Below are positions 1 through 39,934 of a stretch of DNA of 39,934 nucleotides, one piece after another. Positions within the stretch are counted from its first letter, which is position 1. Each line of letters begins with the position of its first letter. The position numbers and the translations under genes are program-made. The stretch comes from Clostridia bacterium (lineage in GTDB: Bacteria > Bacillota > Clostridia > Oscillospirales > Acutalibacteraceae). Where the stretch lies: NCBI GenBank assembly GCA_017516745.1, contig JAFXBF010000019.1:1-39934 (forward strand). The letters are read 5' to 3'. Under the pieces are notes generated by a model. That model worked only from the letters and a program-made list of their open reading frames with translations, did no database searches and was not told where the DNA came from.

Positions 1-630
1 GTCAAATCCATTGTAACCGCACAAGGAAAGATGGACCTCGAAAAGAAGAACAAGCAAAGCTATCAGGGATATATGTATGCAAGACTTCTTGCTTTCAGCA
101 ACGGTGACCTGCAGGCTATGTTTGATAAAAGCGACGGCTTTTTCAGAAGGCAGCTTGTACTGACAACCAAGGATAAAGATGAAGCAAGAATAGACGACCC
201 TCATATAGCAGAAAAAATGCGTGAGGAAATTGAAGGTATATTCCTGTGGGCATTTGAAGGCTTACAAAGATTACTCTCAAACAATTTTCAGTTTACCGAG
301 AGTGAACGGGCAATAAGCAACCGTGAAACTGTCAAGCGTAATAATGTCAATGCAGTTGAATTTATGGAGTCAGACGGATACTTTGTATTCGCAGAAGATA
401 AGTCCGTAACATCAAAGGAATTGTATGAGATTTACAAGCTGTGGTGCGAAGAAAATGCCTTGTCGCCTATGAGTTCAAGAAGCCTGAGCGATTTCCTGAT
501 TGCCAATGAAAACAGATACGGCATTAAAAGCAGTAACAATGTTTACAACAGAGAGCATCGCAGAGTAAGAGGCTTCATTGGCATAGAGGCGACGGCATCA
601 CCATTTATGAATAATCTGTATGGTTCATAA
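1..630 (+). CDS. Phage/plasmid primase, P4 family, C-terminal part (5' end outside window)
   Basis: The frame is open from the first base, so this is the 3' end of a longer gene; an internal ATG at 31 is not the true start. The visible ~209 residues resemble the end of D5/P4-type primase-helicases that replicate mobile elements: a segment around SNGDLQAMFDKSDGFFRRQ matches the last part of the helicase domain (nucleic-acid-stimulated ATPase, sensor region). It is followed by a helical tail with a winged-helix-like part (LYEIYKLWCEENALSPMSSR). Walker motifs would lie upstream and are not visible. It sits directly upstream of a mobilization gene, as in mobilizable islands of Clostridia. Family call is moderately sure; exact length is unknown. 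Confidence 0.75.
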   Translation, partial: VKSIVTAQGKMDLEKKNKQSYQGYMYARLLAFSNGDLQAMFDKSDGFFRRQLVLTTKDKDEARIDDPHIAEKMREEIEGIFLWAFEGLQRLLSNNFQFTESERAISNRETVKRNNVNAVEFMESDGYFVFAEDKSVTSKELYEIYKLWCEENALSPMSSRSLSDFLIANENRYGIKSSNNVYNREHRRVRGFIGIEATASPFMNNLYGS

Positions 631-649
631 ATGGTGAGTGTGAAGTTTT

Positions 650-900
650 ACGGGCATAACAACCGAAGTGCTGCCGGTGGCAGATGAAACGAGGTTGTTA
701 TGGCGCAGCGGTCAAAATTCATAGGCGCTACAAGCCGTAATGAATTTTGGGCACCGCAAGAGGGCGTCTATATGGGTGGCAATTCGCAAATTGCAGGGCA
801 AAGCCCTATAACCCCCTCGGAGAGCGCAACAGCATCTTTTGATAGCCTTATAGATGTCAAAAGTGCTTTTGCGTTACTCTTGACAAGAGTAACAGAACTT
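650..900. other. Inverted-repeat-rich stretch, candidate origin of transfer (oriT)
   Basis: Seen directly: CATAACAACC (655-664) pairs with GGTTGTTATG (693-702), enclosing the hairpin CTGCC-GGT-GGCAG (671-683). CAAAATTCAT (713-722) pairs with ATGAATTTTG (740-749). GGGC-AAA-GCCC is at 796-806. CTTTTGA (836-842) pairs with TCAAAAG (857-863). GTTACTCTT (873-881) pairs with AAGAGTAAC (885-893). Five perfect inverted repeats within 240 bases immediately before a MobV-type relaxase is the usual arrangement of an oriT. The nick site cannot be assigned from sequence alone. Confidence 0.5.
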
Positions 901-948
901 TTTATAAGGTTTGTAGATTATAAAAGTAAAGGAAAGGTGATTCTATAA
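700..948 (+). CDS. Possible small hypothetical protein (82 aa), doubtful
   Basis: An open frame begins at ATG 700, inside the right arm of an inverted repeat, and ends with TAA at 946-948. I recognise no family; composition is Ser/Ala/Gly-rich with a C-terminal amphipathic segment. It lies entirely over the inverted-repeat-rich candidate oriT, so it may be non-coding. In its favour, its stop codon overlaps the likely start of the relaxase gene (ATAAG), which would suit translational coupling. Confidence 0.25.
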   Translation: MAQRSKFIGATSRNEFWAPQEGVYMGGNSQIAGQSPITPSESATASFDSLIDVKSAFALLLTRVTELFIRFVDYKSKGKVIL

Positions 949-2126
949 GACGAACAATCAGTATATGCGTAGGTAAAGGTTCGGTGAAACACAACAGCAG
1001 AGAGTTCAATGCAAAGAATACTGACCCCGAAAGAACTCATATGAATACCGAATACTGCAATGAAAAAATTAAAAATGTATACCATCAACTGTTTGATGAA
1101 GCACTTCAAAGATATAACGATAAACAAAAACGAGCCGACAGAAAAATAGAAAACTACTATGAAAAAATCCGTTCAGGTAAGCAAGAAAAACCGTTTCATG
1201 AGATTATTATCCAAGTTGGTAACTGTGATAATATGAATTCAAAATCTTCTGACGGCGAGCTTGCAGAGATAATACTCGATGAGTATTATCAGGGTTTTCA
1301 GAAACGTAATCCCAGCTTAAAAGTCTTTTCGGCGCATTTGCATATGGACGAAGCAACACCTCATCTGCATATCGACTTCGTACCATTCACAACGAAAAGT
1401 AAACGAGGACTCGATACAAGAGTTTCACTAAAACAGGCTTTGGCTAATCAAGGTTTCACCGGCAACTCAAAACATGAAACTGAATGGAGTCTTTGGGTAG
1501 AGTCTGAAAAGGAAGCACTTTCAAAAGTTATGGAACGGTACGGTGTTGAATGGGAGCAGAAAGGCACTCACGAAAAGCACTTATCTGTTTATGATTACGA
1601 AAAGAAAATGCGTTCTCAGGAGGTTGAAAAGCTCACGGCAGAATCTGAAAAGCTGAATTTAAAGGTTGAAGAACTAACCGAAAAGGCAGAAGCTCTGATG
1701 CAGTTTAATTCAGATATAAGTGAGATAACAGAAGACTTTTATGAAACTGATGAGTTCAAATTACCTGAACCTCCGCCTCTGATGACAGCAAAAGTTTATA
1801 AGTCAAAATTTGTTGAACCTCTTTTCAGGAAGCTTCTTGACCTTGCAAAAACTGCAGTACGAAAGTGCTTTGAGCTGCAGAATCAGTTTAACAGTATAAA
1901 GTTATGGGGTAAGGCTGATAAAGTCAATGCAGGGCAAATTTTGTCTGAAAATCGCACCTTAACTGAACAGAATGAGAAGCTCAACAGAGATGTTCAGAAC
2001 TACAAGCTGCTTCGTAAAATCTTCGGTGATGAACAGATTGATTCTCTTGTAGCAAAAGCAAAAGAAACCGAAAGAGCAAACCGTCAGTCACGTTACAGAA
2101 AACAAACACCACGAAAAGAAAGGTAG
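945..2126 (+). CDS. MobV-type relaxase / plasmid recombination enzyme (Mob/Pre)
   Basis: Relaxase that would nick the element's oriT and pilot single-stranded DNA during conjugative mobilization. The HUH-type metal-binding motif is clear (HLHMDEATPHLHIDFVPF), and the N-terminus RRTISICVGKGSVKHNSREF plus DPERTH is the conserved first motif of this family in Clostridia. The first standard start is GTG 984, but that would remove the conserved RRTISICVGKGS block. In frame between the stop at 927 and 984 the only plausible codon is ATA 945, placed shortly after GGAAAGGTGA. I therefore annotate 945 and flag it. The C-terminal half is coiled coil (VEKLTAESEKLNLKVEEL). The gene is followed after 6 bases by the next one. 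Confidence 0.88.
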   Translation: MRRTISICVGKGSVKHNSREFNAKNTDPERTHMNTEYCNEKIKNVYHQLFDEALQRYNDKQKRADRKIENYYEKIRSGKQEKPFHEIIIQVGNCDNMNSKSSDGELAEIILDEYYQGFQKRNPSLKVFSAHLHMDEATPHLHIDFVPFTTKSKRGLDTRVSLKQALANQGFTGNSKHETEWSLWVESEKEALSKVMERYGVEWEQKGTHEKHLSVYDYEKKMRSQEVEKLTAESEKLNLKVEELTEKAEALMQFNSDISEITEDFYETDEFKLPEPPPLMTAKVYKSKFVEPLFRKLLDLAKTAVRKCFELQNQFNSIKLWGKADKVNAGQILSENRTLTEQNEKLNRDVQNYKLLRKIFGDEQIDSLVAKAKETERANRQSRYRKQTPRKER

Positions 2127-2132
2127 GTCGAT

Positions 2133-2399
2133 ATGAAAAGCTTTATTGAAGAATTTTATTACGGCAATATAGAGCCGCAGGAACTTAGTTCTGAGCTCGG
2201 CTCTTCCCTTAAAAAGAAGCTGAACTCACTCGTAAAAAACGAAGATGAGTTCAGAGAAAAGCTAACCGAGGAAGAAAAGAAACTGCTTCAGCAATACACA
2301 AATTTATACAACGAATTTCTCAGTATGAGTGTTGCCGACAGTTTTATTTCCGGTTTTCGGCTCGGTGCAAAATTCACACAAGATGTATTTGTAAAATAA
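2133..2399 (+). CDS. DUF6809-like small protein of mobile elements
   Basis: An 88-residue, charged, helical protein beginning MKSFIEEFYYGNIEPQE. This opening, and the conserved end with SFISGFRLGAKF, are typical of a small uncharacterised family (I believe DUF6809) found again and again between mobilization genes and TnpV in Clostridia elements. No function is known. It starts 6 bases after the relaxase stop, behind AGGTAGG, and is followed after 17 bases by tnpV, so the three are likely one transcript. Could be a regulatory or structural accessory protein; nothing in the sequence decides. Confidence 0.65.
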   Translation: MKSFIEEFYYGNIEPQELSSELGSSLKKKLNSLVKNEDEFREKLTEEEKKLLQQYTNLYNEFLSMSVADSFISGFRLGAKFTQDVFVK

Positions 2400-2416
2400 G
2401 AAAGGATGATATTAAT

Positions 2417-2794
2417 ATGAATAATAAATCTTCATTTGAGAAAAACGGTGGCACTTACAGAATGGTTAACGGTTATAGAATCCCCAATTTGGATTTACCG
2501 GAAGAAGCTAAGAAACCTCTCAGCAGATGGGGACAAGCACATTTGGATTATCTTTCTCATAATAAACAGGTGTTGCTTACAACAATGCTTGCCAAGGGTT
2601 CTTTATGGAAGTATCTTCAGGAAATAGACAAACAGGCCCAGGAGATGTTTGAAGCACTTGTTGAAGATATGTGCATAGATAATGATATAACTGAAGATCT
2701 GAAAGAAAACGACCAGATGAAATGGGTGCAGGAAATGAATCGCATCTATTCTTTTGCAGCAGAGCTTGTGCTCGAAGATTTAATTTATAGCTAA
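2417..2794 (+). CDS. tnpV: TnpV-like transposon-encoded protein
   Basis: A 125-residue protein with the layout of TnpV, first named in Tn4451-like elements: an N-terminal GGTYRMVNGYRIPNLDLPEE block, then LSRWGQAHLDYL, then a helical C-terminus with the DQMKWVQEMN motif. TnpV is common next to large serine recombinases but its role is not established. RBS AAGGATGA lies ahead of ATG 2417. The gene is the last before a strong terminator, marking the end of the mobilization block. Confidence 0.82.
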   Translation: MNNKSSFEKNGGTYRMVNGYRIPNLDLPEEAKKPLSRWGQAHLDYLSHNKQVLLTTMLAKGSLWKYLQEIDKQAQEMFEALVEDMCIDNDITEDLKENDQMKWVQEMNRIYSFAAELVLEDLIYS

Positions 2795-2801
2795 CTAAAA
2801 T

Positions 2802-2837
2802 GAGGGGCAGTGATTTTACTGCCCCTCGAACTTTTTC
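2802..2837 (+). terminator. Rho-independent terminator after tnpV
   Basis: GAGGGGCAGT (2802-2811) and ACTGCCCCTC (2818-2827) form a perfect 10-bp GC-rich stem with a 6-base loop, followed shortly by CTTTTTCTG. It separates the mobilization genes from the following defence-like cluster. Confidence 0.85.
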
Positions 2838-2950
2838 TGTTACTTTTTCGGCTTTTTGACACTATATTATAAAAGGTGGCAATATACAAAGTGCACAATA
2901 TTTTACTACTAATATTTTAATATAAAATGTAGTTTTAACTCGATTTTTTG

Positions 2951-2979
2951 TTGCAATATCAAAATCAGATTGTTATAAT
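2951..2979 (+). promoter_or_regulatory. Sigma-70-type promoter of the defence-like cluster
   Basis: TTGCAA at 2951-2956 and TATAAT at 2974-2979, separated by exactly 17 bases, about 35 bases upstream of the first start codon (ATG 3014). It is the only strong promoter I see ahead of the nine same-strand genes running to 12696. Confidence 0.75.
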
Positions 2980-3013
2980 AATAAGTGGATTATTATATTT
3001 AAGAGGTGTGCTT

Positions 3014-3223
3014 ATGGCTGTTAGTTATAAAAAACTCTGGAAACTCTTGATTGACCACGATATGAAGAAAAAAGATCTTGCAAAGGTCGCCGATATCAGC
3101 AATTACACAATCACAAAAATGAGCAAGGGTGAAAATGTCACCGTCGAAACCCTTGGTAAAATCTGCGCTGCATTGAATTGTGGTGTGGACGATATTATGG
3201 AATTTGTTCCGGAAGGAAAATAA
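3014..3223 (+). CDS. Small Cro/C1-type HTH regulator
   Basis: A 69-residue XRE-family DNA-binding protein: helices around KKDLAKVADISNYTITKMSKGE (residues 20-40) form the helix-turn-helix, and the end ALNCGVDDIMEFVPE is typical of this short Clostridia family. Start ATG 3014 is chosen because GAGGTG lies just ahead and the domain begins there; a longer frame reaches back to 2948 but would overlap the promoter. As the first gene behind the promoter and ahead of a restriction-modification-like gene, it may act as a controller protein for the cluster; this role is inferred. Confidence 0.85.
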   Translation: MAVSYKKLWKLLIDHDMKKKDLAKVADISNYTITKMSKGENVTVETLGKICAALNCGVDDIMEFVPEGK

Positions 3224-3234
3224 TAGGTCTTACT

Positions 3235-4224
3235 ATGAATAGAAATCAAATCGATATAAAAGAAAACTATATATACAAGCTCGATAATGAACTATTGGAG
3301 ATATTGTTAAAAGATCGATCCTCAAAGAAAAACATTATTTGGGCTACAGATAACTATGCGCATAAAGGGTTCGGTTATCAATTCTCAGATGAGATAACTA
3401 TTATGGCGATTACTGGTCATAAAGGCGGAGTAGTAAAGCCAAGAACCGAAAAGTCTAAAAAAGAACAGGCTGATCGCATCCGCGATAAAGCGGAAGTATT
3501 CACGCCTTCTTGGATATGCAACAAACAGAATAATCTCGTGGACAACGCATGGTTCGGAACAGACTTTGTGTTCAATGAGGAAACAGAAAAGACTTGGGTA
3601 GCAACCACCGAGCCGATCGTGTTCCCCACCGCAACAGGCAAGACTTGGCGAGATTATATTAACGATGTTCGTTTGGAAATCACCTGCGGTGAAGCACCGT
3701 ACCTTGTTAGTCGTTACGATACTGTCAGCGGATATATGATAGAACTTTCACAGCGTATTGGCTTGCTTGACAGAAAACTCCGTGTTGTGAGTGAGAATAC
3801 ACAAACAGAAAAAGAATGGCTGAAATGGGCAATCAAATCCTTTCAGAATATCTATGGCTACGATTGGCAGGGCGACAATGTGCTTTTGGCACGTGAAAAT
3901 CTACTTTTTACTTTCATTGATTACTACAAAGCAAAGTTTGACAAAGAACCCGATATCGATATTCTCAAGAAAATTGCTGAAATTCTCTCGTGGAATATAT
4001 GGCAGATGGACGGTTTGAAATTCGTAATCCCCGAAAGTTGTAAAGAGGTAGAAGAAGGACAGCTTACGTTATTTGATATGAATACAGAAAAACAGCCTTG
4101 TCCCGGATGTGCCAAGAACGATCCTTATGCACACACAGGGGTTTACTGTATTATAAAAGACTGGAAAGAAAATAAAACGACATCGTTTGTATCGTTATTA
4201 AAGGAGAAAAATTATGACAAATAA
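3235..4224 (+). CDS. Methylase-fold restriction-modification subunit without NPPY
   Basis: A 329-residue protein of a family often annotated restriction endonuclease subunit M. VFTPSWICNKQNNLVDNAW resembles the start of a methylase domain (yTP..ia), and LEITCGEAPYLVSRYD resembles a diverged SAM-binding motif I. I find no (N/D)PP(Y/F) catalytic motif, so it may be an inactive methylase-fold partner or specificity factor. Near the C-terminus PCPGCAKND supplies two cysteines. Start ATG 3235 (MNRNQIDIKE) is used because the frame upstream overlaps the HTH gene. It overlaps the next gene by 11 bases, so the two products are probably made together and act together. Confidence 0.7.
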   Translation: MNRNQIDIKENYIYKLDNELLEILLKDRSSKKNIIWATDNYAHKGFGYQFSDEITIMAITGHKGGVVKPRTEKSKKEQADRIRDKAEVFTPSWICNKQNNLVDNAWFGTDFVFNEETEKTWVATTEPIVFPTATGKTWRDYINDVRLEITCGEAPYLVSRYDTVSGYMIELSQRIGLLDRKLRVVSENTQTEKEWLKWAIKSFQNIYGYDWQGDNVLLARENLLFTFIDYYKAKFDKEPDIDILKKIAEILSWNIWQMDGLKFVIPESCKEVEEGQLTLFDMNTEKQPCPGCAKNDPYAHTGVYCIIKDWKENKTTSFVSLLKEKNYDK

Positions 4225-7200
4225 TTTCAGTATAGATGATACAATCATTGAAAAAATAGTTTTTGGTAGAATCGAACCAAAGATTTATGCTTTTGAAACG
4301 GATACTATTCCTAGATATCTTAAAGTAGGCGACACTTTTCGTTCAGTTGATGAACGTTTAAATGAATGGAAGAAAGCTGGCTTTAGCGACTTAAAACACG
4401 TTGGAGATTGGTCATCCGAAATAGCGGGAAAAGATATTTATTTTAGAGATTATTCTGTCCATAGTTATCTAGAGGACAATGGGAAAACGAGATTAACAAG
4501 AGATGTTTATCCGGGTAAACCATATTCTAAAGAGTTTTTTAAGGATGCTTCTAAAGAAGATGTTGAACAAGCCATTGCAGATATCGTTGATTCAAGCGAA
4601 AAAGATTATACAAAGTATATTTATTATGCAATTGGAAATAGAGCCACAGTTGAAACGGAATATAAAAGAGATAGTTTTGATTGGGAACCTCGCAGACCTC
4701 TTCAAACAGATACTATCGATAAGTTTAACCAAGCTCAAGCAAACGGTAGAAGTAATTTGCTAATGTATGCAGTAATGCGTTTTGGTAAATCTTTTACCTC
4801 TTTGTGTTGCGCAAAAGCAATGAACGCAAAATCTGTTTTGGTTGTATCGGGAAAAGCAGATGTTGCAGATGAATGGAAGAAAAATGTACAAAAACCTGGA
4901 CAATTTAACAATTTCAAATTCTTAAATTCAAAAGAATTAAAGAAAAACGATAAAGCTATTACCGATGCACAAGCTGACGGAAAATGTATCGTCTTATTCC
5001 TCACTTTGCAGGATTTATCGAAAGAGAAAAAACGTTTTTCAGAGCTGTTTAATTCCCAAATAGATTTGATGATCATTGATGAAACTCATTTTGGCGCAAG
5101 AGCTGAAACACTCGGAAAAGTAATTGCTGATGCTCATTACAAGGAAGATACTGCATTAAAACAGATAGAAAAAGAAGATGGAATTAATAGTGAAGCACTA
5201 GGCAGTCTGCAAGTGGATAAAGCTGAAAAAGAACTCGAGAAAGAGACAAAAGGATTAGACGTAAAGGTAAAACTGCATTTATCTGGAACTCCTTATCGCA
5301 TATTGTTGGGCAGTGAGTTCGAAAAAGAAGATGTAATATCTTTTTGCCAATATTCTGATATAATTAGCGAAAAAGAAAAATGGTATAAAGAAAATATTGC
5401 TGGTGGCAAGCAGGAAGAAACCGGTAAAGAAGAATGGGATAACCCTTATTATGGTTTTCCACAAATGGTTCGCTTTGCGTTCAATTTGAACGAGTCTTCC
5501 ATGAGCAAGATAAAGGAACTGGAAGAACAAGGATATTCATATCATTTATCTGCACTTTTTGCACCTCAGTCAATAGAAAAAGATAATGAAGGCAAATATC
5601 AAAAATTTGAATACGAGAACGAGGTTTTAGATTTCCTCCAAAGCATTGATGGAACTAAAAATGATAGGAATGTTTTATCGTTCCTTGACAATGAGCGCAT
5701 TAAAGAGGGTAAGCTTTGCCGTCATATTGTGATGGTTATGCCCTACTGTGCTTCTTGTGATGCAATGGAGAAGCTGATAAACGATAATAAAGACGCTTTA
5801 AAAAATCTTTCCGATTATGAAATAATAAATATTTCCGGTCTCAACTCCCAGTACACGAAAATTCAAGAAGTAAAATCCAAAATTGCAATCTGCGAATCGG
5901 AAGACAAAAAGACTATAACTTTAACTGTAAATCGTATGCTTACAGGTTGTACTGTACCCCAGTGGGATACGATGATTTTCTTGAAAGATACAGCATCTCC
6001 ACAGGATTATGACCAAGCGATCTTTAGACTTCAAAGTCAATACGTAGTTGAATATGAAGGCAAAGAATTGGTTAATGGCGAAGAGGTTAAAAAGGTTATA
6101 AAAAAAGATATGAAACCTCAAACCCTTTTGGTTGACTTCAATCCACAGAGAATGTTTTATCTGCAAGAGACAAAATCGCGTATTAATAATATCAATACAG
6201 CCGATGCTGGTAATGATGAAAGTGAGGAAAGAATCAAGCGAGATCTAGAAGTTTCACCCATTATTCATATATCAGAGAACAAATTGGTTGAAGTTGAACC
6301 AACGGATATACTGAAAGCAGTTAGTGAATATTCAACCAATCGCGGTATTACCGAAGCCGCAAACGATATTATTGTTGATGAAAATCTAATAAATTTTGAG
6401 AATGTAAAAAATGTAATTGACAAGGAATTTGAAATAGGTTCGGGCAAAGGGTTTGCAGAACAAGCATATTCAGGAGATGAAACTGATCTGGACGATGATG
6501 ATATTCACACTGGTGGAGAGACTGACGAAACTCCTGATGATCATGAAGCAAAACAAGACGATAACACCGGAACTGGCGAAACGCAAGAAAAAGAAACCGA
6601 TGTAAAAGTCTTTGTCAAAAAATGCCGTTCATATTATCGTAGAATTCTCTTTTATGCTTTTCTTAGCAAAGGCGAGAAAGAGATTAAGAACCTTAATGCT
6701 GTAATTGAAAGCCTAAGTAATGCCGAGAATGAGAGAATTTTTAACAATCTTGGTATGAATAGAGATTTTGTAGAATTTCTCAAAAACAATATGTCTGGCG
6801 CAGCTTTACGTTCTTTGGATAACAAAATTTATGATTTGTATCGATTATCCCACGAGTATGAAAATAGCGAAGATGATCCTATTAAGCGTGCGACAACAGC
6901 AATTCAAAGATTTGGTAAAATTAGTGATTCTGAAGTGGTAACCCCGCAAAGAATCGCAAAAGAAATGGTTGATTTAATCCCGGATGACGATTTCAAAAAA
7001 GTCTTTGAATGTGGCAAAAAGTTTTTGGATATTGCTTCTAAAATGGGTGAATTTGCTGTTGCAATTTACAGACGTGCCGAATCGTTGGGCATATCTAAGG
7101 AAGTAATCAAAAATAGTATTTATTCAATCCCCACATCTAATATAGCATACGAATTTACAAGATTTGTATATGAAAAACTTGCTTTAAACGAAGAGAATTT

Positions 7201-8356
7201 AGCGGAAAAATTTAATTCTTATGACCTGATAGGTTTAATTGATGAAAACGGAAAAGTTGATTATGAATCTATTGCTAAATTCTTAAAACAGAATAAGTCA
7301 TTTAACAGCATTACAATGAACGATGAAATTACAGAAGGAGATGAGATAGTGAATTTTGATGTAGTATTGGGTAATCCTCCGTATCAGTTAACTGGAGGTT
7401 CTGGTGGAACTAATGATGCACCCATATATCAACACTTTGTTGAAGTTGCGTATGAAGCAAATCCGACATTTGTTTCTCTTATAATACCTTCTAAATGGTT
7501 TGCAACTGGTAGAGAACACTTGTTGGGTGATTTCAGAAAGAAAATGCTCGGTGATAAATCTATCAAGGGAATGGTCTCTTATTCAGATTCACATGAAGTG
7601 TTCCCAGATGTCGCAATCAAGGGTGGAATATGTTACTTCTTGCATGATGGCAAATTTACAGGAAATTGTGCATACAAGCTTATTCAAAACGGTACAGAAA
7701 GTCTTGTCAGCAGAAAACTCGATGAGTTCGATATTTTGATTCAGGATCCAAGATTGGAAAGTATTGTTAGAAAAGTTAGCCAAGATATTAAAGATCAGGA
7801 CAATACCGTAGCATCTATTATTTCGGGCGATACTCCGTTTGGTATACCTACCAATCCTAAAACAAGTAGCAAACGAGCATTCCCTGTATATGATACATGC
7901 GATGGTTCACATGATACCATGTTGTTCTATCTTGAAAAGGCGACAAGAAAAATATCCTATATCGACAAGCAACAAATAAGCAAGAATTCTCAAGATGTCG
8001 AAAAATATAAAGTATTCCTTCCCAAAGCATATGGAGCTGGTGATAGTTTTCCGCATCAAATTGTAGGACAACCCGAATATGCACCGACCAACTCAGTATG
8101 TTCGCAAACATACCTATATGCAGCGTTTTCTTCCGAAATTGAAGCAAAAAACTTTATCACTTATCTTAAGACAAAAATGTTTAGAGCTTTGGTTTTGGCA
8201 AGTAAAACTTCTCAAGATTTACCAAGTAAAACATATAGATTTGTTCCAATTTTGGATTTTTCAAAACCGTGGACAGATGAGGAATTGTATGCTAAATACG
8301 AACTGACAGAGGAAGAAATCGCATTTATCGAATCTATGATTAAGCCGATGGAGTGA
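4214..8356 (+). CDS. Fused GIY-YIG-like nuclease / SF2 helicase / Eco57I-type DNA methylase
   Basis: 1380 residues. Residues ~22-90 (KIYAFETD, YLKVGDTFRSVDERLNEW, then HSYL) resemble GIY-YIG/T5orf172 nucleases. Residues ~180-610 are a superfamily 2 helicase: Walker A AVMRFGKS (186-193), DETH box (289-292), SGTP (357-360), and QAIFR near 602 as motif VI. A very acidic linker follows around 755-800. The C-terminal ~500 residues are an adenine methylase: VVTPQRIAKEMV, motif I FLDIASKMGEF (~937-947) and catalytic NPPY (1054-1057). This is a single-chain restriction-modification enzyme, similar in logic to type ISP/IIG enzymes. Methylation would mark self DNA while helicase and nuclease act on foreign DNA. 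RBS AAGGAG precedes ATG 4214. The nuclease assignment is the least certain part. Confidence 0.85.
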   Translation: MTNNFSIDDTIIEKIVFGRIEPKIYAFETDTIPRYLKVGDTFRSVDERLNEWKKAGFSDLKHVGDWSSEIAGKDIYFRDYSVHSYLEDNGKTRLTRDVYPGKPYSKEFFKDASKEDVEQAIADIVDSSEKDYTKYIYYAIGNRATVETEYKRDSFDWEPRRPLQTDTIDKFNQAQANGRSNLLMYAVMRFGKSFTSLCCAKAMNAKSVLVVSGKADVADEWKKNVQKPGQFNNFKFLNSKELKKNDKAITDAQADGKCIVLFLTLQDLSKEKKRFSELFNSQIDLMIIDETHFGARAETLGKVIADAHYKEDTALKQIEKEDGINSEALGSLQVDKAEKELEKETKGLDVKVKLHLSGTPYRILLGSEFEKEDVISFCQYSDIISEKEKWYKENIAGGKQEETGKEEWDNPYYGFPQMVRFAFNLNESSMSKIKELEEQGYSYHLSALFAPQSIEKDNEGKYQKFEYENEVLDFLQSIDGTKNDRNVLSFLDNERIKEGKLCRHIVMVMPYCASCDAMEKLINDNKDALKNLSDYEIINISGLNSQYTKIQEVKSKIAICESEDKKTITLTVNRMLTGCTVPQWDTMIFLKDTASPQDYDQAIFRLQSQYVVEYEGKELVNGEEVKKVIKKDMKPQTLLVDFNPQRMFYLQETKSRINNINTADAGNDESEERIKRDLEVSPIIHISENKLVEVEPTDILKAVSEYSTNRGITEAANDIIVDENLINFENVKNVIDKEFEIGSGKGFAEQAYSGDETDLDDDDIHTGGETDETPDDHEAKQDDNTGTGETQEKETDVKVFVKKCRSYYRRILFYAFLSKGEKEIKNLNAVIESLSNAENERIFNNLGMNRDFVEFLKNNMSGAALRSLDNKIYDLYRLSHEYENSEDDPIKRATTAIQRFGKISDSEVVTPQRIAKEMVDLIPDDDFKKVFECGKKFLDIASKMGEFAVAIYRRAESLGISKEVIKNSIYSIPTSNIAYEFTRFVYEKLALNEENLAEKFNSYDLIGLIDENGKVDYESIAKFLKQNKSFNSITMNDEITEGDEIVNFDVVLGNPPYQLTGGSGGTNDAPIYQHFVEVAYEANPTFVSLIIPSKWFATGREHLLGDFRKKMLGDKSIKGMVSYSDSHEVFPDVAIKGGICYFLHDGKFTGNCAYKLIQNGTESLVSRKLDEFDILIQDPRLESIVRKVSQDIKDQDNTVASIISGDTPFGIPTNPKTSSKRAFPVYDTCDGSHDTMLFYLEKATRKISYIDKQQISKNSQDVEKYKVFLPKAYGAGDSFPHQIVGQPEYAPTNSVCSQTYLYAAFSSEIEAKNFITYLKTKMFRALVLASKTSQDLPSKTYRFVPILDFSKPWTDEELYAKYELTEEEIAFIESMIKPME

Positions 8357-8361
8357 ATTGT

Positions 8362-9114
8362 ATGACAAACAAGAAAGAAACTCTAATATATACAGCAATT
8401 ACTTCGGTTGCTTTTTTTGCATTATCGTATTTGTTTGGCATTGTCATTTCTTTTGAGTGCAAGTGGTTTTCAAATGAGTTCTTATTTGTAATTTTCAGCG
8501 GAGCTTTTGCAAGTTCTTTGGTTGTCTTGATTAGTGAAATTTTTGGTTATAGACAACTTAAAAAAGCTATGGAAAACGAGTTGTATAGTCATCTTTCGTA
8601 CTTGTATGTTGCTGCCAAAGTTGCAAAAAATACAATGACAGCAGTCATTGAAAATACAGGAATTCATGTAGTCCCAGATATGCTCGATCAGCAGCAGTAC
8701 CAAATATCGTCAGCATTAAACTGTATATTTAACTTGGATTATTCAACATTTTGCAAAAAACAAGAGTTGTTTGTTGGGTTGACCGCATTTAAGGAAAAGC
8801 ATACTGCCTATATGGCGATGATAAGGGAGTGTGCTTATTTGCGGATGTCGATAAATCAAACACAAATTGATGAATTGATGAAAAATCCCCATTTTAATGG
8901 CCCGATCAACACTACGTATCCATTGGTGTTAAAAACAGCACAAATATTACAAAAGCATTTTGATACAATTATGGGCGACTGTGAGCAGTTGTTTGATAAA
9001 GTTGACTATTCTGGGCGGTTTAATTGGAAAGAAGGCAAGAAAAAGGTTTCTCAAGTAAACAGTATAGATTTAGAGGACGGTTCTCTTGAATACTTTTTCA
9101 AGAGAAATCTATGA
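8362..9114 (+). CDS. Two-TM membrane protein, unknown
   Basis: About 250 residues. Two hydrophobic helices at roughly residues 9-29 and 38-60, then a soluble helical region rich in Leu, Gln and Lys. No enzymatic motif is recognised. ATG 8362 is chosen: GGAG at 8350-8353 is properly spaced, whereas GTG 8353 overlaps the stop of the preceding restriction gene. The layout (short two-helix anchor plus cytosolic helical domain) is like many membrane effectors of bacterial defence systems, but that is only a resemblance. Immediate adjacency to the restriction fusion implies co-transcription. Confidence 0.6.
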   Translation: MTNKKETLIYTAITSVAFFALSYLFGIVISFECKWFSNEFLFVIFSGAFASSLVVLISEIFGYRQLKKAMENELYSHLSYLYVAAKVAKNTMTAVIENTGIHVVPDMLDQQQYQISSALNCIFNLDYSTFCKKQELFVGLTAFKEKHTAYMAMIRECAYLRMSINQTQIDELMKNPHFNGPINTTYPLVLKTAQILQKHFDTIMGDCEQLFDKVDYSGRFNWKEGKKKVSQVNSIDLEDGSLEYFFKRNL

Positions 9115-9133
9115 TAAAGCAAATAGAGTGAAA

Positions 9134-9478
9134 ATGACAGATTACTTAAAGATATACGAAAAATTCAAGGATGTCAAAGAGGTTAAGGATTATATCGATG
9201 ATATAATCCTCCTCCGACACCATTACGCAACACAGCAGTATTCTCAAATGCAGGATCATATTCGCAAGTTGATGAATAAGCATCTTGTTGAAACTCTTGC
9301 TTGGAATGCTGTGAATACTTCTCAGCCGACAACGATAGAGCAATCTTATATCAATGCTGAACACTTTTTGCAAATGCAAGGCGCAAAGATAATAACAAAA
9401 ACGGTTAAGAATTATGCTCAGCGTCTGTCTAAAGAAGAAATTGAGTTTGTTAAATCGTTAGAAGTTATAAGGAATTAA
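9134..9478 (+). CDS. Hypothetical helical protein (114 aa)
   Basis: I do not recognise a family. The protein is predicted mostly helical, with a His-rich stretch (LLRHHYATQQYSQMQDHIRK). The frame opens earlier at TTG 9086, inside the preceding gene, and GTG 9128 is also possible. ATG 9134 avoids that overlap, but its RBS (GAGTG) is weak, so the start is uncertain. It lies between a membrane protein and a protein with a hydrophobic C-terminus in the same run of genes. Confidence 0.55.
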   Translation: MTDYLKIYEKFKDVKEVKDYIDDIILLRHHYATQQYSQMQDHIRKLMNKHLVETLAWNAVNTSQPTTIEQSYINAEHFLQMQGAKIITKTVKNYAQRLSKEEIEFVKSLEVIRN

Positions 9479-9493
9479 AGCGAGGTCACCGTT

Positions 9494-10321
9494 ATGACAT
9501 TAAAACAAATAGAAAAAACGAGAAATTTATTATCAAGAGTTGATTCTGTAAACGGATTAAGAGAGGTGCAAGAATTTGTTTCCGAAGTAAAAGCGTTTTA
9601 TGGAGACGATTTTACAACAAAGTTGAAAATAACGACTTGGAACACACAGGATACATATTCGCAAGTGTATGAAAAGAATGATAAAATTGCAATTCGCAAT
9701 TTCCTTGAGTCATTGCTTGCCCAGGATATAAATGCCTCTGCAATAATTGACATCTTGAATTTAATTGAAGAAGGCGAGAATATAAAAAACAACAGAGAGT
9801 TGTGGGAAAGATATGTTTCTAAGGTATATTATTCGTATTCAGATAAAATTGCTTTTGATCAAATGACTGCTACAATTGCAACTGCACCACAAGAAATGTG
9901 GAATCTAAATATGTATCAAGTTTCAGAAGAGATGATTGATGGTATTATTGCAAAAATGAAATCGTATGCCAACATTCTAAGCAAACCTAAGCCGCTTGCC
10001 AAGGATGGTAATTCTTCGGTGCAAAATAAGCAGGAGATAAATTTTCAACCGCATATTAACATTGAAACAAAAAATGAGACAAATATAACTATAGATGCTG
10101 TCTTTGATAATGCACGGCAACAAATTGAGGATGCAGGCCTGTCGGATGTGCAGACACAAGAACTGTTTATCAAACTGTCAGAGTTAGAAGAAATAGCCAA
10201 AAGTAAAGAGAGCAAGGGAAAACGCTGGGCAAAGGCAAAAGAAATAATGAAATGGCTTGTTGAACAAGGTATCGCAGCCGCAAGCATTCTAATTCCTGTT
10301 CTATCTGAATCTATAAAATAG
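9494..10321 (+). CDS. Hypothetical protein with hydrophobic C-terminal helix (275 aa)
   Basis: RBS GAGG precedes ATG 9494. Residues 1-165 are soluble and helical, followed by a polar linker (KPKPLAKDGNSSVQNKQE) and a C-terminal unit that starts NIETKNETNITIDAVFD. The protein ends in a hydrophobic segment (EQGIAAASILIPVLSESIK) that could insert in a membrane or form an oligomer core. This two-part layout, a variable N-terminus joined by a linker to a short conserved-looking tail, is common in bacterial immunity proteins of unknown mechanism. I cannot name the family. Confidence 0.6.
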   Translation: MTLKQIEKTRNLLSRVDSVNGLREVQEFVSEVKAFYGDDFTTKLKITTWNTQDTYSQVYEKNDKIAIRNFLESLLAQDINASAIIDILNLIEEGENIKNNRELWERYVSKVYYSYSDKIAFDQMTATIATAPQEMWNLNMYQVSEEMIDGIIAKMKSYANILSKPKPLAKDGNSSVQNKQEINFQPHINIETKNETNITIDAVFDNARQQIEDAGLSDVQTQELFIKLSELEEIAKSKESKGKRWAKAKEIMKWLVEQGIAAASILIPVLSESIK

Positions 10322-10348
10322 ACCTAAATAGCAAGGAGGTGTGTGCTT

Positions 10349-10948
10349 TTGATAAACAAGCTTATTACAGAAATCAACGAAGCTTTATCTCATAACTTAT
10401 ATTTTGCTGCATTATCATTGGCACTTACTCTCCCTGATATATGCGGCAAAGCAGAGTATCCCGAAAAAGGTTCTACAAGCCGCTACAAACTTTGGTATGA
10501 TGAGTATATCGGACAATATGAAAAATCTCCACCTATTGACGGGGTTCCGGACATGCCTTATTTGAGTGGCGAAATAATATATAATTTGAGAAGCTCGCTT
10601 TTCCATCAAGGAAATCCTAACCTGGATAATGGCGAATATAAAAAGCGCAATAAAAAAGAGTGTCCCATTGAACACTTCAAAATTGTTGTCGAGACTGAGA
10701 AACCATATAAAATATACGGTGGAGAAGCAGGCTCCTTAACCATTGATAACAACGGCATAGAGCATCGTGAATATCGTGTCAGTGTCAGAAGACTTTGCAT
10801 GATACTGTGTTTAGCAGCAGAGTCCTATTACAATAAGAACAAGGATAAGTTCACATTTTTTAATTACTCTATTTTGGATTGGGACAAATACATAGACAGT
10901 CTTCCAAAAGAGGATCGCGAAATGATTCTTGAGGGAGTATCATCGTAG
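10349..10948 (+). CDS. HEPN-like protein with Rx4H motif
   Basis: About 199 residues. Helical N-terminus (NLYFAALSLALTLPDICGKAEYP), then YLSGEIIYNLRSSLFHQGNPNL, in which R81-SSLF-H86 fits the Rx4-6H signature of HEPN RNases. The overall pattern (helix, YP, RY.LW, LR..LFH.G) resembles HEPN families found in toxin-antitoxin and defence loci. AGGAGG at 10334-10339 is 9 bases before TTG 10349; the GTG at 10343 is too close to it, so TTG is preferred. If HEPN is right, the product may cleave RNA on activation by its neighbours. Catalysis is inferred, not shown. Confidence 0.6.
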   Translation: MINKLITEINEALSHNLYFAALSLALTLPDICGKAEYPEKGSTSRYKLWYDEYIGQYEKSPPIDGVPDMPYLSGEIIYNLRSSLFHQGNPNLDNGEYKKRNKKECPIEHFKIVVETEKPYKIYGGEAGSLTIDNNGIEHREYRVSVRRLCMILCLAAESYYNKNKDKFTFFNYSILDWDKYIDSLPKEDREMILEGVSS

Positions 10949-10987
10949 TGTTTTTGATAAAGCGAGATGAAAACGAGGTTGTGTTTT

Positions 10988-11521
10988 ATGCAAAGAATAA
11001 GCCGAAAAACAAAAGAACGAATTGCAAATAATATTGTGGATTTTATGGTTAATGACACTCCGTTATTACAAGAATCCGTTTCATTTATTTATAACTGGGT
11101 TATGAGCGACGGATCTGAAAAAACAAAGGCGCATTATGATGTGTGGGATATTGTCCTAAAAACATATTTGCCACAAGAGAGACCGATTTTATTTCGTTCC
11201 TGTCAACGTCTTTCCAAGCAAGATATTCAAAGTTTTACCGGAAGAATATATACTGCCGAAAGATTTTCTGAGAACCATACTGGGCATTTGCTGATTTGTG
11301 ATACAAAAGAATATCTGCAGTTTGAGGATGAAAATGCTATAGAGCACGAACGCAGTTTCTTTCCTTTGTGTGAATGTATAAAAAAAGGTACATATTGTGA
11401 AAATCCTTGTTTTCGTGAGTCCTTCTATGAGGAATACAAGAAGGAGGATGAATATATAGTTCGTGTAAAACAAACCTGGTTGTATGATTTGAAGTGGAAT
11501 AGAAAAAGAGAGGATGAATGA
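10988..11521 (+). CDS. Hypothetical protein with ADP-ribosyltransferase-like motif pattern
   Basis: 177 residues from ATG 10988 (ACGAGG ahead; ATG 10967 is an alternative). No confident family. Three segments line up with the R-S-E triad of mono-ADP-ribosyltransferases: ILFRSC with R70, QSFTGRIYTAERFS with S82-F-T84, and AIEHERSFF with E119-H-E121. These are the right order and similar character, although R-to-S spacing is short. A cluster of cysteines follows (PLCEC, YCENPC). Its stop overlaps the next start (ATGA), so it is translationally coupled to the following 392-residue protein. Treat the enzyme assignment as a hypothesis. Confidence 0.45.
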   Translation: MQRISRKTKERIANNIVDFMVNDTPLLQESVSFIYNWVMSDGSEKTKAHYDVWDIVLKTYLPQERPILFRSCQRLSKQDIQSFTGRIYTAERFSENHTGHLLICDTKEYLQFEDENAIEHERSFFPLCECIKKGTYCENPCFRESFYEEYKKEDEYIVRVKQTWLYDLKWNRKREDE

Positions 11522-12696
11522 CAGCAAATACTGAGCATAGAGAATTTGTTGCTTTTTTAACGAATCAAATGAGTCAGCTAACTTCTTTTGCTGATATGTT
11601 TGATTTATATCTGTTCAATCGAAACATATTAAAAGACTGGACATTTATTGTAGCAACAACTGAAACAAATAATATGAATTTATATGAAGACATGGAAAAT
11701 ATATCGGGAATCAGAGATAGGATGTTTACTCCGTTTGCTAATGGAAGAGTAGGTATAATTAACGATAAAATCTTAAAAAGATGTATTATAAAAAATGATT
11801 CCAGAGCAAGAATTCTCAGGTGTGTTTCATTTGATACTCAAACGGTGAGTTATATCGATAGATATTATAAAAAAGGAACTGTTCCGTATGAGGGCTTTGA
11901 ATCAGTTATCCGTTTATTAGAAGGCGGAGGTATTGGGGTTGACCATATCCCATACACGCTTGAAAACCTCCTATTTGACTTGAGGCAAAAGGATAGCGTA
12001 GAGCAAACACTTTTTGCCTATGAAATGATGATAGGAGAAAATGCTGGAAATGAAAAAGTTTGCAAAAAACAAGCCAGGGACATTGTTTCTATGTATGAGA
12101 AAGTCGACTTTGAGTTTCCTTTCGGAGTAAAAGAACAGTATAAGATGATATATCTTTCATTGATTAAAATGAGTCAAATTCAACTGGCACATAAAAAATT
12201 ACCACCTCTAAATAAACTGGAACTTTTCGTTGAGTTTATGACAGATAAACTATACAGGATTATGCAACCCGAACTTAATTTAGCAAAGTTATATTTTGTT
12301 AAAGGAAGTTGTTGCGGTTTCTTTGGTAAAATACATACTGATAACAAAAGCATTTTACAGCAACTTAGAAATATGACTTGGGATCTTATGCATCTTCGAT
12401 TTATGAATTTCTCAGGCATGCTGTTTAATGCAAAAAAGGGTGACGCATTAATTCCGTATTTTTTTACTTACGATAAACGACTGCAAGATATACGAGAATG
12501 TTATAATTTGCAGGCGTTAGCTGTTAATCCATACAGTTACTCAGTTATGCCTGTTTATGCTATGGATGATGGATTGTTTGATATTCTAAAGGAACATTGC
12601 AATATAGGAAAACATATTGAACGAATGGAAAAGGTTCCTAACATAGATGCTTTGATTTTAGAATGTGAAGAAGAATTATTAAAATTAATACAATAA
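11518..12696 (+). CDS. Hypothetical protein with PIN-like acidic residues (392 aa)
   Basis: Starts at ATG 11518, overlapping the previous gene by 4 bases. No family recognised with confidence. Four acidic residues sit in contexts resembling a PIN nuclease with a large insertion: SFDTQTVSYI (D106), PYTLENLLF (E149), NMTWDLMHLRF (D289) and FFTYDKRL (D319). The last one, followed by a region ending in AVNP, looks like the closing strand of PIN domains. If so it would be a metal-dependent RNase. As last gene of the run and coupled to the ART-like gene, it may form a two-gene unit with it. There is no clear terminator right after it. Confidence 0.5.
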   Translation: MTANTEHREFVAFLTNQMSQLTSFADMFDLYLFNRNILKDWTFIVATTETNNMNLYEDMENISGIRDRMFTPFANGRVGIINDKILKRCIIKNDSRARILRCVSFDTQTVSYIDRYYKKGTVPYEGFESVIRLLEGGGIGVDHIPYTLENLLFDLRQKDSVEQTLFAYEMMIGENAGNEKVCKKQARDIVSMYEKVDFEFPFGVKEQYKMIYLSLIKMSQIQLAHKKLPPLNKLELFVEFMTDKLYRIMQPELNLAKLYFVKGSCCGFFGKIHTDNKSILQQLRNMTWDLMHLRFMNFSGMLFNAKKGDALIPYFFTYDKRLQDIRECYNLQALAVNPYSYSVMPVYAMDDGLFDILKEHCNIGKHIERMEKVPNIDALILECEEELLKLIQ

Positions 12697-12849
12697 TAAA
12701 AGCTCTACTTAGTACAACTTTTGAAGAAATATAAAACAACTCAAACAGTGAAATGATTTTTGTAGTGAAAGAATATAGAATAGTTATGTAATATGCAAAA
12801 CTGAGAGTAAAAGGATATGGAAGAAAAATAACTTTACTGCTTTAAAGTG

Positions 12850-12878
12850 TTGACATATACTTTATTATGTGCTACAAT
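12850..12878 (+). promoter_or_regulatory. Orphan strong promoter
   Basis: TTGACA (12850-12855), 17-base spacer, TACAAT (12873-12878). Near consensus, yet no ORF follows; the transcript would run through a segment resembling the P5/L5 part of cobalamin riboswitches and could end at the 13174 terminator. Confidence 0.65.
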
Positions 12879-13173
12879 TCATTTGCAATTGTAAATAAAG
12901 AGTGTTTCAGGTGGGTGTGAATCCGCCGGGGTTAGTGTTTTTGTTCTGTGATACTGTGATTGATACGGTTTTTCGGCAAAAAACTTAAAAACATCAGTTT
13001 TGACCCCTCAGAAACCCTTATTTTACGTGCCTTTTCACAAGTTAAATATCAAAACTAAGTGAGTGGGAATAATAACATAAAATTAAAACCCACGCAGAAT
13101 AGCCGTTTGCGGGACTTTTTCAAAGCCCGTGACAACAAAATGACAACATTTTTTCAGATTTTTTAAAAATGAT

Positions 13174-13218
13174 AAGAGCTAACTGATTTTTAAAGTCAGT
13201 CAGCTCTTTTTCTTTTTT
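13174..13218 (+). terminator. Terminator before the sigma factor gene
   Basis: AAGAGCTAACTGA (13174-13186) and TCAGTCAGCTCTT (13196-13208) form a 13-bp stem with one mismatch, followed by a T-rich run (TTTTTCTTTTTT). It would stop transcription coming from the orphan promoter or the defence cluster. Confidence 0.8.
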
Positions 13219-13266
13219 CCGAGCGTATTAAAAACATATTTTATTAAATTTTTTACAATTTAATAA

Positions 13267-13294
13267 GGAATTAAGCCTTGTTCGGTTGTATAAT
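13267..13294 (+). promoter_or_regulatory. Possible promoter of the sigma/serpin operon
   Basis: TATAAT at 13289-13294 lies about 43 bases before the sigma factor start. GGAAT at 13267-13271, 17 bases upstream, resembles the GGAA-type -35 used by ECF sigma factors, which would fit autoregulation, but the match is short. Confidence 0.4.
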
Positions 13295-13337
13295 AAGTGA
13301 AGGGGTCAGACGTGAGCCCGAGACAGGAGGAAAGCTT

Positions 13338-13889
13338 ATGGATAACGGCGCAGGTAGCTACCGCCGTTTCCTTGATGGTGACGAAAGTGCCTTTGACGAA
13401 ATAATGATAGAGCTGTTTGACAAGCTCGTTTTCTTCATTGACCGTTATGTACACGACATTCACGTAGCCGAGGATATTGCCATTGATGTCTTTTCGGATT
13501 TAGTGGTAAATAAAGCCAGGTACAATTTCAAGGTGACGCTTAAAACCTATTTGTTTATGCTCGGGCGCAGCCGTGCACTAAACTACATAAAGCACCGCAA
13601 GGTTATTGAGTTTACGGGGCTTGAACAGGCTGACGATATTTCAGCCGAGCAGGAAACGCTTGAAGAAGCTGTGCTTGCAGATGAGAGGAAGCGAACATTA
13701 AACCGTGCGCTCTGTTCGCTGCCGGAGGATATGCGTGTTGTTATACACCTGATTTATTTTGAGGATTTGTCGTACGATGAGGCGGCAAGGGTTATGAAGA
13801 AAAACCGCAAGCAGATTGATAACCTGCTGTACCGTGCAAAAGGGCAGCTTCGCATCATTCTTGGGAAGGATGGTGAGCAGTTATTATGA
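13338..13889 (+). CDS. ECF-type RNA polymerase sigma factor
   Basis: 183 residues. Region 2 is visible as ESAFDEIMIELFDKLVFFIDRYV with VAEDIAIDVFSDLVVN, and region 4 as RALCSLPEDMRVVIHLIYFEDLSYDEAARVM with a helix-turn-helix ending KNRKQIDNLLYRAKGQLR. Length and two-domain layout fit extracytoplasmic-function sigma factors. ATG 13338 follows AGGAGG; an upstream GTG in frame lacks an RBS. Its stop overlaps the start of the next gene by 4 bases (ATGA), the usual arrangement with a cognate anti-sigma factor. It probably controls the serpin downstream and may respond to envelope or host-protease stress (inference). Confidence 0.9.
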   Translation: MDNGAGSYRRFLDGDESAFDEIMIELFDKLVFFIDRYVHDIHVAEDIAIDVFSDLVVNKARYNFKVTLKTYLFMLGRSRALNYIKHRKVIEFTGLEQADDISAEQETLEEAVLADERKRTLNRALCSLPEDMRVVIHLIYFEDLSYDEAARVMKKNRKQIDNLLYRAKGQLRIILGKDGEQLL

Positions 13890-14587
13890 GAAGTTTTGAA
13901 GAAAGAAAGGCGGAAATTTTTCTCCGCAGCGAAAACAGAATAAAGGAACGAAAAATGAACCGCAGACGCATACTTACCGTATGTATTCCGCTGTGTGTAA
14001 TTCTGATTATAGGCTCGGCAATTCTGCCCGAGCTGATACCCGTGGGCTTTGACCAAGCTGAACAGGAGAACAACGCTCAAATCAAAGACGAAATCGGAAA
14101 CGAACTTGATTACTCTGTCAACGATGAGGACGGCTTTGACGGCATTGAAGGTGCACCCGAAAGTGATAGCTTCTCGTTCTCGCTCACTTGGGGCTGCTAC
14201 GGCATCAGCTCTTACGACAGCAAAACGGGCAGGCTTGTAAAAACCTCGGATGCAACACATCCGGAGGATTATGTCACGACTTATTATCTCACAAATGAGC
14301 AGAAGCAGGAAATTTACAATCTGATTAGCGAACTCAATATTGAGAAATATCCCGATGAGTACAATCCACACAGAAACGCAGTATCCACACCGTATATGAC
14401 CCTGATTCTGTCCGTAAAGGCGGACGGTATTGACAAAACAGTGTCTTGTCCCGAAACGGCACTTTCCTACGATGCCAACAACAGAAAGGGGCAGAAATTC
14501 CTTGATGTTTGTAAGGCGATTGAGGAAATTCTGACCGCAACGGACGAATGGAAGGCCTTGCCCGAATATGAATTCTTCTATGATTAG
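13886..14587 (+). CDS. Membrane anti-sigma-factor-like protein
   Basis: 233 residues. A cytosolic N-terminus rich in charges (RSFEERKAEIFLRSENRIKE), one transmembrane helix at about residues 29-48 (ILTVCIPLCVILIIGSAIL), then an acidic extracellular domain. The position, coupled to an ECF sigma factor, and the short basic cytosolic tail suggest an anti-sigma factor or sensor. No classical zinc-binding anti-sigma motif (HxxxCxxC) is present, so it may belong to a lineage-specific type. The extracellular part shows no known domain. Confidence 0.7.
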   Translation: MRSFEERKAEIFLRSENRIKERKMNRRRILTVCIPLCVILIIGSAILPELIPVGFDQAEQENNAQIKDEIGNELDYSVNDEDGFDGIEGAPESDSFSFSLTWGCYGISSYDSKTGRLVKTSDATHPEDYVTTYYLTNEQKQEIYNLISELNIEKYPDEYNPHRNAVSTPYMTLILSVKADGIDKTVSCPETALSYDANNRKGQKFLDVCKAIEEILTATDEWKALPEYEFFYD

Positions 14588-14619
14588 GGTGACGAGAATA
14601 ATCCGAAGGAGGAACAAAT

Positions 14620-15879
14620 ATGAAAAACTCCCGTGTATTTTTAGTGCTTGTAAGTTTGCTGCTTGTGTGTGCCACAGCATTTAATCTGTCGGGCTGTACA
14701 ATGCAGGTAAAGGCCAAGGATTTGATGGAAGGCATATCACCCAACAGCGTTAATGCCCTCGGCAATCTCAACGCATACAATGCCGCTGTTACGGATTTTG
14801 CCGTGCGCCTTTTCAAGGCAAGCGAGGAAGACGGCAAAAACACGCTGATTTCTCCCCTGTCCGTGCTTTGCGCACTGGCAATGACGGCAAACGGTGCTGG
14901 AAGTGAAACCCTTGAAGAAATGGAAGCTGTTTTGGGTATGAGTAAAGACGCGCTCAACCTCTACCTTTACAGTTATATGTCAAATCTGCCGAGCAACGAG
15001 AAAAATAAGCTCAGCCTTGCAAACTCAATATGGTTTACTGAGGACGAACGCTTTACGGTAAGCAAAGACTTTTTGCAGACGAATGCCGATTACTACGGCG
15101 CAGATATTTACAAAGCGCCCTTCAACGACAAGACCTGCAAGGAAATAAATAAGTGGGTAAAGCAGAAAACCGACTCAATGATACCCGAAATTCTGGACGA
15201 AATTCCGACCGAAGCAGTTATGTACCTGATAAATGCACTTGCCTTCGAGGCAGAGTGGCATAAGATTTACGAAAAGGATCAGGTGCGTAACGGCGAATTC
15301 ACCAAGGAAGACGGCACAAAGCAAAGGGCAGAATTTATGTACGGCACGGAAGGCACTTGCCTTGAAGACGAAAAGGCAAGCGGCTTTGTAAAATACTACA
15401 AGGACGGCAAGTATGCCTTTGTCGCAATGCTTCCCGACGAGGGTGTGACTGTGTCGGAATACGTTGCCTCGCTTGACGGCGAAAGCTTGAACGCAATGCT
15501 CGCAAACCCCGGCTACACAACCGTTTTTACCGCTATGCCGAAATTTGAAACAGAATATTCTGTTGAAATGGATGAAGTTTTAAAGGGAATGGGTATGATA
15601 TCGGCATTCAGCGCTGACAATGCCGATTTTAAAGCACTCGGCACCTCGGAAAGAGGCAACATATATATAAACCGTGTGCTTCACAGGACATATATCTCCG
15701 TTGGCGAAAAGGGCACAAGGGCAGGTGCGACAACGGTTGTGGAAATGAACGACGAAGCCGCAATGGAAACGCTCGAGCCCAAAGAAATATACCTTGACAG
15801 ACCGTTTGTGTATATGCTCATAGACAGCGAAAACAAAATTCCGTTCTTCATAGGAACAATGACGGATATTGAGAAATAA
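14620..15879 (+). CDS. Serpin-family protease inhibitor, lipoprotein
   Basis: 419 residues with a signal peptide and lipobox LSGC (C26), so anchored outside the cell. Serpin features in order: shutter motif LISPLSVLCALAM (77-89), NSIWF (135-139), NALAFEAEW (205-213), F.AMLPDEG (267-275), and the C-terminal RPFVYMLID (394-402). The reactive-centre hinge EKGTRAGATT starts at E363 with small residues expected of an inhibitory serpin; counting 17 residues puts the scissile bond near E379-A380. Inhibitory serpins trap serine proteases; related gut Clostridia serpins act on host proteases. RBS AAGGAGG precedes ATG 14620. The gene follows the sigma/anti-sigma pair by 32 bases, so it is likely their main target. 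Confidence 0.95.
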   Translation: MKNSRVFLVLVSLLLVCATAFNLSGCTMQVKAKDLMEGISPNSVNALGNLNAYNAAVTDFAVRLFKASEEDGKNTLISPLSVLCALAMTANGAGSETLEEMEAVLGMSKDALNLYLYSYMSNLPSNEKNKLSLANSIWFTEDERFTVSKDFLQTNADYYGADIYKAPFNDKTCKEINKWVKQKTDSMIPEILDEIPTEAVMYLINALAFEAEWHKIYEKDQVRNGEFTKEDGTKQRAEFMYGTEGTCLEDEKASGFVKYYKDGKYAFVAMLPDEGVTVSEYVASLDGESLNAMLANPGYTTVFTAMPKFETEYSVEMDEVLKGMGMISAFSADNADFKALGTSERGNIYINRVLHRTYISVGEKGTRAGATTVVEMNDEAAMETLEPKEIYLDRPFVYMLIDSENKIPFFIGTMTDIEK

Positions 15880-15883
15880 GCTT

Positions 15884-16711
15884 ATGTATTCACGAATTTA
15901 TGTTGAAATTACGAATATATGCAATATGAACTGTTCGTTCTGCCACGGTCATTCCCGTGCGCCCCGAAGAATGAGCAGGGAGGAATTTTCCCTTGTGCTC
16001 CAAAAGGTGCAGGGGCTTACCCGTTATATCTATTTTCACCTTATGGGTGAGCCGCTGCTGCACCCCGATTTGCCGCTGTTTATAAAGCAGGCAAGCGAAC
16101 ACGGACTGCTGCCCGTTATCACCACTAACGGCACGCTTCTTGCAAAACGTAAGAACGAGATTATTGCTTCGGGTGTGCACAAGGTCAGCGTATCGCTTCA
16201 CAGCTTTGAGGGTAATGACCAAAAGGCACATGAAAAATATCTTGCAGAGGTTGCGGATTTTGCCCAAGCGGCATCGGCTTCGGGTATAATTGTGGTGTTG
16301 CGGCTGTGGAACAAAGGTGCGGACGATAAGCTCAACGGTGCTGTGCTCGATTTTCTGCGTTCACGCATTGACGGCGAATGGACACCCAACACCAAGGGCA
16401 TACGCATACACGATAAGCTCCACCTTGAATGGGGAGACCGCTTTGAGTGGCCCGACAAGGATGCACCCGTACAGGATAATGACGTTTTCTGCTACAGTCT
16501 GCGTGACCATTTCGGAATTCTGTGTGACGGCACGGTTGTACCCTGCTGCCTTGACAGCGATGGTGTGATTAACTTAGGCAATATTTTTGAAAATGATATT
16601 GAAAGTATACTTTCTTCACCACGTGCCCGAAAAATGAAAGAAGGCTTCGACTGCCGAAAAGCCGTCGAAGCCCTGTGTAAAAAATGCGGTTATGCGCAAA
16701 GGTTTAAATAG
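15884..16711 (+). CDS. Radical SAM protein with SPASM-like C-terminus
   Basis: 275 residues. The iron-sulfur motif CNMNCSFC (C13, C17, C20) is at the N-terminus, followed by HLMGEPLLHPDL and VITTNGTLL typical of the SAM barrel. The C-terminus carries cysteines in CYSLRDHFGILCDGTVVPCCLDSDG and LGNIFENDIESIL, the SPASM signature for extra clusters; CKKCGYA ends the protein. ATG 15884 is chosen although the RBS is weak; TTG 15869 would overlap the serpin. Substrate is unknown: no precursor peptide with an obvious leader is seen. It lies 4 bases after the serpin stop and is presumably co-transcribed with it. Confidence 0.88.
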   Translation: MYSRIYVEITNICNMNCSFCHGHSRAPRRMSREEFSLVLQKVQGLTRYIYFHLMGEPLLHPDLPLFIKQASEHGLLPVITTNGTLLAKRKNEIIASGVHKVSVSLHSFEGNDQKAHEKYLAEVADFAQAASASGIIVVLRLWNKGADDKLNGAVLDFLRSRIDGEWTPNTKGIRIHDKLHLEWGDRFEWPDKDAPVQDNDVFCYSLRDHFGILCDGTVVPCCLDSDGVINLGNIFENDIESILSSPRARKMKEGFDCRKAVEALCKKCGYAQRFK

Positions 16712-16714
16712 AAG

Positions 16715-16806
16715 AATGTAAAATGCAAAGTGCAAAATGCAAAATTTGAGGGTCGCTTCGCTCCGATTATATAATGGGTGTATGCGAACCCTCTCTTATT
16801 ATTTAT
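16715..16806. repeat. Short tandem motif plus imperfect palindrome (MITE/REP-like)
   Basis: AAATGCAAAGTGCAAAATGCAAAATT-type short direct repeats (16724-16746), then arms GAGGGT-CGC (16748-16756) and GCG-A-ACCCTC (16784-16793), then TTATTATT repeated three times to the end of the next gene. It separates two convergent genes and could fold in either transcript; the U-run is poor, so termination is uncertain. Confidence 0.45.
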
Positions 16807-18437
16807 TATTTATTATTTTCTTCTGTAATACTGCCCACATTTCTGCTATCGATTACATACGGTGCGTCAAAGCTGTTGTTTGTTATTTTTGCTTCACGCA
16901 GGTATTCAAGGTGCAGGCGGTGGCTGCCCTTGCGTGCACCCTCAAAGCGGTTACAATCAACAAGCAGGCTGCCGTGGACAAAGCCGTTAAAATCCTCATC
17001 CATAACCTTGGGTGTATAGCGTATTACGGGGGCACCCTCGCAGGTGATACCGTAATCACAGCCGATTACGAGGTTATTGCGGAAAATAACCTTTGTCGTG
17101 TAGCCCGACTCAAACCAGAAGTTGCAGTCATCCTCCAGCAAAAGTGCAGGCCCCCAGAGGTTTTCAAAGCGGTTGTTTTCGATTACAACCTCGCCTCTTG
17201 TTGTGCAGAGAATTCCTCTGCCGGCTGTCGGTCCGAAGTTGCAGTTTCGCACACACAAATCGGGCGTCCACGTTGCGTTTTCAACAACATCCTTGCCCAC
17301 GATAATTTCAGGCAGGTCACGGTCAAGGAAAAGCCGTATATCCGTGTCGTTGATTCTTTCGTAATCAACGACCTTTGTTTTGTCATAGGGCTGGAGGGTA
17401 TCCCACCTGATAAATTCAAGCTCATCACCCTTTTCAAACGCCTGAAAGCCCCACGATTCAGCGTGCATAAAGCGGACAAGCAGGCTGTTTTCGGCACCGT
17501 CTTTTTCAACAATACGCAGGTGTGTGCCGTGGACGTTGACATAGTCGTCGTGTGCACCTCTTGCAATACAGCCGTCAATCAAAAGCTTGCCTTTGCAGCC
17601 AGAAAACTGAAAGAAATCTGCAGTGCTTGCAACCGTTCTGCCCTCACCCGGTGTGAGGTCGCAGTTTATGAAGCTCACATTTTCGCAAAACTGCGAAACC
17701 ATACCGAGTCCGTGCATAAACTTTACACGAAGGTTTTCAAAAACAAGATTTTTGCAGCGCTGAAACAGACTGCCTGTCTGGTCACGGACAATGTTGCGTG
17801 TCTGAATTACACTGCCTGCAGGCAGATGTGCCTCTTTGTTCTTTAATGTAAGGCGGAGTGTGTTATTGCCTAAATCTTCGATTTTTTCGCTTTCAAGATT
17901 GTCCCTGCCGAAGTCGAAACATATTCTCTGCACGGGGTCAAAGTATTTTACGTGGCGGCGGTTACCGATGTAGCTGTCCTCCCAGTAGGGCTTGCCGTCA
18001 AGACCCGTTTCGCCCTGCCAGATAAGCTCGTTATTTTCAATGCGGTAAAGGTATTCGGGGTTGATTTTTACCGTGCACACACCGTTTTCGTTTGAAAGCA
18101 CGGTAAATTCCGCCATTGTCGGGCAGGCATAATCTATCGTGAGATTTTTAAGTGTTATATTCTCACAACCGTCAAACAGCAGAGGTGTCATTTTGCCGTG
18201 CACAAGCAGGGTTGCACCGTTGCCGTCAATTTCGATATTCTTTTTATTCTTTAAATATATTGCCGTTTTCCGTGTGCCGTCGGGGTTTTCGTGCTTTTTT
18301 GCGGTGTTTGAGCAGTAATAGCCCGTGAGCAAAAACGAATCGTCCTGCCTTACGTGGTAGGTTTTATTTTTTTCGAGCACAATTTTTGCTCCGTCATTCA
18401 CTTGAGAAAAAACATTGCTCAGCTCATTCATTGGCAA
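16806..18437 (-). CDS. GH110-like alpha-1,3-galactosidase, parallel beta-helix
   Basis: 543 residues, no signal peptide, so probably cytosolic. Repeated beta-helix rungs (NIEIDGNGATLLV, NITLKNLTIDY, NVSFINCDL, LLIDGCIARG, EVVIENNRFENLW, KVIFRNNLVIG) make a right-handed helix. TADFFQFSGCKGKLLIDGC with D274, and GAHDDYVNVHGTHLRI with D297 and D298, match the paired acidic residues and the DD.NVHG signature of GH110, which removes terminal alpha-1,3-galactose from blood-group-B-like or linear glycans. It is the last gene of a minus-strand operon; its start (ATG 18437 or 18431) lies within the end of the AI-2E-type gene. A related beta-helix sugar hydrolase remains possible. Confidence 0.78.
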   Translation of the reverse strand: MPMNELSNVFSQVNDGAKIVLEKNKTYHVRQDDSFLLTGYYCSNTAKKHENPDGTRKTAIYLKNKKNIEIDGNGATLLVHGKMTPLLFDGCENITLKNLTIDYACPTMAEFTVLSNENGVCTVKINPEYLYRIENNELIWQGETGLDGKPYWEDSYIGNRRHVKYFDPVQRICFDFGRDNLESEKIEDLGNNTLRLTLKNKEAHLPAGSVIQTRNIVRDQTGSLFQRCKNLVFENLRVKFMHGLGMVSQFCENVSFINCDLTPGEGRTVASTADFFQFSGCKGKLLIDGCIARGAHDDYVNVHGTHLRIVEKDGAENSLLVRFMHAESWGFQAFEKGDELEFIRWDTLQPYDKTKVVDYERINDTDIRLFLDRDLPEIIVGKDVVENATWTPDLCVRNCNFGPTAGRGILCTTRGEVVIENNRFENLWGPALLLEDDCNFWFESGYTTKVIFRNNLVIGCDYGITCEGAPVIRYTPKVMDEDFNGFVHGSLLVDCNRFEGARKGSHRLHLEYLREAKITNNSFDAPYVIDSRNVGSITEENNK

Positions 18438-19563
18438 TGACTTCCTCCTGCACCTCGGGCTGCGGCTGATTAAGGCTTTCTTTAATCAGTCGGTAAACAA
18501 CAGCCGCCATGGGCACGCCGATAAGCATACCGCCTATACCGAGCACACCGCCGCCTACAGTTACTGCGGCAAGCACCCAGAGCGCCGGCAGACCCATTGA
18601 CGAGCCGACAACCTTCGGGTAAATGAGGTTGCCCTCAAGCTGCTGAAGGACAATTATGAAAACAAGGAAAATGAGTGCCTTTACGGGGGACACCATAAGT
18701 ATGAGGAAAGCACCGACACCGGCACCGATAAGGCCGCCGACAATCGGGATAAGTGCGGTAAAGGCTATCAGCGCACCAACCATCGGAGCATAGGGCAGCC
18801 TGAAAATAAGCATACCTATCATACAAAGCGTGCCGAGAATTACCGCCTCGGTGCACTGACCGACGATAAAGCGGTGGAAGCAGTCATCCGCAACGGTAAC
18901 AACGTGCATAATTTTTCCGAGAAAACGTTCGGGAACCCATCGGTTCATAACACGCTTACACTGACCGCCCAGCTTATCCTTATCCGTAAGCAGGTACAGT
19001 GCAACAATGAAGCCGATAACAAATGCCATAATCCCTGTGAAAACGCTTGAAACAGCAGATACCGCAACGTTCATAACATCGCCGACACCCGAGAAAAGCG
19101 TTTCGGCAATGTCGCCTATCCTTGACTTCCAGTCGATTGAGGCAAGGCTTGCTATAAGCTCGTCGGAAACAAAGCTCAGTCCGTTGAGCTTTGCAACGAG
19201 CTTTTCAATTGCACCTGGCAGCTGTGCAACAAGCATTTCGATACAGTTGACAAGCTGAGGCACAATAAGCACGATTACGAGAGCGATAACACCGATAACC
19301 GTAAGAATGGCGCCCAGCAGAGAAACGGGACGGCGGCTTTTCACAACCGCCTTTTTACCCGATTTCGGAAAATAGTGGCGCTCGTAAAAGCTCATAAGAA
19401 TATTGATTATGTAAGCCATTACAAAGCCCGTAAAAACAGGTGCGGCGGCAGAAAAGCACTTGCCGATAAAGCCCGAAATATTGGGCCAGTAATGTATGCA
19501 CAAAAACAGCACAAACACGCTTACACATACTCTGAAGCAGGTTTTCCAATCAAACTTTTTCAT
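18424..19563 (-). CDS. AI-2E-family transporter (TqsA/PerM type)
   Basis: 379 residues with about eight membrane helices in the family's pattern: an N-terminal pair, a soluble central part (LVAQLPGAIEKLVAKLNGLSF), then helices ending with a conserved tail (QQLEGNLIYPKVVGSSMGLPALWVL, then GGGVLGIGGMLIGVPMAAVVY). The family includes exporters of autoinducer-2 and, in other bacteria, ion or lipid-linked substrates, so the cargo here is open. ATG 19563 follows AGGAAG; a longer frame exists but lacks conservation. The start overlaps the stop of the preceding glycosyltransferase by 4 bases. Confidence 0.88.
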   Translation of the reverse strand: MKKFDWKTCFRVCVSVFVLFLCIHYWPNISGFIGKCFSAAAPVFTGFVMAYIINILMSFYERHYFPKSGKKAVVKSRRPVSLLGAILTVIGVIALVIVLIVPQLVNCIEMLVAQLPGAIEKLVAKLNGLSFVSDELIASLASIDWKSRIGDIAETLFSGVGDVMNVAVSAVSSVFTGIMAFVIGFIVALYLLTDKDKLGGQCKRVMNRWVPERFLGKIMHVVTVADDCFHRFIVGQCTEAVILGTLCMIGMLIFRLPYAPMVGALIAFTALIPIVGGLIGAGVGAFLILMVSPVKALIFLVFIIVLQQLEGNLIYPKVVGSSMGLPALWVLAAVTVGGGVLGIGGMLIGVPMAAVVYRLIKESLNQPQPEVQEEVIANE

Positions 19564-20801
19564 TTCTTTACTTCCTTTGCTTCCTTTCTTTCCTTTAGTT
19601 TGATAATGACCTCTTCGCCGCCGTATTTTACCCACAGCGTGCAAAGATAAATGCCGACAATTGCAATTATAAGTCCGTCAGCACTTTTGAAGATATCTCT
19701 TACAAAAAGGTTATCGTCAAAAACCGTTACGCCCAGATACACCGCACAACGGCTCATCTGCAGCCACGCAATTGAAAAAAGCGAAGCCAGATAATCCGCC
19801 ACCGTCAGCCTTCCCCTCATACAAAGCAGGCAGAAGAATGCAGCCGCAAAGGCAAGAATCATATAATCCGTGCCGTTTTTGTAAATCCAGAAAACGGAAG
19901 CTATACAGGCAGGCACAAAAATGAATATTGAATCTACCCTTGCCCTCTTCTTTAAATAAAGATACAGCCCGAGCGTGTATACGCAGCCGATTGCAACATT
20001 CATCAGCAGAATGAGCGTTGAGTTGACACCGAAATACTTGAGGTTATTGAGCAGACCGAGGTACTGTGTGCTTGAAGCCGTACCGCTTTCAAGCGTATAT
20101 TTCAGCAGGTCAACAGGGTTTACGGAAATTACAAGGCTTGTTGCAAGCCAGCCTGCAATAACAATTCCTGCCGCAGTAAACAGCGTTTTAAAGCGCCTTT
20201 CAAACAGATAGACAAGGCAGATGATTGCCGCTATCTGCGGCTTCATCATTGCAAAGCCGAGGAGCACACCTGCAATATACGGGTGCTTTTTGCCGATTAA
20301 AAAGGCTGTCATCAGCATACAGCAGATTATTCCGCCTGCATTGCCGAAATGAAGCGAATACATAAAGCTGAAATGCACGGGAGGTACAAGCATCAGCACG
20401 GCAAGCTGTTTTTTTGATAAAACAGCCTTGTATTTGTTGTAAATTACAAGCAGCAATACCGCAACGGCAACAAAGTGCATAACGAATACATAAACGTATG
20501 CGGCCTCAAGCGGCAGAAAGCCTGCGTAAAACACGCTGCCGAAAACACAGCTCCACGGCACGGTTGAAAACGCCGCAGGAATGGCGCCAACACTTTCAAT
20601 AGCCGCAGGCTGACCGATAAGCAGATAAGGGTTTAAACCCTCAAGAGTGTATCGGCATATTCTCCAGTGTCCTCGGATATCGCCCTTTGTGTAGCCCTCC
20701 AGATAAACAAACAAAACCGCACACACAGCCGCACAAAGCAGCATAGCCGCAATGAGCAATACGGTACTTTTCTTTTCAAGGGTGTTCTTTTTCAATTTCA
20801 T
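19560..20801 (-). CDS. GT87-like (DUF2029) membrane glycosyltransferase
   Basis: About 413 residues with roughly ten membrane helices. Family features: an acidic/charged first loop (GDIRGHWRICRYTLEGLNPY), the conserved SLHFGNAGGIICCML segment, and GVLLGFAMMKPQIA, as in polyprenyl-phosphate-mannose or arabinofuranose using transferases. It would transfer a sugar from a lipid-phosphate donor on the outer face of the membrane. It lies 5-8 bases after the UbiA-type gene, which could make such a donor. Start is ATG 20801 or GTG 20804; a TTG slightly further in is also possible. Confidence 0.72.
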   Translation of the reverse strand: MKLKKNTLEKKSTVLLIAAMLLCAAVCAVLFVYLEGYTKGDIRGHWRICRYTLEGLNPYLLIGQPAAIESVGAIPAAFSTVPWSCVFGSVFYAGFLPLEAAYVYVFVMHFVAVAVLLLVIYNKYKAVLSKKQLAVLMLVPPVHFSFMYSLHFGNAGGIICCMLMTAFLIGKKHPYIAGVLLGFAMMKPQIAAIICLVYLFERRFKTLFTAAGIVIAGWLATSLVISVNPVDLLKYTLESGTASSTQYLGLLNNLKYFGVNSTLILLMNVAIGCVYTLGLYLYLKKRARVDSIFIFVPACIASVFWIYKNGTDYMILAFAAAFFCLLCMRGRLTVADYLASLFSIAWLQMSRCAVYLGVTVFDDNLFVRDIFKSADGLIIAIVGIYLCTLWVKYGGEEVIIKLKERKEAKEVKK

Positions 20802-20809
20802 CACCTTTA

Positions 20810-21745
20810 TTAAATGCTTATAATCTCATTGTTCATAATAAAGTGAAGCGCAGGTATATCAACGACCAACAGCACACAGGTAATTACGAAAAGCACAAGC
20901 AGATAAAGCACGAGTGTTTTTTCTTTAAACAGCTTTTCGGGCTTCTGTGCACTTGAATTCTCCTTGAAGGAAATGCTGAAATACAGGCAGAAAAGGCCGC
21001 AGATAAGCGGAATATCCACAATAAGCTCCGCACGGTATTTGACCATAAACACGCCGCAGAAGAAAACGGAAAGCAGAGCATAGAAGAAGGAAGAAATCAG
21101 CAGGGATTTTTCCGTGTAATACTTGAACGACTTTCTGTAGTCCGAGGCTATTGTTTTGTCGGCTATCATACGGTATTCGGAATAGCGCTTTGTCGCCATC
21201 AAGAAGGCACCTGCCATCCAGTAGCCGAAAACAATACTCACGGGCGGCATAAAGCTGCTTGTAACGGTAAACCAGCCTATGAGAAGGCGTATTGCGTTGT
21301 TAAGAGATTCGGAAAGCACGTCTATGTACGGGATTTCCTTTGTCCTGAAGGGCTTTACGTTATAGAGTATGCCCATAACCCACAGCCACAGCTCCATAAG
21401 AAAAACGAGCTTTGAAACAAACCACGCCGCAAGCAGACCTGCAACTGTGAAGATTGCGTATTCTATAATCACCCCTGTAAACTTCACGTTGCCCGAAACC
21501 ACGGGGCGTGATTTTTTGGTGGGGTGAAATTTGTCAAACTTTGCATCCAGCCACTCGTTTATGACATAGTTCGCCGAAGCGATAAACGAGGTTGCAACAA
21601 AGCTGAGAATTATATCCGTCAGCCTTTCAGAAACGGAAACGCCGTCAACAAGGAAGAAGGCAAAGACCATACCCGGAAAAATGAAAAGCTGTTTTATCCA
21701 GTGGTCAATTCTTGCAATTCTTATATAGTCTTTTATATTACTCAT
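20810..21745 (-). CDS. UbiA-family transferase, decaprenyl-phosphate phosphoribosyltransferase-like
   Basis: 311 residues, about nine membrane helices. The first acidic motif NYVINEWLDAKFDKFHP with TKKSRP, and the second region YIDVLSESLNNAIRLLIGW, are those of the branch that joins phosphoribose to polyprenyl phosphate (DPPR synthase, known from mycobacterial arabinogalactan synthesis) rather than of quinone or heme enzymes. It would give a lipid-linked pentose. It sits between ugd (15 bases away) and a GT87-like transferase that could use such a lipid donor. Confidence 0.78.
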   Translation of the reverse strand: MSNIKDYIRIARIDHWIKQLFIFPGMVFAFFLVDGVSVSERLTDIILSFVATSFIASANYVINEWLDAKFDKFHPTKKSRPVVSGNVKFTGVIIEYAIFTVAGLLAAWFVSKLVFLMELWLWVMGILYNVKPFRTKEIPYIDVLSESLNNAIRLLIGWFTVTSSFMPPVSIVFGYWMAGAFLMATKRYSEYRMIADKTIASDYRKSFKYYTEKSLLISSFFYALLSVFFCGVFMVKYRAELIVDIPLICGLFCLYFSISFKENSSAQKPEKLFKEKTLVLYLLVLFVITCVLLVVDIPALHFIMNNEIISI

Positions 21746-21760
21746 AAGCCCAAGCCTCTG

Positions 21761-22975
21761 TCAGTCTCTTCTGAACAAATCACGTGTATATACTTTTTTC
21801 GCACAGCAGTCAAGATGGCTGTCATAGCGGTTGGCAAGTATTGCATCGCTTTGTTCAACAAATTTTTCAAAATCGTTAACAACGGTACAGCCGTTGAAAA
21901 GTGAGCCCTCTTTGAGTGTCGGCTCGTAAATTATAACCTCTGCACCCTGGCTCTTTATATTTCGGATAACACCCTGCACGGACGACTCCCTGAAATTGTC
22001 GCTTCCGGCCTTCATCGTCAGCCTGTATACACCTATGACGGGCATTTCGGCATCGGGTGAAGAGGAATAGCCTGCCGTTTTGAGCACCTGACGGGCAATG
22101 AAGCTCTTTCGGGTCTTGTTCGCCTCGACAATGGCAGTTATCATATTTTCCGGTACGTCCTCATAATTGGCAAGCAGCTGCTTTGTGTCCTTTGGCAGGC
22201 AGTAACCGCCGTAGCCGAAGGAAGGGTTGTTGTAGTGGCTGCCTATTCTCGGGTCAAGGCAGACGCCCTCAATTATCTGACGGGTGTCAAGACCCTTGAT
22301 TTCCGAATAGGTGTCAAGCTCGTTGAAATAGCTTACCCTGAGTGCAAGGTAGGTGTTGGCAAAAAGCTTGACCGCCTCTGCCTCGGCAAAGCCCATAAAG
22401 AGGGTATCAATCTCGGGCTTGAGTGCCGCCTGCTGTAGAAGGCCTGCAAAGGTTTTTGCCGCAGAAAGCAAATTTTCGTCCTTCATATCCGTGCCGACGA
22501 TAATGCGGCTGGGGTAAAGGTTATCGTAAAGAGCCTTCGACTCACGAAGGAATTCGGGGCTGAAAAGAATATTCTTGCAGCCCGTTTTCTCCCTTATGCT
22601 TTGGGTAAAGCCCACGGGAATTGTGGATTTGATTACCGTTATGGCCTCGGGGTTTGCGGCAATGACCTGATTTATGACGCTTTCCACCGCAGAGGTATCA
22701 AAGTGATTGAGCTCATCGTCATAGTTTGTCGGTGCGGCAATGACAACGAGCTGAGCGTTTCTGTATGCCTCCTCCGCATCGAGCGTAGCCGTAAGCTTAA
22801 GGGGCTTTTCGGCGAAGAATTTTTCTATATACTCATCCTGAATAGGTGAGCGTCGGCTGTTAATCATCTCCACCCTTTCGGGTATGATATCAACAGCGGT
22901 TACTTCATTGTGCTGTGCCAGAAGCGTAGCAACGGACAGACCCACATAGCCTGTACCCGCAACAGCAATTTTCAT
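21761..22975 (-). CDS. ugd: UDP-glucose 6-dehydrogenase
   Basis: 404 residues. Rossmann motif GTGYVG (7-12) binds [12 protein letters not shown] and [23 protein letters not shown]-type segments are conserved, and the catalytic cysteine is C259 in GGYCLPKDT. It oxidises UDP-glucose to UDP-glucuronate, a precursor of acidic surface polysaccharides and of UDP-pentoses. ATG 22975 follows AGGAG; 15 extra residues in the longer frame have no family counterpart. It is the second gene of the minus-strand operon, 22 bases after murA. Confidence 0.92.
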
Positions 22976-22997
22976 TGCACAAATCTCCTTTTGCAAA

Positions 22998-24242
22998 TCA
23001 AATCTCCGATATTTCAACACCTAAGCCTCGGAGCTTTTCGATGATATTCACATAACCTCTCCGGGTCTGGTAGTAATTGTCTATTCTTGTTTCACCCTGA
23101 GCCCATACACCGAGGAAGGTAAGCGCCGCACCTGCACGCAAATCCGTTGCCCACACATCGGTGCCGCTTATCTTTTTACAGCCGTGGATAATGGCGCAAT
23201 TCTGGTAATTGACTATATCGAAGCCGAACTTTCTGAATTCGTCAACATACTGAAAGCGCTCCGTAAACCTTGTGTCGGTAATAATCGACTCACCTTCAAT
23301 CGTACAGGCAAGAGCTGCAAGCAAGGGCTGCATATCGGAATTGATGCCCGGATACGGCGAGGTAGCCATTGAAAAGGGCTTGAGGGTTTTGCCCTTTGCG
23401 GAAAGGTAAACGTTGCCGCCCCATTCGAAAATGTCTGCACCTATTTCTTTAAGCAGAGCAACATCCTCACGTATAAACCTTGTGTCAAAATCCTTTATCA
23501 CAATTTCGGAACGCATGAGCGTGGCCAGAATCATATAGGAAACAGCCTCGTGACTGTCTTTAAGCACGGTATATTCGCCGCCGTGAAGATTTTTAACACC
23601 GTTGATTTCGATATAACGGGTGCTGTAGGTTATATCCGCACCCATTGCGTTGAGGAAATCTATAAGGTCTATTACCTCGGGGCGTGTGTTTGCGTTGCGC
23701 ACGGTTGTTTTACCCTGAGCAAGGGCGGCAGCAATAATTGCACCCTCGCTGCCGCTTGTTGTGGCAATATGAAACAGCAAATCCGCACCCGAAAGCCTTT
23801 TTTCAGCCTGACCCGAAATGCAGTATTCCTCTTCAACTATATCCGCACCGAGCTTACGGAGTGTTTCAAGGTGGATGTCGTACTTTCTGTCGCCGAGATT
23901 GCAGCCGCCCGGCATAGGATTGCTGACCTTGCCCGTAAGAGTAAGGAGAAGCGGCAGAAGCAGCAGCGAATAGCGGATTTTCGATGCCTCTTCGGGCACC
24001 TCGCTCTTTATTTCATCACCCCGTGAAACTGTTACGGAGTGTCCGTTTATTTCAATATTGAAGCCGATTTTCCGAAGCACCTCCACCATAACCTTCAGGT
24101 CGTTGAGTTCAACGGGCATATTGTGAAGCGTTACGGGCTCACTGCAAAGGCAGGCACCGACAATAAGCGGCAAAGCGGCGTTTTTTGCACCGCTGAGCGT
24201 TACCTCGCCGAATATTTTATCTGTTCCTTTAATGTTAACCAT
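22998..24242 (-). CDS. murA: UDP-N-acetylglucosamine 1-carboxyvinyltransferase
   Basis: 414 residues. K20-N21 in [11 protein letters not shown] and the catalytic loop PGGCNLGDR with C114 are those of MurA, which adds enolpyruvate to UDP-GlcNAc in the first step of peptidoglycan synthesis. The cysteine predicts fosfomycin sensitivity. The arm after the loop ([14 protein letters not shown]) is slightly unlike the usual RPVDLH, so this may be a second MurA paralogue. ATG 24242 has AGGTGG upstream. It heads the minus-strand operon, divergent from a GT2 gene. Confidence 0.93.
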
Positions 24243-24266
24243 TTTCAGTCCACCTGTCATTTTGTC

Positions 24267-24295
24267 TTGTAAAACGGGACAATTTATGATATAAT
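24267..24295 (+). promoter_or_regulatory. Promoter of the GT2 gene in the divergent region
   Basis: TTGTAA (24267-24272) and TATAAT (24290-24295) are 17 bases apart, 30 bases ahead of ATG 24325. The minus-strand operon must use an overlapping promoter in the same 80 bases (TTGAAA is present on that strand), but no single -10 stands out. Confidence 0.6.
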
Positions 24296-24324
24296 GATAT
24301 ATATTTTTCAACGGGAGTGTTTAT

Positions 24325-25248
24325 ATGCTAACCAATGTCCGACCGAAGGTTTCGGTTGTAATACCGACCTACAGGCGCACGGTTGAATACATTTCACGGG
24401 CGGTAGACTCCGTTTTAAACCAGACCTACCCCAACGTGGAAATAATTGTAATTGATGACAGTACCTCTGCCTACGACAAACAGCACGAAACAAAAGCGTA
24501 CTTTGACAGCCTTGGCAGAGATAACGTAATATATCTGCAGAACGAAAAGAATCTTAACGGTGCTCTGACGAGAAACCGTGGAATAGAAGTGGCCTCTGGC
24601 GATTACATAACTTTTCTTGATGACGATGACGAATACCTGCCCGAAAAGATTGAAAAGCAGCTTGCTTTTATGCTGGAAAACGGCTGTGATGTCAGTTTTA
24701 CAGACCTTGCACTCTATTCGGCAGAAGGCACTATGGTCGATTACAGGGAGTACAATGCTATAGAACACTTTGACAACGACTATCTGTTACGCTACCACCT
24801 GACACGCCACCTTACGGGCACGCCGACGTTTATGTTCAAGGCGGAAAAGCTCAGAGAAATCGGCAGTTTTGACTCGGTTAAAGTCGGTCAGGAATTCCGC
24901 CTTATGCTCAAGGCTATTCTTGCGGGATTAAAAATAGCGTATATGCCGCAATGCCACGTAAAAGCCTACCGTCACCCCGACGGCGGTATTTCGGGCGGCG
25001 CAAACAAAATTGCCGGCGAGAAAGAGCTTTTCGCTTTCAAACAGCAGTTTTTCCCGAGGCTTTCAAAGGCAGAAAGGCGCTTTATCCGCTTCCGCTACCA
25101 CGCGGTGCTTGCGGCAGGCTATAAACGCACGGGAAAATACGGCAATATGCTTGCTGAGGCGGTAAAAACCGTACTCACCTCACCCGTTGACTTTATAAAA
25201 GAAGCGCTTAAAATTGTCAAAAAGCTTAAAACTCACAGCTCTGTTTAA
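24325..25248 (+). CDS. GT2-family glycosyltransferase
   Basis: 307 residues. GT-A fold nucleotide-sugar transferase: VSVVIPTYRR near the N-terminus, SVLNQTYPNVEIIVIDD, N.ALTRNRGIEVASGDYITFLDDDDEYLPEKIEKQ with the DxD metal motif, then a helical C-terminus without membrane segments. It probably extends a lipid-linked glycan on the cytosolic side; donor and acceptor unknown. The RBS is GGGAG. It is transcribed away from the murA operon but shares its theme, and its stop codon lies inside the terminator hairpin. Confidence 0.9.
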   Translation: MLTNVRPKVSVVIPTYRRTVEYISRAVDSVLNQTYPNVEIIVIDDSTSAYDKQHETKAYFDSLGRDNVIYLQNEKNLNGALTRNRGIEVASGDYITFLDDDDEYLPEKIEKQLAFMLENGCDVSFTDLALYSAEGTMVDYREYNAIEHFDNDYLLRYHLTRHLTGTPTFMFKAEKLREIGSFDSVKVGQEFRLMLKAILAGLKIAYMPQCHVKAYRHPDGGISGGANKIAGEKELFAFKQQFFPRLSKAERRFIRFRYHAVLAAGYKRTGKYGNMLAEAVKTVLTSPVDFIKEALKIVKKLKTHSSV

Positions 25249-25263
25249 CAGAGCTGTTTTTTT
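25235..25263. terminator. Terminator between convergent GT2 and sugar-transferase genes
   Basis: ACAGCTCTG (25235-25243) and CAGAGCTGT (25249-25257) with loop TTTAA, then seven T. The GT2 stop TAA is within the loop. Confidence 0.85.
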
Positions 25264-25267
25264 ACGC

Positions 25268-26665
25268 TTACAGCGTAGTTAAATCTTTTTCCCTTTCCGC
25301 CATTGCGGTTGTCTGACCTTCGGCTGTGCCGTGTGTGCTTTCCTTAAGGAAAAGGATTTTAACGGTTGCAAAAATCAGCTTGAGGTCCTGTGCAAGGGAC
25401 ATACGGTTGATATACATAAGGTCCATCTGCAGCTTGTCACGGGGCTCTGTGTTATACCTGCCGTAAACCTGTGCAAAGCCCGTAAGACCTGCCTTAACCT
25501 GAAGCCTGAGGTTGAATTCGGGGAGCACCTGCTCGTACTGCTCGGCAATTTCGGGGCGCTCGGGTCTCGGGCCGACAACGGTCATATCGCCTTTGAGGAT
25601 GTTGAAAAGCTGAGGAAGCTCGTCCAGACGGCAGGCTCTTATAACCTTGCCGACGGGAGTTATACGGTCGTCATTATCCGTTGCAAGACGGGCTACACCG
25701 TCGTTTTCCGCATCGACACGCATACTGCGGAATTTGAGTATTTCAAACTCCTTGCCGCCTCGGGTCAGACGGGTCTGCCGATAAAGCACGGGCCCCCTGT
25801 CGTAAAGCGCTATTGCAAGTGCGGTGATGAGCATTACGGGACTCAACAGAATTATGCCGATAAGCGAGCAGATTATATCGAGGGCACGCTTTATGACGGC
25901 ATACTCAATTTTGAGCGTTGCTCTTGAAACCGAGAAAACGGGCACGCTGAACATATCCATATGCTTTGCGCCCATCATAATTATATCGCCCGTACACGGC
26001 AGAGCGTAGCACTGCTTGCCGCTTTCGAGGCAGTACTGGAGAATTGCATTGCGAAGCTCGGAGGAAAGCCCTGCAACGAGAACAACCTCACTGCCTGCAA
26101 GCTTGGGGAAAATATCCTCAAAGCTGTCATCCCCCACCTCGTAAACACCGCTTACTGAAAAGTTCTTCTTTCTTTCGGCAATGTCACGAAGCCTTATCAG
26201 CTCAGCCTGTCCCGTATAGAAAACCGTGGCTTTACGGGGCTTGTTCAGCCTGAAATAGAGCTTGTTGATAAGCACGGTGCACGCAATATTGCAAAGAAAC
26301 TGCACCGCCAGCAGAATAATGAGCGGAAGGGGCGTGAACACCGTTGAATTGGCAATTACGAACACGACATAGAACGCAACACCCGCAATCAGCACGGACA
26401 GCGACTGGGAATAAACCAGCATTGTAACCCTGCTCATACCGAAGCTGTAAGCACGGTATGTTCGAAGCGAGAAGCACAGCACAACCGCATACAGCACCAC
26501 AAACATCGCAAAACGTCTTGAGCCGACATCGTAGTTATTGTGCTCGGTGTTATAGTAGTACAGACACACGGCCTGCAAAAATACATTCAGCAGAATGTGG
26601 GCGAATTTGCTGATTCGGATAAGCGAGCTTTTTGCGTATTCGCTGAACTCTTCTTTTTCTCGCAT
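25268..26665 (-). CDS. Polyprenyl-phosphate sugar-1-phosphate transferase (WcaJ/CpsE type)
   Basis: 465 residues. Four N-terminal membrane helices, a nucleotide-binding-like middle (KATVFYTGQAELIRLRDIA), one more helix, and the bacterial sugar transferase catalytic domain: VIKRALDIICSLIGIILLSP, RLTRGGKEFEILKFRSM, and CRLDELPQLFNILKGDMTVVGPRPERPE. It starts an exopolysaccharide or glycan by moving a sugar phosphate onto undecaprenyl phosphate. ATG 26665 is preferred to ATG 26680 since GGAGG is 8 bases ahead of the former. It complements the nearby ugd, GT2, GT87 and UbiA-type genes. Confidence 0.92.
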   Translation of the reverse strand: MREKEEFSEYAKSSLIRISKFAHILLNVFLQAVCLYYYNTEHNNYDVGSRRFAMFVVLYAVVLCFSLRTYRAYSFGMSRVTMLVYSQSLSVLIAGVAFYVVFVIANSTVFTPLPLIILLAVQFLCNIACTVLINKLYFRLNKPRKATVFYTGQAELIRLRDIAERKKNFSVSGVYEVGDDSFEDIFPKLAGSEVVLVAGLSSELRNAILQYCLESGKQCYALPCTGDIIMMGAKHMDMFSVPVFSVSRATLKIEYAVIKRALDIICSLIGIILLSPVMLITALAIALYDRGPVLYRQTRLTRGGKEFEILKFRSMRVDAENDGVARLATDNDDRITPVGKVIRACRLDELPQLFNILKGDMTVVGPRPERPEIAEQYEQVLPEFNLRLQVKAGLTGFAQVYGRYNTEPRDKLQMDLMYINRMSLAQDLKLIFATVKILFLKESTHGTAEGQTTAMAEREKDLTTL

Positions 26666-26701
26666 CAACATAACCTCCATTCTGAAAATAAAATAAATGA
26701 A

Positions 26702-26730
26702 TTTATATAAAAATAGTTACCTATTGTCGA
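26702..26730 (-). promoter_or_regulatory. Promoter of the sugar-transferase gene
   Basis: On the minus strand TCGACA (26725-26730) and TATAAA (26702-26707) are 17 bases apart, 37 bases ahead of the start codon. Confidence 0.6.
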
Positions 26731-26852
26731 TTTTAACACTTTATATTTAAAAATACAACTGTTTTAAAAAAATAAATAAGTATATATATTTGGTAAAGGT
26801 AAACAGCGAGTAACAAACAAAGCAAAAACGACCGTGCAGCCGTTTCGCAACA

Positions 26853-27050
26853 CGGTGTCGGAATTTGTAACTATTTTGTAACTATTTGTAACCATTTTGT
26901 AACTTCTTTTTTGGCAAAATATGTGTTATAATGAATTTGCAACCAAACGAAAAGGCGGAGATTCCGATGGTTTGAATAAAAAATACAATATTTGATGCAT
27001 GAAAAAGCAATCAATCGGGAGACCAATCACAGAACCCTCCCCTGATTGGT
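26853..27050 (+). repeat. Promoter/leader repeat block R1
   Basis: First of three near-identical ~200-base blocks. Order: CGGTGTCGG, four GTAAC boxes spaced 11, 10 and 11 bases, an extended -10 TGTTATAAT (TATAAT 26927-26932), an RBS-like GGCGGAG, the tiny frame ATGGTTTGA, then MKKQSIGRPITEPSPDW and stop running into a palindrome (27022-27050, arms ACCAATCA/TGATTGGT). Blocks R2 and R3 repeat this order. Confidence 0.85.
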
Positions 27051-27290
27051 AATATTATTACAGGAGGAGAAGAAAATGTTGGAAGTAATACAGGAAATAT
27101 TGATGGGATTATATCTACCAATAGCTTACTTTCTAGGACCAGTGTTGGCAGCAATAGTCGGCTGGCCGATAGTTCTTTACGATATTCTGGAAATGTACTT
27201 GAGACATCATTAACCAACGAAACACTCTCACAAGAAGCTGATGATAACACTCATAGACAACTTATTGTTGTTGCGATACGTGGCTCTGTA
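27051..27290 (+). pseudogene. Class 3 lipase-like fragment 1
   Basis: An open frame begins right after the palindrome and ends in a second one. It holds an Asn/Ser/Thr-rich stretch followed by RQLIVVAIRGSV, which matches the strand and oxyanion region (vvvA.RGT) ahead of the catalytic domain of class 3 lipases. No start codon, catalytic GHSLGG or C-terminus is present, so it cannot make a lipase. Confidence 0.5.
27076..27213 (+). CDS. Putative small hydrophobic protein A (45 aa)
   Basis: Lies in a different frame inside lipase-like fragment 1. ACAGGAGGAGAAGAAA is an excellent ribosome binding site directly ahead of ATG 27076. The product, starting MLEVIQEILMGLYLPIAYF, is a single strongly hydrophobic helix with a charged tail (YLRHH). 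Similar ORFs occur at the same place in the other fragments. It may be a genuine membrane peptide or a chance product of the Asn/Ser-rich frame. Confidence 0.4.
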   Translation: MLEVIQEILMGLYLPIAYFLGPVLAAIVGWPIVLYDILEMYLRHH

Positions 27291-27363
27291 CCAATCAGTA
27301 CCAATCAGGGGACGGTTCTCTGATTGGCTATGTTTACCAATCAGGGTACGGTTCTCTGATTGG

Positions 27364-27644
27364 TATTACAACTACGATCACGATGAAAGTGTTGCACACG
27401 TTGTGGCACATAAAAACATTATGTTTTCATCACATGAAAGCGAACAAGAAAATACAGAAGGAGACAACATTGATGGACTTTCTTACAATGATACACGAAC
27501 TTATGCAAGCAATTCAAATATTGTTAGGTTATCCGATTATGTATATAATAGCAGCAATATCGTCACCGATATATGTACCGATAGCTCTGATCAAGGATTA
27601 TTTTCATCTGTAACTTCGACAGTTCCAAGCTTAGGAGAAACGTA
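27364..27644 (+). pseudogene. Class 3 lipase-like fragment 2
   Basis: Frame differs from fragment 1, from which it is separated by two palindromes. It carries DESVAHVVAHKNIMF, matching the segment that precedes the RGT motif in clostridial lipases, then an Asn/Ser-rich stretch, and runs into the palindrome at 27645 without the RGS motif. Confidence 0.5.
27473..27613 (+). CDS. Putative small hydrophobic protein B (46 aa)
   Basis: Nested out of frame in fragment 2. AGAAGGAGA lies 9-10 bases ahead of ATG 27473. The product includes LLGYPIMYIIAAISSPIYVP, a clear membrane helix, and ends IKDYFHL. It resembles product A in length and in the P-I-x-Y pattern. Confidence 0.4.
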   Translation: MDFLTMIHELMQAIQILLGYPIMYIIAAISSPIYVPIALIKDYFHL

Positions 27645-27674
27645 CCAATCAGGGGACGGTTCTCTGATTGACTA

Positions 27675-27871
27675 CGGTGTCGGAATTTGTAACTATTTTG
27701 TAACTATTTGTAACCATTTTGTAACTTCTTTTTTGGGAAAATATGTGTTACAATGTGTTTGTTAAGAAATAAAAGGCGGCGATTCCAATGGTTTGAATGG
27801 ATTTACACAGTATTTAATATGTAATAACTAATCAATCAGGAGACCAATCATAGAACCGTCCCCTGATTGGT
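27675..27871 (+). repeat. Promoter/leader repeat block R2
   Basis: Second copy of the block: same CGGTGTCGG, same four phased GTAAC boxes, but the -10 is TACAAT and the sequence after it has diverged; ATGGTTTGA is kept behind GGCGGCG. Ends in the palindrome 27843-27871. Confidence 0.85.
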
Positions 27872-27929
27872 GCGATAGGTTATCGTAATGTCATCGTTGA
27901 AAATAATATTGAAACAGAGGTAGATAATA

Positions 27930-28052
27930 ATGATACTAGTATTACTAATGATGTTCTTGTCTGGAATTCTGGCCGCAATACTTCAACCATTTCCTCAGTT
28001 GAAGTCAGCATTGGAGATGCTGTTTATCAAACTGATGGATCTGGATCTTTAA
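27930..28052 (+). CDS. Putative small hydrophobic protein C (40 aa)
   Basis: Nested in fragment 3, first module. AGAGGTAG stands ahead of ATG 27930. The product is hydrophobic with the stretch FPQLKSALEMLFI, which parallels FPALKQVLEFI in product D. Several differences between the two copies keep the amino acid in this frame (AAA/AAG, CTG/TTG, ATA/ATC). Confidence 0.4.
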   Translation: MILVLLMMFLSGILAAILQPFPQLKSALEMLFIKLMDLDL

Positions 28053-28178
28053 GCTCAAGTGAAACGTCAGTTCAATCAAGCGATAGTAGACCATTGGTGG
28101 TAGTTGGTGTAGCAGCTCATACAATAGGACACAGAGAAATAACTATAATAGACAATTCTTCGACAGGAGACAATAATA

Positions 28179-28307
28179 ATGATAACAATAGCTATGATGC
28201 ATCTATTTATGATACCGTTAGCGTATCTAGTGGAAATCTTTCCAGCGTTGAAACAGGTACTGGAGTTTATAGCTCAAATAATAGTGGAGCTGAATCCGAT
28301 AATATAA
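28179..28307 (+). CDS. Putative small hydrophobic protein D (42 aa)
   Basis: Nested in fragment 3, second module. ACAGGAGA lies ahead of ATG 28179. Product begins MITIAMMHLFMIPLAYLVEI and contains FPALKQVLEFI; it is hydrophobic throughout and ends ELNPII. Confidence 0.4.
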   Translation: MITIAMMHLFMIPLAYLVEIFPALKQVLEFIAQIIVELNPII

Positions 28308-28443
28308 GACAACTTATAGTTGTTTCTGTAAGGGGCTCTGTTTCGTTGATGGCTTGGGCGATTGATCTTACTAACCAAATCAACTTAGAATATCTCAACT
28401 TTGAAACCGGATACCAATCAGGGGACGGTTCTCTGATTGACTA

Positions 28444-28641
28444 CGGTGTCGGAATTTGTAACTATTTTGTAACTATTTGTAACCATTTTGTAACTTCTTT
28501 TTTAGCAAAATATGTGTTATAATGAATTTACAACCAAACGAAAAGGTGGAGATTCCAATGGTTTGAATAAAAAATACAATATCTGATGCATGAAAAAGCA
28601 ATCAATCGGGAGACCAATCGCAGAACCGTCCCCTGATTGGT
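28444..28641 (+). repeat. Promoter/leader repeat block R3
   Basis: Third copy, closest to R1: four GTAAC boxes, TGTTATAAT, GGTGGAG, ATGGTTTGA, then the same short MKKQSIGRPIAEPSPDW frame ending in the palindrome 28613-28641. The high identity of R1 and R3 points to recent duplication or recombination. Confidence 0.85.
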
Positions 28642-28651
28642 AGTCCCCTGA

Positions 28652-28972
28652 TTGGTACATACATCTGCGGACTGTGGAGCACATACAATAGCATACCGTG
28701 ATATCGAGTTTTCGATTTCAGAAAATACTAATATTACCAATGAAGGAGCAAATGAAAATGATAGTATTTCAATATATAGAACTGATGTTTCAGGAACTTT
28801 ACATGCTGGCTTATATAATATTGGCAGCGATACGGGGAGCTCTCAATTAACAAATTCAAAACAATTGGTTGTTGTAGCTATTCGTGGCTCAGTAACCGAT
28901 GATGATTGGGATAACAATTTCAAAACTCAATTTGTACCTTGGGATAATACCAATCAGGGGACGGTTCTCTGA
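28652..28972 (+). pseudogene. Class 3 lipase-like fragment 4
   Basis: Best-preserved piece: CGAHTIAYRDIEF, Asn/Ser-rich stretch, then KQLVVVAIRGSVTDDDWDNN, the full RGT..DW motif of class 3 lipases, before it is cut by the palindrome at 28950. The catalytic serine region is absent. Confidence 0.55.
28752..28850 (+). CDS. Putative small hydrophobic protein E (32 aa)
   Basis: Nested in fragment 4. GAAGGAG is 4 bases ahead of ATG 28752 and 10 ahead of the in-frame ATG 28758, the better spaced start. The product contains ELYMLAYIILAAIRGALN. Confidence 0.35.
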   Translation: MKMIVFQYIELMFQELYMLAYIILAAIRGALN

Positions 28973-28987
28973 TTGACTAAACACTAT

Positions 28988-29021
28988 AAGGGAGTTGTCT
29001 CAGCAATGAGGCAACTCCCTT
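28988..29021. terminator. Hairpin at the end of the repeat array
   Basis: AAGGGAGTTGTCTC (28988-29001) and GAGGCAACTCCCTT (29008-29021) form a 14-bp stem with one G-U pair. No good T-run follows on either strand, so it may be an attenuating or bidirectional structure. Confidence 0.55.
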
Positions 29022-29036
29022 GATTTGGTAAAGTAT

Positions 29037-30875
29037 TCAGTTCATCTTGATTGCCGCAAGCTCTTCGGCAGAGCCGATATCAGCGGCGGCGACCACGCTT
29101 TCGATATCAACGGGAATTTCACCGTCCAGCTTGCCTGACTCGGTAAAGGTGAGTCCGCCCTTGTATTCTGCCGGTATATAGCCCTCCTGTGCAAGTTCAG
29201 CACGCTGAACAAGCACCTTCATAACATAATCGTGCTGTCTGTTGTTGTAATTCCAGAAGCCAAACGGAATCATCATCAGAATATGACCCACAAGGTCTAT
29301 GGCAAGCGGAATTGCAAGCAGTTTGAATCTTGCGGCATCAATAAAGAAAACGTCCCAGTTCGAGTTAAAGCCGCTGCTCAAAAGCATAATCGGAATAACA
29401 AGGCCTACTATGGTTGTAACAGGTGCGATAAACCAACTGAAAACGCCGCCGAAGTTTTCCAGTCTTTCGCCGGAGAGATACATCTGGTAGTCGCCCATAC
29501 GTCTGCTCATATCGCTTTCCGCCATCTTGACGATTTCTTCAAGGAAGCCTCGAATCCACAGTATGATATAAAGCGTAATTGCGCAGAACGATACATTTTC
29601 GCCGGCTATTGCAAGCACTCCGATAATCATTGCGATTGATACCGTAAAGAGTGCCTGCTTGAAAAGCTTAAGCGTTCTGTAGGAAAATTTCTTCATAATA
29701 TACGGTGCTATAAAATTGGGAATTGTTCCACGGAAGGTAAACAGCAAAGTCAGCAGGCTGTATTCAAGACCGCTGAGTCTCATTGAATACAGGTAAATAA
29801 CCGCCATAATATCAATCATACCGTTACCCAGTGCATCAATAAGAGTAGCCGTGGTGTTAATCCAGTTATACTTGTTGCGCATAACCTCAAATATGCCGTA
29901 CCAGAAGGAAACATCCTGTTTCTTTTCAAGCGGAGGCTGAGGAATACGCTCCTGCACCTTGCCTGCAAAAACAAGTGTCAGCGCAGCAATCGGGATAAAG
30001 AAGCCGGGAAGAACGTAGCGGTAGAAATTGATATCGCTGAATTCGCCGAGAAGCGGAATTACCATAGCAACAATGGAGTTGAGAAGGTGAGCAATTTTGA
30101 CGGGGTATGTTCTGATTTTAATACGCTCCTGAACATTGGGGCTGCAAAGGAAGGCGCAGGTTTCCATTTTGTCGTCAAAGGAGTACAGGTTGAACAGGGA
30201 GAAAAGAAGATAAGCAATCCAAAAACGCTCGTCAACGTCCTGAATATTGTAAACGGGCAGCCAGCCGATAAGGATAATTGCTATAGATTTCTGGAAGAAG
30301 TTGCTGTAAAGAATATACTTGTATCTGCCGTATTTGGGAACAAGCTTCTTGCGCCAGAAAATATCTCTCAGACCGCCCAGGCCGCCGAAAAGAATCTGGA
30401 TGCCGAAAATCTTGAACACACTTCGTGCCGAAATACCTGCAAAGCTGTCAAGCATTGAAACCAGTGCACCGTCCGCTGGCAGCAGCTTTGAAGCATCGAA
30501 AACAAGCAGGAGCAAGCCGATTAAAAACGACCCCATATAGAACGTGTTAACGGAGCGTGCCGTTTTCTTCGGCATAAAGCCGAGGTTGTCTGAAACAATC
30601 CAGCCGACAATATTCCAGATATAGCCGAGAGGAAGTCCGATAAGACCTACAACCGAGAAGGCAAGATAAGGCAGGTTGTAGTGGTACATTATCAGGTAGC
30701 ACGAAGCACCGAAGCCGATATAGCCAAGCGGTGAACGTGCGGCATAGTTGAACATTATGCCGAGGAAAATGTGCAGGTATTCTTTATAGGGAACGAAATT
30801 GCCCTTTGAACGGTCGGGCTCATGCCAATGGTCCTTTATGTCCTGAAAAAAGGCTTTTGTTTTTTCGTTTGCCAT
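29037..30875 (-). CDS. MFS-type (GPH-like) transporter, 612 aa
   Basis: About a dozen membrane helices. The N-terminal loop (HWHEPDRSKGNFVPYKEYLHI) and segments such as GLPLGYIWNIVGWIVSDN and RGFLEEIVKMAESDMSRRMGDYQMYLSGERLENFGG resemble glycoside/cation-symporter-like members of the major facilitator superfamily found with LRR proteins in gut Clostridia. Longer than usual because of extended cytosolic loops and a ~60-residue acidic C-terminal tail. Substrate unknown; a sugar is plausible given the divergent GH98 gene. RBS AAGGAGG overlaps the end of the upstream LRR gene, whose stop is 1 base before this start. Confidence 0.75.
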   Translation of the reverse strand: MANEKTKAFFQDIKDHWHEPDRSKGNFVPYKEYLHIFLGIMFNYAARSPLGYIGFGASCYLIMYHYNLPYLAFSVVGLIGLPLGYIWNIVGWIVSDNLGFMPKKTARSVNTFYMGSFLIGLLLLVFDASKLLPADGALVSMLDSFAGISARSVFKIFGIQILFGGLGGLRDIFWRKKLVPKYGRYKYILYSNFFQKSIAIILIGWLPVYNIQDVDERFWIAYLLFSLFNLYSFDDKMETCAFLCSPNVQERIKIRTYPVKIAHLLNSIVAMVIPLLGEFSDINFYRYVLPGFFIPIAALTLVFAGKVQERIPQPPLEKKQDVSFWYGIFEVMRNKYNWINTTATLIDALGNGMIDIMAVIYLYSMRLSGLEYSLLTLLFTFRGTIPNFIAPYIMKKFSYRTLKLFKQALFTVSIAMIIGVLAIAGENVSFCAITLYIILWIRGFLEEIVKMAESDMSRRMGDYQMYLSGERLENFGGVFSWFIAPVTTIVGLVIPIMLLSSGFNSNWDVFFIDAARFKLLAIPLAIDLVGHILMMIPFGFWNYNNRQHDYVMKVLVQRAELAQEGYIPAEYKGGLTFTESGKLDGEIPVDIESVVAAADIGSAEELAAIKMN

Positions 30876-30876
30876 A

Positions 30877-31950
30877 TCAACCTACCTCCTTTTCCTGATT
30901 ATAGAGTACAGGCACAGCTTTCATAATGACATTCCTCTTTTTTGGAATCCAGGCATCGCCGAAATCGACAAGCTCGTCAGCCTCTTCCTCGGAAAGCTCC
31001 ATATGAATCTGCTCTGCGCCGCAATTATAGAAGGCGTGGTGACCGATTTCGGTTACGCCGGCAGGAATATAGATGTATTTTACTTCGCCGCAGAAGCTCA
31101 GCGCATCCGAGCCTATCTTCTGCAGGGTTGACGGGAAATCTACCGTTTCCATCTGTGAGCAGCGGAAAAGCGCCATTTCCTCAAGCTCAACTATGCCCTC
31201 GTGAAGAACAACCTTCCTTAACTTTTCGTTATAAGCAAAGGCAAGATGCCCCACCACCTTAACGGTGTCGGGCAAATCAACGGTATATCGGTATTCCTCG
31301 TAAGCGGCGTCAATTTCTTCTGCGTTGTCCTCACAGAATTTAAGGAAAGCCTCAACCTGCTCGGGTGACTGCGGAACTGCCGCACCGACAGCCTCTGCCG
31401 CCAGCACGTAAGCCCTCTTTGCAGGCGAGAAAACCGCCTTAACAGGCTGACCGTTTTCAAGCTCGTAAAGCACGCCGTCAACAACTCTGTAATGCTCGTT
31501 GCCTTCTTCCACAAAAACACCGTAAAGATTGTTTACGGTAAAGAAGGACGTGCTTTCAATTTTCTCAACAGTCTTTGATATGTATATAAAATTCAGGTAC
31601 TCGTTACAGTTTATTGCATATTCCCTGACCTGCGTTACGGGCTTTGATGTGTCGGGCTGATTGCCGTCCTTGTCACGCAGATAATCTATATACAGCACCC
31701 TGTCTGTTTCTCTGCCGGAAAACTGTGAGAGCATAATACCGTTTTCCGTTTCCTTGAAAGCGTATCTGTCACGCTCAAGCGAGTAAAAGCTGAAATAAAT
31801 TGAAGCCAGCACCGAGGCAACAATAACAATTACAAAAACCGCCCTTTTCCATTTGCTCTTATAGCGGTTTTCGGATGCATTGCGCATTTTTTCGTCAAAC
31901 ATAGGGTCATACAACAGTACCCTTTGAGTATAATCACGCTTTTCGCCCAT
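30877..31950 (-). CDS. Membrane-anchored leucine-rich-repeat (LRR_5/BspA-like) protein
   Basis: 357 residues. Charged cytosolic N-terminus, one membrane helix at about residues 36-56 (AVFVIVIVASVLASIYFSF), then an outer domain. Residues ~235-320 contain BspA-type repeats: VVGHLAFAYNEKLRKVVLHEGIVELEEMALFRC, LQKIGSDALSFCGEVKYIYIPAGV, TEIGHHAFYNCG. Such repeats bind proteins or glycans. Starts at ATG 31950 with GAGGGGAT ahead. It is tightly coupled to the transporter, suggesting a joint role in sensing or uptake. Confidence 0.82.
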   Translation of the reverse strand: MGEKRDYTQRVLLYDPMFDEKMRNASENRYKSKWKRAVFVIVIVASVLASIYFSFYSLERDRYAFKETENGIMLSQFSGRETDRVLYIDYLRDKDGNQPDTSKPVTQVREYAINCNEYLNFIYISKTVEKIESTSFFTVNNLYGVFVEEGNEHYRVVDGVLYELENGQPVKAVFSPAKRAYVLAAEAVGAAVPQSPEQVEAFLKFCEDNAEEIDAAYEEYRYTVDLPDTVKVVGHLAFAYNEKLRKVVLHEGIVELEEMALFRCSQMETVDFPSTLQKIGSDALSFCGEVKYIYIPAGVTEIGHHAFYNCGAEQIHMELSEEEADELVDFGDAWIPKKRNVIMKAVPVLYNQEKEVG

Positions 31951-31986
31951 ACTTATCCCCTCTCGTATTTATTGCATTATATATCC

Positions 31987-32015
31987 ATAATATACATTTT
32001 TTATCCACTTGTCTA
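31987..32015 (-). promoter_or_regulatory. Promoter of the LRR/transporter operon
   Basis: Minus strand: TAGACA (32010-32015), 17-base spacer, TATTAT (31987-31992), 37 bases ahead of the LRR start. Confidence 0.6.
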
Positions 32016-32084
32016 TAGTTTTTTGTGTAATTTACCGTTTGTTTATATATTAATACCAATGTCCTTATTTACTGCTTAATATGT

Positions 32085-32113
32085 TTGACATATCCGGCGT
32101 TAGGATGTATGAT
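32085..32113 (+). promoter_or_regulatory. Promoter of the GH98 gene
   Basis: TTGACA (32085-32090), 17-base spacer, TATGAT (32108-32113), 33 bases ahead of ATG 32146; divergent from the LRR promoter. Confidence 0.75.
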
Positions 32114-32145
32114 ATAAACCACTATCGAAAACGGAGCTGAAAGAA

Positions 32146-34107
32146 ATGAAAAAAATTATTAGCTTACTTCTTATTGCGGCTATGCTGATTATGATTGGGC
32201 TTGAAACGGTTGCCGTTGACAACACTGCGGCTGACGCACAGTCAGACCTGCTGCCGCTGTCGCCTAAATCAAACGAGGTAACGCAAATCCGCACACGCAA
32301 AAAGGTTGACGGGCTTCGTATGTACGTTGACGAGGAAAATCCGCTGTTTATGATTAGAAACTGCCCTATCTGGGGCGGCCCGCAGACGGGTGAAGCGTTT
32401 GCAGAATATGCAATTAAAACATATAACGCTCTGCCCGAGGATATCCGAAACTTTGCGGTTATTTACATTGACGAGGGCACAACGGATATGACCCCTGCAA
32501 GACAGCTCGAATTCTGGGACGAGCTGCTGACAATTACCGATGCGGCAAACGTGCCGATAGTCTGCCAGTCCGAGTGCTTCTGCACAAACAAAACCCGTGA
32601 CCCCTTTACACAGGAGGAGCTTTCCGCCGTATTCAAGGAGCACCCCTCGCTTATCGGCTTTGTTCAGGTTGAGCTTTCGACAAACGGCGTGACGAACGAA
32701 AAGCTTGCCTACGATGAAGTAACCGAGGATAACGGCGTAAACAAAAATATTCTCGCCCGACTCAAATCCTGCATAAAGGCCTGTGCCGAAAACGGCGGCC
32801 TTTTCATCTGGCAGGATATGGAATACATCTACTACAAAAAAGCCAACTACATAAACCAGATTCTCAAGGACAGAGAGCTTTACGACCTGCTCAAGGCAAA
32901 CACCGAAAACGTAATTATTATGGACAAGCACAACGGCCACGGCAGGCACTTTGCAAGCCAGTCCAATATTCTCGGCTGCTGGCTGGACGATGTCTGCGGC
33001 AACTGGGGTGTAAACCTTGAAAACTTTCTCTGGTATGAGGAGGGCTTTATTGAATACGACGATATCGGCGTTGCCCCCAACGAACCCGACCCGATTACAA
33101 CGGCAAAATATCCGCCTGCGCTTTTCGGCATTGATATGATAGCCGACCTTGTCGGCGGTGCAACCGTTTACGCCATTGAAGGAACGTTCAGCCGTGGCGG
33201 TCTTTACCACTTTGTTGACGGTGAGGTTATTCTGACCCCCACCTTCTACGACGTGCTTTACCCGATTTATCAGCTTGTTTTAAACGGTGCAGTGCCGAGC
33301 AAGGAAGAGGTAAAGGAAAACATCAAGGTTGCATACAAAATGACCCTTCCCCGTTCGTACGCTTTAAGCGGTAACGACGCACACCTGCTTCAGGGTCTTT
33401 ACTGCGACGTATTTTCGTTTATCGACGAAAAATTTGACATTTCCCCGTATTTCGACTGCACAAAAACCTGGGTACCCTCCACAGGCAGATACTACCTTAT
33501 CCCCATTCTGCCGATTTACTCAGACCCCGAGCAGGTGCTTCCCGAAGCCGAAGTTCTCAACGATTTCACCTATTTTTTCAACCTGCTTTTCATAAACCCC
33601 ATTAAGACAAAATTCTTCAACAAGCGCTACGAGGAAACCTATAAGGGTGACGGCGTGCTGTTCGACATAAACGATTACATCTACATTTTCAACAGCAATG
33701 AAAACAAAACAATTGACAGCGAGCAGACAGTCAGCTACACACTGCCCGAAAGCAAAGTACAGCTTAACGCAACGCTCGAGTCACACACCTATGCAATAAT
33801 CGATGAAAAAGAAGACCGAATTGAAATTGACCTTTGCAACCTGCGCCTTGACACCGATGCGGTCTGCGCAGGGCTTGAGGGTGAGGACCAGTTTATGCGT
33901 GCCTATGCCGCAGGCGGTAAAATGAACAATCCCCGTGATTTCAGAGTAACGGTCATTACCCTCACGGGCTTTGATACCTGCCCATCAGTAGATGCAACAG
34001 CCTCCAACAACGCCAAAGGCAAAATGGAATGGGACGAGGCAACAAAAACACTCACCCTCACCGCATACACCAACGGCGAAACAAGAATAACGGTAATACC
34101 GGAATAA
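32146..34107 (+). CDS. Secreted GH98 endo-beta-galactosidase (blood-group glycan)
   Basis: 653 residues with a signal peptide (MKKIISLLLIAAMLIMIGLE). By recall it aligns along its length with pneumococcal GH98 enzymes: HPSLIGFVQVELS (E176), ENGGLFIWQDMEY, WLDDVCGNWG (D281/D282), GGATVYAIEGTF (E345), GAVPSKEEVKENIKVA, LLQGLYCDVF and a C-terminal beta-sandwich. E176, D281/D282 and E345 fall where the family's active-site acids lie. GH98 enzymes release A/B blood-group trisaccharides or H disaccharides from host glycans. No lipobox or sorting signal, so probably released. Own promoter and a perfect terminator frame it as a single-gene unit. Confidence 0.87.
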   Translation: MKKIISLLLIAAMLIMIGLETVAVDNTAADAQSDLLPLSPKSNEVTQIRTRKKVDGLRMYVDEENPLFMIRNCPIWGGPQTGEAFAEYAIKTYNALPEDIRNFAVIYIDEGTTDMTPARQLEFWDELLTITDAANVPIVCQSECFCTNKTRDPFTQEELSAVFKEHPSLIGFVQVELSTNGVTNEKLAYDEVTEDNGVNKNILARLKSCIKACAENGGLFIWQDMEYIYYKKANYINQILKDRELYDLLKANTENVIIMDKHNGHGRHFASQSNILGCWLDDVCGNWGVNLENFLWYEEGFIEYDDIGVAPNEPDPITTAKYPPALFGIDMIADLVGGATVYAIEGTFSRGGLYHFVDGEVILTPTFYDVLYPIYQLVLNGAVPSKEEVKENIKVAYKMTLPRSYALSGNDAHLLQGLYCDVFSFIDEKFDISPYFDCTKTWVPSTGRYYLIPILPIYSDPEQVLPEAEVLNDFTYFFNLLFINPIKTKFFNKRYEETYKGDGVLFDINDYIYIFNSNENKTIDSEQTVSYTLPESKVQLNATLESHTYAIIDEKEDRIEIDLCNLRLDTDAVCAGLEGEDQFMRAYAAGGKMNNPRDFRVTVITLTGFDTCPSVDATASNNAKGKMEWDEATKTLTLTAYTNGETRITVIPE

Positions 34108-34111
34108 TTTT

Positions 34112-34149
34112 AACAACAGCGTACAGAGCAAAATCTGTACGCTGTTGTT
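34112..34149. terminator. Terminator hairpin after GH98 (copy 1)
   Basis: AACAACAGCGTACAGA and TCTGTACGCTGTTGTT form a perfect 16-bp stem with loop GCAAAA. The inner stem and loop are repeated at 35524-35559. Confidence 0.8.
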
Positions 34150-34157
34150 ATCATATA

Positions 34158-35384
34158 TTAAATCAGTTCGTCATCAGAGATGAAATCAATTATATTTTTG
34201 TGAATTACTCCATCTCTTTTTTGTATCAGCGGGTCAATAGTTAACAAATACTTCGGATAATTGTCTCGTATTTTAGAGAAGGGTTTATATTCTCTTTCTT
34301 CTGTTTCAGGACTCATTATCGTCATAGCAACCTGAAGATATCTGTATTCATCGTTTATTCGTGTAATAAAATCACACTCTAACGCACCTATTCGTCCAAC
34401 ACTTATTTTATAATTTTTAGCACTGAGATAGGTGTATACAATATTTTCAAGAACAGGACCGTAATTTATTCTTGCATCAACATTTCTTGAAAAGTAAATA
34501 CCCAAATCCGCAAGGTAATACTTTTCTTCACCCTTCAATGCTTTTTTTGATTTCACATCAAATCTCGGACACTTATAGATGATTTTTGCATTTTCGAGAA
34601 TAGTTATATAATTATTGAGTGTTTCGGTTTTTATAGGAGTATTCTCTTTCTCTCTGAAATAATTTGCTATATTTGTTATACTTGTAGTTGCTCCGAAATT
34701 ATTGATAATATAAGTCATTACTCTGTCAAATACAGCTTTATTTCGGATTTTGTTATGTTTAAGAACATCTTTGTCTAAAATTTGAGATATAACTCCTTCA
34801 ACATAGGTATCTTTGTCATTCGCAGAATCAAATTCCAGTGTTTTAGGAAAACCACCAAAACGAATATAATCCGTAAACTCTTCATTTAGGTTTCGCTTAA
34901 TGCTTTTACCTAAAAATTCTTTCATTTCAAGATACTCGTGAAAATTCAGTGGGAACATTTCAATTTCAATGTATCGTCCTGTTAACTTTGTCACAAGCTC
35001 GCCACTTAAAAGGTAAGAGTTCGAACCGGTAATGAATATAGAAAAATTACCATCTTCCCGAAATGCATTTATAATTTCTTCGAAACCTGTTACATTTTGT
35101 ATTTCATCAATAAACAGATACTTAAAATCATCATCAACTATTCTTTCTTCAATAGCTTTTTCTAAAGCATCAGGAGTTTTAATTTTTGTAAATCCACGCT
35201 TATCAAGATTTAAGTATATAATATCCTTTTCATTAACGCCTTCTCTTTTTAAATCTTCAATTACAGACAATAAAAAGAAAGATTTTCCGCAACGTCGGAT
35301 ACCGGTAATTACTTTTATTAAATCATCATGATAAAACCCTTTAATTTTATCAATATAATATTTGCGTGTGTATATTTTTTGCAT
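34158..35384 (-). CDS. AAA ATPase with DUF4143-type C-terminus (1)
   Basis: 408 residues. Walker A GIRRCGKS (28-35), Walker B YLFIDEIQ (~90-97), ITGSNSYLL sensor, then the DUF4143 region (LENIVYTYLSAKNYKISVGRIGALECDFI) with a restriction-enzyme-like fold in many members. Family function is not known; members are abundant, patchy and often near mobile DNA. The second copy at 36388-37584 shares the same layout but is clearly diverged. Base composition is lower in GC than the neighbouring glycan genes, and duplicated terminators flank it, both signs of acquisition. Confidence 0.85.
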   Translation of the reverse strand: MQKIYTRKYYIDKIKGFYHDDLIKVITGIRRCGKSFFLLSVIEDLKREGVNEKDIIYLNLDKRGFTKIKTPDALEKAIEERIVDDDFKYLFIDEIQNVTGFEEIINAFREDGNFSIFITGSNSYLLSGELVTKLTGRYIEIEMFPLNFHEYLEMKEFLGKSIKRNLNEEFTDYIRFGGFPKTLEFDSANDKDTYVEGVISQILDKDVLKHNKIRNKAVFDRVMTYIINNFGATTSITNIANYFREKENTPIKTETLNNYITILENAKIIYKCPRFDVKSKKALKGEEKYYLADLGIYFSRNVDARINYGPVLENIVYTYLSAKNYKISVGRIGALECDFITRINDEYRYLQVAMTIMSPETEEREYKPFSKIRDNYPKYLLTIDPLIQKRDGVIHKNIIDFISDDELI

Positions 35385-35442
35385 TATTGCAAATCACTCC
35401 TTTCAACTACAAATACAGTATAACAGTATTATAAAAAAAGTC

Positions 35443-35492
35443 AAGTTAAGGGTGGTTAAAACAACAAAACTTAAATTCACACCCCGTTAACC
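35443..35492. repeat. Imperfect palindrome, GTTAA-type (copy 1)
   Basis: AAGTTAAGGGTGG (35443-35455) and CACCCCGTTAACC (35480-35492) are imperfect inverted arms. A second element of the same design is at 36284-36332. Confidence 0.5.
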
Positions 35493-35523
35493 GCTGCTTT
35501 TCAAGTTTTTTAGTATTTTGTTT

Positions 35524-35560
35524 AAAACAGCGTACAGAGCAAAATCTGTACGCTGTTTTT
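35524..35560. terminator. Terminator hairpin (copy 2)
   Basis: AAAACAGCGTACAGA and TCTGTACGCTGTTTT with loop GCAAAA; 15-bp stem with T/A runs at both ends, so it can work in both directions. It closes the spoVAD-fragment transcript. Confidence 0.85.
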
Positions 35561-35713
35561 TCAGTCCTTCACCGCTATGCACAACATCAAGCCTTTGATT
35601 AAAACAAAAATGATAAGTGTTGCGCAGAGGAATTTTTTCATCGCATCAAGGCAGATTATTGCCTTGCTTGCACAGTTGATTATTTTAAGGTCACAGCAAA
35701 GTTTTTTGAGCAA
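35561..35713 (-). CDS. Small Cys-rich membrane protein (50 aa) downstream of spoVAD fragment
   Basis: Starts at TTG 35713, one base after the spoVAD stop, behind GGGGGAG. Product: basic N-terminus, six cysteines, and one hydrophobic helix (FLCATLIIFVLIKGLMLCIAV). It is too short for SpoVAE and I recognise no family. It was probably co-transcribed with spoVAD; with spoVAD truncated, expression is doubtful. Confidence 0.45.
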   Translation of the reverse strand: MLKKLCCDLKIINCASKAIICLDAMKKFLCATLIIFVLIKGLMLCIAVKD

Positions 35714-35714
35714 T

Positions 35715-36122
35715 TTACTCTCCCCCTTTCAGCACGACAGCGTGTGCGATGGTGGGTATGCTTTCGCCCTGCTGGCTTGAAACGGTTGACATCAGCGCAC
35801 CTGTGCCGACAAAGAGCAGCTTTTTGATTTCGCCCTCACGAAGCCGACGCATAAAGTGCGTACACATCACAGCGGCACTGCAGCCGCAGCCCGACCCGCC
35901 GGAGTTAACATCCTGTGCATCAATTGCAAAAAGCATGGTGCCGCAATCCTTGTGGATACCCGAAATGTCGTAGCCGTGCTCGCTGTTGAGCAGTTGAACG
36001 GCAAGCTTTGAGCCGATTGCACCGAGGTCACCTGTTACGATTACGTCGTAATCCGTCGGTTTTGTACCGCTCTCACGAAAATGTGCCGATATTGTATCTG
36101 CCGCCGCAGGGGTAAATGTCAA
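35715..36122 (-). pseudogene. spoVAD: Stage V sporulation protein AD, C-terminal fragment
   Basis: About 135 residues that match the last 40% of SpoVAD (normally about 335-340 residues): TPAAADTISAHFRESGTKPTDYDVIVTGDLGAIG, NSGGSGCGCSAAVM, LLFVGTGALMSTVSSQQGESIP. The thiolase-like N-terminal half is missing; sequence upstream of 36122 is AT-rich and non-coding. TTG 36122 is only an apparent start. SpoVAD binds dipicolinic acid for uptake into spores. Here the gene has been cut, and both sides carry palindromes and ATPase genes. Confidence 0.8.
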
Positions 36123-36387
36123 GAGAAAACCATAAAATTTTTTAAAATCCCGAAAGTGCCTATTTTACTGGGTTTTTGGCACTTCAATTATGGGTGCAGC
36201 TATGGGGTGGTTGCAATGAAAGGAAGACTATAACAGGTATTTTATAGACATTTTCAATAAAAGTGTCGGTTTTTATAAAATCGAGTTAACGGGGATAAAA
36301 TTGCAATTTTTATAAATTACACCCCCTTAACTGCCTTTTAACGCAAAAAATCAGCGGGCAGATTTTACTCCGCACGCTGTAATTTTA
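36123..36387. repeat. Gene-free AT-rich spacer with two palindromes
   Basis: AAGTGCC (36154-36160)/GGCACTT (36178-36184), and AGTTAACGGGG (36284-36294)/CCCCCTTAACT (36322-36332). The latter is the second GTTAA-type palindrome. CAGCG...CGCTG near 36351-36380 may end the following minus-strand ATPase gene. Confidence 0.5.
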
Positions 36388-37584
36388 TCACCATTTTTCT
36401 CTTAACAGGAAATCAGCAATATGTGTAATTTCAATTCCGTTATCGTTACCGATTGCAAGTGTATCTCTGCAAACGACATATTTGTGATAGTGGTCTTTGA
36501 TTTCCATAAGGTTATCTGTTTCTCTTGTTGATTCGGTGGGCAGTTCAACGCAAACCTGAACATAAATCTTTTCCTCCCTGCGAACACCGATGAAATCTAT
36601 TTCTTTAGTACCGTTTTTACCGATATAGACATCATAGCCTCTGCGTTTCATTTCAAGAAAAACAATGTTCTCAAAAACAGCTGATAACATTTTTCTGTCA
36701 AAGCCTTGTAAGCTGTATTTTATTGAAATATCGGAAAGATAATATTTTTCCTGGGTTTTCAGGATTGCTTTACCTTGCAAATCATATCTTTTGCAGGGAT
36801 AGATGATAAATGCTTCGCTGAGCCATTTGAGATAATTATATATCGTTTCAACAGAAAGACTTCTGTTTTCACTTTTAAGAAATTTTACTATTGAAGAAGC
36901 AGAAAAAGTCTGACCTACATTTTCAATAATATATCTTACAACTCTGTCAAACAGATCTTTGTTCCTTATCTTGTGTCTTTTAGAAATATCTCTCGTTATT
37001 ACAGAAGCGTAAATCCCCTCAACAACCTGATATGCCGATTTTGTATCAAAATCGCTTATACCCACAATAGGGAAACCGCCGTACTGCACATATTCATCAA
37101 AAGCTTCTCGAGCATTTTTAATATCCTTGTCTTTAAAAGTCAGATATTCCTTAAAAGAAAGAGTGTAAACAGGAATCAGAACATATCTGCCTGTTAAATA
37201 TGTTGATATTTCACTTGACATCAGTTTTGAGTTTGAGCCTGTAACATATATATCAACATCAAAGTCTTCCATAAAAGAGTTTACGGTCTTTTCCCAGCCG
37301 CTGATTTCTTGAAGCTCGTCAAGAAAAAGATAGCATCTCCCTTTTTCTTTCACAGCATCTTTTAAATCGGCATACATTCTTTTTGCTGTGAAGTCATCAT
37401 AATCAGGATTGTTATATTTTCTTTCAATAATGTTATCGGGAGAAACACCTTTATTTTTGATTTCCTGTACTAACATTTCAAAAATTGTTGATTTGCCGCA
37501 TCGACGAACACCGGCAAGAATTTTCACAAGCGGTGCATCTATAAAAGGAGTAATTGCATTAATATAATCCGGTCTTAAAATCAT
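36388..37584 (-). CDS. AAA ATPase with DUF4143-type C-terminus (2)
   Basis: 398 residues. Walker A GVRRCGKS (25-32), Walker B YLFLDELQ, VTGSNSKLM sensor, then a C-terminal domain with FENIVFLEMKRRGYDVYIGKNGTKEIDFIGVRREEKIYVQV, an E..D..F-type nuclease-fold signature. ATG 37584 has GGAGGTGG ahead; GTG 37593 sits within the RBS and is rejected. It is a paralogue of the ATPase at 34158-35384 but not a recent copy. Role unknown; members have been proposed as DNA-handling or toxin-antitoxin-like ATPases. Confidence 0.85.
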   Translation of the reverse strand: MILRPDYINAITPFIDAPLVKILAGVRRCGKSTIFEMLVQEIKNKGVSPDNIIERKYNNPDYDDFTAKRMYADLKDAVKEKGRCYLFLDELQEISGWEKTVNSFMEDFDVDIYVTGSNSKLMSSEISTYLTGRYVLIPVYTLSFKEYLTFKDKDIKNAREAFDEYVQYGGFPIVGISDFDTKSAYQVVEGIYASVITRDISKRHKIRNKDLFDRVVRYIIENVGQTFSASSIVKFLKSENRSLSVETIYNYLKWLSEAFIIYPCKRYDLQGKAILKTQEKYYLSDISIKYSLQGFDRKMLSAVFENIVFLEMKRRGYDVYIGKNGTKEIDFIGVRREEKIYVQVCVELPTESTRETDNLMEIKDHYHKYVVCRDTLAIGNDNGIEITHIADFLLREKW

Positions 37585-37699
37585 TCTGACCACCTCCGTT
37601 ACTTAAAGTATATCGAAAAACTATTCTAAAGTCAATGGTTTTTACTTCTATACCGATAAAACTTTGCAATAATGCATATTTTTTCGAGTTAAAATAATA

Positions 37700-38050
37700 C
37701 TATCTGTTTGCCTTATCTTCTCCCCAAACCCAAGTTTCATCAGCTTTTTTCTTGTTCGGTCGCGCACGTTTTCTTATTTTTTGTTTCTCAAACAAAGCCT
37801 TATAATCTGGTTGAGGTTCAGGTATTAAAATATCTAAATTTTCTGAAAGTCCGATTTCATTCAGAATCTTAATCAGATTTGACAGCTTGGTATCATATCC
37901 CATTTCTGTACGGGCAATAGTTTTAAGAGAAAGTCCGCATCTTTGTGCAAGCTCTGATTGTGTAATATTCAAGGAAATCCTGTACTGCTGAATACGGTTT
38001 CCCAATTCCGCTAATATTGATTTTTCATCATTATAATTTAAAATCTTCAT
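37700..38050 (-). CDS. HipB-like XRE regulator, orphan
   Basis: 116 residues. HTH: NRIQQYRISLNITQSELAQRCGLSLKTIARTE (residues ~20-50). The basic C-terminal tail RKRARPNKKKADETWVWGED is typical of regulators that precede a HipA-type kinase toxin. No hipA follows: the next gene on this strand is the AAA ATPase. ATG 38050 has GGAGG ahead. It probably represses itself through AAGTCAA-type operators in its promoter. Confidence 0.8.
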   Translation of the reverse strand: MKILNYNDEKSILAELGNRIQQYRISLNITQSELAQRCGLSLKTIARTEMGYDTKLSNLIKILNEIGLSENLDILIPEPQPDYKALFEKQKIRKRARPNKKKADETWVWGEDKANR

Positions 38051-38065
38051 AGAGCCTCCATAATA

Positions 38066-38124
38066 ACAAGTCAAATTTGTACTATTATAATATCAAATAT
38101 GTTTTAATAAGTCAAGTTTGACTT
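38066..38124 (-). promoter_or_regulatory. Promoter and operators of the HipB-like gene
   Basis: Minus strand TTGACT (38110-38115), 17-base spacer, TATTAT (38087-38092). An inverted repeat AAGTCAA-GT-TTGACTT (38109-38124) covers the -35, and a third half-site ACAAGTCAAA (38066-38075) lies after the -10. Confidence 0.7.
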
Positions 38125-38193
38125 GTTATTTTTCTTTTATAAATGCACAAAAAATATTTTTCTCAAAATACTACTATATACCCTAATGATAAA

Positions 38194-39888
38194 TTACGCA
38201 GACTTCTTATCTGCTTCTTCAACGATTTCTTTATTCATTTCAATATAGTTAACCACATTTTCATAAGCATCGTTGAATTTGAATTTAATTGTAATGTTGC
38301 CGCCCTCGTGAACAAGAATCTCATCAATCAGTTCAACCACCATAGGTCTGTTAAGTGACTCGATATTACCGTACTGTTTAAAATGTGAGATAAACTCGTT
38401 CTCACTATTCAGACCTTGAGCGTACTCCTCTGCCGTTTTGGTAAGGCTTTGAATTGTGCTGTCTATTGACTCGATTTTCTCTGTGAGATTGGCTTTTAAC
38501 TGCATATATTCTTCCCTTGTAATAACGCCCTGCTTCCAGTCGGGGTACAAATCAAGGGACATTTTTATGCACTTCTCACGCTCGGCAGATTGTGTCTTAA
38601 TCATCTTCTGCAGATGGGTTGACTCCTTTTTTCGCTTACTGCTTTGATTGATTATTTCAAGGATTTCATCAAACTCAATGGCAGTATCAATCATTTTCTG
38701 CAATGTGACAAGCACCGCAGTTTCAAGCTTATCAATACGGATTGTGTGATTGGTGCAGGCATCCTTGCTCATTTTTCTTGATGTCATACACCTGTAATAG
38801 CGATAAGTGCCGTAGGAATGAGTATTGGTTTTCTTGTTCATAATACGGTGGCAATCTGCACAGCGAACAAGCCCCGAAAACAAATCAACCTCTTTTTTTA
38901 CAGGTGATGAACGGATATTCTTTCTGAAAAGTGACTGAGCCTTATTGAAAGTATCCTTATCAATTATTGCTTCGTGGGTGTTCTCAACGATAATCCACTC
39001 GTCCTTTGGTATGGCTCTGCATTGCTTGATTTTGTAGCTGATTGTCGTGTTCTTGCCCTGCACCATATTTCCGATATACATTTCATTCTGCAGGATTCTT
39101 CGTACAGAGCTGTCGTGCCACAAGCCGTCGTTGCTCTTACCCATAGGATGACGGTAGTTAAGTCCTTTCAGTTTCTTATGCATTGACGGATTAGGTATAC
39201 CCTCATCATTCAAGGCTTTTGCAATACCGATAATGCTTTGCCCTGCTATGAACCTTTCAAAAATCATTCGTATAACAGGTGCAGTTTCTTCGTCGATAAT
39301 AAGCTGATGATGGTCATTCGGGTCCTTTAAATAGCCGTAGGTCGGGAAAGAGCCGATAAATTTACCCTGAGCTCTGTTCACATTGAGAGTACCTCGTACA
39401 TTGACAGAAGTAGTTGCCGCAAGACTTTCATTTATAACATTGGTAACACCTACGGAAATGCACTGAGTTGCCGCATTCATACTGTTTGAAGCGGTATCAA
39501 TACCGTTGTTAAGAGCAATAAAACGTACCTTTAATCTCACGAAAACATTATCAAGATAATTACCCGCATCGGTGTAATTTCTTCCGAAACGGGACAAATC
39601 CTTTACAACAACGCAGTTAACCGTACCCGCATAAATATCTTCCATCATACGGACAAAGCCGGGACGGTCAAAATTAGTACCGCTCCAACCGTCATCCACA
39701 TAAAAGTCGTGAGCCTCGATATCGGGATGAAGCTTAAGGTATTCCTTTAAAATTTCACGCTGTGAAGTGATGGAATAGCTTTCTGATTTATCCCCGTCCT
39801 CACGGGACAGACGAATATAAAGAGCAGCCTTCCAGGTTTTTAATTCCCTCTGAGGCTGCTCTAAATAATCCTTATATTTTGAATACAT
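38194..39888 (-). CDS. Large serine recombinase (TnpX/Tn4451-like)
   Basis: 564 residues. N-terminal resolvase domain with catalytic S28 in YIRLSRED, then SITSQRE, DDGWSGTNFDRPGF and KDLSRFGRNY. The recombinase domain follows (YGYLKDPND, RMIFERFIAG, ILQNEMYIGNMVQGK), then a zinc ribbon (LVRCADCHRIM...YRYYRC), a coiled coil and a beta-strand tail (GGNITIKFKF). It catalyses excision and insertion of a mobile element. ATG 39888 is chosen over 39903 because GGAGG is 8 bases ahead of it. The element it belongs to is not closed inside the window. Confidence 0.93.
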   Translation of the reverse strand: MYSKYKDYLEQPQRELKTWKAALYIRLSREDGDKSESYSITSQREILKEYLKLHPDIEAHDFYVDDGWSGTNFDRPGFVRMMEDIYAGTVNCVVVKDLSRFGRNYTDAGNYLDNVFVRLKVRFIALNNGIDTASNSMNAATQCISVGVTNVINESLAATTSVNVRGTLNVNRAQGKFIGSFPTYGYLKDPNDHHQLIIDEETAPVIRMIFERFIAGQSIIGIAKALNDEGIPNPSMHKKLKGLNYRHPMGKSNDGLWHDSSVRRILQNEMYIGNMVQGKNTTISYKIKQCRAIPKDEWIIVENTHEAIIDKDTFNKAQSLFRKNIRSSPVKKEVDLFSGLVRCADCHRIMNKKTNTHSYGTYRYYRCMTSRKMSKDACTNHTIRIDKLETAVLVTLQKMIDTAIEFDEILEIINQSSKRKKESTHLQKMIKTQSAEREKCIKMSLDLYPDWKQGVITREEYMQLKANLTEKIESIDSTIQSLTKTAEEYAQGLNSENEFISHFKQYGNIESLNRPMVVELIDEILVHEGGNITIKFKFNDAYENVVNYIEMNKEIVEEADKKSA

Positions 39889-39934
39889 TAGTATAACCTC
39901 CACTTGTTTATCTATATAAACAAAGCGGAAGCAC

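Follow-up and report, generated by a model that had tools for sequence, protein, structure and literature searches.

Layout of the array

The window, by which we mean the whole stretch of 39,934 bases that was analysed, carries an array between positions 26852 and 28980. As the initial annotation had described, the array consists of three promoter/leader blocks of about 200 nt, eight palindromes of one family in both orientations (three minus and five plus) and five modules. The blocks begin at 26852, 27674 and 28443. Blocks 1 and 3 are 97% alike; the likeness of block 2 to the others is 64% in ungapped comparison because of indels, and reaches 86-88% once gaps are allowed. The palindromes are imperfect and 27-29 nt long, and seven of the eight folded, with z values from -1.5 to -4.5. 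A search at the Rfam gathering threshold gave no match in the window. A complete Lipase_3 (PF01764) catalytic domain with the GHSxG motif was also absent from the window, as had been stated, and tblastn revealed only scraps.

The modules had been called lipase-like on the basis of a shared pattern, AH..I followed by an Asn/Ser-rich stretch and LVVV.RGS. In tblastn this pattern was recovered in two of them (28100-28462 and 28676-28933), but in modules 1 and 2 a single end is recognisable in each case, and module 3 shows both ends more weakly, with its RPLVVV end fused to module 4. As a name for what the modules carry, lipase-like is a misnomer, and the payload is a short ORF for a hydrophobic peptide, read in a different frame. 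Each of the five modules contains, in that other frame, a Shine-Dalgarno sequence (SD), an ATG and a stop codon delimiting a hydrophobic peptide of 30-46 aa. When both strands of the whole window were scanned for ORFs of 28-60 aa with SD-ATG and a GRAVY of at least 1, five matches were obtained, all of them within these 2.1 kb and on one strand; SD, ATG and stop are present in all five, the SD having been required by the scan itself. The array can be read as three putative transcription units, each composed of a promoter, a leader, a minus-oriented palindrome, one or two small ORFs and a plus-oriented palindrome. The palindromes are labelled REP in the following list, for reasons given in the next section.

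26852-27021, plus strand: promoter/leader of unit 1, with four GTAAC direct repeats (26867-26903, spacing 11/10/11), an extended -10 TGTTATAAT (26924-26932) and the leader
27022-27050, minus: REP palindrome, 5' seam of unit 1, where the left homology to the matching G008 and G005 loci stops
27076-27213, plus: small ORF m1, B type, 45 aa, SD AGGAGG
27241-27299, plus: lipase scrap RQLIVVAIRGS, in a frame other than that of the small ORF
27300-27364, plus orientation: two REP palindromes (27300-27327 and 27336-27364)
27367-27470, plus: lipase scrap beginning AHVVAHKNI, identical at 93 of 95 aligned bases to the matching scrap at G008 C7
27473-27613, plus: small ORF m2, B type, 46 aa, SD AGGAG
27644-27670, plus: REP palindrome, 3' end of unit 1
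27674-27842, plus: promoter/leader of unit 2, 97% identical to the single block of the matching site, G008 C1
27843-27871, minus: REP palindrome, 5' seam of unit 2
27930-28052, plus: small ORF m3, A type, 40 aa, weaker SD GAGGT
28179-28307, plus: small ORF m4, A type, 42 aa, among the ORFs compared the one whose sequence most resembles that of the ORF inside the C12 lipase gene
28413-28439, plus: REP palindrome, 3' end of unit 2
28443-28612, plus: promoter/leader of unit 3
28613-28641, minus: REP palindrome, 5' seam of unit 3, with an apparent partial second REP after it
28758-28850, plus: small ORF m5, C type, 30 aa
28851-28946, plus: lipase scrap KQLVVVAIRGSVTDDDW
28949-28975, plus: REP palindrome closing unit 3, and with it the array, at the 3' end

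Three recurring peptide types, A, B and C, were recognised. In a table of 17 peptides from five genomes of the genus and from G146, a genome of another genus, net charge ranges from -6 to +1 and is negative or zero in 15, and GRAVY lies between 1.0 and 1.6; the SDs of most ORFs in this table are partly circular, because an SD filter was used to find them. AlphaFold2 predicted a single helix for m1 (pLDDT 95) and two helices with a break near Pro22 for m4 (pLDDT 85). No fitting family was found for ten of the peptides in Pfam, NCBIfam and PHROGs (best E 0.037). Leaderless bacteriocins, which would be cationic and of a known family, do not fit the charge of the 17 peptides or the lack of a Pfam or NCBIfam match for the ten scanned. 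A profile of the A peptides, searched against 300 genomes, matched four genomes of the genus with best E values of 7e-16 or lower and one of another genus, G146, at 6e-5; at E up to 0.1 it matched 31 of the 300, and the matches outside the genus other than G146, all with E of at least 0.005, were set aside. In four of the seven relatives that came from a lipase scan of named genomes (L090, L092, L094 and L096), small ORFs were seen that by eye are unlike this family.

An assembly collapse of the array is unlikely, since the contents of the units differ and loci of related type occur in G003, G004, G005 and G008.

Palindromes and probable exchange between sites

The exact core GGGGACGGTTCT occurs eight times in the genome from which the window comes, six times in the array and twice on contig C21, and the reversed control gave no occurrence; a longer core allowing at most one mismatch was likewise found at eight places, six in the array and two at C21. 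The remaining two palindromes of the array have an altered core. On C9 there is a variant of the palindrome with different inner arms. Among 300 genomes of the family, the exact 12-base core was present in 95, with a maximum of 320 copies in one; single occurrences may be due to chance, because the reversed control also gave one or two matches in a number of genomes. We examined 16 loci encoding Y1 transposases in nine genomes and found the core inverted on both sides in six (L145, L146, L147, L150, L151 and L155), on one side at a contig end in one, and on neither side in nine. The arms at the six flanked loci are those of the respective genome, and the flanked locus of G198 has the window's own CAATCA arms. 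Three of the six flanked proteins were scanned with the model of REP-associated tyrosine transposases (RAYT, NCBIfam NF047646) and scored 81.5, 81.4 and 72.9 bits, so that two pass the cut-off of 80. On this evidence the palindromes of the array are REP elements, which in other genera of the family flank RAYT genes.

The likeness to known REP/REPIN-RAYT systems (PMC3733652, PMC3116915) lies in short palindromes that occur in both orientations and in inverted pairs, have variable arms and adjoin RAYT genes in other genera of the family. The difference is that here the REPs bracket gene cassettes at seams of exchange, and that no REP-flanked RAYT was found in the same genome. The core GGGGACGGTTCT contains CGTC on its other strand, inside the palindrome, whereas the CGTC families of PMC3733652 have it as a terminal tag. 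Identity with the CGTC-REP family of that paper was rejected, since the motif here is not a terminal tag.

We searched 11 genomes of the genus with the promoter/leader sequence and obtained matches in five, among them further sites of this kind. Matching sites are here defined by shared flanks and not by a tree. At site I, the C21 locus and G008 C7 are collinear over 6.9 kb with 89-91% identity except in the segment lying exactly between REP(-) and REP(+), which is 214 nt long with an A ORF in C21 and 234 nt long with a B ORF in G008. Site II is the array of the window; its matching site holds one empty unit in G008 C1 and a promoter with REP(-) in G005 C32. In both comparisons, homology on the left side breaks off at one and the same REP(-); it returns at 32083. 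On that left side, the match with G008 comprises 284 bases adjoining the array (81%) and, farther out, a stretch of 2.2 kb (87%), and that with G005 is continuous over 1.8 kb (88%). At site III, the left side of G008 C77 resembles G005 C16 up to REP(-) (90%) and its right side resembles G005 C14 (96%), a pattern such as might be left after recombination between two sites. Promoter and REP without an ORF were found at three sites (L199, L203 and L204).

The blocks themselves were also compared. For block 2 of the window the nearest counterpart is G008 C1 (0.97), and blocks 1 and 3 are nearest each other (0.96) and next to C21 and G008 C7 (0.91-0.92). The blocks at G005 C14 and C16 are 0.99 alike, and either of them is 0.88-0.92 alike to the three G008 blocks compared, which suggests conversion within G005. 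The opposite trend is seen for C21 and G008 C7 (0.98) and for block 2 and G008 C1, and an excess of likeness within a genome is confined to G005. Between module 2 and the module at G008 C7, the ORF is identical at 91 of 134 positions next to the nearly identical scrap listed above; the ends of the ORF are alike and its middle is variable.

The claim that the modules are interchangeable is therefore supported, because two species with flanks about 90% identical have different peptide genes exactly between two REPs. The further suggestion, that the array feeds recombination with an intact gene elsewhere, fares less well, as the ORF nested in the intact lipase of C12 is only 79% identical in DNA to module 4. 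The exchange of cassettes would proceed by recombination, for which the promoter/leader/REP blocks would provide the homology on the left side and REP and terminator that on the right. RecA-type recombination is more likely than a transposase-driven process, because no REP-flanked transposase was found in the same genome.

A transposase-driven process would take the form of a RAYT that moves a REP pair together with its cargo as a composite, that is, a REPIN enclosing a gene. Inverted REPs do bracket the ORFs, RAYTs with the same core occur in the family, and G097 has three REPIN-like inverted pairs 38 bp apart. However, the genome of the window has eight Y1_Tnp matches and none of the loci fetched for them has the palindrome, so that there is no REP-flanked candidate for a cognate RAYT among them; the orientation around the cassettes (minus, gene, plus) is opposite to that around RAYT genes (plus, gene, minus); and the 99% alike blocks of G005 point to gene conversion. 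We consider movement of this kind improbable, if worth keeping in mind. The window palindrome, searched as one pattern in viral contigs, gave no match. That the REPs act as seams of expression sites, at which diversified peptide genes, once nested out of frame in lipase genes, are swapped between loci and species with no integrase or phage involved, is a possibility to which we give somewhat less than even weight.

The lipase gene and the nested reading frame

The genome has, besides the second locus on C21, a single Lipase_3 match, a 1294-aa protein encoded on C12 that has a complete GHSxG domain, BACON domains and a CBM96 match slightly below the cut-off. Inside this lipase gene, shifted by one register, lies a small ORF of the A type. 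The same nested design recurs in G005, G006 (three copies) and G008, in lipases or what remains of them, and from the coordinates the register is identical in each. The three G006 copies have different nested ORFs, and in one of them the lipase frame has an in-frame stop inside the insert through which the nested ORF reads. For comparison, 30 Lipase_3 loci were reduced to 18 frames, the rest, without GHSxG under the pattern used, being dropped. Three of the 18 have the insert (C12, G005 and G006); neither the insert, judged by eye, nor a nested ORF, judged by scan, was found in the other 15, of which one comes from the genus and 14 come from other genera of the family. The insert is thus a trait of the genus as sampled, because none of the comparison frames has it.

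The loci can be arranged in a series. C12 has the full lipase and no REP. G005 C14 has promoter, leader, REP(-), a lipase lacking its N-terminal part and an intact A ORF. G008 C77 and C21 have REPs on both sides, a lipase scrap, the ORF and a terminator alignable with that of the lipase, and the window has three such units in tandem. G003 and G146 have ORFs and REPs; the G003 genome has no lipase match, and G146 has none among the matches listed, apart from a short HREI-like scrap before its A ORF. Standalone cassettes retain lipase scraps and the lipase promoter, and at three loci (C21, G008 C7 and G008 C77) also the lipase terminator; the window array ends in a terminator-like stem unlike it. 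Since standalone cassettes retain lipase scraps, the direction was probably from nested to free. Decay of lipase genes at the palindromes, as had been proposed, finds support in C21 and G008 C77, with their lipase promoter, terminator, scrap and REP seams, and in the headless lipase of G005 C14. An account by random decay alone fits badly, because the ORFs have remained intact where the lipase frames have not, even if the ORF, too, is gone from some sites.

The retention of the ORF after loss of the lipase would also fit a small protein that serves the lipase as an immunity or chaperone-like partner, in which case the arrays would be collections of orphan immunity genes. Co-expression would follow from the position inside the lipase gene, the ORFs differ among the three G006 copies, and orphan immunity genes are kept in this manner. 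However, an action of the lipase on bacteria has no support in this analysis, G003 keeps its ORFs without any lipase match, and the peptides match no family. This explanation, too, has a small share of the probability.

Which frame is under selection bears on a plainer alternative, that tandem lipase genes decayed through REP insertion and that the hydrophobic frames arose incidentally, from the many third-position Ts of an Asn/Ser-rich loop. A codon with T at position 2 places T at position 3 one register over and never creates a stop there, which partly explains why both frames stay open. The Asn/Ser-rich frame is the one in which the T of the hydrophobic codons sits at the third position, and its lipase-like text is the shadow of the small peptide ORFs. 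Third-position T in the C12 insert is moderately enriched (23/39 vs. 423/1043, p 0.03), and 36 of 1253 gene windows are equally high. In peptide-guided alignments, position 2 of the ORF codon (position 3 of the lipase codon) was the least changed in 42 of 42 pairs, a result that leans on the alignment procedure and on the T shared at position 2 through hydrophobic composition; on DNA alignments this held for 10 of 11 pairs. A permutation test, applied to 11 pairs that were hand-picked from 15 ORFs and are non-independent through shared sequences, revealed amino-acid changes below chance (p <0.05) in the ORF frame of five pairs and in none for either the lipase frame or the third frame. The ORF frame was not significant in the other six, including C21/G006 (p 0.50) and G006/G005 (p 0.71). 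The five pairs point to purifying selection on the small ORFs in their own frame.

The alternative of plain decay gains from the REP seams carried by lipase scraps, from the loss of the ORF at three sites and from the six pairs without significant constraint; moreover, after random synonymous recoding of the C12 insert the ORF frame was still open in 52% of trials. Against it stand the five pairs with constraint in the ORF frame and none in the lipase frame, the persistence of ORFs in G003 and G146, and the intactness of all five ORFs of the window. In addition, an open frame with SD, start and a GRAVY of at least 1.5 arose jointly in only 0.045% of recoding trials. We judge plain decay distinctly unlikely. 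A type I toxin-antitoxin system, with short membrane toxins, a hairpin leader and an antisense RNA, fits the size and hydrophobicity of the peptides, the structured leader and an excess of promoter-like sites (15 vs. 9.2 expected, sd 2.7; four of the six on the minus strand lie inside m1, m2, m4 and m5), but it is very unlikely, as the sites are bare consensus matches of a kind that Ile, Met and Tyr codons alone yield as TATAAT-like strings, and the negative or zero charge of 15 of the 17 peptides is unlike that of known type I toxins.

Proposed origin and comparison with known systems

We consider it probable that the array is a set of REP-bounded, swappable cassettes for small hydrophobic peptides that were born nested in lipase genes. 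The cassettes would have arisen by deletion of the lipase body at REP seams with retention of the nested ORF, because Lipase_3 genes of the genus enclose ORFs of this kind in a loop insert and the cassettes retain lipase scraps, the lipase promoter and, at the three loci named above, its terminator. As to function, our best guess is that the peptides are membrane-active or specificity-determining. They may act in the membrane, with a diversity that would serve competition or recognition among relatives; that they act there in such a role is a guess we hold with more doubt than confidence.

In polymorphic-toxin and orphan immunity cassettes, content is exchanged at fixed sites between conserved flanks and orphan leftovers accumulate in arrays. 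Both features would be shared by the system described here, but its payload is a hydrophobic peptide of 30-57 aa, nested out of frame and bounded by REPs. The staphylococcal PSM-beta/SLUSH-type loci are tandem arrays of leaderless small amphipathic peptides of about 40 aa; the array described here is likewise tandem, with leaderless peptides of similar size, but there is no sequence match in Pfam or NCBIfam and the origin appears to be nested. Rickettsia palindromic elements are in-frame insertions in coding genes whose extra peptide segment is tolerated. A tolerated extra segment is common to both, but the insert here is not a palindrome and has its own ORF with an SD. Overprinted small genes in bacteria (examples in PMC5960689 and PMC5810103) resemble the present case in that a longer gene contains a small ORF in a different frame; those examples are antisense overlaps, whereas the small ORF described here shares the strand of its host gene and also exists independently, as a swappable unit. 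Literature searches on lipase-nested ORFs, arrays of small hydrophobic ORFs and REP cassette exchange gave nothing that by title or abstract describes such a system, and those for the exact palindrome-core strings gave nothing on REPs, judged by title and the start of the abstract.

If this origin is correct, the loci illustrate concretely, with what look like intermediate stages, how an overprinted mini-gene leaves its host gene and becomes an independent exchangeable unit, and they suggest that REP palindromes act as recombination seams for cassettes. They also call for caution, as an open frame rich in Asn and Ser can be the shadow of a gene for a small hydrophobic peptide, a kind of gene that may escape annotation.

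The GTAAC motif of unit 1 also lies upstream of the intact lipase on C12, and its repeats occur at eight places in the genome (C8, C9, C12, three on C18, C21 and C26). Less surely, a regulator of these repeats might switch on the units together with exported enzymes. The repeats stand upstream of a gene that by eye is peptidase-like on C26, and lie reversed ahead of genes on C8 and C9. In G005, they are found upstream of a gene whose product looks secreted by eye.

Right flank of the array

The array is separated from the gene at 32146 by two genes, at window 29037-31950. When the window was compared with each of the two sites matching the array in related genomes of the same genus (G008 C1 and G005 C32), the right-hand homology was found to pick up again only from 32083. 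Therefore, the array and the two genes may represent one insertion, or else a double loss elsewhere. Towards its ends, the window has a putative large serine recombinase-like ORF (38194-39903) and a putative mobilisation-protein-like ORF (984-2126).

Leader mini-ORF

The leader GGCGGNGATTCCRATGGTTTGA at window 26950-26975 resembles an SD followed by a two-codon ORF (ATG GTT TGA), and leaders of this type were also observed in the second and third units of the array, at the second cassette locus of the genome (C21) and in G005 C14. The counterpart of the two-codon ORF at the intact Lipase_3 gene (C12) reads GTG GTT TAA, and the leader at the site matching C21 in G008 (C7) has CGA where the stop would be.

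Further small ORFs and palindrome cores

A fourth type of small hydrophobic ORF (MLIIAAALGG...) was found in C9 of the window's own genome (L031 2065-2190) and in G005 C7 (L222), adjoining variant palindromes. Another small hydrophobic ORF, MDSIFDFLNNAF..., adjoins a palindrome-like core in the related genome G004 (C42, L205 2244-2408). The genome of the family member G064 contains 320 exact REP cores (the 12-base palindrome core); at L146 1089-1340, the core is repeated in tandem with 20-nt spacing, adjoining a Y1 transposase.
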